Shown one piece after another: positions 1-38,427 of a stretch of 38,427 bases of DNA. Within the stretch, counting starts at the first letter, position 1. The number at the start of each line of letters is the position of its first letter. A program made the translations under genes and the position numbers. A model generated the notes under the pieces. It had not been told where the DNA came from. It worked only from the letters and a program-made list of their open reading frames with translations, and did not search any database. The DNA is taken from positions 1-38,427 of the IMG/VR virus record IMGVR_UViG_3300033991_000034. One strand, written 5' to 3'. This DNA is from a virus.

Positions 1-2145
1 GGCCGTTATCTCTGTCGCCGTATCCGATTTTTTGATGTTAGTGATGAGCAGGGATTTGCCATACCACGTACCACCGAATGGAGCACGCAGGTCATCGAGA
101 TCGGTCGATAGACTGATCCAGTCTCCAACTTCCAGATGAGAATGAACGAGACCAAAGGTGGAGAACGTGGTTTCTATGTGTTCTTTCGACCAGAGACCGT
201 CCACGCTATTGACATAGGTGTTCGCAACGTATTCGGCCGCATCATTCGAAATATTCTCCCACTTATACTCTGCACTGCGCATGCGGTGATCGGTAATGGA
301 ATCGGCGTCCTCGTACGTGTCGCGATCAAAGAACTTGGCATACTGAGCATGCCAGTTGCTGTGCACGGTTATGCTGTTTATGAGCCTGCTGCTTTTGACG
401 ACCGTCATCTGGTCGTCTACGAGTTGATCTCGCTCGATCGTTGCCGAGATGTTCGGAGACGCATCGTTCAATTTGACGGCCCTGACCTTGCCCGTGCTCG
501 AATGGCAGACGGCGAATGTCGACTGCTCGCAGAGCTGCCGGACGTATTCGCTTAGCGGCCGCTGATCGAGAATGTTTATTCTGCCTTCGAGCACTTCCTC
601 GTAGGCGTCGTCGAAACTCTCCGTATCGATGTCGGCATTGCCCAGTCCAAGATAAATTCTATAGAGGGATTCGATGATATAGACGACGTGCTCTATATGT
701 CTGGTATTTGTGAATGCGCCTGGATTCTCCCTGCCCGCCGCTGTTATCCACGACCCAAAGTATTCTCCCTTGCACGTTGTCCATATCTCGTTCGGACGTT
801 CTTTCAAAGTCCAGGACAAAAGCAGATGCAAGTAGTCCACTCCAACCATTTCTTGGTTGTCGAGGATACTATCACCCTGTCCCAGACCACCCGATACGAC
901 ATGGAATTCAAGCACGTATTCTTCAAGAAGATTGGAAGCGAGATCGTTCGCATTCACCCCCGTATTGGTGATTTCGACTTGTCCTCCGGGATATGAGACG
1001 CCGCTGGTCTTGTGTCCGATCAGAATCTTTTCGTCCGATCCGCCTTCACGCCCATAATAGAGATAGGCGAGAACACTTGTGATCGTAACGCCCGCTTTCG
1101 CTAAAAGATTCGTGTAATAAGCTCTAATCAAATCGGCTGAAGTGAAATGCTTTGCAAACAGATCGGGATGTTTGATCGCCCAGAGTCCTTCGCCGCCCAT
1201 CGTTGCGGTATTATCGAAGTAATTATCTCTCATCACCGCGTATTGGCCATCGAATGTCTCCGCATTCTCCGGATCATCCGCTTGATACGATTCGTCATCG
1301 TATATGCCAGGCAAATTTGATTCAAGCGGGAATCGCAAACTGCATATCAGAGCCAAAGCCTCGGGACCGACAAGAAGACGATTATTGGCGCCCGTGTAGG
1401 AAAAACTCGGATATTCGATAAAGACCACAGTCGGACCGCCGAGATTGAAAAAGGCATCCTGCACATAGATGGCATGATCGGCGATGATATAAGGGCTGTG
1501 CCGCGCATTGGATATTGGGTATCCCTTGACGAGTCCGGTTCCCGGATAATCAAGCACGTACTCGCTTGTCCAATCCTTTTGTTCGCCGAGATGAAAGATG
1601 CCGTACACGAGCGGGATAGGAATGTTCTTGAATTCAGTAGGTGTTCCCGACAGTTCGTCTTCTATGATTCGAGGCGGAATAATCACATCCTCCACCTTGA
1701 TCTTGTTTTCGACCTCAAATGCGAACGTTCCACGAGCGAGTCGTGGAGCCGTGAACACATAACCTGAGAATACGTGCAGACAGTCGTCAATATCATCAAT
1801 CTCATCGCCAGCCATGAAGTACACATCAACGGAGGCTCCGTTGATTCCGGTGAGAAGTTCCGATGCTCGTTGCGGAGTATTCCCAGTGCTGGGATAAAAC
1901 GGAATATCCGACAATGTGATCGTTAGCGATCCGTGATGTAGCGCCTTGCTATAGATGTCAATACCCTCTTCGATTCCATCACAGGTATCCAGGATCGGAT
2001 AGATAGGCGCGCTGTTCAGTCCACGCGGCATCGGGCGATGCGAGAACAGGTACTGATCGGAGCCGATAGTCACCTTGACAATCGTATCGACCTGTATGCC
2101 GCGCCGTTCGGCGAATTCGGCGAATATGTCCGACCTGGTCAGCAT
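1..2145 (-). CDS. Distal tail / tail-tip protein, C-terminus beyond the window
   Basis: An open frame of 715 codons runs on the minus strand from ATG at 2145 to base 1 without a stop. The ATG directly follows the stop of the upstream gene (TAGATG) and has a GGAGG ribosome site. The N-terminus reads MLTRSDIFAEFAERRG. The middle has IPLVYGIF, and the last visible part (VGDWISLSTDLDD, then TWYGKSLLITNIKKSDTATEIT) resembles the C-terminal region of siphophage baseplate or tip proteins. It is the last visible gene of the tail module, after two other distal tail genes. The role at the host-contact end of the tail is inferred from position and general character. The exact family is not recognised. 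Confidence 0.6.
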   Translation of the reverse strand, partial: MLTRSDIFAEFAERRGIQVDTIVKVTIGSDQYLFSHRPMPRGLNSAPIYPILDTCDGIEEGIDIYSKALHHGSLTITLSDIPFYPSTGNTPQRASELLTGINGASVDVYFMAGDEIDDIDDCLHVFSGYVFTAPRLARGTFAFEVENKIKVEDVIIPPRIIEDELSGTPTEFKNIPIPLVYGIFHLGEQKDWTSEYVLDYPGTGLVKGYPISNARHSPYIIADHAIYVQDAFFNLGGPTVVFIEYPSFSYTGANNRLLVGPEALALICSLRFPLESNLPGIYDDESYQADDPENAETFDGQYAVMRDNYFDNTATMGGEGLWAIKHPDLFAKHFTSADLIRAYYTNLLAKAGVTITSVLAYLYYGREGGSDEKILIGHKTSGVSYPGGQVEITNTGVNANDLASNLLEEYVLEFHVVSGGLGQGDSILDNQEMVGVDYLHLLLSWTLKERPNEIWTTCKGEYFGSWITAAGRENPGAFTNTRHIEHVVYIIESLYRIYLGLGNADIDTESFDDAYEEVLEGRINILDQRPLSEYVRQLCEQSTFAVCHSSTGKVRAVKLNDASPNISATIERDQLVDDQMTVVKSSRLINSITVHSNWHAQYAKFFDRDTYEDADSITDHRMRSAEYKWENISNDAAEYVANTYVNSVDGLWSKEHIETTFSTFGLVHSHLEVGDWISLSTDLDDLRAPFGGTWYGKSLLITNIKKSDTATEITA

Positions 2146-4359
2146 CTACAACCTCCACGATCCGTCGTGAGAAAACCCTGCATGACGCGAGGCGATTAAG
2201 GCAGCCGTCAACAACTGCTTTGATACGCATACCTCATCCAGCAGCCCGATTAGGCACTTCGGATCGGATAACAGGTTTTCGCCTCCAAGCTGGAATGGCT
2301 CGACGCTGTTCGTAATACTGCCGGTGATAGCACTGATGTCGAGAGACGCACCGACCTGCACGCCATCGACATAGACCTTCAGCAAGTCCAGAGTGCGGTC
2401 AACGGTCACCGCCAAATAGTGAAATGATCGATCATCCAAGTCCGCACCATATCCGCTGCCCTGCACTTCGGCCAGTCCGTCGCCCAGACATACATCGATC
2501 TTGCCCTCGGTGGTAAGCGATACCGAATAACCGGCGGCAACCGGACTGGGACTCGGCTCCGGCGACGGCGCCGGACTCGGATTGTCACCGATTTTGCGTA
2601 ATAAATACGTTGTCTCCGATACTGGAGCGGTAGCGAAGATCAGCTCAAGCGAGAAGTTGCTTGTCCCCATATCCAGTGCATCGGCGTCGACGGCCGCCAC
2701 TTCCAGCAAACCATCTTCGTTCAGGACGATACACGTCTTATTGTGATCGCAGACCCCGTAATCATACACGGCTCCCCCCGGAATATCCACAATACTCAAC
2801 ATCAGTCCATTGTCCGATGAATCGGCAAGCGATTCTGCGAATTTCCAATGACCTACGGTTGTCGAGAGTGAAGGCAATGTCTTCGTCGTATACGGTACCC
2901 GCTTGAAGCCAACCTCCCGCACTTCCATCTTCGGCTGAAATACTTCCGACCAGGTTTCCTGAAGCGAATGATCCGAGGTGAATCGGCAGAGTATCCAGTC
3001 GAGGCTGTCATAATCAGGCTTGAAGGCTACAGGAAGGACGCCCCCTTTGGACGCCTTGAAAGCATTCAGCAGCAGATCGGAATGCGCCTGCTGAACGAAT
3101 ACATACTCTTTGTCCGAAATCTTTACGTGTCCCCTGAATCGTCTCTCTTGATAGCCACTGCCGCTGCGGGCAAGCGCAAGATCATTGCCCCACTCGAATC
3201 TCAGGGGCTCCGGGTACTGGTTGTCATAGGGCAGGCTATAGTCGCGCAGAAACCAGACGCCGCCTATTTCCATTATCGGCCCGACAGGTATATCGTCAGG
3301 TCCTTCTATCGGATCGCCAAAACCTTCAAGGTTGAATATCCAATACTTGGCGGTTCGTGGAACCTCGAACTTAAGCACTATTAACGGCACTCCGGCTCTT
3401 CGGCTGTCAGTGAATAGTACACTTTCATAAGTCCGATAGTCAAATCCATCCATCGAACACATGAGTGACCACCTTTTATCGCCGCCGAAACCTTCATTGT
3501 AGTTGTGTATCCAGAATGCAAACGCATCAACTATCTGAGGATCATCGAACTTGAAATACAGGGAATGATTGGAAGTCGAACTCGGTCGCCAGTAGGTATT
3601 GGGATTATTGTCGAGCGCATATTTAGGCTCATGCGTCCCCGAATAGAGCATGCTGTAGTTGGTGTTCAGGTGTACGGCTGCATCGACCGGCGCGAGCAGG
3701 TTCCCTGCGCTGTCCCACTCAAGCTCTGGACTGGGTGAGGGTGAAGGTGAAGGCGACGGGTCGGACATATCCAGCAGCTCGAAGTTCGAGGCCTGCCCAG
3801 TACCGACCTTCAACTGCTTGGCGTTAGGCGCCGTGCCATAGCAGTACATCTTCAGGACGATTGTATCGTCAGAGACGAAATCAAAGGCGTCCTGTTCGCT
3901 CGTCCATTCTATCGGCCAGAGATCATTGCCGGGATTCTTTGTTGGACAGTAGGTTTCGAATAGTAGAGTAAGCTCGCCGGCTGCCGATCTCTTGTATATC
4001 TCGACGAGTATATAGATCGTGCCCGTTGTCCATGCTCCGCCCGCTGTCGCCGCGTACAACTGAAATTGCCAGGTCGCTGCAGGAATCCGACTGAAGCCTT
4101 CTGCTACGATCATGTCCCAGAATGCGCTTGACGGATCGCGGAAAAAGGATTTGTCGTAAGCATCACCCACATTGTAGGCGAAGAAGTTCAGCGGGTAGTT
4201 CTCGAAACCTGGATCGATCCATTTATATTGGAGATAGTTAGATGATGGAACACTCGTAAGGAGTTGCTGCCAGTAGAAATTCTTAACGCCCCAGGGGCCA
4301 GTATCATGCGAATCGTAGAGTGTATCGTCTGCTCGGCTAAAATAGAGTTTGACCGCCAT
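2146..4359 (-). CDS. Tail protein with discoidin-like and LamG-like carbohydrate-binding domains
   Basis: 737 aa, start overlapping the upstream stop by one base (TGATG). Residues about 1-200 are an unrecognised N-terminal domain. A Ser-Pro linker (bases 3727-3759) leads into an F5/8 type C (discoidin)-like domain (YALDNNPNTYWRPSS, then LYFKFDDPQIVDAFAFWIHN). The C-terminal third is a concanavalin A/LamG-type jelly roll (FHYLAVTVDRTLDLLKVYVDG, then LIGLLDEVCVSKQLL). A second Ser-Pro tract (2542-2580) sits in a LamG loop. Both fold families commonly bind glycans, so receptor recognition at the tail end is a reasonable inference. Position among distal tail genes supports it. Confidence 0.65.
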   Translation of the reverse strand: MAVKLYFSRADDTLYDSHDTGPWGVKNFYWQQLLTSVPSSNYLQYKWIDPGFENYPLNFFAYNVGDAYDKSFFRDPSSAFWDMIVAEGFSRIPAATWQFQLYAATAGGAWTTGTIYILVEIYKRSAAGELTLLFETYCPTKNPGNDLWPIEWTSEQDAFDFVSDDTIVLKMYCYGTAPNAKQLKVGTGQASNFELLDMSDPSPSPSPSPSPELEWDSAGNLLAPVDAAVHLNTNYSMLYSGTHEPKYALDNNPNTYWRPSSTSNHSLYFKFDDPQIVDAFAFWIHNYNEGFGGDKRWSLMCSMDGFDYRTYESVLFTDSRRAGVPLIVLKFEVPRTAKYWIFNLEGFGDPIEGPDDIPVGPIMEIGGVWFLRDYSLPYDNQYPEPLRFEWGNDLALARSGSGYQERRFRGHVKISDKEYVFVQQAHSDLLLNAFKASKGGVLPVAFKPDYDSLDWILCRFTSDHSLQETWSEVFQPKMEVREVGFKRVPYTTKTLPSLSTTVGHWKFAESLADSSDNGLMLSIVDIPGGAVYDYGVCDHNKTCIVLNEDGLLEVAAVDADALDMGTSNFSLELIFATAPVSETTYLLRKIGDNPSPAPSPEPSPSPVAAGYSVSLTTEGKIDVCLGDGLAEVQGSGYGADLDDRSFHYLAVTVDRTLDLLKVYVDGVQVGASLDISAITGSITNSVEPFQLGGENLLSDPKCLIGLLDEVCVSKQLLTAALIASRHAGFSHDGSWRL
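2542..2580 (-). repeat. Ser-Pro tract in the LamG loop of a tail gene
   Basis: In-frame (TCN/AGT CCN)n-type repeat encoding PSPAPSPEPSPSP between two strands of the LamG-like domain. Confidence 0.7.
3727..3759 (-). repeat. Ser-Pro hexanucleotide tract in a tail gene linker
   Basis: Five Ser-Pro units encoded by TCACCC/TCACCT-type hexamers, between the N-terminal and discoidin-like domains of the 737-aa tail protein. Confidence 0.75.
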
Positions 4360-5216
4360 CAGTACAACTCATCCCTTCCGACAATCGGGATCGTGGTAAA
4401 GCTCAGTATCGCCGTCCGCCATCCGATGGTGAACTTGTCGATGCTCACCGCGCTTTCGATCCTGACGAGCATCGGGTCGTTATCGCACTCCTGCATGGCC
4501 AGTATCGTCTCGCCGCCGTTCGTTTCGGCCAGCATGTCCATGAGAGTCTGATAGTCGGTATCGTCGACCGTGTAGATGCGGGTGAATCGGATATGCTCAT
4601 TCTCGCTATAGCCGAGCGATGCCAGCTCGCCGAACGGCATGCTCTGTGTTTCTTTCGGGTAGATCGTCGTCTCATCCATCGGGAATGCGGGTCCTGCCTC
4701 AATCTCGTATTTGCGGGCGAGCCACAAGGCGCTTGTCCTCAAATCGTCAGGCGCATAGTAGTTGGGCGGCACTACGCCGCTAAGCACAATCCGCCAATAG
4801 CGTTGAGCCGAACCGACTGAAAATTCAGAGACTTTTAGCAGATCACCGGAGACGCCCGGATCGACACTCAGCATCGCATGCGTATATACGGAATCGTCAT
4901 TTGAATACCAGACATCGGCATAGACCCCAGTCGGATAGGGCGAAGGTGAGGGTGATGGCGAGGGATACGGCCAGGGTGATACCGGCGACGGCAGATCGAC
5001 TTCATTATGCCTGTGTATCCAGACAAGCGCATGCGCCTCGACCGGCTTGCCGCAATCGATAGTCAGGTCATGCTGTTCATTGGTTCCATTCGCCTGCCAT
5101 GCGAAGTTCGGTTCCAGAATCAGCGCATGTTCCGCCGGATGCGCCGCCACCTGAGACGATACATCATGCACCACCGCCTCAGTCATAGCAGCAAGCGTAT
5201 AGAACTTAGTAGACAC
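4359..5216 (-). CDS. Distal tail protein, possible discoidin-like fold
   Basis: 285 aa, GTG start, overlapping the 3' end of the tape-measure gene by 11 bases. It follows tape measure and precedes the glycan-binding tail protein, the usual place of a distal tail (Dit-like) or minor tail protein. The N-terminal half has a discoidin-like pattern (LTIDCGKPVEAHALVWIHRHN, then DVWYSNDDSVYTHAM and YWRIVLSGV). It is interrupted by a long Pro/Ser/Tyr tract at 4932-4991. The C-terminal half (residues 190-285) has YTVDDTDYQTLMDMLAETNGG and resembles an ordinary tail-protein domain. Exact family uncertain. Confidence 0.55.
   Translation of the reverse strand: MSTKFYTLAAMTEAVVHDVSSQVAAHPAEHALILEPNFAWQANGTNEQHDLTIDCGKPVEAHALVWIHRHNEVDLPSPVSPWPYPSPSPSPSPYPTGVYADVWYSNDDSVYTHAMLSVDPGVSGDLLKVSEFSVGSAQRYWRIVLSGVVPPNYYAPDDLRTSALWLARKYEIEAGPAFPMDETTIYPKETQSMPFGELASLGYSENEHIRFTRIYTVDDTDYQTLMDMLAETNGGETILAMQECDNDPMLVRIESAVSIDKFTIGWRTAILSFTTIPIVGRDELY
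4932..4991 (-). repeat. Long Pro/Ser/Tyr tract in a distal tail gene
   Basis: Hexamer-derived tract encoding PSPVSPWPYPSPSPSPSPYP, inserted in a predicted loop of the discoidin-like half. Confidence 0.75.
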
Positions 5217-7335
5217 GTATGTTCCGACCGCCTGTTACATTTTCTGCGCTCAGCGCCAAATCGGATTTGCCGTTGGTCACCAGCTTGCGGAGCGTTGGCG
5301 CAACCTGTCGTTCGATAAACTCCGAGGACAGCACGTTACCGCTGAATGTCACGTTGATTGTGCTGCGGCCCGATATAGCTGGAGCCGGTGCGGCCATACT
5401 GGGCACCGCCAGGTTGCTTGCACTCGGCACTATGCCGCGCATGAATTGCGAACCGCTTCTCATGTTGTCAAACACGCCGCGGCTGAAGTAATGGGCGAAG
5501 TGCGCACCCTGCTCCATTGCCAGCCGGTCATATCGCGGCGTATCGAATATGCCGCCAAGCAAAACGCCGAGACCGGGGATAAAGGCATTAGCAATTGACG
5601 CAAGCGCCTGCTTGATGAAGAAGGCTAAGAAATCTTGATACATGCCTTTGAATATATCCCCAAGTCGTTCTTTTCCGCCCATCATGGCGCTTGCCATTTT
5701 ATTGGACATTTCAGTGAATCGATTTCCAATGATATTTGTTAGAGCTTGTGCGCTTGCTTTTTGTGCATCGGCCACCGCCCTATCAGCAGCTATGCGTTTC
5801 CGCCCTTCTTCCATTAAGGCTCTTGTCTCCTCCTGGCTCAACCCTAAACGCATGGCCTGATATTGAGTAGCCAATGCCAGTTTCTGCTCTTCGCTTATCT
5901 GTTCTGCCGCATAGATTGCATCGAATTGCGCTTGCGCATTCGTCAGTCTCTCCTCACGAAGTGTCTGGAGTTCCTCTTCCGCTTGTTTTGCAGCATTGAG
6001 TTTAGCGGTCTCAGCTTCTATCCATTGCCGCGCGGCTTCGGCGGACATGCCGGACTGTATAGCGAAATATCGAGTGGTGACTTCAATCTGTTTTTCTTTG
6101 GATAGCGTATCGGCAGTGAGTATCGCATTGAACATCTGCTGCTCGGATTGCAGATTCTCATCGTAGAGCTTACTGAGCTTGTCATTTAACTCAAGTTGCT
6201 TTTTTGCGGCTTCTTCGGCTGCTTCAGCTGCCGCCGCAGCTTCTTCGGCCTTCTGCTTATTGGCATTCTTGATTGTCTGATCGGTCATCACTGTCTGTTG
6301 ATACTGAAGATCGATCAGTTTGTCTTTGAGCGCTGTAACGCGTTCCTCTGCATATCCACCGGTAGTGATAAGCTTTTCAAACCAGGGCAGCTCAGCATAT
6401 TCTTTGGCGATGCGCTCTTGTTCCTGAAGTTCTTTTGTCGTGGCCGCGATTTGCGCTTGCACGCCTTCCAGATTGCCGGCAGTGACAAATCCACTCCAGT
6501 ATTGAGCTGCATCGGACACGAGGCTGAGGAAGTACTCGAATGCCGGTGACTGTATTATCACCCCCCCGATAGCCTCTTGCAGGTCTTTCATTCTCTGCTT
6601 GAGCAATTCGAGTTTACCAGCGGTAGTCAGCATCCTCGCGGCAGCGGCACCACCGAACATATCGCCAATCTTTTCCTGTAGTTGAATCATTCGCTCTTGC
6701 TGCGGCAAAGTATTGTCGATGACAATCCCCATTTTCTTAAGCGCCGTCGTGCTACCCACGTAGGCCTTGGCGATTAAGTTCGCCGCCTTTTCAAGATCGA
6801 TACCTTTGCCAACAGCCAAATCCATCGCAACGGTTGTATTTTTCATGGCGTCGCCGACGCTCATGCCCATATCATACAACCGCTGAAAGCCGGTACCCAC
6901 AAGCTTATCAGATATACCGGTCAACGTCTGCATTTCGGTGGCGAAGGCTCTGACCGATGAAATGTTAGTATCGACTGAATCGCGATGTCGGTCGAGTGAG
7001 GCGGACACATCACCCCAAACCTTGTCGCTTTCCATAGCAGCCTGGAGCGTGCCCTTAATAAAACCGGTGAATGCGGAAAACGCGCGCATGGCGGCGTTGG
7101 CCGCTATCGTGCCAATGGCTATGCCCGAAGTGAAGCGCGTGAATATCGGATGTCCCTTGTCCGCCGACTGATTGAGCAGCTTGAGTTCGCGTTCGAGTTT
7201 GTTGACCTCTCGCTGGCTTCTGACCATTGCCGGGCCGCCGAGGTCATTGATCTGCGTATTCAGCTTCTTGATCTTCTCGGCGGCGGCCTCGCGCGCCTCA
7301 AGTATAAGCTGATATTTTTCTTGTGAGCTGGCCAT
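5206..7335 (-). CDS. Tail tape measure protein
   Basis: 709 aa from ATG at 7335, in TGATG overlap with the chaperone frame. A TTG one codon upstream is a less likely start. The N-terminus is a coiled coil (EAREAAAEKIKKLNTQIND). Hydrophobic stretches follow (GIAIGTIAANAAMRAFSAF and IANAFIPGLGVLLGGIFD), and residues 360-560 are a long Ala/Glu-rich helical region. The segment SVRAFATEMQTLTGISDKLVG is typical of phage tape-measure N-domains. It is the longest tail gene and lies just after the chaperone pair, the conserved siphophage order. At about 0.15 nm per residue the length predicts a tail near 105 nm. Confidence 0.88.
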   Translation of the reverse strand: MASSQEKYQLILEAREAAAEKIKKLNTQINDLGGPAMVRSQREVNKLERELKLLNQSADKGHPIFTRFTSGIAIGTIAANAAMRAFSAFTGFIKGTLQAAMESDKVWGDVSASLDRHRDSVDTNISSVRAFATEMQTLTGISDKLVGTGFQRLYDMGMSVGDAMKNTTVAMDLAVGKGIDLEKAANLIAKAYVGSTTALKKMGIVIDNTLPQQERMIQLQEKIGDMFGGAAAARMLTTAGKLELLKQRMKDLQEAIGGVIIQSPAFEYFLSLVSDAAQYWSGFVTAGNLEGVQAQIAATTKELQEQERIAKEYAELPWFEKLITTGGYAEERVTALKDKLIDLQYQQTVMTDQTIKNANKQKAEEAAAAAEAAEEAAKKQLELNDKLSKLYDENLQSEQQMFNAILTADTLSKEKQIEVTTRYFAIQSGMSAEAARQWIEAETAKLNAAKQAEEELQTLREERLTNAQAQFDAIYAAEQISEEQKLALATQYQAMRLGLSQEETRALMEEGRKRIAADRAVADAQKASAQALTNIIGNRFTEMSNKMASAMMGGKERLGDIFKGMYQDFLAFFIKQALASIANAFIPGLGVLLGGIFDTPRYDRLAMEQGAHFAHYFSRGVFDNMRSGSQFMRGIVPSASNLAVPSMAAPAPAISGRSTINVTFSGNVLSSEFIERQVAPTLRKLVTNGKSDLALSAENVTGGRNIRVY

Positions 7336-8086
7336 CAACGCCTCTTCCGTGTAGGCTTCAACATATCCTTGACAACAAGTTCTTGCTGCTGCCTGCGCTG
7401 TGTCGCGGCGATCTCCGATTCGATGACGTCACAGGCGTCGACGTAGATCGCAGGAAGGTTCCAGTACTCATCATAAGAGCATCCCTTTGTCCCTTCCAGC
7501 CGTCTCCACAGGTTCCAGAGCATTAGGGAGAACGGGGTGATTACCGATGGTGCGCACAGATTGTAATAAACGCAACACGCCTCCCATATTGTGAGATCAC
7601 CACCACGCAGACCAGCACAATCAACCAATCGACTCCACGTATCTCGCGTTATGCTCACCGGCTGCAATCCCTGTCCGCGCGCTTCGATAGATTCTCGGCC
7701 ATATAGACAGGCTCGATGCTTGCATGGTTCTCCGCACTGCTTTAGTTCCCCGTCGGCTTTGGAGTGGACGTATCCGACGAGGAGCCGGAGTTTTTTGCCT
7801 GCTCATCCTTGATGGAACAGTAGTCGATCACATCATTGATGATCGTCAGCATATCACTGAAAGACTCGACCGAATTCAGCACATCTTTCGTTTCTTTGCC
7901 ATCAATAGACGCGATGACTGAGCACAGATGTTCGATCATTTGATCGTAAGATTCGGTAGTGGCCCGAAGCTTAGACAGTTGCTCGATGGCCATGAATTTC
8001 TGGCGCACGCTCATGCTGCGCATCTGAAATTCAGTATCGAGAATGGTAACGGTGTGATACTTGTTTGGGTCGACAAGTCGTAACAT
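7335..8086 (-). CDS. Tail assembly chaperone, -1 frameshifted long form (GT-like)
   Basis: Predicted fusion made by slipping -1 at A AAA AAC (7790-7796), 99 codons into the frame starting at 8086. The -1 frame is open from there to the stop at 7335 and gives about 250 aa. The extension holds a Cys/His cluster (CGEPCKHRACLYG) and the segment VSITRDTWSRLVDCAGLRGGD. No good independent start exists for it: a TTG at 7667 lies after 40 already open codons and lacks a clear ribosome site. Two overlapping frames just upstream of tape measure, joined by a slippery site, are the classical G/GT arrangement. The product would chaperone tape measure during tail assembly. Confidence 0.75.
7742..8086 (-). 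CDS. Tail assembly chaperone, short form (G-like)
   Basis: 114 aa with a GGAGG ribosome site before ATG at 8086. It begins MLRLVDPNKYHTVTILDTEF and is mostly helical with an acidic, Ser/Thr-rich tail (SGSSSDTSTPKPTGN). It lies between the tail tube and tape measure genes, where siphophages encode the G chaperone. The frame ends 16 codons after the slippery heptamer, so most ribosomes should make this short form and a minority the fused long form. Confidence 0.72.
   Translation of the reverse strand: MLRLVDPNKYHTVTILDTEFQMRSMSVRQKFMAIEQLSKLRATTESYDQMIEHLCSVIASIDGKETKDVLNSVESFSDMLTIINDVIDYCSIKDEQAKNSGSSSDTSTPKPTGN
7790..7796 (-). promoter_or_regulatory. -1 ribosomal frameshift slippery site A AAA AAC
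   Basis: Read on the minus strand in the zero frame the codons are CAG GCA AAA AAC TCC. The heptamer A AAA AAC keeps both tRNAs paired after a one-base backward slip, and the new frame (CTC CGG CTC) stays open to 7335. No upstream Shine-Dalgarno-like stimulator was searched for systematically. Confidence 0.75.
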
Positions 8087-8103
8087 TCAGACCTCCACGT
8101 TGT

Positions 8104-9102
8104 TTACCAGCCCCTATTCGTTTCGTTCATCACGGCCAACACGAACATCGGATCGACCGCGCCATTCGTGACTGACAGCATCCGGCAAGTGATCGATTCG
8201 GCAAGCAAGCCGTCCTCCGACTGCTCTGCATCTTCGACCTTGCCCGTCACATCAATCGTCATCTCGCCCAGGTCGAGTGTGAATCTGCACATCATGTTGT
8301 TGGTGATCGCCGCAAGGATGTCGGTCGCCGTCGAGTCTCTGAGCAGATCGATTTTGAACGAGCCGCCGCGATTCATAAACGCAAGCATCTCGAATCCGGT
8401 TATCGGATCGTGTCCGACCTTTTCGATCTCGTAATTCGATTCGATTTCAAAGCTCCGGATCAGCACGTTCACCGGACTGGCCAGGCCTGCCGAGAAATCG
8501 AGCGTCGCTGCCTCGATGTCATTGAAATAGAGAAAGTCGGCGTCATCCGAAGGTGTCCACGTTCCGGACGGATTAGAAGTGTCAACTCCCGGTCCGACAC
8601 CGCGCAGTGTCGCCTCGTACATGACTAGTTCGTCACGCGCCGCCGACAGCTTGAAGTTGCTGCATACACAGCCGCCGACCTTGTACGACGTGCTCGCTTC
8701 CGGCATGCGCCGAATGAACGTCAGAAACTTGCCCGCGTTAGCCGTGAAATCCGGATGCGTCTCGTAATGCTCGAAGGTCTTGGTGTAGGGCGTCGACGCA
8801 CCCTCCGTCACCTTCTGGAAATGAGCATAAGCGAGCAAGTCGATGTCATTGAGATTGACCGGGCCCGCAAGGACGATTTCCCCCGATCCGCCCCGATCTG
8901 TGACGATCACGTGTTGCTGCGTCGGGTTTTTGCTGCCGTGATTCGCGGCGATCTCGTATACTTGCTGATCGCGTGAGACCTTGCACGAATCAAGCGTCAG
9001 TTCGATGAACTCGGCGTTGTCGAGTTCGACGGTAGCATAAGCGGCTTGTTCGCGAATGCCGAACCGCCGCTCCATAGATTCACGAATTTCTTCCAAGGCC
9101 AT
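8104..9102 (-). CDS. Major tail tube protein
   Basis: 332 aa, starting MALEEIRESMERRFG with an AAGGA-type ribosome site. It lies directly before the chaperone pair and after the tail terminator genes, the standard place for the tube protein. The sequence is beta-rich with repeated tube-like motifs (FIELTLDSCKVSRDQQ, then IRSFEIESNYEIEKVGHDPITG and CRFTLDLGEMTIDVTGKVED). It is longer than a minimal tube protein (about 150-250 aa), which suggests an additional surface domain. The assignment rests mainly on gene order and beta character. Confidence 0.7.
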   Translation of the reverse strand: MALEEIRESMERRFGIREQAAYATVELDNAEFIELTLDSCKVSRDQQVYEIAANHGSKNPTQQHVIVTDRGGSGEIVLAGPVNLNDIDLLAYAHFQKVTEGASTPYTKTFEHYETHPDFTANAGKFLTFIRRMPEASTSYKVGGCVCSNFKLSAARDELVMYEATLRGVGPGVDTSNPSGTWTPSDDADFLYFNDIEAATLDFSAGLASPVNVLIRSFEIESNYEIEKVGHDPITGFEMLAFMNRGGSFKIDLLRDSTATDILAAITNNMMCRFTLDLGEMTIDVTGKVEDAEQSEDGLLAESITCRMLSVTNGAVDPMFVLAVMNETNRGW

Positions 9103-9105
9103 AGC

Positions 9106-9456
9106 CTATCCTTTCTTTTTAAATCCCATAACGAGTCCTTGCCAGCCCAGGGTTACGTTACGATCCTCGTCGTGCGGCTTGTCATCGCTTCGATATTCGT
9201 CTTCGCCGTCATCGATTTCGCCGACATCTTCGGTAGTTGCAACATCACGGTCATCGACCGTCACCTGATTTGCAGGGGGTCTGCCTCCGGCTTTCAGTGC
9301 ATAGCCATTGTCGATCAGTATCTGCGCCTTGTCCTCCGGCAGCTCGATGACCTCGCCGCGTTTCAGTTGATCGATGAAGAATGGCGCAATCGTATACTGC
9401 CGCGAGAGTCGTTTCAGACCATGAGGATCAATATGCTTGCTTCTTCTGATTCGCAT
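9106..9456 (-). CDS. Small acidic phage structural-module protein
   Basis: 116 aa, one-base overlap with the upstream terminator gene. The N-terminal half holds a short helical motif (ELPEDKAQILIDNGYAL) often seen in small head-tail module proteins. The C-terminal half is highly acidic (DVGEIDDGEDEYRSDD) and ends in a basic GFKKKG. I do not recognise a specific family. Its position between terminator and tube genes suggests a role in tail completion. Confidence 0.5.
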   Translation of the reverse strand: MRIRRSKHIDPHGLKRLSRQYTIAPFFIDQLKRGEVIELPEDKAQILIDNGYALKAGGRPPANQVTVDDRDVATTEDVGEIDDGEDEYRSDDKPHDEDRNVTLGWQGLVMGFKKKG

Positions 9457-9911
9457 TATGGGTATCCCTCCACCTTATGAATGATGACTATGATTTCCGC
9501 ACCAACACTCCGGCTTTCGGCGAATTCCAGATTGATCCCTTCGCTTGCAAAGCCCATGAGCATGTATCTGTCTCCGAAGTCCATGTCCGACTTGATGACG
9601 GTGATGACCTGGTCTACAAGGTCAAGCGTCGACGCGAGTTGTTCGACGCCCCCCGAATAGCTCGTATGTACTCTGACCGATATTCTGATCTCGTGATTTT
9701 CGATGAACTGACCAGAGCCGAAGCCGGCATCCGATGTTACCGGAATGTTGCTCACCGGCTCGACGGTGATTGCATCGAGCACGAGATTGGCCACCGCATG
9801 ATATGAATAGACGTTGACCAGTGGTGAAGGCGATGGTGAAACGCCGACACCGATTTCATCCAACAGCCGATTGTAGACCTTGCTGTGGGCCGTGGCGGTC
9901 GTCGTCGACAT
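9456..9911 (-). CDS. Tail terminator/completion-like protein with a Ser-Pro insert
   Basis: 151 aa, overlapping both neighbours by one base. The sequence alternates beta strands and helices (HEIRISVRVHTSYSGGVEQLA, then STLDLVDQVITVIKSDMDF and VGAEIIVIIHKVEG), as in tail terminator proteins. The short tract SPSPSP (bases 9822-9839) is inserted near the N-terminus. Together with the next gene it occupies the place of a tail completion pair between head-tail joining and tube genes. The function is inferred from position. Confidence 0.5.
   Translation of the reverse strand: MSTTTATAHSKVYNRLLDEIGVGVSPSPSPLVNVYSYHAVANLVLDAITVEPVSNIPVTSDAGFGSGQFIENHEIRISVRVHTSYSGGVEQLASTLDLVDQVITVIKSDMDFGDRYMLMGFASEGINLEFAESRSVGAEIIVIIHKVEGYP
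9822..9839 (-). repeat. Ser-Pro tract in a tail terminator-like gene
   Basis: Three Ser-Pro units (SPSPSP) near the N-terminus. Confidence 0.65.
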
Positions 9912-10309
9912 CAGTTCGCCCCTCTGCTCGATACGTAGATGATGTCGACAACGATCCGGCTGCTTGAATATGCGTCGTCCGTTATCAAGTTGACCGGCTC
10001 TTGCCCGACGAGCTGCATTTGAAGTGCACCCGTCGGCAGTGTTGCACCCTCGATGACGTCCTTAACGTCGACAATCAAGTCCTCAATAGCCTCACCCTTG
10101 ACCATGAGGATGAGATCAACGGTCAGCCCCCAGCGCGTGTGCGTTGCGTCTCTGACCAACACCTCTTCGGTCGAGGCCAACACGCCGATATATGGTGCGG
10201 CGTCACGAGCGCCCTGGGGTGTTTTCAACCTTCGTGTACACGTCACGCTCGTAATGCCGCCGAGCATCGTGACCAGGCTGTCGATCAGCGTCTCTTTGGT
10301 GTCAGGCAC
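9911..10309 (-). CDS. Tail terminator-like protein
   Basis: 132 aa (MPDTKETLIDSLVTMLGGI) with the compact alpha/beta pattern of tail terminator proteins: an N-terminal helix, then RWGLTVDLILMVKGEA, a helix, and SSSRIVVDIIYVSSRG. It overlaps the upstream HK97 gp10-like gene by 8 bases. The role would be capping the tail tube at the neck. This is an inference from gene order and secondary-structure pattern. Confidence 0.55.
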   Translation of the reverse strand: MPDTKETLIDSLVTMLGGITSVTCTRRLKTPQGARDAAPYIGVLASTEEVLVRDATHTRWGLTVDLILMVKGEAIEDLIVDVKDVIEGATLPTGALQMQLVGQEPVNLITDDAYSSSRIVVDIIYVSSRGAN

Positions 10310-10706
10310 GGAACAACCTCGTCATGTAATCCCGGAGAATGCGCTTGATCTGAGTCTTCGATTGGACGAAAGCGCGGGTGGCGTATGATGTTTTTTTGAT
10401 CTTCGTCTTGTGACCTCGACCGGTCATGCCCCCGAGGTCGTGGATACGGGCATAAGGCACTTGTCCGAGATCGGACTGAATGGACAATTGCCAGCCGAGA
10501 TTCGATAAGCGGCTCAGCACATACTCCCATGAGTCATGCAGTCGACCCGTCCGCCTATGCAGATAGCGCCCGCTACAGTTGCGCCGAACGTTGCGCACCA
10601 CCAGCACGCCTATCTTATCCAGTTCGACCGGCAATCTGCCGAGGTGTTCCAGCGCATGCGGCAGCTTGCGAGATTTCAATGGCGGCCTGACTGTCAGCGG
10701 CATCAC
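10302..10706 (-). CDS. Head-tail joining protein (HK97 gp10-like / virion morphogenesis)
   Basis: 134 aa, four-base overlap (ATGA) with the upstream connector gene. It is basic, with segments TGRLHDSWEYVLSRLSNLG, VPYARIHDLGGMTGRG and KRILRDYMTRLFRA. The pattern 'YARIHDLGG' near the C-terminal part is typical of phage morphogenesis proteins of the HK97 gp10 / Mu gpG type. It lies between connector and terminator genes as expected for a neck component. Confidence 0.65.
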   Translation of the reverse strand: MMPLTVRPPLKSRKLPHALEHLGRLPVELDKIGVLVVRNVRRNCSGRYLHRRTGRLHDSWEYVLSRLSNLGWQLSIQSDLGQVPYARIHDLGGMTGRGHKTKIKKTSYATRAFVQSKTQIKRILRDYMTRLFRA

Positions 10707-11302
10707 CTATACCTCTTGTACTTGGCGATGATGGTCGCGAAGTCCCGCGATACCGAGGCAAAACCAAACGGCGTTTGCCACAATGCGTCCATATTATCCG
10801 CGTAAGTAAATGACTGCTCGCCGTCAGATTGCGATTTGATACCATCTCTGATCTGTCTCTTCTCGAAATGCTGAATCAGCAGAAAGCAGGCGTATTTCAG
10901 ATCAGGGGGTATGCCGTCGTCATATCCATAACTGTAGGTGATGCGCCAGTTGTCGACGCCCTTGTGGAACGTGTAGCGCTCGGTAAACCAGACCTTGCCC
11001 GTCTCCTCGTCCCAGGTAAACGTCATGTTGAGTTCGGAAACATCCTGCCAGTCGGTGCCCGTCCAGTACTCGATGGTATCCACGCTGTCTATCGGTGCGT
11101 TTCGAGTCCATATCCGAAACTTGCCGTTGCCGCTGAATATCTCGACGGTGTCCAGGGGTGATGGGCTGCAAGCATAGAGATCGCGGTCGAGTTCTTTCTC
11201 GATGACCTCAGTCGCCATTTCGATCAAAGCTTCGACTTGGGCCTGATTCTCCAGAGGCAGAGTCTTGTTCGCAAACTCGGCATATTCGGCGATTGTTATC
11301 AT
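10703..11302 (-). CDS. Head-tail connector (HK97 gp6-like adaptor)
   Basis: 199 aa, GGAGG ribosome site upstream of ATG at 11302. The N-terminal helices (AEYAEFANKTLPLENQAQVE, then EALIEMATEVIEKELDRDL) and the mixed strand region (IEYWTGTDWQDVSEL, then WRITYSYGYDDGIPPDLKYAC) match the gp6-like adaptor family that docks under the portal. A two-unit Ser-Pro insert (SPSP, bases 11156-11167) interrupts a predicted beta hairpin just after DRDLYAC. Confidence 0.72.
   Translation of the reverse strand: MITIAEYAEFANKTLPLENQAQVEALIEMATEVIEKELDRDLYACSPSPLDTVEIFSGNGKFRIWTRNAPIDSVDTIEYWTGTDWQDVSELNMTFTWDEETGKVWFTERYTFHKGVDNWRITYSYGYDDGIPPDLKYACFLLIQHFEKRQIRDGIKSQSDGEQSFTYADNMDALWQTPFGFASVSRDFATIIAKYKRYR
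11156..11167 (-). repeat. Two-unit Ser-Pro tract in the connector gene
   Basis: SPSP in a beta-hairpin position just after DRDLYAC. Confidence 0.5.
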
Positions 11303-11311
11303 CTATGACCC

Positions 11312-11458
11312 TCAACCTCCCGGCCACCAACTCGGTCTAATTCGTAAGATGCCGTCATCTGATAGTTTATGTTTTCTTTTCTCATCGGCTATGTTTTTAG
11401 CTATTTCCTTTAATAGCCGACTGTCGCTCCAAAAAATGCGCTTGATGAAGTTTATCAT
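11312..11458 (-). CDS. 48-aa basic small ORF
   Basis: A short frame begins at ATG 11458 with a strong AGGAG site six bases upstream and ends at 11312, before the connector gene. It starts MINFIKRIFWSDSRLLKEIA and ends RIRPSWWPGG. Its spacing fills the gap between the decoration-like gene and the connector, and its ribosome site is better than several accepted genes. No family recognised. It could be a small structural or regulatory peptide. Confidence 0.5.
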   Translation of the reverse strand: MINFIKRIFWSDSRLLKEIAKNIADEKRKHKLSDDGILRIRPSWWPGG

Positions 11459-11479
11459 CCGAACTCCTGGCTGTAAGTT

Positions 11480-11507
11480 ACGCGAGCGCCGGTTAAGACG
11501 CTCGCGT
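11480..11507. other. Perfect 9-bp hairpin between head genes
   Basis: ACGCGAGCG pairs with CGCTCGCGT across a 10-base loop. It lies between the decoration-like gene stop and the 48-aa ORF. No T-run follows on the minus strand, so it looks more like an mRNA-stabilising or attenuating hairpin than a full terminator. Confidence 0.5.
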
Positions 11508-11521
11508 CGTGAAGGCGGAAG

Positions 11522-12307
11522 TTAGCTGACTAACTCCCTGTCAACCCAGAAACACCAGAGCTTGCAACCGGCCGTAACAGTCGGTGAAACCTGGTCTATC
11601 CGAATGGTATCATCATCCGTGATCTCGACTTCCGCCGCTACTTCATCGAGTCCCTCTGCTGATGTCTCATCGGTTGCGTAACACACCAACACTTCATCTT
11701 CGGTCTTGATACCGGTGATGGTGATATCCGAGCCGTCCGAGACTCCCATTGTACCGAGCGTGAACCGCAGATACATTGACGCCTCGGCCGTCACCTGATC
11801 TTTCGCGTGCCACATGACCATCAGTTGGTCGCTGTCTGTAGCCGCCGAGCACTTGATTTCGCCGTCATCGCTTATCGTAGTCGTGTCGGTGCGATCAGTA
11901 AGTGCACCGGTTGTCACCGCGATTTCGATGCAGCTAATCAGGGCATCCTTTTCCATGATGCCGCTTACCGGAATAGCGACGTTGGCAAGCGCCCCATCGA
12001 CAAGATCGCCCTCGATCATCGGTGAGGCCTGCTGATCGGCGTTCGACGTGCACGCCATCCACCAGACAGCAACCTTGTCATCGGTAGACGTCGGACATTT
12101 GACCTTGCCAGCGATAATACTTGAACTCGCAGTATCGTTCGTCGGCAGGTTGGTTGTCACTGCGATATTGACGACTGCGATAAGCTGATCGCCGACAGCT
12201 ATAGCCGTTCCGTCTTTCGCTGTGCACGTAATGCCCGCCGTAGACGAATCAGCCGCACCGGTGAGCAGAGCAAATTTGATCAGTGCTGAACGAGTTGGCC
12301 CGTCCAT
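11522..12307 (-). CDS. Triplicated beta-domain protein, likely capsid decoration
   Basis: 261 aa that reads as three tandem copies of a roughly 80-residue module. Shared marks are a 'GDxLIAVVNIAVTT / DALISCIEIAVTT / DEVLVCYATDETS' strand, an Ile/Lys-Cys stretch (GKVKCPTSTDD, GEIKCSAATDS, DTIRIDQVS) and a closing strand (KVAVWWMACTS, QLMVMWHAKDQ, KLWCFWVDREL). It lies directly downstream of the capsid gene, the place of head decoration proteins, where copies of small beta proteins bind the capsid surface. The triplication is seen in the sequence. The decoration role is inferred. Confidence 0.6.
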   Translation of the reverse strand: MDGPTRSALIKFALLTGAADSSTAGITCTAKDGTAIAVGDQLIAVVNIAVTTNLPTNDTASSSIIAGKVKCPTSTDDKVAVWWMACTSNADQQASPMIEGDLVDGALANVAIPVSGIMEKDALISCIEIAVTTGALTDRTDTTTISDDGEIKCSAATDSDQLMVMWHAKDQVTAEASMYLRFTLGTMGVSDGSDITITGIKTEDEVLVCYATDETSAEGLDEVAAEVEITDDDTIRIDQVSPTVTAGCKLWCFWVDRELVS

Positions 12308-12327
12308 ATCCTTACTCCTCTCTCACC

Positions 12328-13881
12328 TTACGCGGTGTGCTGAATGTTAATCATCTCGGATACCGGATAGATCGCATCGGCTGAAATCTTGCCGAAGTCC
12401 CATCTGGCCGTCGCCACGAACTGCTGCTGCTGCGTCAGGATGTTCTTGTTGTATTCAACGGTCACACCTCGGCGCTGAGCCAGCCGGAAACTCGGCTTGT
12501 GAGCGCAGCACATCGACGTATGCTTGACATCCGTGTTTGAGTCGAAGATGCCTGCACTCGTCAACTGCTCATCATACTGAGCCGAGACGTAGATTTCCGA
12601 GCCATCTATTGTCGGCAGGGTGCCGGAAATCATGAAGGCCAGCACGCCAAGAGCATCTTCCTTGTACAAGGCTGTCTGTGTCTGTGTCCGTCCTTTGAGA
12701 CCAGTTACATAGATGCAGTCGCCGGGCTTGATGCCTGCGACGCCCATGTCGCCTTTGCAGTCGGTGAAATTGACGATTTCGAGAGCGCCAACGCCGGTTG
12801 TCGCCGAGGATACTTCGATGTCGCGGTAATGATTGGCGCTTGCCAATCCGAGCTTGCGCAGACCTTTCCAGCTCGTCTCGACCTGATAGGTCTGGTAGTG
12901 TGTGATGACCGTGTTGTCGAAATGGGTGGCCGAATCGTCACCGTTGATGATTGCCGACTCACGGCCTTCGTCCAGCGCCATCGCCAGCTCTTTCCGAATG
13001 AAGCTGACCATATCGAGAATCGAATCCTCGGTCAGCTCCTCGGATGAGATCAGGGCGCCGATGAATACTTCCGGGGTAAACGTCTTGACACCGGTCGCCA
13101 CGTTGGTCTTGCGCGCCTCGGTCGCATTGTCGACAAGAGCTTCACTGCCTTTATAGACAACCGCCTTGCCGTTCTGGAACGGGAATTTGGCCGATCCACC
13201 CTTCGGCATGATCCAGGTTTCGAACTTACTTGCGAGCGTCGGTACGGTGCGCAGGTACTCGTTGAATTCAGTCGAGAGTTCCGATGGCACCCATTCGTAA
13301 CCATAGCCGGTGTTTCCTCCGGCCATCGCCAGCGCCACCTCACGGTCGAACTTCTCGGTCTCTTTCATGAGCTGCTGGAACAGCTTGCTCTTCTGAATCG
13401 CATAGCCCGACCGTCCGCGCTGCTTGAAACGCTCGATTGCATCCCAGAACAGAACGGCGTCATGCAGGTCGCGCAGGTTCTTCAGGTCGTGGCCTGCGTT
13501 CATCGACTTGTAGTCGACGGGCATCTGGAACAGACAGAACGCGCGCTGCTCCACGTCGTGCACTTTGTTCCCCTGCTCGTCGGTCAGCCATGATAGATTG
13601 GTCAGCATCGACCGGTAGTCGGTATAGGCGACGCGGTTGTTGTTGATGTCGGCGAGCTGCTTGGCTTCCTTGACCTCTGCGGCGATCTTCTCGACATCGC
13701 CGAGAATCTTGTCCATGCGATCCTGAAGCTCGGCCTTCGTGATAACCGCATCGGTGAACTTCCGCTGGTCATCACGCACTGTAGCGATGATACTCGAAAG
13801 CTCCTCGTACTTTTTGCCAAGCGTGTCCTGATGCTCCTCCAACTTCTGGAGGGCAATTACTTCCTTGTTCGGTTCTGCCAT
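12328..13881 (-). CDS. Major capsid protein from a nested in-frame start
   Basis: Met277 of the polyprotein (ATG at 13881) is preceded by AGGGAG seven bases upstream, a good Shine-Dalgarno signal inside the coding frame. Translation from it gives 517 aa starting MAEPNKEVIALQKLEE: the coiled-coil delta domain followed by the HK97-fold shell domain. This arrangement would separate high-level capsid synthesis from lower-level protease synthesis, comparable to the nested C/Nu3 genes of lambda. The internal site is seen directly. Its use is inferred. Confidence 0.6.
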   Translation of the reverse strand: MAEPNKEVIALQKLEEHQDTLGKKYEELSSIIATVRDDQRKFTDAVITKAELQDRMDKILGDVEKIAAEVKEAKQLADINNNRVAYTDYRSMLTNLSWLTDEQGNKVHDVEQRAFCLFQMPVDYKSMNAGHDLKNLRDLHDAVLFWDAIERFKQRGRSGYAIQKSKLFQQLMKETEKFDREVALAMAGGNTGYGYEWVPSELSTEFNEYLRTVPTLASKFETWIMPKGGSAKFPFQNGKAVVYKGSEALVDNATEARKTNVATGVKTFTPEVFIGALISSEELTEDSILDMVSFIRKELAMALDEGRESAIINGDDSATHFDNTVITHYQTYQVETSWKGLRKLGLASANHYRDIEVSSATTGVGALEIVNFTDCKGDMGVAGIKPGDCIYVTGLKGRTQTQTALYKEDALGVLAFMISGTLPTIDGSEIYVSAQYDEQLTSAGIFDSNTDVKHTSMCCAHKPSFRLAQRRGVTVEYNKNILTQQQQFVATARWDFGKISADAIYPVSEMINIQHTA

Positions 13882-14709
13882 TCTCTGACTCCCTTCAGTT
13901 ATGGCGTGTGTTGTAAGATTGTCATCTGAGTTCTTGATTGTGAAACCGGCGGCCGGATCAGCCGGTAAATTGACGAGCGACACCTCCTTCAACTGGCCTT
14001 TGATAACCGTGAGAATCTCCGTCTTCTCCTCAAATGACCATTCGATCATCTGAAAGCCGACCGAGAACGATTTCAGTACCCGCTCACGCACAGCCCGCAG
14101 CATTACAGGCGGATTCTCAGCGAAGATACGGCCATGAACATAAAGACCTTTGTCTTTTCTGATCTCGTATTTTTCGATCTTGCCGATAGGCACCGCTGCT
14201 TGTTCATGAAACCCAAGCACTCGACCGTTGTATCGATCAAACGCTCCATCCCATTTCCAGGCCGTGTGCGGAATGCGCAGCTTCCGATCTTCGATCAGCG
14301 TATCGGTAACCGCATATCCCTCGAAAAGGATGTCATTAGTCTCGGAATCATCGGCGAGCGTGATGTCCGAGTCGGCGATATGTGAGCTGAGATCGGTATC
14401 GAATAGCCGCACAAGCGCCGATTCGCCGGAATAGACCGGTAGATCGGCAAGCCCGATAGTCTCACCATCGTCCGCCTGAATCTTATAATCGTGATCGGTT
14501 ACCCACTTCTTGGCGCGTTCGACCGTCCACTTGTCCTTGATGAAAAGAAAGGATTGAACCGAAGTCGCATCTGATCCCTTCTTACGCCCGATGACCGCCT
14601 TGATCCCCTCATCGCGTGAAATCCAGGTTATGCGAAACGAGTTCTCCTCGAACGATCCCGGCTGTGCGACTCGAATCCTTATGTATTGATCGGTAATGTC
14701 AATCGGCAC
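12328..14709 (-). CDS. Prohead protease - scaffold - major capsid polyprotein
   Basis: 793 aa. Residues 1-265 are a phage prohead serine protease: WTVERAKKWVTDH at about 61-73, GFHEQAAVPIG with candidate catalytic His168, LKSFSVGFQMIEW around Ser214/216, and LKEVSLVNLPADPAA at 240-254. Residues about 280-375 are a coiled-coil scaffold/delta domain (VIALQKLEEHQDTLGKKYEEL). The remainder is an HK97-fold major capsid protein (ISSEELTEDSILDMVSFIRKE). Fused protease-capsid genes are known in tailed phages. A strong internal start (ATG at 13881) would give the capsid part alone, so this full-length form may be made in small amounts as the protease and scaffold source. Confidence 0.85.
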   Translation of the reverse strand: MPIDITDQYIRIRVAQPGSFEENSFRITWISRDEGIKAVIGRKKGSDATSVQSFLFIKDKWTVERAKKWVTDHDYKIQADDGETIGLADLPVYSGESALVRLFDTDLSSHIADSDITLADDSETNDILFEGYAVTDTLIEDRKLRIPHTAWKWDGAFDRYNGRVLGFHEQAAVPIGKIEKYEIRKDKGLYVHGRIFAENPPVMLRAVRERVLKSFSVGFQMIEWSFEEKTEILTVIKGQLKEVSLVNLPADPAAGFTIKNSDDNLTTHAITEGSQRMAEPNKEVIALQKLEEHQDTLGKKYEELSSIIATVRDDQRKFTDAVITKAELQDRMDKILGDVEKIAAEVKEAKQLADINNNRVAYTDYRSMLTNLSWLTDEQGNKVHDVEQRAFCLFQMPVDYKSMNAGHDLKNLRDLHDAVLFWDAIERFKQRGRSGYAIQKSKLFQQLMKETEKFDREVALAMAGGNTGYGYEWVPSELSTEFNEYLRTVPTLASKFETWIMPKGGSAKFPFQNGKAVVYKGSEALVDNATEARKTNVATGVKTFTPEVFIGALISSEELTEDSILDMVSFIRKELAMALDEGRESAIINGDDSATHFDNTVITHYQTYQVETSWKGLRKLGLASANHYRDIEVSSATTGVGALEIVNFTDCKGDMGVAGIKPGDCIYVTGLKGRTQTQTALYKEDALGVLAFMISGTLPTIDGSEIYVSAQYDEQLTSAGIFDSNTDVKHTSMCCAHKPSFRLAQRRGVTVEYNKNILTQQQQFVATARWDFGKISADAIYPVSEMINIQHTA

Positions 14710-14733
14710 ATATCTCTCCCTTCATCCATGAAG

Positions 14734-16512
14734 TTATCTGCATCCCTGCTCGAACAATGCAAGCCTTGAGGTTTTGACCGCATCCATAAGCAAGTCATGC
14801 GTCAACGCCTGCGCCTGCGCGTATGTAAAGAGTTGTCTCACCTCCCGCAAGAATTTTTCGAGCGGCCACTGATATTCATCCGCATCGGCCACAAGCGATT
14901 GTATGTTCAACGCTATCTGCCTGTAGTGCGCTGCAATGGTCATCGGCATGTTGTTCAATGCCGACTCCATTTCTTTGCTCGTGCGAGGATCGAAGCCGCC
15001 GTTGCCCGCAGCCTTTTCCCTCAGTCGCACCACTACGCGACCCACGATCACCCGCTTGAGCATCGGCAAGCAAGCCTGTTCCATTTGCGAGACCATATCG
15101 CGAATGTTGAAGCATGACCTAGTCACCGACTGCGGATCGATGAGCATACTCATCATGCTGCCGTTCAGCGTCTTCTCCGTCAGCTTGATAGCGACTTTCG
15201 TATACTGAGAGCGCAACACGGAATGTATCGCGCGCTCGGATTCTTCGACTTCTTCTTTCGTCGGCAGTTCTTCCGGTTCCGGCTCTTCCTCTTCAGGCTT
15301 TTCGCCCACCGGAGGCTTCTGTTCTTTCGGCAACGGCGGATAGTCGAGCTTTTCTCTGATCTCATCAGCCGTCAGCACACCCGCATCAACATAATTCTTG
15401 TACTCGATGGACTGCTTAAGCGGATCGCCCTTGAGCGCCGGGACATTCGACAGATCGAACTTGACCTGAAACTCCTCACCATAGACAGGCCAGATCATTT
15501 GCTTGTTGATCGCCGCCTCGAATACCATGAGTATTGGTATGACCGTGTTGTTCCAGAAGTCCAAGTCCTGGGCCAGTGCGTTTGCATAGTTCGAGTATTC
15601 CATAACCCCACCCCGGAATGGTGGCAGCCCGAATGCTCCGAATATCTTCTCGCGGTTGTGTCTGAGCAGTTCCCCGAATGCAATGTCCTTATGCTTGATG
15701 TCCGCTGTTTCGAGCTTACCCGCGAACTGATTGACGAACAGCTTGAATGCATTCTCGACACCACCCACATCGCTCGTTAATGCATCGAGCAATTGATTAT
15801 GCTGTTCTTCGGATAGATCATGCTCTGGCGTGAACATACCATGCAACATCGCCCCATGTTCGAAAAATTTGCTATTGAACGTGTTGACGAAATGATCCAT
15901 CATAATCTCGACGCGCACGCTGTTTATGCGGCTGATACCATAGTAGGGAGAGCTTGGAGTCAAGTCTCTGACGTGCAGCACCTGATTGAGCTTGTAGTTT
16001 TTCGACCGTGTAGTGCCCTGTCCGATAATGTAGCCGCTCGGCTCGCCCGATTCCGAAAGTGTCATCTTCACCTGGCGCGGATCGCGCGGCCAGAGTTCGA
16101 TGTTCTCGTTCGGTCCGGTCACCCTTTCGATAGTGGCAAAGGCATTGCCATCGCCCAGATAGCTCTTCACCTGATGGCGAATGAAGTCGATCCATGAGTG
16201 CGTCGGATTCGGATTCTTGATGATCCGATTCGCAGGATGGTCCTGATCCTCATATTCGCGCTCGATACCACCAATGGTCTCCATGCCTTTGATTCTGACC
16301 GGCAGGCTGGCCACAGCATCAGAGATCGCGCGCGTCGCTATGTAGACGCTGGAGTTGACCGTCTCCGCCTCGACATCGTGATAGGTGCGAGGATCGCGAC
16401 CGGCCACGCGCTGAGAGCCGTAATGTACCCAGGACTCGATACCGGCAGCACGATCTTTGAGTTTAACCGACCGCTTGCGGCCGACAGATATTTCCCAGCC
16501 GAATAGGTTCAT
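14734..16512 (-). CDS. Portal protein (HK97 family)
   Basis: 592 aa. The N-terminal 400 residues match the HK97-type portal: NSSVYIATRAISDAVASLPVR, then DFIRHQVKSYLGDGNAFATIE, WPRDPRQVKM, HVRDLTPSSPYYGISRINS and REKIFGAFGLPPF. A Pro/Glu-rich hinge (EKPEEEEPEPEELPTKEE) leads into an extra helical C-terminal domain of about 150 residues. That extension is longer than a minimal portal and could form the barrel or carry a morphogenesis function. Order terminase-portal-protease-capsid is the canonical head module. Confidence 0.9.
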   Translation of the reverse strand: MNLFGWEISVGRKRSVKLKDRAAGIESWVHYGSQRVAGRDPRTYHDVEAETVNSSVYIATRAISDAVASLPVRIKGMETIGGIEREYEDQDHPANRIIKNPNPTHSWIDFIRHQVKSYLGDGNAFATIERVTGPNENIELWPRDPRQVKMTLSESGEPSGYIIGQGTTRSKNYKLNQVLHVRDLTPSSPYYGISRINSVRVEIMMDHFVNTFNSKFFEHGAMLHGMFTPEHDLSEEQHNQLLDALTSDVGGVENAFKLFVNQFAGKLETADIKHKDIAFGELLRHNREKIFGAFGLPPFRGGVMEYSNYANALAQDLDFWNNTVIPILMVFEAAINKQMIWPVYGEEFQVKFDLSNVPALKGDPLKQSIEYKNYVDAGVLTADEIREKLDYPPLPKEQKPPVGEKPEEEEPEPEELPTKEEVEESERAIHSVLRSQYTKVAIKLTEKTLNGSMMSMLIDPQSVTRSCFNIRDMVSQMEQACLPMLKRVIVGRVVVRLREKAAGNGGFDPRTSKEMESALNNMPMTIAAHYRQIALNIQSLVADADEYQWPLEKFLREVRQLFTYAQAQALTHDLLMDAVKTSRLALFEQGCR

Positions 16513-16545
16513 TGTTATCCCTTCACAAAATGAACATTGCGATTC

Positions 16546-18312
16546 TTATCCGACATATGCGCTCCTGCGTTTCTTGACTTCCGGCTGCTCTTTGTGTCCA
16601 TCGCCGTTATCGGGATCGCCTATGCGCCCGCGTTCGATGATCGTCTGGACATCGATCAGCCCGGTTTTCATCGTGTCAATATGCGCCTCGCGCTTGACGA
16701 CCGCACTGTTCCTGAGTCCCGAAATCAACAAGGCGAGATGTCTATACGCCGAGGCATGAAAGAAATGGTCGGTGCCCTTCGTCCAGACGATATTCCCGCC
16801 TGCATCCATGATCCGTTTCGGCACTTGCATCTCGGAGAGATATGCACCGTTGACTGCCGATTGCCAGTCATGGCGGATGACGATTTGCTTGTTTCTGAAT
16901 GCGGCGACCATCGAGTCGAGCAGTTCAGTGCGGTTCGTGTTGACCACAAGGTGCTCGTAATCAAGGTCGTATGCCTTTCTGACCTGATCTTTCGACCGAT
17001 AGTAGCACATCCATGCGCCTGGTTGTCGCCTGACGAAGTTTCGGGTCTCGGCGTATCCGCCGCCCTGAGCATCGACCACCGCGGTCGCAGTGTTGTGCGT
17101 GGCGAGCAGCGCATAGACCTGCTCCCATGTATCGCATATCTCGTATGCCACATCGTAAATCATACCATCGACAACAGCGCTGATGACCACCGTGAACTTG
17201 CGTCCCTGGTCGATACCGGCTATTGTCCGGAAATTCTCACCCTGCTCGAATCGCAGCGGCTCGCGGGCGGCGCATGAGCGCATGACCGTATCTGTCAACC
17301 GCAGCTCATAGCTCTCATAAGGCTGCCCCAGATAGTTGTTGTGGAAGTTCTGAAGCAATGTTTCGTTGCCCTGCGCCTCAAGAAATCGCGGGAACAGACT
17401 ATCTATATCGCCCACGATATCCATATTGGACTTATGGACAAAGAGTCGGCTGACTCGATACCCTGAGATTTCCGAGTTGGGATTGTGCGCATGCCACCGC
17501 CCGGGACCGAGCCGGTCAAAAGCCTTACCGCATTTCAGGCAGATAGGATGTCCGTCATCGTTACGTAGCCGATAAGATGCGCCAACCTGCTTCACAAAGT
17601 GCTTGTACCAGTCGAGTATCTGCTCTTCTCCGCAATGGCAACACCGCACAAGCCACTCATTCTGCGTACTCTTCTGAAATTCTTTCGAGATACCTTTTCC
17701 ATCAGTCGTAGGATTGCCGAATTTGAATACGTGTGGAGCCTTCGAATCCGCGATACGATCTTTGGCATAGACGATGTTATCCTGATCGAGTAAGTCATAT
17801 TCATCCATGATCAATACATCGGCCGGGAACTCGAAGAAGTTTTTCCGGACATTTGCGCCAACGAATTTCCAACCGGAACTGAAGATCGATTTGTATACAT
17901 TGCTGTCCGCAATATGCACTAACTTATTAACCGCCAATGCTCTCTGATACGGTATCGAATAGTCTTTCAACCGGTCTATGCGATCCTGCACAAACGGACG
18001 CCGATGCTCGTTCGTCGGCAGAATGTAGAGGCCACGCAATCCCTGTTTCGCCAGCGTGAACATGGCGCAGATGAAATGCTCCGTCATGTGAACCTGCGAG
18101 CACTTGATGATGACCATGCGCGAATTATTGTCTTTATAGATCGCCTCGAGCCATTGCTTGTCGGCGAATGTCAGGCGTTCACCCTTGGTTGTGCGGTGAT
18201 GAGTCAGAGCCATAAAAAGTCGCGGCCATTTCGCCTCGATGATAGCCAGAGGCTGACTCATCAATTTCTGCTCTTCAGTCAGATTATAACTCTTGCGTCC
18301 AGGCGTGCCCAT
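16546..18312 (-). CDS. terL: Terminase large subunit (GpA-type)
   Basis: 588 aa from ATG at 18312 (MGTPGRKSYN), two bases after the upstream stop, with AAGG upstream. A longer open frame to 18459 would overlap the upstream small gene and is rejected. The ATPase has a degenerate Walker A (KCSQVHMTE, residues 70-78) and Walker B (DVLIMDEYD, 165-173). A zinc ribbon follows (CCHC near 224-227 and CLKC at 258-261), typical of GpA-type terminases. The RNase H-like nuclease has Asp368 (GIDQGRK) and Asp414 (VVDAQGGG). It packages DNA through the portal encoded next. Confidence 0.88.
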   Translation of the reverse strand: MGTPGRKSYNLTEEQKLMSQPLAIIEAKWPRLFMALTHHRTTKGERLTFADKQWLEAIYKDNNSRMVIIKCSQVHMTEHFICAMFTLAKQGLRGLYILPTNEHRRPFVQDRIDRLKDYSIPYQRALAVNKLVHIADSNVYKSIFSSGWKFVGANVRKNFFEFPADVLIMDEYDLLDQDNIVYAKDRIADSKAPHVFKFGNPTTDGKGISKEFQKSTQNEWLVRCCHCGEEQILDWYKHFVKQVGASYRLRNDDGHPICLKCGKAFDRLGPGRWHAHNPNSEISGYRVSRLFVHKSNMDIVGDIDSLFPRFLEAQGNETLLQNFHNNYLGQPYESYELRLTDTVMRSCAAREPLRFEQGENFRTIAGIDQGRKFTVVISAVVDGMIYDVAYEICDTWEQVYALLATHNTATAVVDAQGGGYAETRNFVRRQPGAWMCYYRSKDQVRKAYDLDYEHLVVNTNRTELLDSMVAAFRNKQIVIRHDWQSAVNGAYLSEMQVPKRIMDAGGNIVWTKGTDHFFHASAYRHLALLISGLRNSAVVKREAHIDTMKTGLIDVQTIIERGRIGDPDNGDGHKEQPEVKKRRSAYVG

Positions 18313-18314
18313 GC

Positions 18315-18500
18315 TCAGAGCCTTACTTTCTGTTCGGCTATCAGCTGTTCCCATGCAGCCCGAATTAAGAACCATTGAGCCATTCCGGTGATCTTTAAGT
18401 TTTTGTCTTCTAACAACGCACAAATCTCCGCACCAAGTTTCGTACTTACCAAATCGCAATAAGGGCGATCCGGCGTATCAACATTGGTAACATACAGCAT
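18315..18500 (-). CDS. 61-aa protein between methyltransferase and terminase
   Basis: Starts MLYVTNVDTPDRPYCDLVST at an ATG overlapping the upstream stop (TAATG) and ends two bases before terL. A GTG nine bases further upstream is possible. The overlap implies translational coupling. It is too short for a normal small terminase and no family is recognised. Helical C-terminus: WFLIRAAWEQLIAEQKVRL. Confidence 0.55.
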   Translation of the reverse strand: MLYVTNVDTPDRPYCDLVSTKLGAEICALLEDKNLKITGMAQWFLIRAAWEQLIAEQKVRL

Positions 18501-19102
18501 TACCGGCACGCTAACTGGCTTGACTTCACGCCCTTACATACCCAAATGATTTTCTTACCGCATTCAACATGCTGATCGTCAGCCATGATAATCGGATCGA
18601 TCTTGTGCCAGCGAATCAGACCCTTGTAATACCGCCGAATGAACTTCTCGTCTTTGTACGTGCGCAGATGAGCCTCATCCGTGTAGTTGGGCAAAGTAAA
18701 GACGCAGACCGTGCCCGGTGCAATCATGTCGACAACTTCGAGGTCCTGCAAATGTTCCATCACCTCAATCGCGACAACCACGTTGTGACCGACGCGGAAA
18801 GTGGATCGAAGATACGCATTGCGCCTGCCCACCATCGAGCGAATTCTGTTCGGGCACCGGCGGATCGCCTCGATGCTGAAATCGAAACCGCGATATTTGA
18901 AGCCAGCATCGACAACCATCTCACCGAACAGACCGAGACCGCAGCCGACTTCGAGCACCCGCACCGGCGGCTTGAGCGATTCGAGGATTGCCAATACGGC
19001 ATTGTACACGGGCTGCATGTGCTTAGTCTCATAACCATCTTGATAAACTCGGTCATAGTAGAAAGCGGGCTTCTCTTCCGGCGGGGCAAATGTTTTCGAC
19101 AC
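18500..19102 (-). CDS. Class I SAM-dependent methyltransferase
   Basis: 200 aa, GTG start at 19102 with GGAGG five bases upstream. The SAM-binding motif I is VLEVGCGLGLFGE (residues about 48-60), followed by the acidic end of strand 2 (RGFDFSIEAI) and VVVAIEVMEHLQDLE at the motif IV position, as in the Methyltransf_23 type used on small molecules, lipids or sugars. There is no NPPY-type motif, so DNA methylation is unlikely. It is the first gene of the late operon, ahead of terminase, an unusual place. The substrate is unknown. Confidence 0.75.
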   Translation of the reverse strand: MSKTFAPPEEKPAFYYDRVYQDGYETKHMQPVYNAVLAILESLKPPVRVLEVGCGLGLFGEMVVDAGFKYRGFDFSIEAIRRCPNRIRSMVGRRNAYLRSTFRVGHNVVVAIEVMEHLQDLEVVDMIAPGTVCVFTLPNYTDEAHLRTYKDEKFIRRYYKGLIRWHKIDPIIMADDQHVECGKKIIWVCKGVKSSQLACR

Positions 19103-19135
19103 AAGACCTCCAAGGTTGACAGTTCACTCCACAAC

Positions 19136-19141
19136 AGTATA
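19136..19141 (-). promoter_or_regulatory. Candidate -10 of the late-operon promoter
   Basis: TATACT on the minus strand, 33 bases upstream of the methyltransferase start. No good -35 lies 16-18 bases further upstream, so an activator or a phage sigma factor may be needed. The predicted start would give a leader of about 25-30 bases. Confidence 0.35.
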
Positions 19142-19322
19142 ACGGCTAAACGGTGCAAATCCTTGCATGTTTTTTCCTGAAACTGTGCAAGATTTGAACA
19201 ATTTTCAACGAATGAAAAAGAACGCTTGACAGAACTCAATAATTGGGAAACCGTAGGGAAAGGGCGGCGGAAGTCAGGCGCAATCTCCAACACAAGGTCG
19301 GACAAATAGTTACGGAATCAGC

Positions 19323-19337
19323 GCACAATTATTGTGC
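19323..19337. promoter_or_regulatory. Perfect palindrome, possible operator
   Basis: GCACAAT-T-ATTGTGC is perfectly symmetrical. It lies about 185 bases upstream of the candidate late -10 and next to an AT-rich tract with a run of six T on the plus strand. It could be a regulator-binding site or a weak plus-strand hairpin terminator. Confidence 0.35.
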
Positions 19338-19370
19338 AGATAATTTTTTATATCCAGAGCGTCAGAGGAA

Positions 19371-19398
19371 GGGGGCCAGACGGCATAGCCTGACCCCC
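19371..19398 (-). terminator. Terminator-like hairpin after the lipoprotein gene
   Basis: On the minus strand GGGGGTCAG pairs with CTGGCCCCC (one G-U) across a 10-base loop, six bases after the lipoprotein stop. It is followed by TTCCTCT, a moderate pyrimidine tract. It would separate early/middle from late transcription. Confidence 0.45.
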
Positions 19399-19404
19399 GA
19401 ATGT

Positions 19405-19968
19405 TTAAGTGGGTGTTTTGTAGAAGATAATCCTGGGACGACTATCAGGATTTTCCAATCCTTCCAGATATTTATCCGGCGCTGTCGCGGATGTGAGAAA
19501 ATCCTCAGTTAGATTGAGCGTTTCGCCTGAGTAATCGAATATGCCATCATCATTCCAAAAACCGACGAGATGTGCAAAACTGCCGTCTATCCGTACTCCG
19601 GCTGCCGTGTACTCACTGAGAGCATCATTGCTCGGTGGTGGCCCCAGATGCGGTTCCAACGATTCCGCATATGAGTAGCATGCCCAATGGTCTTTGAGCG
19701 TGAGCGAAAGATTTCCTGTTGTCGTCCAGCAACCGAACGTCCCGGTATTCGCCAGCGTCACATTAAGATGCAGCCAGTCTCCCTGCTTGGCATCAATCCA
19801 GATACTGGATGCTTCGTCTGTGTTGCGGTAGATTTTATAAAGCTCGGGCGAGAGTGACAGCGGGCGATTATCGGACATTGGGTCCGACTGACAGGACAGC
19901 ATTATCAGAAGACAACACCATCCGACGATGATCGCAATGGATTTGACATAAGTGCGAAACGGTCGCAT
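19405..19968 (-). CDS. Predicted lipoprotein
   Basis: 187 aa with a very strong AGGAGGAG ribosome site. The N-terminus has positive charges (MRPFRTYVKS), a hydrophobic core (IAIIVGWCCLLIML) and a lipobox-like end at Cys26 (MLSC). The mature part is small, soluble and beta-rich (WLHLNVTLANTGTFGCW, then HLVGFWNDDGIFDYS). Phage lipoproteins commonly act in superinfection exclusion or alter the host surface. The role here is unproven. It follows the DnaN gene after a spacer with its own candidate -10, so may be transcribed separately. Confidence 0.6.
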   Translation of the reverse strand: MRPFRTYVKSIAIIVGWCCLLIMLSCQSDPMSDNRPLSLSPELYKIYRNTDEASSIWIDAKQGDWLHLNVTLANTGTFGCWTTTGNLSLTLKDHWACYSYAESLEPHLGPPPSNDALSEYTAAGVRIDGSFAHLVGFWNDDGIFDYSGETLNLTEDFLTSATAPDKYLEGLENPDSRPRIIFYKTPT

Positions 19969-20022
19969 TTCTCCTCCTTCTTCTGTTTTTGCGGTAACCA
20001 GTGCAGCCGCTTCCCTAGAACT

Positions 20023-20028
20023 ATTATA
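20023..20028 (-). promoter_or_regulatory. Candidate -10 for the lipoprotein gene
   Basis: A perfect TATAAT on the minus strand about 55 bases upstream of the lipoprotein start. The matching -35 position is weak. It lies in the 168-base spacer after the DnaN gene. Confidence 0.4.
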
Positions 20029-20136
20029 GCTTCCGGCGAGAGAGATTGATTATGCATAGACACCCCACGCGTTAAAGATTGAGGGTTGTGATCTCCCAAG
20101 ACAAGAGACCTGAGTTGTTGCCGTTTGTCAAGCATT

Positions 20137-21231
20137 TTATTCTATTTTCAAGGGCATAAGTAAGTAGAAATATTCCGAGATATTGATCGGCTTGAACAGT
20201 GCGGCGCTCAGCGAGCGGATCATTTCAATCCTAACCTTCTGAGTCTCTATCCGCTTGACAATTTCGAGCACGTAAAGCAGATTGAAGCCAATCTCTATCG
20301 ATTGGCCCGTCAACTCGCAGTCGAGTGATTCTGTGGCATGTCTCCCGGAATCCGCCTTCTCGGCCGAAAGCACCAACCGCCCCTCACTAATTTCAAAACG
20401 CACAGAGTGCGTAAACTCATTCGCCGCAATCTCCAGGCGATCAATGGCATCAATCAACTCTTGCCGGTCAATGAGCACGATAGTCTTGAAGTCGGTGGGG
20501 ATTACGTGGGTGATGTTCGGATACGGCCCCTCGATCAGCACGCTTGCAATCTCCGTCTCGTCCGAGCGGAAAGTGACATGCTTATCGCCAAAAGTCACGA
20601 AGAATTCCGATGCGTTCTTGGCTATTGACGCCACCGAGGACAGCGCATCGGGCGGCACAATAACCTCAGCGCGTTCTACGCTTTTGATCTCGGTCTCATT
20701 CCATGCAAGCCTGTGCGCGTCCGTCGCCGCGACAAGCATCTTGTCCCCCAAGCGCCAGTATACCCCGTTGAGCGCGGGCCGCGATATATCGGTGCTCGCA
20801 CAGAAAGCTGTGCGATTCACGACCATGATGAAATGATCGGGGTTGAGCGCGCACTCACCCTCGCACTCATGGTTGCGAATACGCGGAAACTCGTCGGCCG
20901 GTATTGTGGCAAAGCGGTATTCTCCTGACGCGCTCTTGAGCGTAAGCTGATTTTCTGAGGCCTCAAGATGAACTAAATGCTCGGCAGACAACCTGGAAAA
21001 CAATTGAGTCAAGGAAATCGCCGGCGCACAGACAGCGCCGTCGACTTTCGAGTCCACCGCTATGCTCGTAGTGATCGCAAGATTCAAATTGCTGCGGCTC
21101 AGGATAAGCTCTCCGCTCTTTACTCGGAGCAGGACACATTCAAGGATGGGAACAGGCGTCCGCCCCGCCCGAACATGGTTGACGATGTTCAGAGCTTTGA
21201 GCATTTCTCCCGCCGTGATCTGTAGTTTCAC
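20137..21231 (-). CDS. dnaN: DNA polymerase III beta sliding clamp
   Basis: 364 aa from GTG at 21231 (MKLQITAGEMLKALNIVNHV), overlapping the upstream stop as GTGA. This gives the normal clamp length (about 366 aa). An extra upstream extension to 21384 is rejected because it overlaps the neighbouring gene. Three clamp domains are recognisable: VPILECVLLRVKSGELILSRS in domain 1, DISRPALNGVYWRLGDKMLVAATDAHRLAW in domain 2 (split here: RPALNGVY and ATDAHRLAW), and a C-terminal YFYLLMPLKIE. It would tether the replicative polymerase to phage DNA. Phage-encoded bacterial-type clamps are uncommon. Confidence 0.9.
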   Translation of the reverse strand: MKLQITAGEMLKALNIVNHVRAGRTPVPILECVLLRVKSGELILSRSNLNLAITTSIAVDSKVDGAVCAPAISLTQLFSRLSAEHLVHLEASENQLTLKSASGEYRFATIPADEFPRIRNHECEGECALNPDHFIMVVNRTAFCASTDISRPALNGVYWRLGDKMLVAATDAHRLAWNETEIKSVERAEVIVPPDALSSVASIAKNASEFFVTFGDKHVTFRSDETEIASVLIEGPYPNITHVIPTDFKTIVLIDRQELIDAIDRLEIAANEFTHSVRFEISEGRLVLSAEKADSGRHATESLDCELTGQSIEIGFNLLYVLEIVKRIETQKVRIEMIRSLSAALFKPINISEYFYLLMPLKIE

Positions 21232-21419
21232 GTCATATTCCCTTTCTTGTGAATCATGTAATGATGCGAGCAGAGAGGTATCTCCTTCGTATCGGGGAAT
21301 GCCCGCAGAACAACATCCTTGAGCATCGCATTCACCCTCGACGGGGGCGGAAATGCGGATGGAACTCCGCTGCAAATCACGCACCGCGTCGAATCAAGCT
21401 CTTTCGGCATCTCACTCAC
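21228..21419 (-). CDS. 63-aa Cys/His protein, possible zinc-binding
   Basis: GTG start at 21419, overlapping the nuclease gene's stop, with GGAG seven bases upstream. The sequence holds CVIC near the N-terminus and CSHHYMIH near the C-terminus, a plausible zinc site of the type seen in small phage HNH-like or zinc-finger proteins. It is coupled to dnaN by the GTGA overlap. Function unknown. Confidence 0.5.
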   Translation of the reverse strand: MSEMPKELDSTRCVICSGVPSAFPPPSRVNAMLKDVVLRAFPDTKEIPLCSHHYMIHKKGNMT

Positions 21420-21705
21420 GATTGTCTCCTTTCGTCCCATAAATGATTTCAAGTATCTGTTCAACCGTCTCGACTTTCGCTATCTGCCCGCGCCATGCCT
21501 CGTGGTCATCCTTCTGCTTATCCGATAGCCTGCGCCGCGACGGGGACTTGGCGGCGTCTTTGATCTCGAAGAGATAGTTCACGCCCTGATAGCCCACCCA
21601 CAGATCGCCGAGTGGGCCGTTGTGTACATCCAGCACGGACATACCATGAGCGCGCAGTTCCCGCTCTATCGTCCGCTGATTAGCATCTTTGCGGTGTCCG
21701 TGCAT
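21412..21705 (-). CDS. PD-(D/E)XK-type nuclease, VRR-NUC/resolvase-like
   Basis: 97 aa from ATG at 21705 (TGATG overlap, AAGGAGG site). The core reads NGPLGDLWVGYQGVNYLFEIKDAA (key Asp in GPLGDL, then FEIKD), the D...ExK signature of small restriction-like nucleases. Phages often carry such single-domain proteins in replication modules, where they act on branched or mismatched DNA. The substrate is not determined. Confidence 0.65.
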   Translation of the reverse strand: MHGHRKDANQRTIERELRAHGMSVLDVHNGPLGDLWVGYQGVNYLFEIKDAAKSPSRRRLSDKQKDDHEAWRGQIAKVETVEQILEIIYGTKGDNRE

Positions 21706-22334
21706 CACTCCTCCTTGTGCGCGGGCGAGTCGAGCAGGCGATAATTCGGTGCTGGTAATTCGCGGCGTGTTCGTGTTGCGATAAGTATAGGCTCCGGCCT
21801 TTTAGCCAAGCCTACCGAGATAAACTCCACGTTATCGGTTTCGAGTATTCCAGGCATAGGTTTGATCTCTTCATTGGGATCGGTGAATTGACTGAAATGA
21901 CGGTATGCCTTTGTGAATTCCATCCGCCAGAACCGATCCTGGGTATCGGTCTTACATTCGCGCCGACCATTTACGAACATCGCCCAGCCACCAAGATACT
22001 CAATGACCTTGTGAATCACAGGATCATCGAACTGTACTGTTGCATAGGCTCCATAACTCTCCATTGCATCAAAGACAATTTCAAGAACCTGCGTCGCTCT
22101 CACTTCAGGATCAAACTGTGGTTCGATGACCTCAATAAACTCACCAGGCAGTGGGAACTTGTGGAACGTCTTTGTCTTTAGAATCACACCAGCGGCATTC
22201 TGAATCTGCCGGATGTCGTAATCTCGGAGTGCCTGAAAATACATCTCAATCGCCGACTCACTCAGATTCCGCTGAAACAGTTCCGCCATAGCCATAAGCA
22301 GTTTCAAGAATTCCGGCTTGTCCGAATCAGTCAT
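21705..22334 (-). CDS. Replication protein, helicase-loader-like
   Basis: 209 aa from ATG at 22334 (MTDSDKPEFLKLLMAMAELF), overlapping the initiator gene by 8 bases with GGGAG upstream. The N-terminal helical part (FQRNLSESAIEMYFQALRDYD, then FHKFPLPGEFIEVIEP) has the pattern of phage loader/P-like proteins that follow an initiator gene. The initiator-loader order parallels lambda O and P. The role of delivering the replicative helicase to the origin is inferred from position and pattern. Confidence 0.5.
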   Translation of the reverse strand: MTDSDKPEFLKLLMAMAELFQRNLSESAIEMYFQALRDYDIRQIQNAAGVILKTKTFHKFPLPGEFIEVIEPQFDPEVRATQVLEIVFDAMESYGAYATVQFDDPVIHKVIEYLGGWAMFVNGRRECKTDTQDRFWRMEFTKAYRHFSQFTDPNEEIKPMPGILETDNVEFISVGLAKRPEPILIATRTRRELPAPNYRLLDSPAHKEE

Positions 22335-23223
22335 CTTCTCCCTCGCTTTTCGCAAGCCAGTTGAGTCCAGCCTGCAGGGTTTTGCGCCCAGCTTCCGAGA
22401 GTTGAGTATCCGAGGGCTTCTGATTTCGGTACTTCTCGAATTTCCCTGGCCGGTAGAGCGTCTGAGGATTCAAGTATTTCGCCATATCGCTCCCCAGCCA
22501 TTCCGCACATTTGATCCGATGGACGTACAGGAAATCCTCGAATGTGTAGCCTTCTGCTATCCGCGCTCTGATCGCTTTCTGAGTAGTCGGTCTATCAGCA
22601 TGAAACTGCGAGCCGGTTCTTTGGTTAAGATCGGCAATTATCTTCTCGAAAGTTTCTTGCTCGGTTCCTGCGCATGACTCCCCCTGGGGGGAATATAGGG
22701 GGGAATCAGGATCAGTATCGGAATGGTTATTCTGATCGGAATCAGGATCAGGATCAGGATCTGTGTATGCGATAACTGAACCGATAGTAAGCGATTGGTA
22801 TTCGATTGGTATCCCGATTGGTATACTTAACTTGTAGTAATTACAGTATTTAGCAATAATGCTTATGGATGGCAGGCCATTGAGGACTTTATGGATCGCC
22901 GTTACGTGTTTTGGATTGGTCAAGTTTACATAAGGATCGTGCTTCACCTGATTGCGAAGCCATAAAATCGGTTCTTCGTAGATCACGTATTGGTTATCGA
23001 TTAGTTCTCGAATAGCAATCTCAAGCTTCTTGATTGATATTCCGGTCTGATCTGCGACTGTTACTTTGGCTCCGAGATCAAAGACGAAAATCCCTGCCAT
23101 GTTATTCAGGCGGGTCAACTTGAGAACATGGAAAACATGACGAGCATCAGAGGACATTGACTTGAATTTCGGCGTGTCCAGCAGCACAGCATGCGTTGCC
23201 CTATATGATCCTCGGCTACTCAT
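22327..23223 (-). CDS. Replication initiator with Phg_2220-type C-terminal domain
   Basis: 298 aa from ATG at 23223 with GAGGTG upstream. A GTG at 23265 has no ribosome site. The N-terminal half has a winged-helix-like character (SMSSDARHVFHVLKLTRLNN, then TGISIKKLEIAIRELIDNQY). A low-complexity Asp-Pro linker follows (DPDPDPDSDQ). The C-terminal part (FEKIIADLNQRTGSQF, IAEGYTFEDFLYVHRIKC, LNPQTLYRPGKFEKY) matches the conserved phage replication-protein C-terminal domain TIGR02220/pfam09524. Iteron-like repeats lie inside the gene, as in lambda O. Confidence 0.8.
   Translation of the reverse strand: MSSRGSYRATHAVLLDTPKFKSMSSDARHVFHVLKLTRLNNMAGIFVFDLGAKVTVADQTGISIKKLEIAIRELIDNQYVIYEEPILWLRNQVKHDPYVNLTNPKHVTAIHKVLNGLPSISIIAKYCNYYKLSIPIGIPIEYQSLTIGSVIAYTDPDPDPDSDQNNHSDTDPDSPLYSPQGESCAGTEQETFEKIIADLNQRTGSQFHADRPTTQKAIRARIAEGYTFEDFLYVHRIKCAEWLGSDMAKYLNPQTLYRPGKFEKYRNQKPSDTQLSEAGRKTLQAGLNWLAKSEGEDD
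22704..22762. repeat. GGATCA/AATCAG short tandem repeats in the initiator gene
   Basis: Clustered copies of ATCAGG and related hexamers on the plus strand, encoding the Asp-Pro linker of the initiator. They border the 10-bp iterons. They could be part of an origin or simply a low-complexity linker. Confidence 0.6.
22792..22824. repeat. Three helically phased iterons, candidate replication origin
   Basis: CGATTGGTAT occurs three times at 22792, 22803 and 22815, spaced 11 and 12 bases apart, so all face one side of the helix. The next 40 bases are about 77% A+T, a plausible unwinding element. The repeats are inside the initiator gene, as in lambda O. Confidence 0.55.
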
Positions 23224-23246
23224 CCTGAGCACCTCAATAAGCTCAA

Positions 23247-23295
23247 CCCGGAGCCTTGTGGACACAAGGAAGGACGCAGAGCATCCCGCTCCGGG
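23247..23295. other. Two-level hairpin upstream of the initiator gene
   Basis: CCCGGAGC pairs with GCTCCGGG, enclosing an inner CCTTGTG/CACAAGG stem. It lies 24 bases upstream of the initiator start and would form in its mRNA leader. Confidence 0.5.
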
Positions 23296-23382
23296 CTAAG
23301 CAGCTATCTGTCAATGATTATGTCCATCCTCATGTCCACCCGCCCAACCTACACAGTTCAAAGACCGAAGTCAAGAGGATTC

Positions 23383-23934
23383 TCATCCTCCCGTCTCGAT
23401 GTTGATAATGATGTTTTTCACCGGCATCGGCTGGCTGCTGACGTGAACTATCTGCCCGCCGGAAATATAATGCTGATGGTAGATACCCTTCGTATCCCAC
23501 CAGTAGATGTACTCGGCGCTGGAACCGTAGGTGCCATCGTCCTGAAGAACTTCTGGCGTCATATAAGTATCACCTTTGATAATCACCGGGAGTCCTTGAT
23601 GTTTCGCCCATACCGATTCCCCATCCATGCAGGCAACGGTATAAGGGTTCGCTCGTTTGCTCGAACTTGTGACCTTACCCTTGGCCGTGCTGTATAGAAT
23701 CACCTGACCACTATATGCCGAAATGACGTAGACGTGCTTGATCGAACCCGGTTCGTTATCCGCCGCATATCTATCTTGAATGTTATGCTGTTCGACGGTC
23801 AAACCCTCCGCATCCACCGGTACGTTGACCCGCATCTTCGTTACGCCGGAGACGCTCACGACTTCCTTTTCTGTCGAATCACAATTCAGACATAGAAAAG
23901 GAATGAACAGAAAGATCACCACCATTCTCTTCAT
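23383..23934 (-). CDS. Second predicted lipoprotein
   Basis: 183 aa from ATG at 23934, chosen because AGGAG is seven bases upstream; an ATG two codons earlier is too close. The N-terminus MKRMVVIFLFIPFLCLNC gives a lipoprotein-like signal with Cys18, although Asn at -1 is not the canonical lipobox residue. The mature part has beta-rich segments (HVYVISAYSGQVILYST, then YIYWWDTKGIYHQHYISGG). Function unknown. It overlaps the next membrane gene and lies within the early operon. Confidence 0.5.
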   Translation of the reverse strand: MKRMVVIFLFIPFLCLNCDSTEKEVVSVSGVTKMRVNVPVDAEGLTVEQHNIQDRYAADNEPGSIKHVYVISAYSGQVILYSTAKGKVTSSSKRANPYTVACMDGESVWAKHQGLPVIIKGDTYMTPEVLQDDGTYGSSAEYIYWWDTKGIYHQHYISGGQIVHVSSQPMPVKNIIINIETGG

Positions 23935-23936
23935 TG

Positions 23937-24395
23937 TCATTCTCCTATGTACGTTCGGAATTCGCGCGGGAGCACTTCGGTTGCGCCTTCGGGCAACTCA
24001 CCCGCATTACAAAATCGCCAGTTGAATTTCGCCATCTGCGCGTTGTAATCAGCGGCCAATCCGTTATAAGCGGCCTTCACACCGGCGACTTCTTGCTCCC
24101 ACAAGCTCATCTGTTCTTTGTCTGTGCGATCCCAATCGGATCGGGCTGTCTGTCTATAGTCCTCCTTCATTCTCGTGATTCGGCCGGCGTAAATCTCAAT
24201 GTTGGATCGCATACCATCAAGGTTAGCTGCGGCATCTTTGAACCATTCGTATTTGCGCAGCAGTTCGCCCGGTCCGAATTCCTCTCGTGCAACCGTTGCG
24301 GCCTCACGAAACCAGCCCAGGACATGACCGGTCAACCATAGACCAGTCACGGCAATACCGATAATCAGAAGCCATTTTGCAAAAAATCTTTTCAT
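23937..24395 (-). CDS. Membrane-anchored phage protein
   Basis: 152 aa from ATG at 24395, with AGGAG five bases upstream. One N-terminal membrane segment (WLLIIGIAVTGLWLTGHVLGW) is followed by a charged helical region (YAGRITRMKEDYRQTARSDW, then AAYNGLAADYNAQMAKFNW) ending LPREFRTYIGE. The topology (N-in anchor, long periplasmic helix) is like an inner-membrane spanin or a small prophage envelope protein. No lysis cassette neighbours it, so a spanin call would be weak. Confidence 0.5.
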   Translation of the reverse strand: MKRFFAKWLLIIGIAVTGLWLTGHVLGWFREAATVAREEFGPGELLRKYEWFKDAAANLDGMRSNIEIYAGRITRMKEDYRQTARSDWDRTDKEQMSLWEQEVAGVKAAYNGLAADYNAQMAKFNWRFCNAGELPEGATEVLPREFRTYIGE

Positions 24396-24419
24396 CGTGT
24401 CTCCTTTCAAAGTCCGCTG

Positions 24420-24479
24420 TCAAATCTTTTCCGCTCCTCGCTCTGCCAGTTTCTTCGCATGCTGCTTCTGTCTGGTCAT
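24420..24479 (-). CDS. 19-aa basic micro-ORF
   Basis: ATG at 24479 overlaps the upstream stop (ATGA), with AAGGAG five bases upstream. It encodes MTRQKQHAKKLAERGAEKI, strongly helical and basic. It fills the gap before the membrane-protein gene. Too short to assign. Confidence 0.4.
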   Translation of the reverse strand: MTRQKQHAKKLAERGAEKI

Positions 24480-24973
24480 TTCGACTCCTTCTGTATTCGG
24501 GAATATCCGAGCTTGCCCTTGAGAATTTCGTCAATCACCTCGCTAAGTCTTTCCGGCTGCATTTCGCGCAGATGACCGGCATGGACAACGGATCGACGCA
24601 GGCGAGGAGTTACTTCTATCCGCCTTGGCTGTGAGGCATTGATCTGCAACTGAGCAGCGATCTCTTGCGCTGAACGTCTGCGGTGCGGCTTGTTATCCTG
24701 CGCGCGTTTCTTCGGTGGTATCTCCGGCTCGAATTTGGGTACGGGATCAGCAAGATAGCTGATCTCAACATCGAAAATGTCCGACAGCCTCCTCACGTCC
24801 GATAGTCGTGGCTGTCGATAGCCGAGTTCGAGTTTGACGATGTAATTCTCGGCGGTGGCGGGAGACACTTCCGGTCTCAATTGCATTCCAAGTCGTTCAA
24901 GCGTGAGGCCTCGCTTATTTCTGAGCCCGCGCAGCCGAGCGCCGAATTCGGGCAAGACTTTGGCATCTTTCAT
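24476..24973 (-). CDS. XRE-family helix-turn-helix regulator
   Basis: 165 aa from ATG at 24973, in ATGA overlap with the dockerin-like gene. The HTH lies at residues 10-65 (FGARLRGLRNKRGLTLERLG, then KLELGYRQPRLSDVRRLSD and IFDVEISYLAD). The rest is basic and lacks a LexA-type peptidase domain. It sits within the early operon rather than next to the divergent switch, so it may regulate a later step. An upstream extension to 25135 is a shadow of the neighbouring gene. Confidence 0.7.
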   Translation of the reverse strand: MKDAKVLPEFGARLRGLRNKRGLTLERLGMQLRPEVSPATAENYIVKLELGYRQPRLSDVRRLSDIFDVEISYLADPVPKFEPEIPPKKRAQDNKPHRRRSAQEIAAQLQINASQPRRIEVTPRLRRSVVHAGHLREMQPERLSEVIDEILKGKLGYSRIQKESK

Positions 24974-25458
24974 TGCGCCGAATCCGCCTGGGCTAGATAA
25001 TAAGTCGAACCAAGCTCTCGAATGGACACAACGCGGCGCAATGAATCGGCATCGACAAGAACATCGAGATATAGAATGCGGACGTAAGCCTGCCGGACGG
25101 ATACGTAGGAGATCGGGAGAGGTTCCGGTCCGCATTGCAAGGCATAGGCGATGATGTAAACGGCATCATCGATATCCACATCTCCGCTGGCATCCACGTC
25201 GCCGACGAGAATGCCGGGATATAGAACGAATGCCTGTGGACGCACCAGCGTGTCAATCTGTACGTATGAAATCGTATCAGTATCGCTCGCAGAGGACATT
25301 GCATTTGATATTGAGTCAATCGGATTGATTTCTCGAATGCTATCTGCGCTACTGTTCGGGCCTATCAGCGATATTAGAAGTAAGAATAGTGTAAAGCACA
25401 AACAACAGACATCGAACATTCCAAAATGAATGAATCTTGTGAGTCTTTCTCTGCGCAT
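24970..25458 (-). CDS. Exported protein with one dockerin-like calcium loop
   Basis: 162 aa, GGAGG site before ATG at 25458. The N-terminus holds a membrane/signal segment (CCLCFTLFLLLISLIG). The central motif GDVDASGDVDIDDAVYIIAY is one type I dockerin repeat: Asp ligands at alternating positions of an EF-hand-like loop followed by a helix. True dockerins have two copies. Single or double repeats of this form with 'GG/CGPEPLP' after them are abundant in secreted proteins of Zixibacteria and relatives, so this is a host-origin clue. The cargo or partner is unknown. Confidence 0.6.
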   Translation of the reverse strand: MRRERLTRFIHFGMFDVCCLCFTLFLLLISLIGPNSSADSIREINPIDSISNAMSSASDTDTISYVQIDTLVRPQAFVLYPGILVGDVDASGDVDIDDAVYIIAYALQCGPEPLPISYVSVRQAYVRILYLDVLVDADSLRRVVSIRELGSTYYLAQADSAQ

Positions 25459-25491
25459 GAATTTTCACCTCCGATATGATCGATCTATTTC

Positions 25492-25528
25492 GCAGACGGC
25501 GGAGAGGAGCTACCAGACCGCCGCCTGC
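25492..25528. other. Imperfect 11-bp hairpin between early genes
   Basis: GCAGACGGCGG faces CCGCCGCCTGC with a single A-C mismatch and a 15-base loop. It lies upstream of the dockerin-like gene. No T-run follows on the minus strand. Confidence 0.45.
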
Positions 25529-25559
25529 TTTCGATGCGACGGGTATTCCCGGCATCATG

Positions 25560-25775
25560 TCATTTTTTCGGTTTCGCCTCGATATCCGGTAACATATACC
25601 GTTCCACTGCGAACAAGGCGGCGGCCACTTCACGAAAGGCCCCGGTTTCTGCTTCAATCGGGCCGCCACATTCTGCGGCTGTGAATGTGCGTTCGTTCAC
25701 AATCGCCGTGCACTGCTTGCGCAGCCATGCGATCTTCTCGGCGATCAGCGTTTCAGTCGACTTCTTAGTCATCAT
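25560..25775 (-). CDS. 71-aa hypothetical protein
   Basis: ATG at 25775 overlaps the upstream stop (ATGA), preceded by CAGGAG. Helical: LIAEKIAWLRKQCTAIVNER, then GAFREVAAALFAVERYML. No family recognised. It is part of the coupled early operon. Confidence 0.55.
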   Translation of the reverse strand: MMTKKSTETLIAEKIAWLRKQCTAIVNERTFTAAECGGPIEAETGAFREVAAALFAVERYMLPDIEAKPKK

Positions 25776-25981
25776 TTTGACTCCTGTGTTTCCAACCAAT
25801 TCTGGAAATCCTGCAGCGCTACGCGGAGCGTAGGCATATCCTCGACTCTGAGCCGCATGTAGTTTGAATATGTAGGCTCTTTTGTGTGGATGCTGATAAT
25901 ATCACCATCCGGCTTGTCGATCTTGATAGTAATACCTTTAAGCTCCATACTGTGCTCGGTTGAACGTTTGACTTCGGACAT
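25772..25981 (-). CDS. 69-aa hypothetical protein
   Basis: ATG at 25981 with AAGGAG upstream. Starts MSEVKRSTEHSMELKGITI, with alternating strands and a C-terminal helix (LRVALQDFQNWLETQ). No family recognised. It follows the exonuclease gene after a 19-base gap. Confidence 0.55.
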   Translation of the reverse strand: MSEVKRSTEHSMELKGITIKIDKPDGDIISIHTKEPTYSNYMRLRVEDMPTLRVALQDFQNWLETQESK

Positions 25982-26000
25982 GACAACTCCTTTCGATGTT

Positions 26001-26681
26001 TTACGCACTTGCCGCGAGGCGTTCTTTCAGGTCTCTCGCCTCGACGACTGTTGTTATGCCTTCGCATGCCTTTCTGTATCTCTCAAGAAAGCCGTTCTCT
26101 CCGTACATGGCCTCGTTCATGGCGGCGTTGAAGGCTGCATCCGGCTCGCATCGGACAATCACCCTGGGCAGATAGGGATGGTAAGACATCAAGTCCCAGT
26201 ACTCGAATCCGGTGATCCATAGCGACCCGAGGACTTGACAACGATGTTCGTCAAGTAGGGTCGGAAGATCGAGGATTCCCAATTCTGCAAGTATATAAGA
26301 CATGTGTTTGGCCGCCGAGGGGTTCTTGATTTCGAGACCGGCTCGTTGTCCGACGATCAGCCGGTCCGGACTGCATCCGATCAGCCCGTCATCGGTCGTA
26401 ATGAAGCCTACTCTCTGAAGGTCGACATCGTGGGTGAATGCGTAGTCATCCGCCGCAATGTCCTCAAGATTCGAGCCGCGATTCATCCAGTCGGTTTGCT
26501 TTCTATCTCCAAACTGACCGAGCCGCCGCTCGGCGATCAGCTCACAGATCAGCATATCGGCGGACTTGGATAGTTCCAACTTCTTCGGTGTGATGATCTT
26601 GTCGAACCGCGAGGCCGTCGGGATTCCAAGCCGCGCCTCGACCCAGGCGGGAGTGTTCTGTTCGCAGTCGATGATCTTCAT
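26001..26681 (-). CDS. YqaJ / lambda-exonuclease-type recombinase
   Basis: 226 aa from ATG at 26681, in ATGA overlap with the coiled-coil gene. The motif order of the YqaJ viral recombinase family is present: TPAWVEARLGIPTASRFDKI at the N-terminus, then GCSPDRLIV with the catalytic Asp, then GLEIKNPSAAKH with the ExK. The enzyme resects double-stranded ends 5'-3' to expose single strands. The ERF annealing protein is two genes upstream in the same operon, so these two would form the phage recombination system. Confidence 0.88.
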   Translation of the reverse strand: MKIIDCEQNTPAWVEARLGIPTASRFDKIITPKKLELSKSADMLICELIAERRLGQFGDRKQTDWMNRGSNLEDIAADDYAFTHDVDLQRVGFITTDDGLIGCSPDRLIVGQRAGLEIKNPSAAKHMSYILAELGILDLPTLLDEHRCQVLGSLWITGFEYWDLMSYHPYLPRVIVRCEPDAAFNAAMNEAMYGENGFLERYRKACEGITTVVEARDLKERLAASA

Positions 26682-27475
26682 TTTGCACCCTCTCCGAGTT
26701 CGGCCTTGTTGCCATCGGGATAGAGCTTGCCACCACAATAGGGACAAGTGATTATGCTCGCAAGCTTGGCTTCGAGTTCAGCCTGCTTACGCTGATGCTC
26801 CTTTTCCGCCTTCGCCTTCTCGGCGGCGGCTTTCTGACGTTCCTTCTCACGCTCAGCCTCGATTCGCTTGCGTTCGGCCTCCGCCTTCGCCTTCTCTGCG
26901 GATAGAGCCTTCTGTTGCTTCTGTTTCTCGGCTTCAGCGGCGGCGCGCTCTGCCTGAATCTGTCGCTCTTTCTCTTCAGCCTCTTTCTTCAGCCGTTCAT
27001 TTTCAAGCCGGATTCGTTCACGTTCTTTGGCCTCGGCTTTCTCTTTTGCGATCCGCTCGGCTTCCACCTTAGCTTCCGCATCCGCCTTGAGTTGGGCTGC
27101 ATACTCAGCCGCCTTGATTTCGACGAACTTCTCTTGCTTCTCAAGATACTCCTCTATCGGCACAATCAGAGCCTTGAGGATGTTGGCCATGCCGTCGATA
27201 GCCTTGCCCTCGCGTAAGGCCTGTTCTTTGAGTTCTTTGCGCTTCCTTTCGATGGCAATGCGCTTCTCGCGTAGGAACAGCCGCCCCTCACGCGCCATCT
27301 TCATCTCGGTGGTCTGACTGGCATCTGTGACCACAAGAACCTTCGCCTTGTTTTCCCAGTCGGCGGCGATGTCGAAGTAGTCCGCAAACTGTTCGAGAAG
27401 AGCTTTTGCCTTTGGCGACTGGACATCGAGGCCGCTCTCTCTGACTATTATTTCAAGCTTATTGTCTGTCCTCAT
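26678..27475 (-). CDS. Coiled-coil protein with C-terminal zinc ribbon
   Basis: 265 aa, in ATGA overlap with the ERF gene. Residues about 120-240 are a continuous charged coiled coil rich in Lys/Glu/Ala (KAEAERKRIEAEREKERQK). The end carries CPYCGGKLYPDG, half of a zinc ribbon. The N-terminal part (IVRESGLDVQSPKAKALLEQF) has the pattern of DUF1351-like or similar phage recombination accessory proteins. Its place between annealing protein and exonuclease suggests it helps couple or scaffold them. Confidence 0.65.
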   Translation of the reverse strand: MRTDNKLEIIVRESGLDVQSPKAKALLEQFADYFDIAADWENKAKVLVVTDASQTTEMKMAREGRLFLREKRIAIERKRKELKEQALREGKAIDGMANILKALIVPIEEYLEKQEKFVEIKAAEYAAQLKADAEAKVEAERIAKEKAEAKERERIRLENERLKKEAEEKERQIQAERAAAEAEKQKQQKALSAEKAKAEAERKRIEAEREKERQKAAAEKAKAEKEHQRKQAELEAKLASIITCPYCGGKLYPDGNKAELGEGAK

Positions 27476-28290
27476 TTCGCACTCTGCGCTTTCTTGTTCT
27501 GGAGCTGCGTCACGACTTCATCGATTGCCGACCTTGGAATCTCTTCCAGACTCGCAGCGCGGAATCGGCTCTTGATCCACTGCATGAAGCGCGCCTGGAT
27601 AGCATTGCGAACTTTCTGATCGGGAGAGACGTCTTGCAGGAGGGCCTTGAGCGTGCCGATCTCCTCTTCGTTGATCTTCTCAACATCTTCCGGGGCAACT
27701 CCATCCGTATCCGGATCGCACCAGGTCAGGCCGAGACCTCCGATCATGGCGCGACGCATCGAATAGGTCTGCGTCCCACCTGACTTCTGCGTATTGTTTC
27801 GCATAAGCTCATTTCCCTCGTCCATCTGACAAATGAAACATCCGCAAGCTTCGGAATGACCATCCTGATGCAACAAGATGAAAGTCGTAGTCACCATCAC
27901 CTTACCATCAATCGGCTTTACATCATACTCGAATGAATATGAGAAGCCGTGTTTCTCACAGACTGGCTTTATAACACGCCCAATTTGATCGAGTGTGGGA
28001 TACCGATATGTTACAGTTCCACCCTGCTTCGTCTTGATTAGAGCCTCATGCGTTGCGGGAATGCTCTGAAGTTCGGCCTGCATCCGAGCTTTCGCTCGCG
28101 CGAAGTTCTTCTGTGCGGTGATCGCGTCCATTTTGATCTGAAGCTCGCACATTTTCTCAAGCGCCTCAACCATCGCCGTTGTCGAATCAGGACCGATCCG
28201 GTTGACGAGATTGATAAGTGCTGTACCTACATCGGCGGGAGCTGCGACTTCGGATGTCACAACTGTCGCTGGCAGGTTTTTGTCATTCAT
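27472..28290 (-). CDS. erf: ERF-family single-strand annealing protein
   Basis: 272 aa. The ERF core spans residues about 50-200: AITAQKNFARAKARMQAELQ, then VTYRYPTLDQIGRVIKPVCE, KHGFSYSFEY and GGTQTYSMRRAMIGGLGL. ERF proteins form rings on single-stranded DNA and anneal complementary strands during phage recombination. It pairs with the YqaJ exonuclease downstream. Confidence 0.88.
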   Translation of the reverse strand: MNDKNLPATVVTSEVAAPADVGTALINLVNRIGPDSTTAMVEALEKMCELQIKMDAITAQKNFARAKARMQAELQSIPATHEALIKTKQGGTVTYRYPTLDQIGRVIKPVCEKHGFSYSFEYDVKPIDGKVMVTTTFILLHQDGHSEACGCFICQMDEGNELMRNNTQKSGGTQTYSMRRAMIGGLGLTWCDPDTDGVAPEDVEKINEEEIGTLKALLQDVSPDQKVRNAIQARFMQWIKSRFRAASLEEIPRSAIDEVVTQLQNKKAQSAK

Positions 28291-28309
28291 TTCTATCCTT
28301 TCTATCTCT

Positions 28310-28368
28310 GCGCGGTGCCCGACAGCCGATCCACCCTCTGCCCGGCCGTCGTGGGGATAGCACCGCGC
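28310..28368. other. Perfect 9-bp stem around a 41-base loop, upstream of erf
   Basis: GCGCGGTGC pairs with GCACCGCGC. On the minus strand the structure lies in the leader between the 68-aa gene and erf, and overlaps the last base of the 68-aa gene's stop. The loop is GC-rich with further pairing. It could control erf translation or stabilise the message. Confidence 0.5.
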
Positions 28369-28574
28369 TACTTATTCACATTGTTAGCATCGTCCACTAT
28401 GTTGTGGACATCTACCTTCCCAAGCAGGTCGACAATCTCGTCGGCATATAAGACGGCGAGCTTGATAGCCTCAGGGAGCTCGAATAGATTCGCGTCGAAG
28501 ACGATACCATGAAGAGTGCCGACCTTCCGGCGAATATCTTCCTTCAGCTCTTTCGGTATTTTCAATTTCTGCAT
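28368..28574 (-). CDS. 68-aa hypothetical protein
   Basis: ATG at 28574 overlaps the upstream stop (TAATG) with GGGAG upstream. Starts MQKLKIPKELKEDIRRKVGT, largely helical, ending DVHNIVDDANNVNK. No family recognised. Upstream neighbour of erf. Confidence 0.55.
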   Translation of the reverse strand: MQKLKIPKELKEDIRRKVGTLHGIVFDANLFELPEAIKLAVLYADEIVDLLGKVDVHNIVDDANNVNK

Positions 28575-28834
28575 TACTCTCCCTTCTCGCACTCAGCGAT
28601 GATTCTATTGATGGACTCGACGTACTCTGTCGTCTGCATCCTGTTGCCAGGGTGATGCGTCGCATCCAGACTCCACCAGGGGATCGCTTTTCTGAGAGTA
28701 TCCAGCAGCAGATTCCTCTGCCGGAGTAACTTGTTATTTTCGACTTCCAACTCATGGATGTCCCGGCAATAACATGAGCAGTACCCGTCAATACGGTTTT
28801 CCATCTCTGGGCAATCCGGTCGGCCGCACTTCAT
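28574..28834 (-). CDS. 86-aa Cys-rich protein with coiled coil
   Basis: ATG at 28834 (ATGA overlap) gives MKCGRPDCPEMENRIDGYCSC. Cysteines at the N-terminus (CGRPDC ... CSCYC) look zinc-binding. A coiled coil follows (HELEVENNKLLRQRNLLLDTL). No family recognised; the arrangement suits a small nucleic-acid or protein-binding factor. Confidence 0.5.
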   Translation of the reverse strand: MKCGRPDCPEMENRIDGYCSCYCRDIHELEVENNKLLRQRNLLLDTLRKAIPWWSLDATHHPGNRMQTTEYVESINRIIAECEKGE

Positions 28835-29079
28835 CTCTCGCATTCAACGACCCTCTCAATCTTCTCGACCTCGATCTTCAGCGGCTCATCATTCAGGTAG
28901 GTCACGAGGCCGGTGAGTTTCACGTCCTTTTCCAGCAATGCAAGCAACTGCCAGCGCCGCACTCCACGCGGCATGCAGACGATGGCGGAGCCCGCTTTCG
29001 ATCCGGATATGTAGATGTTGACATTGCTGATCTGAAAGAGTCGACCTTCGATTGTGGCGTTTTGTTTGTGTATCGGCAT
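28831..29079 (-). CDS. 82-aa beta-rich protein, paralogue of the 32476 gene
   Basis: GAGG site before ATG at 29079. The sequence TIEGRLFQISNVNIYISGS, then GVRRWQLLALLEKDVKLTG and VTYLNDEPLKIEVEKIE closely matches the plus-strand gene at 32476 along its whole length. The shared strand pattern suggests a small beta barrel. Function unknown. The opposite-strand paralogue carries an additional zinc-ribbon tail. Confidence 0.6.
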   Translation of the reverse strand: MPIHKQNATIEGRLFQISNVNIYISGSKAGSAIVCMPRGVRRWQLLALLEKDVKLTGLVTYLNDEPLKIEVEKIERVVECER

Positions 29080-29085
29080 ATTACC

Positions 29086-29280
29086 TCATCTCCTCGCTAA
29101 TCTATTCGCCTCATCATCGGCCAGCATCTTATGCCAGCACTCAGGACAACATCCATGACTCAAGACGAGGGCATATTCGGCGTCGGTCAGGGGGCGAGTT
29201 CTCTCGCCGGTCTCCTGATCGTATTCCGACTGGCACCAGGCGCAAACGCTCTTTTCCTGCCTTCCGATTTCCTGCGTCAT
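29086..29280 (-). CDS. 64-aa zinc-ribbon-like protein
   Basis: CAWCQSEYDQETGERT and GCCPECWHKM give a C-x2-C ... C-x2-C zinc site. ATG at 29280 is preceded by AAAGGGAAACGA. It follows the first copy of a duplicated spacer (29281-29375). Function unknown. Confidence 0.55.
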   Translation of the reverse strand: MTQEIGRQEKSVCAWCQSEYDQETGERTRPLTDAEYALVLSHGCCPECWHKMLADDEANRLARR

Positions 29281-29375
29281 TTCGTTTCCCTTTCTTATCT
29301 GCCTCTACTACTATTATCGGCAGCTCAGCGAGAATCTTGAGGAGAATCGGGAATCTGTGCAGAAGTTGCGCAATC
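29281..29375 (-). repeat. Duplicated spacer, copy 1
   Basis: About 95 bases homologous to 30624-30715. The core CTGCCGATAATAGTA (18 of 19 bases identical between copies at 29305-29323 and 30650-30668) contains a GATAAT box shortly upstream of a gene, so may be a promoter -10. Part of this copy is read as the 3' end of the 75-aa gene. Confidence 0.55.
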
Positions 29376-29552
29376 ATCCTGTTCCAGCATGCCGTATGCA
29401 CTCGCCAGAGTTGTTAATTCGCGCTCGTGTCTCATAGTCCATTTCACAGGGGCGAAGGGATTCACTATCCGGTTTCTCAATTCTGCAATCAGTTCGATTG
29501 CCCGCCGCATATCGGCTCGCGGATCGAGACCGACTTTTGTCCTTCTACTCAT
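29325..29552 (-). CDS. 75-aa hypothetical protein
   Basis: ATG overlaps the upstream stop (TAATG). Helical centre: DMRRAIELIAELRNRIVN, then ERELTTLASAYGML. The last 17 codons run into the duplicated spacer, so the C-terminus may be a recent extension. No family recognised. Confidence 0.5.
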   Translation of the reverse strand: MSRRTKVGLDPRADMRRAIELIAELRNRIVNPFAPVKWTMRHERELTTLASAYGMLEQDDCATSAQIPDSPQDSR

Positions 29553-29791
29553 TATCTGCTCACTTTCTGCACACCGCAGCCGTTGAGGGTCTCGCGGGCA
29601 GAGGTCAGAGATACCGCCTCCAGACGCACTATTTCTGGCCGCGATTTCGGGTAAAAGCGGCCCGGAAACTGGTTCACGGCTTGAATCGGATTATCGCAAT
29701 CCTCTAAGGCAAAGACAAACAACATCCCATCGCTCCACTCGACTTCAACGCCTCGGTCGGTGATCTGGCTTCTGATTATCTGTGCTGTCAT
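29552..29791 (-). CDS. 79-aa protein, paralogue of the 30716 gene
   Basis: ATG at 29791 with GGAGG five bases upstream; the longer frame to 29860 is rejected. It shares AQIIRSQI...VEVEWSDG and a C-terminal 'GCG' segment with the 77-aa gene at 30716-30949. The pattern (short strand, 'WSDG' turn, 'F/L' strand) is reminiscent of small phage beta-rich proteins. Function unknown. Confidence 0.55.
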   Translation of the reverse strand: MTAQIIRSQITDRGVEVEWSDGMLFVFALEDCDNPIQAVNQFPGRFYPKSRPEIVRLEAVSLTSARETLNGCGVQKVSR

Positions 29792-30090
29792 TTTGCCTCC
29801 GTAGCGTAACATTCCATACAGCGGCCACGGTAAACAGACATAAGCTCGCATTTCATGCATTTTGTCGGTCTAATACCTTCCCATGCGTAATCGAATGCCA
29901 GAAAAGCTTTTGCCGGAGTCGTACCATTACCCACAACGCCAGTCGCCAAATCGCCATAAATAGCCAGCCAGGCATTGCCATCCTTAACCACTCGCGGCCG
30001 TAGCATATACGATGGAGTGCTCATGGTTTCCTCTCGGGATCTCCATATGGAGATCGCATTTAGCTCTTCATTTGTAAGTTCACGATTCAT
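29788..30090 (-). CDS. 100-aa protein with zinc-ribbon tail
   Basis: AGGAGAG site before ATG at 30090; an internal ATG at residue 23 (MSTPSYMLRP) also has GAGG upstream. The centre (KDGNAWLAIYGDLATGVVGNG, then FLAFDYAWEG) resembles a short helix-strand domain. The C-terminus CMKCELMSVYRGRCMEC is a zinc ribbon very like the tail of the 32476 protein (CPSCDLMSIVNDECTEC), evidence of tail shuffling between small genes. Confidence 0.55.
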   Translation of the reverse strand: MNRELTNEELNAISIWRSREETMSTPSYMLRPRVVKDGNAWLAIYGDLATGVVGNGTTPAKAFLAFDYAWEGIRPTKCMKCELMSVYRGRCMECYATEAK

Positions 30091-30102
30091 CTTATTCTCT
30101 CC

Positions 30103-30441
30103 TTATGCCGCCGCCGACTTTGCTATCTGAGCCGCCGGAGTCACTTCCTTGAGCGTGCAGAAGGTGCTCACCGAGGCGTATTCGTCCATGACGGCGTTGA
30201 TCTGTTCTTCTGTAAGATAATGCTCAGCAATCCCTTTCCACTTCGGAGAAACGCGCGTCGTCTTCTTGAGACTGAAACGGCAGCCGTAGGCCTCGACTTC
30301 GCCGTCGCCGCATTCCCGGACGACCTTGTTGATGACCGGCTTCAAAGTCTCCTCAATCCTCGCCAATTCCGCCTTAAGCATTTCCTGCTTTCTCAGGAGG
30401 TCAAGGTCTGATTCTCTAAAGTAATCTGTGAATCTCTTCAT
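30103..30441 (-). CDS. 112-aa hypothetical helical protein
   Basis: ATG at 30441 with AAAGGAG upstream. Starts MKRFTDYFRESDLDLLRKQE; residues 10-45 are a predicted helix or coiled coil (LLRKQEMLKAELARIEETL). It continues with YGCRFSLKKTTRVSPKW and EQINAVMDEYASVSTF. It has a loose Gp157-like look, but I would not assign that. Confidence 0.5.
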   Translation of the reverse strand: MKRFTDYFRESDLDLLRKQEMLKAELARIEETLKPVINKVVRECGDGEVEAYGCRFSLKKTTRVSPKWKGIAEHYLTEEQINAVMDEYASVSTFCTLKEVTPAAQIAKSAAA

Positions 30442-30464
30442 TTCGTCTCCTTTGTTTTCGCTCT

Positions 30465-30623
30465 CTATCTGCCGAGGCTCAACCACTGCATGAGTCTCTG
30501 GCAATCGGCGGCCAACTCGGGACGCTGACGCGACAAACGATCAAGACCTGAATAATTCGACCACCATGCACCCGCGTCTCTCAGTCTCTTCTCAGCTTCT
30601 CTTATCTCTCTTGGCTTTCTCAT
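30465..30623 (-). CDS. 52-aa hypothetical protein
   Basis: ATG at 30623 with AAAGGAG upstream, following the second duplicated spacer. Starts MRKPREIREAEKRLRDAGAW and contains SNYSGLDRLSRQRPELAADC. Helical, basic. No family recognised. Confidence 0.5.
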   Translation of the reverse strand: MRKPREIREAEKRLRDAGAWWSNYSGLDRLSRQRPELAADCQRLMQWLSLGR

Positions 30624-30715
30624 CTTTCTTTCTCCTTTGTTTTGCCCTTCTATTACTATTATCGGCAGCCTGGCGTCGATCCTTGAGTCTAAGACTGTGC
30701 AATCTCTGGGCAATC
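30624..30715 (-). repeat. Duplicated spacer, copy 2
   Basis: Homologous to 29281-29375. Here it is fully intergenic, between the 77-aa and 52-aa genes, and carries the same GATAATAGTA core (30650-30668) and a conserved TTGCACAG stretch further upstream. Confidence 0.55.
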
Positions 30716-30949
30716 TTACGCCCCACAGCCCTTGACGGTGCACTGCGCCGATGACCGGCTGACCACTATCCGGCGTTCGATTTCGGAGTTAGGGATTTCG
30801 AGCGAATCAGGCTCATCCGAGGCGACAGCCAACACCTGTCGGAGATCGTTAACATTGAAAAGCACTTCAACCCCGTCCGACCAATCGACCTGAACGGCGC
30901 CGACTTCAACACCCGGAACGATCTGGCTTCTGATTATTCTTGCGTTCAT
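30716..30949 (-). CDS. 77-aa protein, paralogue of the 29552 gene
   Basis: ATG at 30949 with GAGGG upstream; the frame to 30982 has no ribosome site. It shares ARIIRSQI...VQVDWSDG with the 29552 gene and ends TVKGCGA, matching LNGCGV there. It is the first gene after the sigma54-type promoter and heads the leftward small-gene cluster. Confidence 0.55.
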   Translation of the reverse strand: MNARIIRSQIVPGVEVGAVQVDWSDGVEVLFNVNDLRQVLAVASDEPDSLEIPNSEIERRIVVSRSSAQCTVKGCGA

Positions 30950-31299
30950 GTTGCCCTCTCTGTTTCTGGTTACCTTGTTCATTCTGCCGTTATATATTGC
31001 AAGACTTGTGCCAGACAGCCAGAAACAGCGTAAGTGCTTGTGACGTTGCCAGTTGCATATTTAAGCGCTTGCCCAAGACGGCGAAAAGTCGGAAAAAGTA
31101 TTGGATTCGGGCTACATAGTGTTGGCAATACCCCGTATCCTTCGTCGATCCTGCGCGATCATCTCCTCGTAAGTCATTATCAATCAACATATCAGCTTTG
31201 GCCTTGTGAAGATGGCCACACAAAGAGATCAACTTCGCTTCTTGCGTTCAACCTGAGCGAGATATGTGCGAAATTCGGACATTGTGCTCAGATATTGAA
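30950..31299. other. 350-base gap with promoter and possible short leader peptides
   Basis: Holds the sigma54-type promoter. Two very short minus-strand frames are visible but unsupported: MTYEEMIAQDRRRIRGIANTM (a GAGGAG inside it) and MSEFRTYLAQVERKKRS. Longer frames are of random character. The region may be a decayed gene or a long leader following the 86-aa gene. Confidence 0.4.
30997..31014 (-). promoter_or_regulatory. Sigma54 (RpoN)-type promoter
   Basis: On the minus strand TGGCAC-AAGTC-TTGCA matches the -24/-12 consensus exactly, with GG and GC separated by ten bases. Transcription would start near 30987, about 40 bases before the 77-aa gene. Such promoters need an enhancer-binding ATPase; none is visible here, so a host activator would be required. 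Confidence 0.5.
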
Positions 31300-31560
31300 T
31301 TATCGTTTCAGCTTGTCAGGAAAGAAGCTTTCGGCGAACATGTTGACCGCATCCAGAAAGGTCTCAGGATTCTTGCTCAATGCTTTCTGCAGGTCAATGT
31401 CCTTTTCGTCATCAAGATGCGACTTCACGGTTTTGGCGAATTCGGGCTTGAGATAAACTGCACTTTCCACCTCAAATTTGAAGGCGCTCTTAGTTGAGCT
31501 AAAATGAATCTTGTTGCGCTCCAGCCACTCCATTGCTTCCTTCTCGGTCTCGAAGATCAT
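31300..31560 (-). CDS. 86-aa protein, first gene left of the divergent switch
   Basis: AGGAG eight bases before ATG at 31560, with a strong sigma70 promoter at 31598-31625. It starts MIFETEKEAMEWLERNKIHF and is charged and helical (TVKSHLDDEKDIDLQKALSK). No family recognised. Position opposite a ribbon-helix-helix-like gene suggests a regulatory or early takeover role. Confidence 0.6.
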   Translation of the reverse strand: MIFETEKEAMEWLERNKIHFSSTKSAFKFEVESAVYLKPEFAKTVKSHLDDEKDIDLQKALSKNPETFLDAVNMFAESFFPDKLKR

Positions 31561-31597
31561 AAAGTGCTCCTATTCCATCTTAGAATTCAATCGCCAC

Positions 31598-31625
31598 AAT
31601 ATACCGATTCCTGTTGATTTGTCAA
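31598..31625 (-). promoter_or_regulatory. Leftward sigma70 promoter
   Basis: TTGACA (minus strand, 31620-31625) and TATATT (31598-31603) with a 16-base spacer. Drives the 86-aa gene. The -35 is the left arm of the shared inverted repeat. Confidence 0.65.
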
Positions 31626-31639
31626 GATTTTTCTTGACA
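31620..31639. promoter_or_regulatory. Inverted-repeat operator shared by two -35 boxes
   Basis: TGTCAAGA-TTTT-TCTTGACA is a perfect 8+8 palindrome whose arms contain the -35 hexamers of both divergent promoters. A dimeric repressor bound here would close both directions. The 60-aa ribbon-helix-helix-like protein is the natural candidate. Confidence 0.6.
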
Positions 31640-31661
31640 CGTATCGAAATATCGTTATCTT
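31634..31661 (+). promoter_or_regulatory. Rightward sigma70 promoter
   Basis: TTGACA (31634-31639) and TATCTT (31656-31661) with a 16-base spacer. The predicted start lies about 18 bases before the GTG of the 60-aa gene, with AGGAGGA between. Confidence 0.6.
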
Positions 31662-31685
31662 TCGCACCAGACGATAGGAGGACTG

Positions 31686-31868
31686 GTGAGCAAAACGGCA
31701 CGTAGCATTTCGCTTGAGGATGAGGACTGGCAGGCAATTGAGACCTACGGACAGGCATTCGGGCAATCACCCTCGCAGGCGATTGCGTCTATTGTCAGAC
31801 AGCCCCAGGTATATATGGATTGGGTCGATCAACAGAAGGCAACAGCGACGGATGTTATTAGGCGATAG
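31686..31868 (+). CDS. 60-aa ribbon-helix-helix-like regulator
   Basis: GTG start with AGGAGGA seven bases upstream. The sequence SKTARSISLEDEDWQAIETY, then GQSPSQAIASIVRQP gives a short N-terminal strand and two helices, the ribbon-helix-helix pattern of Arc/CopG-type DNA-binding proteins. It is the first gene right of the inverted-repeat operator and probably autoregulates. Family assignment is by pattern only. Confidence 0.55.
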   Translation: MSKTARSISLEDEDWQAIETYGQAFGQSPSQAIASIVRQPQVYMDWVDQQKATATDVIRR

Positions 31869-32110
31869 GGATGTCACTTCCCAGGCGCGGGGTCAGGGAT
31901 GCTGGCGGTCGAGGGGCAGACCGCCGGCACAAATTCGACCGGCTATAGTCTCTGTGCGGGATGTCCGGTGTGGTGGTTTTGTAGCCCCCTTTGCTGCCGC
32001 ATCGGCTCCCGCCGTTGATTTCCCCGAAAGGGGTGGTTACCTCCTAGTTGCTGGTGGGTTAGAAGGCGGCGGGGGCCTAATCCCCGCCGCTGAAATTGGG
32101 AGAATGCAGC
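31869..32110 (+). ncRNA. Candidate structured RNA region A
   Basis: 240 GC-rich bases without a credible gene but dense in pairing. There is a GCTGGCGGTC/GACCGCCGGC hairpin (31901-31928), a CCCC-GAAA-GGGG tetraloop hairpin (32022-32033) enclosed by GTAGCC/GGTTAC (31981-32040), and a 9-bp GCGGCGGGG/CCCCGCCGC hairpin (32066-32090). The last element recurs identically at 33304-33328, and ATGTCCGGTG at 31961 recurs at 33150. Strand is assigned by the direction of flanking genes. No known RNA family recognised. Confidence 0.4.
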
Positions 32111-32284
32111 ATGAGAATTTGTTGGTCTGTAGATGAAGTAGGGGCCATGGATCGTTATCTGACAATTGATGATGGTGAGTTTGAGGGACTAACGGAACAA
32201 GAGCGCGAAACTCTGATTAACGAATACGTCCAAGAAGCCTTTGATGACAAAATCTGTTTTTACTGGAAAATAGTAGATGACTGA
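32111..32284 (+). CDS. 57-aa acidic protein
   Basis: GGGAGA eight bases before ATG (MRICWSVDEVGAMDRYLTID). An internal ATG at residue 13 is also possible. Acidic and helical (EQERETLINEYVQEAFDDK). Its last codons (YWKIVDD-stop) match the end of the 23-aa ORF at 32829, each running into the 5' arm of a repeat unit. Confidence 0.5.
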   Translation: MRICWSVDEVGAMDRYLTIDDGEFEGLTEQERETLINEYVQEAFDDKICFYWKIVDD

Positions 32285-32460
32285 TATGGCAAGCGAGAGA
32301 GCTATAGTGACGACTATGGCGGGTTTGAGATGTCTGCCAGTATCTAATTATGAGAAGGCCTCGACATCACATAATGGGAGAGACGGTGATTACAGCACGT
32401 TTTCACGTTCTCTCGGAGCAATAACGGGTGGGGAATCCCGCCTCTCGCTTGCCTTGAATG
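32277..32460 (+). ncRNA. Candidate structured RNA unit 1
   Basis: GGCAAGCGAGAG (32288-32299) is the exact complement of CTCTCGCTTGCC (32442-32453). Inside are CTATAGT/ACTATGG with a GACG loop, GAGAGA/TCTCTC, and GGTGGG-GAAT-CCCGCC (32427-32442) abutting the closing stem. A 65-aa frame (MTDMASERAIVTTMAG) overlaps it in ATGA fashion and cannot be excluded, but its only similarity to unit 2 is in the stem-forming bases. Confidence 0.45.
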
Positions 32461-32475
32461 ACGAACGGAGATAAT

Positions 32476-32799
32476 ATGATAACTCACAAAAAGAATATAA
32501 CGATTGAAGGCCGACTCTTTCAGATCAGCAGTAGAAACATTTACATTACCAAGCCTCAAGGGGGCAAAACAGGCATTCGCTGCATGCCGTATGGCGTACG
32601 GCGTTGGCAGTTGCTTAATGCAGTCGGCAAAAATGTCAGGATTACCGGTTTTGTGACCTACCTGAATTGTGAACCGGTAGAAATCGGGGTCGAGAAGATT
32701 GAAATGTCTCCCGTCGTCTTGAAGAAATGCCCTTCATGTGATCTGATGTCGATAGTCAACGATGAGTGCACTGAATGTGGAGCGAGAATCAAAGGTTAA
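32476..32799 (+). CDS. 107-aa beta-rich protein with zinc-ribbon tail
   Basis: GGAG six bases before ATG (MITHKKNITIEGRLFQISSR). The first 80 residues are a clear paralogue of the minus-strand 28831 gene (TIEGRLFQIS...NIYI, CMPYGVRRWQLL, VTYLNCEPVEI). The added tail CPSCDLMSIVNDECTEC is a zinc ribbon matching the tail of the 29788 protein. It lies between two repeat units of the folded region, so may act with those RNAs. That link is speculative. Confidence 0.6.
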   Translation: MITHKKNITIEGRLFQISSRNIYITKPQGGKTGIRCMPYGVRRWQLLNAVGKNVRITGFVTYLNCEPVEIGVEKIEMSPVVLKKCPSCDLMSIVNDECTECGARIKG

Positions 32800-32828
32800 C
32801 TGATATGGCAATCAGAGGAGTTTACAAG

Positions 32829-32900
32829 ATGACACATAATCAACATGAATGCAATGCTTATCGTGAAAAGCTGTTCTCCGAGTGGAAGATAGATGACTGA
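32829..32900 (+). CDS. 23-aa micro-ORF
   Basis: GAGGAG eight bases before ATG (MTHNQHECNAYREKLFSEWK, ending IDD). Its end matches the 57-aa ORF and runs into repeat unit 2, so it may be a shortened paralogue of that gene or a leader peptide. Confidence 0.35.
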   Translation: MTHNQHECNAYREKLFSEWKIDD

Positions 32901-33040
32901 CATGGCAAGCGAGAGCGGCATAATTCGCGGCATGCTCTTAAATTACTGGGAAGGAATAACTGACAAGATGGGGCGGCAATCCAGTAGTGCCGAAGGCCTC
33001 ACCGGTCGGTTGGAATCCGGCCTCTCGCTTGCCTTGAATT
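32893..33040 (+). ncRNA. Candidate structured RNA unit 2
   Basis: The same closing stem as unit 1: GGCAAGCGAGAG (32904-32915) with CTCTCGCTTGCC (33022-33033). The inner hairpin is GGTCGG-TTGGAAT-CCGGCC (33004-33022). Compared with unit 1, one pair changes from G-C to C-G while pairing and the GGAAT loop end are kept, a compensatory change supporting RNA structure. The bases between are otherwise diverged and of different length (106 against 142). Confidence 0.5.
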
Positions 33041-33330
33041 TGGGTGGTGGCAGACGGTATAGCTTGGGCATGGGTTCGAGTCCCAGGATATTGCGCAATA
33101 TCCCCCGGAAGTCTGCCGCCTTGAATTTCCCACTCGTCCTTAGCGGCTTATGTCCGGTGAGTGGGGTTTCGCAGCATGTCTCCGAGATTCAACCCGCAGG
33201 TCTCGGGGTCAACCGCACCGCTGAGTTTTGGAAAGTTTCGCTCAGCGGTGCGGAGAGAATTTCCTCTTTTCTTCCTCCTCTCGCTTCTCAGATGCGGACC
33301 GATGCGGCGGGGGCCTAATCCCCGCCGCTG
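33041..33330 (+). ncRNA. Candidate structured RNA region B with T-loop junction
   Basis: A run of stems. P1 is GGTGGCAGAC (33046-33055) with GTCTGCCGCC (33111-33120). Inside P1 are TGGG-TTCGAGT-CCCA (33071-33085), whose loop fits the tRNA T-loop pattern, and GGATATT-GCGC-AATATCC (33086-33103). These are followed by CCCACTC/GAGTGGG (33129-33165), CTCCGAGA/TCTCGGGG (33180-33208), a perfect 13-bp stem CCGCACCGCTGAG/CTCAGCGGTGCGG (33213-33253), and the 9-bp hairpin at 33304-33328. A 141-aa frame crosses the region but looks non-coding. Confidence 0.5.
33304..33328 (+). repeat. GC-rich 9-bp hairpin, duplicated at 32066-32090
   Basis: GCGGCGGGG-GCCTAAT-CCCCGCCGC, identical in both copies including the loop. 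Each copy ends a folded region and precedes a gene. No T-run follows, so it is not a classical terminator, but it could be a processing or stop signal. Confidence 0.6.
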
Positions 33331-33358
33331 GAAATGGTAGATGAGAGGACGATCACTA

Positions 33359-34798
33359 ATGAGAAAATGTCTCGCAGGCCCCTTCATCGGTGAATTCGGT
33401 TGGGAGCTTTTTTGTTGGCAAGGCTTTCTCCGCAAGCGCCGATCCGACTATGATTCGATGACCGTCATTTGCAGAAAAGGCCATTCGATTCTATATGCGG
33501 ATTTCGCCGATGAGGTTATCGAGATTGATATTCCCGTGGATAATGTGAACGAATGGATGAATAGAGGCTTCGATCCAAATCAGACGGTCAATTACTATAA
33601 GAGTGCCGGCGAATTTACAGATTTCATTCCGTTCAATGCATTCAAATCGTGGTGGTGGAAAAACTCATCTGCATGGAACAGGCAGATATTCAAAGCCCTT
33701 GGACAAAAACATGACACATTGAAAACTGACATTCTGATTCACGCTCGCAATGCTCATCACTATGGATCATCTTACCGCAATTGGAAACAACCTGATGCTG
33801 ATCTATATGGTCAATGGGCAAGCAGTCAAGGGTATTCGATTGCATCGATAGGATTATCACAAAGCTCGACTCACATATCTGCCGGATTAGATTATCGAGA
33901 CAAATCACTTGCGGAGTTGGCGGATATAATGGCAAGCAGTCGACTCCTGATTGGTTCGCAATCAGGGCCGACACATTATGCGGCGCTTTGTAAGTTGCCG
34001 GTGATTGCATGGCAACAATCATCCGAAAGCGCAGTCCGTGTTGAAAGGCATTGGAATCCATTCAACGTTGAGACTCGCACGAAACCGGCGGATATTGTCC
34101 TCAAGGCCAAACGCGAATCATTCACTCCGCCTCTCGAATGGATGCAGGATGCAACATTGGACATACTGAAACGATCAGAAGTTCGAGGGAATGGATTATC
34201 TCAAGATGAAATCAGACGATATTGGGATGATAGATCATCCAAACAAGACGCGTGTACTGTCGGCCCCTATGGTTCATCTTTAAGAGAGCAAGATAACATC
34301 TATCAGGAACGCTTTGCTTTTATGCAGCATCGAATGCCATTCACGTATCGGACACTCGACTTCGGCTGTGGTATAGGTCGTTGCAGTTCATTATTCGATT
34401 CGGCGAAATATCTGGGTGTCGACATCTGTTCAAATCTGATCGAACTTGCAAAAACACGGAATCCGGGTTACGAATACAAACTACTTGGCAAGCCATTGAT
34501 AGAAGATATTGATTTTGTATATGACTGTTTTTTCACGTCAACGGTCTTGCAGCACAATGACGACGCGTCTGTTGTAGCCATATTCAAATCGGTTAAGCAG
34601 TCTATCCGGGGTCGACCGCTTACTCTTTGTCTATACGAGAACACTTCGGAAAATCCCAACAAGGCACATATCTGTTTCAGGAGTGTCACGAGATATGAGG
34701 AACTGATTCGCAGTGTATTTTCCATTGAGAATTTTGACTCGTGGTCACATATTTCATATAGGGAACGGCACTCGCTTATGGTTGCGCGGGTCAAATAG
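33359..34798 (+). CDS. Glycosyltransferase-methyltransferase fusion
   Basis: 479 aa from ATG at 33359 (MRKCLAGPFIGEFGWELFCW); an ATG at 33341 lacks a ribosome site. The N-terminal domain (1 to about 265) has the GT9/heptosyltransferase-like end: SSRLLIGSQSGPTHYAALCKL, then PVIAWQQ. The C-terminal domain (about 325-479) is a class I SAM methyltransferase with TLDFGCGIGRCSSLFD and YLGVDICSNLIELAK. A methylated sugar or glycan is the likely product: modification of host surface polysaccharide, phage capsid or phage DNA. The substrate is unknown. Confidence 0.65.
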   Translation: MRKCLAGPFIGEFGWELFCWQGFLRKRRSDYDSMTVICRKGHSILYADFADEVIEIDIPVDNVNEWMNRGFDPNQTVNYYKSAGEFTDFIPFNAFKSWWWKNSSAWNRQIFKALGQKHDTLKTDILIHARNAHHYGSSYRNWKQPDADLYGQWASSQGYSIASIGLSQSSTHISAGLDYRDKSLAELADIMASSRLLIGSQSGPTHYAALCKLPVIAWQQSSESAVRVERHWNPFNVETRTKPADIVLKAKRESFTPPLEWMQDATLDILKRSEVRGNGLSQDEIRRYWDDRSSKQDACTVGPYGSSLREQDNIYQERFAFMQHRMPFTYRTLDFGCGIGRCSSLFDSAKYLGVDICSNLIELAKTRNPGYEYKLLGKPLIEDIDFVYDCFFTSTVLQHNDDASVVAIFKSVKQSIRGRPLTLCLYENTSENPNKAHICFRSVTRYEELIRSVFSIENFDSWSHISYRERHSLMVARVK

Positions 34799-34799
34799 T

Positions 34800-34883
34800 G
34801 GAAAGAACTCCAAACACTGGCAGCCGCCGCTTGAATGGATGAATGAAGCGACAGTTGAGATGCTGAAGAGGAGCACAGAATGA
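34800..34883 (+). pseudogene. Relic of the glycosyltransferase 3' end
   Basis: Directly after the fusion gene's stop, in another frame, the sequence reads QPPLEWMNEATVEMLKRSTE then stop. This matches the fusion protein's own internal segment TPPLEWMQDATLDILKRSE at the glycosyltransferase-methyltransferase boundary. It looks like the original end of a stand-alone glycosyltransferase, left behind when a copy was fused to the methyltransferase. It has no start of its own. Confidence 0.6.
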
Positions 34884-34987
34884 ATCTTGAGAATCTCGCA
34901 ATGATAATGAAACTGATCGCGTCATTGGCAGTAATCATTGCGGCTATTTTTTTCATCATGGTGGCCAAAGAGCGATGGAGAAAATGA
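34880..34987 (+). CDS. 35-aa single-membrane-segment peptide
   Basis: GAGGAG six bases before ATG (MNLENLAMIMKLIASLAVII), then AAIFFIMVAKERWRK. One clean membrane span with a positive C-terminus, overlapping the next gene by ATGA. Small phage membrane peptides can be holin-like, host-interfering or anchors. No lysis gene is adjacent. Confidence 0.5.
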   Translation: MNLENLAMIMKLIASLAVIIAAIFFIMVAKERWRK

Positions 34988-36033
34988 CCGACCGCATCGA
35001 CGACATCCACGATCTGCGAGTTCTGATCTGGGCATGCGGAGAGCAGGAGAGATTCGCAGGGCCGCATGTTTACCGTGAGGCGAAACGGCAAGGCTTAAAT
35101 GTAGATATGATCGTGAGTCGTGGAAACCCTGATAGCATGATTCACTATGTGGACGACCTGATTTCCAAGAAGCAGAAGCCTCATTGGATTTTCAACTATG
35201 TTAAGTTGAGCACACGACTCAACGAGTATTATGACTTGATAAAAATGCGTGGGATCAATCAGGCCTGGCCGTATCACGACCAAATGACAGCCGACAGAAT
35301 AAGGATGTGGAACGAGCTAAAAGATAAGGCGGATGTAGTATTTTTCGCTATGCTCCACAATGCACAGAGTTTCAGAAATCATGCTAAGCATGTTCTATGG
35401 ATTCCTCAATACTTCGATGTCGAACGTTGTAGACGAGATGGACGGCTGCCTCGGCGACTCGATCCCAGTAAACCGATATATGATCTATGCTTCATAGGGG
35501 GCAGGGACGGACGACGCAGAGAGTGGATAATCAAACTCAACAGGCGATTTAGATGTTGGTTTAACAAGATCGATTTGCGATCAAATAGATATGATGTGCG
35601 CGGCTACGACATGGCCGAAGTCTACGCCCAGTCAAAAATGGCGATCAATATCCAATGGCGGCAATTTGTGAGAAATGATCCGTTTATTACTTCAAATCGA
35701 GCATACAACGCGATGGGCAGCGGATGTTTCTTCCTCAACCACTACGTCAATCAAATGGAACTGCTCTGGCAGGAAGGTATTCATTGCGTGACCTACAATG
35801 ATTCTTATGAGGAGCTTGAGACGAAGATTCGCTTCTGGCTTGCACCAGAGAACGAGAGCAAACGGGAGGAGATCGCGCGAGCCGGTCAAGACGATGTGCT
35901 GATGTATCACACGCTCGAACGCCGCATCCCCCAGTATTGGCGGATCATGCAGGCGATTCAGAACAGCGAAACCGCCGATCTTCAGAAGTGGTCATTCGAG
36001 CAGCAGGGAAAGTTCGTAACGAGGAATTGGTGA
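34984..36033 (+). CDS. CgeB-like glycosyltransferase
   Basis: 349 aa from ATG at 34984 in ATGA overlap. The C-terminal half carries the CgeB/Glyco_trans_1_2 pattern: YDLCFIGGRDGRRREWIIKLN, then YDMAEVYAQSKMAINIQWRQ, SNRAYNAMGSGCFFLNHYV and EELETKIRFWLAPE. The N-terminal half (VLIWACGEQERFAGPHVYRE) is the first Rossmann lobe. With the preceding fusion gene it makes a small glycosylation cassette. The acceptor may be a virion protein, modified DNA base or host glycan. Confidence 0.75.
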   Translation: MTDRIDDIHDLRVLIWACGEQERFAGPHVYREAKRQGLNVDMIVSRGNPDSMIHYVDDLISKKQKPHWIFNYVKLSTRLNEYYDLIKMRGINQAWPYHDQMTADRIRMWNELKDKADVVFFAMLHNAQSFRNHAKHVLWIPQYFDVERCRRDGRLPRRLDPSKPIYDLCFIGGRDGRRREWIIKLNRRFRCWFNKIDLRSNRYDVRGYDMAEVYAQSKMAINIQWRQFVRNDPFITSNRAYNAMGSGCFFLNHYVNQMELLWQEGIHCVTYNDSYEELETKIRFWLAPENESKREEIARAGQDDVLMYHTLERRIPQYWRIMQAIQNSETADLQKWSFEQQGKFVTRNW

Positions 36034-36036
36034 TCG

Positions 36037-36762
36037 ATGACAGGCAGAAGAAAGCATCCGGGGCGATTACCGACGCGCAATCAAGGCTATTCTCGCGAAT
36101 GGTCTGAACAATTGCGAGATTATATCGTGCAACAACTCGGTGCTTACCGTACGAAGGCAGCCATCTACAAAGATATTACCAGTCCTGATTTTGCTTCTAA
36201 GCATGAGTTCGAAGGTTTGAATCCTGAACGCCAATCGCAAAAACAGTTTCAAATGAAATGCGGACGGATCAGGCGCACGGAAATCGAGCAGGCTCATCAA
36301 ACATGGCTCACTGAATGGAAGGGCATTCCATACGCCATGACTAAGGGCCGTGTTGAAGCACTTCAGGAGATGATTATCCTTCTCAAGAGCATCGTGAAGG
36401 AGCGCGGCAAATACAATGAGGCTGATCTGGACATTACGATCACGGACATCATTCAGAATGTCCGGCGATTGCTCCGCGATATTCGCTATGAGATGGACGC
36501 CGAAGCCGAACGAGAGGCGAGAGCGGCGTCAGGCACAAACATCTACATCGGACGTTTATTCAGCGGTTCCGAAATCACTCCGGAACTTCTCAATGATACG
36601 TTCATCGCGCTGTGGGCGGAATTCGGGATTGCGATTCTTGGGCTTCAACACTGGCCGCTGGATCAGCTTAGAGTGCTGGAGGCGGCGGTCATGGATGCTA
36701 TTCAAGCGAAACAGAAGACCATCGAGGCAGAATTTGAAGTTGTGGAAGAACATAATGAATGA
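36037..36762 (+). CDS. Helical protein, possible terminase small subunit
   Basis: 241 aa. The N-terminal third has a DNA-binding-like helical region (SEQLRDYIVQQLGAYRTKAA, then SQKQFQMKCGRIRRTEIEQA). The middle (KGRVEALQEMIILLKSIVKE, then LDITITDIIQNVRRLLRDIR) is coiled-coil-like, and the C-terminus is acidic. The order (HTH, oligomerisation helices, acidic tail) suits a small terminase, and the large terminase has no small partner next to it. The identity is uncertain: a DNA-binding accessory protein is the alternative. Confidence 0.4.
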   Translation: MTGRRKHPGRLPTRNQGYSREWSEQLRDYIVQQLGAYRTKAAIYKDITSPDFASKHEFEGLNPERQSQKQFQMKCGRIRRTEIEQAHQTWLTEWKGIPYAMTKGRVEALQEMIILLKSIVKERGKYNEADLDITITDIIQNVRRLLRDIRYEMDAEAEREARAASGTNIYIGRLFSGSEITPELLNDTFIALWAEFGIAILGLQHWPLDQLRVLEAAVMDAIQAKQKTIEAEFEVVEEHNE

Positions 36763-36925
36763 GGATGCTGAATACGCCGAGCTGGAGCCGATCCAAATCA
36801 ACGAGAATTTGCTCTGTCCGTATTGCGGCGGCGAAGTCTCTTTCGTATTCGATGATTGGTGGCGATGTTTCCGGTGTGATCGTGGGTTTCAGAGACATGA
36901 AATCCTGGAGGAATCAAATGAATAA
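36755..36925 (+). CDS. 56-aa zinc-ribbon protein
   Basis: ATG at 36755 overlaps the previous gene by 8 bases. CPYCGGEVSFVFDDWWRCFRC gives two C-x2-C pairs. Small zinc-ribbon proteins recur in this phage (29086, 29788, 32476), and may bind nucleic acid or polymerase. Confidence 0.55.
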   Translation: MNEDAEYAELEPIQINENLLCPYCGGEVSFVFDDWWRCFRCDRGFQRHEILEESNE

Positions 36926-37178
36926 CTCAGAAGTGCCGATGTTCTTGCAGCACAAGCTCGATCAGTGGGAGACGTCAATTGACACTTTCATTCGCCTACA
37001 ATCCGATGACGAATTGAACAATTACATGGAACGGCTGGTGCGCAAGTTCCGAGATGATAATACATCCGCCGAGGACGCTCTGATCACCATGCTTGCGCTT
37101 TTCGGACTTACCTACGTTTGGATGAACGTAATGAAACGGGATAATAGCAACTCTGAAGGTCAGACCATTGACGATTGA
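36918..37178 (+). CDS. 86-aa helical protein with a hydrophobic C-terminal segment
   Basis: GGAGG six bases before ATG at 36918. Starts MNNSEVPMFLQHKLDQWETS, with a helical middle (NNYMERLVRKFRDDN) and a hydrophobic stretch near the end (ALITMLALFGLTYVWMNVM). It overlaps the sigma-like gene by 11 bases, so could be a partner or anti-sigma-like factor. That is a guess from coupling only. Confidence 0.5.
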   Translation: MNNSEVPMFLQHKLDQWETSIDTFIRLQSDDELNNYMERLVRKFRDDNTSAEDALITMLALFGLTYVWMNVMKRDNSNSEGQTIDD

Positions 37179-37734
37179 ACCGATCAAGACTCTTCGAGGC
37201 TATAATCTCGCAGCCATTCATCGGCAGTACGGCAACTTCATTCTCGATTGCATCCGGCTATCGGGAGTGAGCAGCATCGATGATGCTCTAGACATCAGGC
37301 AGGACGTGTATCTCCGGCTGTTCAGACGGTCGATCAGCGCAAAGCTCCCCGACTGCCAATCGCTCGCCGGTTACATCAAGCGAGCGACACAGCACGCGAC
37401 GACTGACTTCCGGAAATCGCAATGTCGCGAAAAGATTCTCTTCGACTGGACGAACAATGAGCATGATGTCATCGGCTACAAAATGGACGACGTATCATTC
37501 ACAAATTGGCTGAATACCAACCGCGAGATCGAATCGCGAATACTCAAGGCGATTGACTTCCTGAATCAGTACTCACCAACGCAAGGAGTTTCGATGAGCA
37601 TGGTGATCGCAGATGTCTATGATGGCAAGACGGCAGAGGAGATCGCAGAGCGATTCGAGACGAAAGCGGGCACGGTATTCTCGTGGATTTCGAGATTCAG
37701 GGAAGACTTGCGAAGGCACATGAGGTTGAAATGA
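37168..37734 (+). CDS. Sigma-70-family-like factor (ECF type)
   Basis: 188 aa, TTG start with AAGGT upstream. Residues 40-90 resemble sigma region 2 (DIRQDVYLRLFRRSISAKLP, then LAGYIKRATQHATTDFRKSQ). Residues 145-185 resemble region 4 (VYDGKTAEEIAERFETKAGT, then VFSWISRFREDLRRHM), a helix-turn-helix. The region 2-region 4 layout is that of ECF sigma factors. It may direct late transcription, whose candidate promoter (19136) lacks a normal -35. A stand-alone HTH regulator is the alternative. Confidence 0.65.
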   Translation: MTIEPIKTLRGYNLAAIHRQYGNFILDCIRLSGVSSIDDALDIRQDVYLRLFRRSISAKLPDCQSLAGYIKRATQHATTDFRKSQCREKILFDWTNNEHDVIGYKMDDVSFTNWLNTNREIESRILKAIDFLNQYSPTQGVSMSMVIADVYDGKTAEEIAERFETKAGTVFSWISRFREDLRRHMRLK

Positions 37735-38427
37735 GCAAGGCAGATAAATCTAAGAAGCCTTTCGACAAGTCGACACTGAAGATCGAACAGATTCCCATCG
37801 ATAAACTGAGGCCGAACGAACGGAATCCGCGAATCAACGACAAGGCAGTTGATGCTGTGGCTCGGTCGATTCAGGCCTACGGATTCAACAATCCGATTAT
37901 AACCGACGGTGATCTCAAGATCGCGGCCGGACATACTCGATTGAAGGCAGCTATCAAACTTGGGTTGAAAGAAGTCCCGGTCATCCGAGTGCCCGGATTG
38001 ATTGGCTCGAAGTTCACCGGCTATTCAATCGCAGACAATAAGACGGCAGAGATTGCCGATTGGGATAATGCCTTGCTCGGCGAGATTGTGTTTGAACTTA
38101 AGCAGGAAGACGATTTCGATTTATCGACTCTCGGATTTGACGATGTCGAATTGAGCTCCATTCTTGCTGACTACATGGACGATGACGATAAGGCAGACGA
38201 AGTGCCGCCGGTGCCGGAAGTCGCCAAGTCCAAGCTCGGCGACCTCTACCAGCTCGGCGATCACCGTCTGCTCTGCGGCGACGCCACGAAGAAAGAGGAT
38301 GTGGAGCGGTTGATGGGTGGGGAGAAGCCGATGCTGATTTGTACAGATCCTCCATACGGCGTTTCTATTGGTACTTGTACTTATAATCCTAAGCAACGAA
38401 TCCCAGATAAATTGGCAAATGATGAAT
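37731..38427 (+). CDS. ParB-like nuclease / DNA methyltransferase fusion, truncated by the window
   Basis: ATG at 37731 in ATGA overlap; 232 codons are visible. The N-terminal half is a ParB/Srx-like domain (IDKLRPNERNPRINDKAVDA, then SIQAYGFNNPIITDG, AAGHTRLKAAIKLGL). The second part begins a class-beta DNA N6-adenine or N4-cytosine methyltransferase (LGDLYQLGDHRLLCGDATKK, then LICTDPPYGVSIG with the DPPY motif). ParB-methyltransferase fusions are common in phages and would protect DNA from host restriction. The target and C-terminus are outside the window. Confidence 0.88.
   Translation, partial: MSKADKSKKPFDKSTLKIEQIPIDKLRPNERNPRINDKAVDAVARSIQAYGFNNPIITDGDLKIAAGHTRLKAAIKLGLKEVPVIRVPGLIGSKFTGYSIADNKTAEIADWDNALLGEIVFELKQEDDFDLSTLGFDDVELSSILADYMDDDDKADEVPPVPEVAKSKLGDLYQLGDHRLLCGDATKKEDVERLMGGEKPMLICTDPPYGVSIGTCTYNPKQRIPDKLANDE

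Follow-up and report, generated by a model that had tools for sequence, protein, structure and literature searches.

The window analyzed here, a stretch of 38,427 nucleotides of viral DNA (positions 1 to 38,427 of IMG/VR record IMGVR_UViG_3300033991_000034), encodes a tail glycan-binding protein, a distal-tail-like protein, a tail-terminator-like protein and a head-tail connector, together with a further tail protein that is cut by the contig edge (Table 1). Besides its Pfam families, the glycan-binding protein matches the CBM32 entry 7blg by PDB profile (E 0.005); profile comparison gave no significant family match for the terminator-like protein. No match to the connector, the distal tail protein or the glycan-binding protein was found among 50,697 described-phage records, and a search for prophages or a host, in which capsid and tail-protein profiles were run twice against 84,980 species genomes, revealed no relative.

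Table 1. Positions of the genes, Ser-Pro tracts and other features discussed (window positions unless a record is named)
Feature	Position	Strand	Sequence, match or remark
Next tail protein, cut by contig edge	1..2145	-	Core domain, SP site and C-terminal domain in homologues
Tail glycan-binding protein, 737 aa	2146..4359	-	Pfam PF13385 and PF00754 (LamG/Laminin_G_3 and F5/8 type C)
Tract 2, tail glycan-binding protein	2542..2583	-	Degenerate PSPAPSPEPSPSP; insert in LamG loop
Tract 1, tail glycan-binding protein	3727..3762	-	PSPSPSPSPSP; (SP)5 at 3756-3727
Distal-tail-like protein, 285 aa	4359..5216	-	Gene order and weak F5/8C match only
Tract, distal tail protein	4932..4979	-	SPWPYPSPSPSPSPYP; contains PYP(SP)4YP
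Tail-terminator-like protein, 151 aa	9456..9911	-	Gene order only
Tract, tail-terminator-like protein	9822..9839	-	(SP)3; length-variable site
Head-tail connector, 199 aa	10703..11302	-	PHROG 442, E 1e-21; PF24163, PF05135
Tract, head-tail connector	11156..11167	-	SPSP, i.e. (SP)2
DNA polymerase III sliding clamp	20137-21384		Phage-encoded; all three domains
Six-base tract, replication-initiator-like protein	22702-22761		DPDPDPDSD, in frame
Small protein with dockerin-like stretch	24970-25458		GDVDASGDVDIDDAVYIIAYALQCGPEP
Glycosyltransferase genes, window	33341-34798; 34975-36033
Glycosyltransferase genes, other records	G001:18-509; G006:2913-3317; G009:18643-18984; G013:52926-53294
Stalked proteins	L006:14171-15319; L152:37-1485; L152:1863-2945; L154:1167-1901		Long (SP)n joining an N-terminal domain to a short basic C-terminal end
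Common repeat proteins	L018:14957-16507; L023:16841-18502		RSDIMDATGHV... type
PurZ-like region	L146:1868-6149		L021's record

Ser-Pro tracts in the virion genes

Five Ser-Pro tracts were confirmed in frame, all on the minus strand. The earlier note had placed (TCN CCN)n repeats in five virion genes; the number holds for the tracts, which lie in four genes, the glycan-binding protein having two. Its statement that the tract-bearing proteins are unrelated to one another stands.

Across the 6,018 residues of the window's virion proteins, five runs of at least two SP units were observed versus 0.047 in shuffled sequences, and three runs of at least three units versus 0.0002, while the non-virion proteins (4,412 residues) contained none. 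The shuffle comparison rules out a chance origin for runs of at least three units. Two-unit matches also occur on the non-coding strand of the window (n=6), and the (SP)2 of the connector, taken alone, is unremarkable and not beyond chance. It becomes meaningful because relatives have SP at the same site (SPSPSP in contig E and (SP)4 in contig L154).

At the DNA level, the tract units draw serine from both TCN and AGY codons and use all four proline codons. Adjacent identical hexamers were counted once versus 0.8 expected, and the tracts of the window do not form pure repeats of DNA. A pure six-base repeat is found in L019, a more distant relative, as (TCACCG)11.

Outside the virion genes, the window carries a further in-frame six-base tract in a replication-initiator-like protein, as well as a phage-encoded sliding clamp. 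It also encodes a small protein with a dockerin-like stretch, without Pfam or NCBIfam match, which presumably resembles proteins known from uncultured phyla, Zixibacteria for example, and may be a hint to the host.

Site conservation and inserted domains

Three IMG/VR contigs whose virion proteins are mostly 70-90% identical to those of the window (W) were compared with it site by site (B, 3300018070_000100; C, 3300034152_000231; D, 3300031111_000136). Wherever covered, tract length was identical in the connector, in the distal tail protein and in tract 2 of the glycan-binding protein; B also matched the window in the length of tract 1. Only the terminator site was clearly variable, its tract being 7 residues longer in B and missing from C and D. 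Over comparable codons, amino-acid differences amounted to 4% within tracts versus 27% elsewhere, and synonymous-only differences to 58% versus 35%, an excess partly expected from the sixfold degeneracy of serine and the fourfold degeneracy of proline. Neither identical neighboring units nor words common to different tracts were in excess in W, B or C, and the scrambled codons, with the lack of shared-word excess, led to the rejection of slippage or copying for the tracts of the window. Because site and, for the most part, length are kept, amino-acid change is limited to 4% and no signal of slippage or copying was found, the window tracts are best read as selected, fixed linkers and not as live microsatellites. 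The proposal that in-frame expansion varies loop length is therefore not borne out in the window, where four of the five sites are fixed where covered; in the more distant relatives described below, in-frame tracts do expand.

In the alignment, tract 1 follows a diverged N-terminal domain and precedes the F5/8C/CBM32-like one. Compared with B, the glycan-binding protein is 27% identical upstream of this tract and 82% identical downstream, and tract 1 marks a sharp module boundary, produced by swap or divergence.

The wider family comprises eleven more contigs, with capsid proteins 50-60% or tail proteins 32-35% identical. Relative to these homologues, the distal tail tract is part of an insert of about 20 residues that is lacking in L018 and L154, and tract 2 is an insert in the LamG domain relative to L153 and L155, with the same length in B. 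Two core virion proteins carry, in some members, an accessory domain at a place where their relatives are domain-free. In L154, the terminator harbors a domain of about 170 residues exactly at the window's tract site, between DPSPSPSPS and PVPSPEPSPV, and homologues of this domain (30-47% identity) occur in three other SP-bearing genes of the same contig. The connector of L019 and L020 contains a domain of about 175 residues where the window has SPSP, and no SP linkers flank it. In the window itself, both terminator and connector have bare tracts only. L019 also has another domain which, together with (SP)12, is fused to the apparent N-terminus of the neighboring gene's product.

Family profiles gave no significant match for the L154 and L019/L020 inserts, nor for several of the accessory domains, and a solved-structure search with the inserted domains returned nothing significant. 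A further domain of L019 has a sub-threshold match to choice-of-anchor R, and one L021 protein reaches 23.6 bits with BACON_2 (cut-off 25) and 37.7 bits with choice-of-anchor D (cut-off 45); the other accessory domains showed no Ig-like fold match (Big_2, I-set, Fn3, BACON).

Because homologues either lack the tracts or have whole domains at the same sites, the tract sites are insertion-tolerant and, as aligned, fall at domain joints and in loops. This agrees with the earlier placement of the tracts in loops or linkers, as far as alignments can tell, and adds a point that the earlier note missed: accessory domains are inserted at the very places that the tracts mark.

Tract length and tract DNA in the wider family

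Tracts in the wider family are often longer and more numerous. L021 has about 52 and 74 SP units in two genes, the tail proteins of L018 and L021 have about 16-17 units each, and L154 contains eleven tracts over six genes. The (SP)12 of L019 is encoded as (TCACCG)11, a pure tandem repeat, and L018 has a TCTCCG-rich run with identical units in excess. In the next tail protein, a tract follows the core domain in six out of six homologues, with differing lengths, and is itself followed by a C-terminal domain; the window contig ends 24 nt short of the SP site expected there. A backward-read control pattern gave zero matches across the family records searched with it, which, with a G+C content of 36-59% in these records, rules out high-G+C frame noise.

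Analysis of tract DNA revealed the same unit in unrelated genes, beyond the expectation from codon usage (obtained by permuting synonymous codons), in L021 and L154 but neither in W nor in B or C. Three genes of L021 have tracts with a common 24-nt unit; 45 words of 48 nt are common to different genes of this contig versus 0.04 expected, and exact matches between genes extend over 59-107 nt. The L154 unit measures 12 nt; in this contig, 17 words of 36 nt are common to different genes versus 0.00 expected, and exact matches between genes reach 43-60 nt. The two genomes have no common tract sequence of at least 20 nt, though both come from one sample. Copying or homogenization within each genome explains this sharing better than independent expansion. 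The long tracts of L021, of 312 and 444 nt, are longer than a short read, and assembly may have produced both their exact sequence and the 107-nt match. Such error is less of a concern for the tail tract of L021 and for the tracts of L154, none of which exceeds 102 nt apart from the L154 tract at a contig end. The suggestion that in-frame repeats spread between genes thus gains support from two relatives and, given the lack of shared-word excess, none from the window.

These observations bear on a rival view, in which the tracts are ordinary inherited proline-rich linkers that each arose once, by point mutation and small duplication, and stayed immobile, their recurrence reflecting a good linker composition. 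The fixed site and length in close relatives, the scrambled codons without copying signal in W, B and C, and the presence of single SP tracts in many unrelated viral contigs all agree with it. However, genome-specific units common to different genes in L021 and L154 argue against immobility. Tracts in 3-6 genes per genome were, moreover, not found among 80 SP-selected control stretches save for a few at 56-73% G+C, a rough comparison as these stretches are at most 15 kb long. The earlier note had taken same-site tracts of fixed length in distant phages as the mark of ordinary linkers; the same sites recur, and fixed length is confined to the close clade. We consider this view improbable, if the best of the competing ones.

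Several features of the wider family may be recorded here. The stalked proteins of Table 1 end in a basic segment (RRxHYV or RRSVFMY type) that may anchor them in the virion. Proteins of L018 and L023 have a different common repeat and are 32% identical; the L018 copy adjoins an SP tract. In the L021 record, a PurZ/adenylosuccinate-synthetase-like protein, a dATP/dGTP diphosphohydrolase domain and a family A polymerase with DpoZ similarity are adjoining, making this record a candidate 2-aminoadenine (Z) genome, with all NCBIfam matches below cut-off.

Proposed interpretation of the tracts as tethering linkers

We favor, with a probability of about 0.62, the reading that the (SP)n tracts are linkers tethering accessory domains to core virion proteins, expanded and spread in bursts and then fixed by selection. 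Its directly supported elements are the sites and lengths of the tracts, the same-site domain insertions, the sharing between genes in two relatives and the protein conservation in the window. In one uncultured siphophage-like family, (SP)n would form extended, proline-stiffened linkers or stalks at the few sites that virion proteins tolerate, probably in exposed loops. They would tether F5/8C/CBM32-like, LamG, choice-of-anchor-like and other uncharacterized domains to tail and head proteins, acting as a stiff, soluble spacer that keeps these domains off the particle; the domains themselves may bind host or environmental glycans. Elsewhere, tracts would stay as bare linkers where relatives have a domain.

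Regarding their origin, the tracts may be seeded and expanded in bursts from a genome-particular unit of 6, 12 or 24 nt, the expanded unit being copied or homogenized between genes in two genomes, presumably by recombination rather than parallel expansion. Synonymous change would later erode the repetitiveness of the DNA while selection keeps the Ser-Pro sequence, which would be the present state of the window. Its bare tracts could then be linkers kept by selection, possibly left after domain loss. A bolder extension, in which brief stretches of sequence common to many virion genes make (SP)n-coding DNA a portable recombination joint, by which linkers and domains are copied among structural genes as a built-in re-dressing of the particle, is tentative and, in our view, rather doubtful.

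The tethering reading is compatible with a further possibility, that phage glycosyltransferases modify the tract serines and turn the tracts into O-glycosylated, mucin-like shielding or binding arms. A PF13524 glycosyltransferase, along with a gene like the one at window positions 33341-34798, is present in the large tract-bearing records W, L018, L021 and L155, whereas in L023, which has no tracts, PF13524 matches only weakly and the second gene is missing; B, L018, L021 and L155 also have a GT2 gene close to the tail gene that bears a tract. This co-occurrence rests on only five large genomes, and glycosyltransferases are common in phages, where they have other roles such as DNA or host-surface modification. 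Glycosylated stalks seem rather unlikely, yet worth retaining as an extension of the tethering reading. Counted by type, L023 is without two of the three glycosyltransferase types.

The 6-nt repeat units of simple-sequence contingency loci keep the reading frame. That the tracts are such microsatellites, whose slippage would tune loop length within the population, is the least probable explanation and a distinctly poor one: the pure run of L019 and the TCTCCG-rich run of L018, the unequal tract lengths among tail-protein homologues and the contig ends, including that of the window just before its expected tract, speak for it, but the window tracts are impure and, in relatives 70-80% identical, of invariable length except in the terminator. 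As for these contig ends, C and L154 terminate inside tracts and L019 about 50 nt beyond one, so that 3 out of 30 ends have a tract no more than 60 nt away versus 0.69 expected (P 0.03).

Linkers tethering accessory domains have counterparts in known systems. Secreted bacterial multidomain enzymes contain Pro/Ser- or Pro/Thr-rich low-complexity spacers between catalytic or binding domains; unlike these, the SP tracts are found in head and tail proteins of virions and are spread among genes. In 936 (skuna)phages, carbohydrate-binding modules decorate Dit, the major tail protein and the neck (PMC6669499), and Dit inserts of the lactococcal 936 phages have a demonstrated role in adsorption (PMC10688798). 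The present family resembles the evolved Dit of these phages in having extra domains inserted in the virion proteins of a siphophage, but differs by the (SP)n at the joints, by the sites in the terminator-like protein and connector and, in two relatives, by linker DNA common to several genes. Ig-like domains have been described as promiscuous on phage virions (Fraser et al. 2006, cited in PMC6949934), as have crAss-BACON repeats, with duplication and horizontal movement (PMC6949934). Promiscuous domains are likewise present here on several unrelated virion proteins, but they are other, mostly undescribed domains, and the repeated element is the linker. We found no report of Ser-Pro tracts in phage virion proteins in the literature searched, which covers few subscription journals; as far as this search extends, what is new are joints made of Ser-Pro, insertion sites in the terminator and connector, and linker DNA that different genes have in common.

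Under the tethering reading, the joints can be seen directly in this family: the linker DNA keeps the reading frame and occupies a fixed set of tolerated sites, which in different members are bare, hold a linker alone or bear a domain. The family also shows that a terminator-like protein and a connector, both generally regarded as constrained, have natural sites for insertion. It bears on how the same kind of domain may enter unrelated structural genes without breaking them, and would make the spread of such domains testable.

Follow-up and report, generated by a model that had tools for sequence, protein, structure and literature searches.

A duplicated, edge-conserved intergenic cassette in a tailed phage, probably a variant of known phage regulatory cassettes with a putative function

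We have analysed a virus record of 38,427 bases, the whole of which is referred to here as the window, and describe an intergenic cassette that occurs there in two full copies. Comparison of the two copies shows, at the level of the nucleotide sequence, that their edges are conserved and mutually complementary, whereas the part between them varies freely. The feature itself is genuine, with duplication and conserved edges both confirmed, and it is probably a variant of known phage regulatory cassettes, with a putative function. The cassette resembles phage promoter/stem-loop modules more than a proven new RNA class.

Conserved edges of the two units

The window carries tailed-phage genes, among them terminase, portal and head protein genes on the - strand, and a rightward + strand arm starts at about 31.6 kb. 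The first gene of this operon, at 31686, encodes a possible RHH protein (a weak match). The features of the two units and their neighbouring genes are as follows.

32111-32284, +, DUF7167 gene (PF23768) upstream of unit 1; profile match E 9.9e-9
32274-32299, +, TAGATGACTGATATGGCAAGCGAGAG, 5' block in unit 1; last DUF7167 codons including the TGA stop, followed by the 5' arm
32288-32453, +, unit 1; 12-bp arms 32288-32299 and 32442-32453, interior of 142 nt
32432-32459, +, GGAATCCCGCCTCTCGCTTGCCTTGAAT, 3' block in unit 1; identity to the unit 2 block 27/28
32476-32799, +, gene downstream of unit 1
32829-32900, +, 23-codon ORF ending LFSEWKIDD, before unit 2; compared with 32250-32284
32890-32915, +, 5' block of unit 2; 25/26 identical to unit 1
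32904-33033, +, unit 2; 12-bp arms 32904-32915 and 33022-33033, interior of 106 nt
33012-33039, +, 3' block of unit 2; 27/28 identical to unit 1

A sequence-only reading had described two units closed by a shared 12-bp stem, with 142 and 106 inner bases that had diverged, each starting in the tail of a short ORF. All of this was borne out. The arms of both units are perfect 12-bp inverted repeats (GGCAAGCGAGAG/CTCTCGCTTGCC), the ORF tails end in WKIVDD and WKIDD, and the interiors show no similarity above background apart from one 9-mer, GAAGGCCTC. The WKIVDD that extends into unit 1 is the genuine C-terminus of the DUF7167 protein, since the profile match reaches the end of the profile. The DNA of the ORF upstream of unit 2 aligns with the tail of the DUF7167 gene; because this tail is repeated before unit 2, the gene tail and the cassette were duplicated together.

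Strong similarity between units 1 and 2 is confined to the two edge blocks, TAGATGACTGAYATGGCAAGCGAGAG (25/26) and GGAATCCSGCCTCTCGCTTGCCTTGAAT (27/28). Outside the arms, conservation extends for 14 nt on the 5' side and 6 nt on the 3' side. With one mismatch or less, the 12-mer is found in 38 kb at the four arm sites only (0.35 expected). A 12-bp inverted repeat on its own is not rare in 38 kb: from base counts, about 0.5 perfect repeats with a spacer of 200 nt or less are expected, and an unrelated one is present at 24969. The feature is significant because the edge blocks are mutually complementary over 12 bp, which none of 20,000 block shuffles reached (maximum 10), and because the 5' similarity breaks off precisely where the arm gives way to the interior. 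The sole substitution in the 5' block (T/C) preserves pairing across the T-T mismatch, as U-G or C-G.

Several observations can be added on the surroundings. Searches of Pfam and PHROG gave no family for the gene at 32476-32799; it is paralogous to a small gene on the opposite strand (28831-29079, -), with 61% identity, and one of these paralogues has an additional Cys-rich tail (CPSC...CTEC). Between the RHH-like gene and the DUF7167 gene lie about 245 nt (31866-32111) that are apparently non-coding and well folded (z -2.9). On the - strand, the phage encodes a DNA polymerase III beta clamp with all three Pfam domains (20137-21384) and an HTH_31/HTH_3 protein, a candidate phage repressor (24476-24970).

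Predicted folding, searches for homologues and a possible third stem

The predicted fold of unit 1 as a whole is a multi-armed closed structure (z -5.4 against shuffles), and its interior alone is modestly structured (z -2.6). Unit 2 as a whole reaches z -2.9 through the closing stem only; its interior alone, at z +0.1, folds no better than shuffles. The sequence-only reading had taken the pattern as a conserved RNA fold with a 6-bp hairpin abutting the stem in each copy and one compensatory G-C to C-G change between the copies. Of this fold, the closing stem is supported by the complementary edges, but the interior of unit 2 does not support the remainder. The hairpin is stable by prediction in unit 1 (pair probability about 0.96) but shares one C with the 12-bp stem, so that the pairing would be 11+6 or 12+5. 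In unit 2, the corresponding pairing GGTCGG/CCGGCC has a probability of 0.008 and lies 2.9 kcal/mol above the MFE. Considering that the hairpin is disfavoured there, the single swapped pair is no proof of covariation. A 5-bp hairpin of one sort or another next to the stem in both units has a chance of about 0.1%, and the swap is accordingly weak evidence for a compensatory change. Across units 1 and 2, which give n = 2 copies, we found no interior fold conserved with covariation. A further hairpin, the first one, lies in unit 1.

32301-32320, +, GCTATAGT gacg ACTATGGC, first hairpin in unit 1; the -10 region is paired to the ATG at 32316

On the + strand, no stem followed by a T-run was found in either unit, and accordingly the stem is not an intrinsic terminator.

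A covariance model built from both units, as had been suggested, finds units 1 and 2 and has no other match. Rfam 15 gave no match at gathering or relaxed thresholds. Searches for tRNA and tmRNA, introns included (ARAGORN, Rfam), gave one implausible match only, inside the coding gene at 34032. Scans of viral contigs for the exact edges and for the stem pair returned zero matches or one by chance; the match in one contig (L013) is inside a coding gene and was taken as chance. Among genome contigs, a stem-pair match in a Myxococcales MAG (L014) is inside a palindrome with 96-nt arms between host genes and was judged a coincidence. The surrounding element (L014, 4457-4890) is a long palindrome between genes, with outer arms of 56 nt and inner arms of 96 nt, and looks like a small repeat element of the Myxococcales genome. 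Similarity searches of phage and plasmid collections found no match to the cassette. Protein-guided searches were made with the gene at 32476, the glycosyltransferase, ERF and the terminase, and the contigs of the relatives found end before this arm. Two of these relatives (L005/L006/L007 and L009/L011) are 72-75% identical over the structural genes, and one is more distant (L010/L012); none of the three reaches the arm with the cassette. An integron attC-like site was rejected, as the edges are without a GTTRRRY core and no integrase was noticed, by reading, among the ORFs examined. A retron-type a1/a2 stem was likewise rejected, no reverse transcriptase having been noticed by reading.

Downstream of unit 2 there is a further stem, which as a third unit is suggestive only.

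33046-33120, +, possible third unit with a weaker stem; 10-bp stem GGTGGCAGAC/GTCTGCCGCC with one G-U, then TTGAAT; the stem sequence differs from that of units 1 and 2

The GCC/TTGAAT edge recurs after this stem, and the stretch has the shared 9-mer GCCTTGAAT. A stem at that place is expected by chance in 1.25% of cases, and the fold has z -1.5. A tRNA motif resembling a T-loop (GGGTTCGAGTCCC) and a perfect palindrome of 18 nt lie in this stretch, in which neither ARAGORN nor Rfam recognised a tRNA.

Promoter-like elements and gene-boundary repeats

Promoters were sought by a plain sigma70 consensus scan followed by weight-matrix ranking over 76,774 positions, with a consensus that may not be that of the host. 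Each unit holds a high-ranking element at its 5' edge, and a further, partial copy of this edge lies between the units.

32281-32308, +, promoter-like element of unit 1, CTGATA-16-TATAGT; rank 18/76,774
32799-32811, +, ACTGATATGGCAA, a partial third 5' edge that follows the 32476-32799 gene; without the arm or the -10
32897-32924, +, promoter-like element of unit 2, CTGACA-16-CATAAT; rank 11/76,774

The 16-nt spacer of each sigma70-like element (CTGAYA-16-TATAGT/CATAAT) holds the 5' arm, a placement that the sequence-only reading did not remark on and which offers a simpler reason for the conservation of the 5' edge. The -35s are within the conserved 5' block and the -10s within the diverged interior. 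When the 5' blocks were kept fixed, both -10s were equally good in 0.015% of interior shuffles. The partial edge copy ranks only 315. Two back-to-back sites, TTGACA-16-TATATT at 31598-31625 (-) and TTGACA-16-TATCTT at 31634-31661 (+), have ranks 1 and 3, and they are likely the divergent early promoters, from which transcription of both arms departs. Genome-wide, there were 16 equally good real sites vs 12-25 in shuffles. The promoter support is therefore good and not decisive, because the finding is post hoc and there is no genome-wide excess of scores. A promoter enclosed by a long-range hairpin is probable in each of the two copies.

Further gene-boundary repeats are dense in 29-33.4 kb on both strands. 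A hairpin repeat of 27 exact bases, GCGGCGGGGGCCTAATCCCCGCCGCTG, is present at 32066-32103 and 33304-33341, before the ribosome sites of two different genes; having no T-run, this hairpin is not a terminator. As far as repeats in the DNA can tell, shuffling seems to take place in 29-33.4 kb. Exact repeats of 16 and 18 bases lie by gene starts on the - strand of the left early region (29309/30654 and 29762/30920), and they may be read as a sign of gene-boundary shuffling there too.

Putative role of the cassette, related systems and rival readings

We tentatively favour, with a confidence somewhat short of probable, a promoter/stem-loop cassette that has been duplicated within an early operon subject to shuffling and whose full stem would form only in read-through transcripts. 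The cassette would be an intergenic regulatory element, copied together with the last DUF7167 codons, in the early operon that this tailed phage transcribes rightward. Its 5' edge would be a host-type sigma70 promoter with the -35 over the upstream stop codon and the 5' arm as spacer, and this promoter would restart transcription of the downstream genes. Read-through RNA from the upstream promoter (31634) would have both arms and form the long-range 12-bp stem. RNA from the cassette's own promoter would be without the 5' arm, making the stem impossible, and the stem would therefore mark read-through RNA. As to what the stem does, we infer that read-through RNA may be processed or silenced there, as happens in promoter/stem-loop cassettes of phages, or that decay or insulation may follow. 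In addition, the conserved edges may provide the homology by which the small genes lying between them are shuffled. By prediction, the 3' arm is fully paired in read-through RNA and 41-72% unpaired in locally started RNA. Access to the Shine-Dalgarno of the next gene (32476) is predicted to be unchanged by the stem (0.50-0.65 vs 0.47 unpaired), and accordingly a T4-type block on the next gene is not supported.

Among known systems, an inhibitory helix is found in the T4 genes e, soc, 49 and I-TevI, and gene e and its relatives have a promoter inside the sequence that gives rise to the helix's 5' strand (PMC3014915). The cassette would be like the T4 gene e leader in that read-through RNA would fold and locally started RNA would not, the promoter here being a consensus match only. 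On the other hand, the T4 leader helix covers the Shine-Dalgarno or start codon of the next gene and none such is predicted for the phage cassette, and the stem of the cassette is long-range (loop of 106-142 nt), unlike that of gene e-type leaders. If taken as a structured phage-encoded non-coding RNA, the cassette can be compared with T4 RNAs C and D and with GOLLD/ROOL (PMC3014915, PMC12286853). Unlike these, it has no Rfam match, no tRNA context and no conserved interior fold, and its units are much smaller than GOLLD/ROOL.

PeSLs reportedly occur as repeated cassettes in the spaces between small genes of a shuffling region, and each is said to combine an early promoter with a compact stem-loop of the terminator type. 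Like PeSLs, the present cassette is intergenic and is repeated between shuffled small genes; short ORFs flank both full copies and the partial one. Unlike PeSLs, it has a promoter-like element arranged around a single arm of a long-range stem, this stem is not followed by a T-run, and there are only two full copies. PMC4503421 cites Arbiol 2010 and Comeau 2014 for PeSLs, the promoter/stem-loop cassettes found in T4-type phages.

The main rival is a pair of DNA operators, for which the phage has candidate regulators: the possible RHH protein at 31686 (weak match) and the HTH_31/HTH_3 protein at 24476-24970. The 12-mer would then be an asymmetric operator, one in the promoter spacer and the second inverted 118-154 bp downstream, through which a phage regulator would repress initiation and perhaps elongation or act by looping, and the RNA stem would be incidental. 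We consider this explanation rather unlikely. It agrees with a conservation limited to the promoter and the 12-mers with a free interior, and asymmetric 13-mer operators/stoperators are known in mycobacteriophage L5, where they are, as here, short sites in promoters and intergenic spaces (PMC9283540). However, L5 has >20 operator/stoperator copies in one orientation relative to transcription, and its sites are functional in one orientation only (PMC9283540), whereas the cassettes have four sites, two per orientation, in inverted pairs, instead of many sites in one orientation. Also, the genome has no further copies of the 12-mer, the main divergent promoters included; the 36-bp length difference is not an integer number of helical turns; and the 3' conserved block reaches well past the 12-mer.

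A further reading, which appears clearly unlikely, takes the units as small structured RNAs cut out at a common processing stem, with payload folds that differ and with 33046-33120 as a third unit. The multi-armed closed fold of unit 1 (z -5.4; interior alone z -2.6) would suit such RNAs, as would the well-folded neighbouring non-coding stretches and the layout of 33046-33120, which repeats the stem and GCC/TTGAAT with another stem sequence. It is at odds with the interior of unit 2 (z +0.1), with z -1.5 and a stem at 1.25% by chance in 33046-33120, with the Rfam, tRNA and tmRNA searches, which were without match, and with a promoter around the 5' arm, which would leave local transcripts without that arm. 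It is very improbable that all of this forms one phage RNA cassette system, in which a common closing (processing) stem and flanks would carry swapped structured payloads, the promoter would distinguish read-through from local transcripts, and 33046-33120 would be a third member with a changed stem sequence and the pairing and the GCC/TTGAAT edge kept. That the units are present or past small coding sequences, possibly leaderless, is highly doubtful. One reading frame, in the same register at both edges, stays open across the two units (2.1% by chance, x 1/3 for the register), and an ATG lies exactly 8 nt past the -10 in each (32316, 32932). Yet there is no Shine-Dalgarno for these frames, though most genes of this phage have one, the codon score of unit 1 is in the 2nd-6th percentile of genes, the unit 2 ORF continues through hairpin-rich, non-coding-like sequence, and the frames have no protein family match. 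The putative peptides are alike at their ends only, where codon third positions are conserved as much as the others. The view of the sequence-only reading that the pattern does not fit a conserved peptide agrees with our results, and a constraint on the edges at the nucleotide rather than the peptide level is supported, as far as two copies can be compared. Finally, the inverted ends and replaceable interior could suggest terminal inverted repeats of a small non-autonomous mobile element; this is scarcely plausible, as conservation continues beyond the arms (14 and 6 nt), the interiors are unrelated, and no other copies were found in the phage, its relatives or public collections.

In summary, an inverted repeat in a phage leader is possibly a promoter spacer or an operator pair, and not an RNA fold. 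If the promoter/stem-loop reading of the cassette is true, read-through and local transcripts would differ in structure because the promoter is arranged around a single arm of the long-range stem, and the edges of phage regulatory cassettes would stay fixed and complementary to each other in evolution while the interiors are replaced.

Follow-up and report, generated by a model that had tools for sequence, protein, structure and literature searches.

What does the roughly 300-nt intercistronic gap at 33041-33330 of this phage contribute to the operon in which it lies, and does it do so as RNA, as DNA, or as a gene? The window analysed here, a linear IMG/VR virus record taken whole (38,427 bases), comes from a tailed phage, an uncultured bacterial virus. 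Its minus strand carries the genes for portal, terminase, capsid, DnaN, ERF, and YqaJ. Near position 31,600 there is a divergent promoter-like pair (TTGACA-16-TATATT leftward, TTGACA-16-TATCTT rightward), from which a rightward operon extends to the right end of the window; within 31200-33700, 9 promoter-like sites are present versus 2.7 expected. Within that operon, the segment is flanked on its left by a cluster of very small genes and on its right by the following gene:

33341-34798, plus strand: gene for a 485-aa protein, downstream of the segment, with its start codon ATG at 33341 or 33359.

The C-terminal part of this protein contains a methyltransferase domain (Pfam Methyltransf_11, 22.5 bits against a cut-off of 21.2). 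The stretch that joins its two halves, 34127-34170, has a 77% remnant copy at 34824-34867, which may be a sign of gene fusion or shuffling. The first gene of the rightward operon, 31686-31868, specifies a 60-aa product that by eye resembles a ribbon-helix-helix DNA-binding protein, and for which a PHROGs search gave no match. Two other small proteins, encoded at 28831-29079 (minus strand, leftward operon) and 32476-32799 (plus strand, rightward operon), are paralogous, being 61% identical over the aligned part; the rightward copy bears a zinc-ribbon-like C-terminal tail. The leftward operon has a further intercistronic hairpin at 28300-28368 (minus strand; GCGCGGTGC ... GCACCGCGC around about 40 nt).

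Insight into the segment begins with its folding. The stems within 33041-33330 are real, and their stability is non-random and unusual for this phage genome. The plus strand has a minimum free energy (MFE) of -130.1 kcal/mol compared with -108.1 (sd 5.2) for dinucleotide shuffles (z -4.2), and 0 of 200 shuffles match it; a repeat run with 60 shuffles gave z -3.7. The structured region announced in the preliminary description thus folds much better than shuffled sequence. Among 224 overlapping 290-nt plus-strand tiles, the tile 33040-33329 has the lowest z (-4.8, the next being -4.3), a rank that is approximate because only 20 shuffles were made per tile; when 200-nt tiles on an off-register grid were used instead, the region was unremarkable (best z -2.2). 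At a length of 290 nt, the plus strand of the phage therefore has few stretches that fold as stably as the segment, which is at or near the genome extreme. The minus strand folds more weakly (-112.9 kcal/mol, z -3.5).

The preliminary description had listed a 10-bp outer stem, an 18-base perfect palindrome, three further stems of which one has 13 perfect pairs, and a 9-bp hairpin that recurs about 1.2 kb upstream. All of these are present, the three further stems at ~33129-33165, ~33182-33206, and 33213-33253, and the elements of the segment and its upstream counterpart are as follows:

33046-33120, plus strand: putative tRNA-like domain (E3) of 75 nt, a 10-bp outer stem enclosing a T-arm and a capped hairpin.
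33071-33085, plus strand: T-arm-like hairpin TGGG-TTCGAGT-CCCA, recognised by sequence, with 4 Watson-Crick pairs.
33086-33103, plus strand: perfect palindrome GGATATT-GCGC-AATATCC, recognised by sequence; pair probabilities 0.76-0.99.
33129-33165, plus strand: hairpin CCCACTC...GAGTGGG, stem ~33129-33135/33159-33165, in the MFE and centroid fold.
33180-33208, plus strand: hairpin CCGAGA...TCTCGG, stem ~33182-33187/33201-33206, in the MFE and centroid fold.
33213-33225/33241-33253, plus strand: perfect 13-bp hairpin with a 15-nt loop (inverted repeat I4); pair probabilities 0.88-1.0.
33304-33341, plus strand: D2 hairpin GCGGCGGGG-GCCTAAT-CCCCGCCGC with its flank, directly 5' of the 485-aa gene.
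32066-32103, plus strand: first copy of D2, directly 5' of a 57-aa ORF.
31869-32112, plus strand: second GC-rich structured gap (z -2.4), ending in the first D2 copy.

On the 3' side, the 13-bp hairpin at 33213-33253 is followed by a pyrimidine-rich tract, and the row of hairpins ends in D2, a 38-nt repeat whose two copies (33304-33341 and 32066-32103) are 92% identical. The D2 stem, 33304-33312/33320-33328, has 9 bp and a 7-nt loop, and its second occurrence is found at 32066-32090, 1,238 nt upstream. Each D2 copy directly precedes the translation start of a different gene. Besides D2, the gap 31869-32112 and the reported region have ATGTCCGGTG and weak further similarity in common (P 0.021 excluding D2), and because of these shared features the two may be paralogous leaders. 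A terminator-like site, sought as a GC-rich stem followed by a T-run, is present on neither strand within 33041-33330.

The 5' domain is organised differently. Its outer stem, 33046-33055/33111-33120, has 10 pairs, one of them U-G, with pair probabilities of 0.93-1.0. Inside it lies the T-arm-like hairpin, which is the sole exact occurrence of GGGTTCGARTCCC in the window; the palindrome that abuts it directly would form a 7-bp acceptor-like hairpin with a GCGC cap, and just 7 nt, with no D-arm, separate this palindrome from the closing strand. The layout of 33046-33120 reads as half a tRNA in the circularly permuted order of bacterial Y RNAs, minus the D-arm, an interpretation of the T-arm and its abutting 7-bp hairpin within a stem that would go beyond the one first offered. 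The T-loop hairpin proposed at the outset holds up as a sequence with its 4 Watson-Crick pairs; as a fold, it accounts for about 5% of the plain thermodynamic ensemble: nearest-neighbour folding, a model that omits T-loop tertiary stabilisation, favours a competing G-U-rich hairpin of 8 bp by 2.1 kcal/mol. How rare the layout is was assessed with a descriptor that requires 4 or more pairs in a T-arm with a TTCRANY loop, a hairpin with 7 or more pairs no further than 2 nt away, and 8 or more pairs in the outer stem; it has 1 match in the window, at 33046-33120. It matches 0.5% of 4,000 shuffled windows, 0.1% when the outer stem must have at least 10 pairs, as in the observed lengths, and 7.4% at looser limits (6 and 6); these percentages are optimistic because the descriptor was designed post hoc, with the sequence already seen. 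(It may be added that GCCTTGAAT occurs at 33031-33039, 32451-32459, and 33118-33126, directly after the closing stems of E1 and E2, which are described below, and of the tRNA-like domain, and that these three sites are all of its exact copies in the window.)

A capped 7-bp helix placed straight after a T-arm is the product of circularly permuting a tRNA. Bacterial Y RNAs are known chiefly from cellular genomes, and few phage cases have been proposed. Members of the YrlA family bind Rsr and PNPase, and an Rsr (TROVE) gene is found in the same genome, often adjacent. The bacterial Y RNA is a circularly permuted tRNA (PMC11472068) with parts resembling the D, T, and acceptor arms (PMC8394870); Y RNAs are used by the Ro/PNPase system (PMC8394870, PMC7790460), and an Rsr-like protein with proposed Y RNAs in a Listeria phage sets a precedent for their use by phages (PMC12282133). 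In the present case, the YrlA model (RF02553) aligns end to end over 33041-33139 and scores 17.1 bits, the threshold being 69; such a score is expected by chance given 4,227 families searched over the whole window (E 0.33 in a 201-nt search with all families, 0.0146 with YrlA alone over the whole window). The alignment places the model T-arm on TGGG-TTCGAGT-CCCA and the next hairpin on the 18-base palindrome, with the middle of the model deleted. The long stem that joins the 5' and 3' ends of YrlA has its counterpart in the 10-bp outer stem, and the sequence layout of T-arm and capped acceptor-like helix is present and rare in shuffles, with the T-arm lying behind its competitor in energy. A YrlA-type D-arm is absent from 33046-33120, and no Rsr/TROVE gene (PF05731) was found in the window or in three related records, all of which are fragments. 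The segment is not assigned to YrlA, since tests for the threshold score and for the D-arm found neither.

At the curated (gathering) thresholds of Rfam the whole window has no match, GOLLD, ROOL, tRNA, and tmRNA included, and over 31500-33500 GOLLD and ROOL stay unmatched even when E up to 10 is allowed; the segment is thus free of a known family at threshold, and the missing match to GOLLD and ROOL agrees with the preliminary description. ARAGORN reported no tRNA or tmRNA, and the tmRNA model matched the T-arm alone (5.7 bits over 15 nt). Matches to FsrA, mir-2568, malK-I, and others at E 0.1-10 were dismissed as chance, and blastn with the printed part of the YrlA model consensus returned tRNA T-arms only. 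Of the idea that a large folded phage RNA with tRNA-like motifs is encoded here, the structured RNA with a tRNA-like motif is supported; a giant RNA of the GOLLD or ROOL kind is not supported, given a gap of about 300 nt that runs without a terminator into the next gene.

The phage belongs to a group for which the catalogued phages searched offer no close match. Blastn of the region against phages and plasmids gave no meaningful match, and exact-pattern scans with CTCTCGCTTGCCTTGAAT and with the D2 hairpin core gave zero. With the portal and a conserved 332-aa protein as queries, only three related phages were recovered (portals 74-77% identical), none of which covers 33041-33330; the genome collection yielded none, and queries with the 485-aa, 241-aa, and zinc-ribbon proteins found no relatives. 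In the window, the terminase gene directly neighbours the portal gene (16512-16546), but the related phages have 1-2 extra genes between the two:

G003, reverse complement, 8703-10095: extra genes between terminase and portal.
L003, 4900-5661: extra genes between terminase and portal.
L004, 1-949: extra genes between terminase and portal, among them a homolog of the methyltransferase half encoded in the window.

In L004 this homolog (62% over 202 aa) directly follows another gene and has no leader, which argues that, as far as the sequences go, the leader is not tied to the methyltransferase gene.

Two further elements lie between the two structured gaps:

32274-32475: E1, in narrower limits 32288-32453, with the same 12-bp arms as E2.
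32890-33045: E2, in narrower limits 32904-33033, with the same 12-bp arms as E1.

The arms, GGCAAGCGAGAG / CTCTCGCTTGCC, are each followed by TTGAAT, and the interiors are divergent. E1 folds strongly (z -4.7). A reading of E1 and E2 as paralogous RNAs, each closed by a 12-bp stem, was set aside, since both reading frames bridge the genes next to them and can be aligned with each other in frame (global P 0.002, local P 0.028); they may instead be small paralogous genes with structured mRNA. Promoter-like sites occupy the same place in both, at 32281-32308 (CTGATA-16-TATAGT) and 32897-32924 (CTGACA-16-CATAAT); the latter, which scores 10/12, lies upstream of the segment. The 12-mer GGCAAGCGAGAG has four copies near the segment, two per strand, and two of these lie in the spacers of the E1/E2 promoter-like sites.

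Against this background the competing explanations can be weighed. It is very improbable that 32893-33318, the 141-aa frame, represents a genuine gene, with the structure being incidental. Shuffled sequences are expected to show a frame open over 141 codons in 3.4% of cases, and the first 46 codons of the frame can be aligned in frame with E1 at the P values given above, so that upstream of 33040 the frame may be coding. However, the E1 similarity stops before 33040, the frame has neither a Pfam nor a PHROGs match, and codon usage over 33034-33318 scores -0.095 per codon, compared with a range of +0.04 to +0.22 that covers nearly all of the reference phage genes; the reported part does not look coding, which speaks against the refutation through a protein that had been foreseen. 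It is also quite unlikely, if less remote, that DNA is the functional form, with the palindromes binding repressors or replication/recombination proteins in an early control region. The perfect, loop-less 18-bp palindrome at 33086-33103 and the four nearby GGCAAGCGAGAG copies would suit such a site, but the 13-bp and D2 stems carry loops of 15 and 7 nt, and both the U-G pair in the outer stem and the better folding of the plus than of the minus strand support the RNA form. An integron attC site, the end of an insertion sequence, and a tRNA-derived attP were also weighed by eye and set aside. Since no relative of the RNA was found, we infer its function; the segment probably acts as RNA.

If so, it could be free-standing and trans-acting, as a Y RNA or some other small RNA of the phage, either cut from the operon or transcribed separately, a reading we consider unlikely. 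The promoter-like site at 32897-32924 and the proposed phage Y RNAs beside an Rsr-like gene (PMC12282133) speak for it; against it, the window and the related records, though these are incomplete, hold no TROVE/Rsr gene, and, as the segment contains no terminator-like site, transcription is more likely to run on into the 485-aa gene. There is a real possibility, short of an even chance, that the segment is an ordinary structured intercistronic leader, whose hairpins protect or process the mRNA or shape translation, the T-arm being chance and the alternative hairpin real. The energetic advantage of that hairpin, the position of D2 directly before two gene starts, the missing terminator, and the sub-threshold YrlA score all agree with this; what it leaves to coincidence is an exact-consensus tRNA T-arm, an abutting 7-bp hairpin, and a 10-bp stem that are jointly rare in shuffles. 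Our best explanation, offered tentatively, is that the rightward operon has a structured leader RNA here, which carries a minimal Y-RNA-like tRNA mimic on its 5' side and the repeated hairpin on its 3' side, just ahead of the next gene. Against it stand the single sequence, on which a plausible tRNA-mimic reading is based, the YrlA score far below threshold, the T-arm at about 5%, the absent D-arm, and the post hoc descriptor.

Under this best explanation, 33041-33330 would be a non-coding, structured plus-strand RNA in the gap before the methyltransferase gene, acting inside a presumed operon transcript. In its 5' domain, 33046-33120, the chain would pass from the outer stem into the T-arm, with the T-loop formed, then through the acceptor-like hairpin of 7 bp with its cap, and return to the stem; the tRNA-like fold might attract a tRNA-handling factor, either a tRNA-processing or -modifying enzyme or the host Ro/PNPase. 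The row of 3' hairpins, the last of them just ahead of the ribosome-binding region, could then set the stability, processing, or translation of the downstream gene. That the phage places a minimal tRNA mimic in an mRNA leader so that a host tRNA-handling factor is recruited to control or process the message is, as a whole, rather doubtful. If true, a Y RNA reduced in this way and placed in the leader of a phage mRNA would reveal what portion of the tRNA disguise suffices, and would suggest that phage genes can be controlled through the tRNA-handling machinery; if merely an ordinary leader, the segment would still be among the most strongly structured non-coding segments of the phage group.

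Compared with known systems, the segment comes closest to YrlA (Rfam RF02553; PDB 6CU1), with which it shares, in sequence layout, a stem enclosing a T-arm and, directly after it, a loop-capped acceptor-like helix; unlike YrlA, it scores 17.1 bits where the threshold is 69, lacks the D-arm, has no Rsr gene found with it, and occupies an intercistronic site in a phage operon. Like tRNA and tmRNA it has the T-arm sequence GGGTTCGAGTCCC with a helix of acceptor length, 7 bp, that would stack on the T-arm, but that helix is closed by a loop, and there are no free ends, D-arm, anticodon arm, or CCA. With GOLLD and ROOL, which occur in phages or near tRNA arrays, it shares the character of a large folded RNA segment, whereas it is much shorter than these, has no match to their Rfam models at threshold or at E up to 10, and lies beside no tRNA array.
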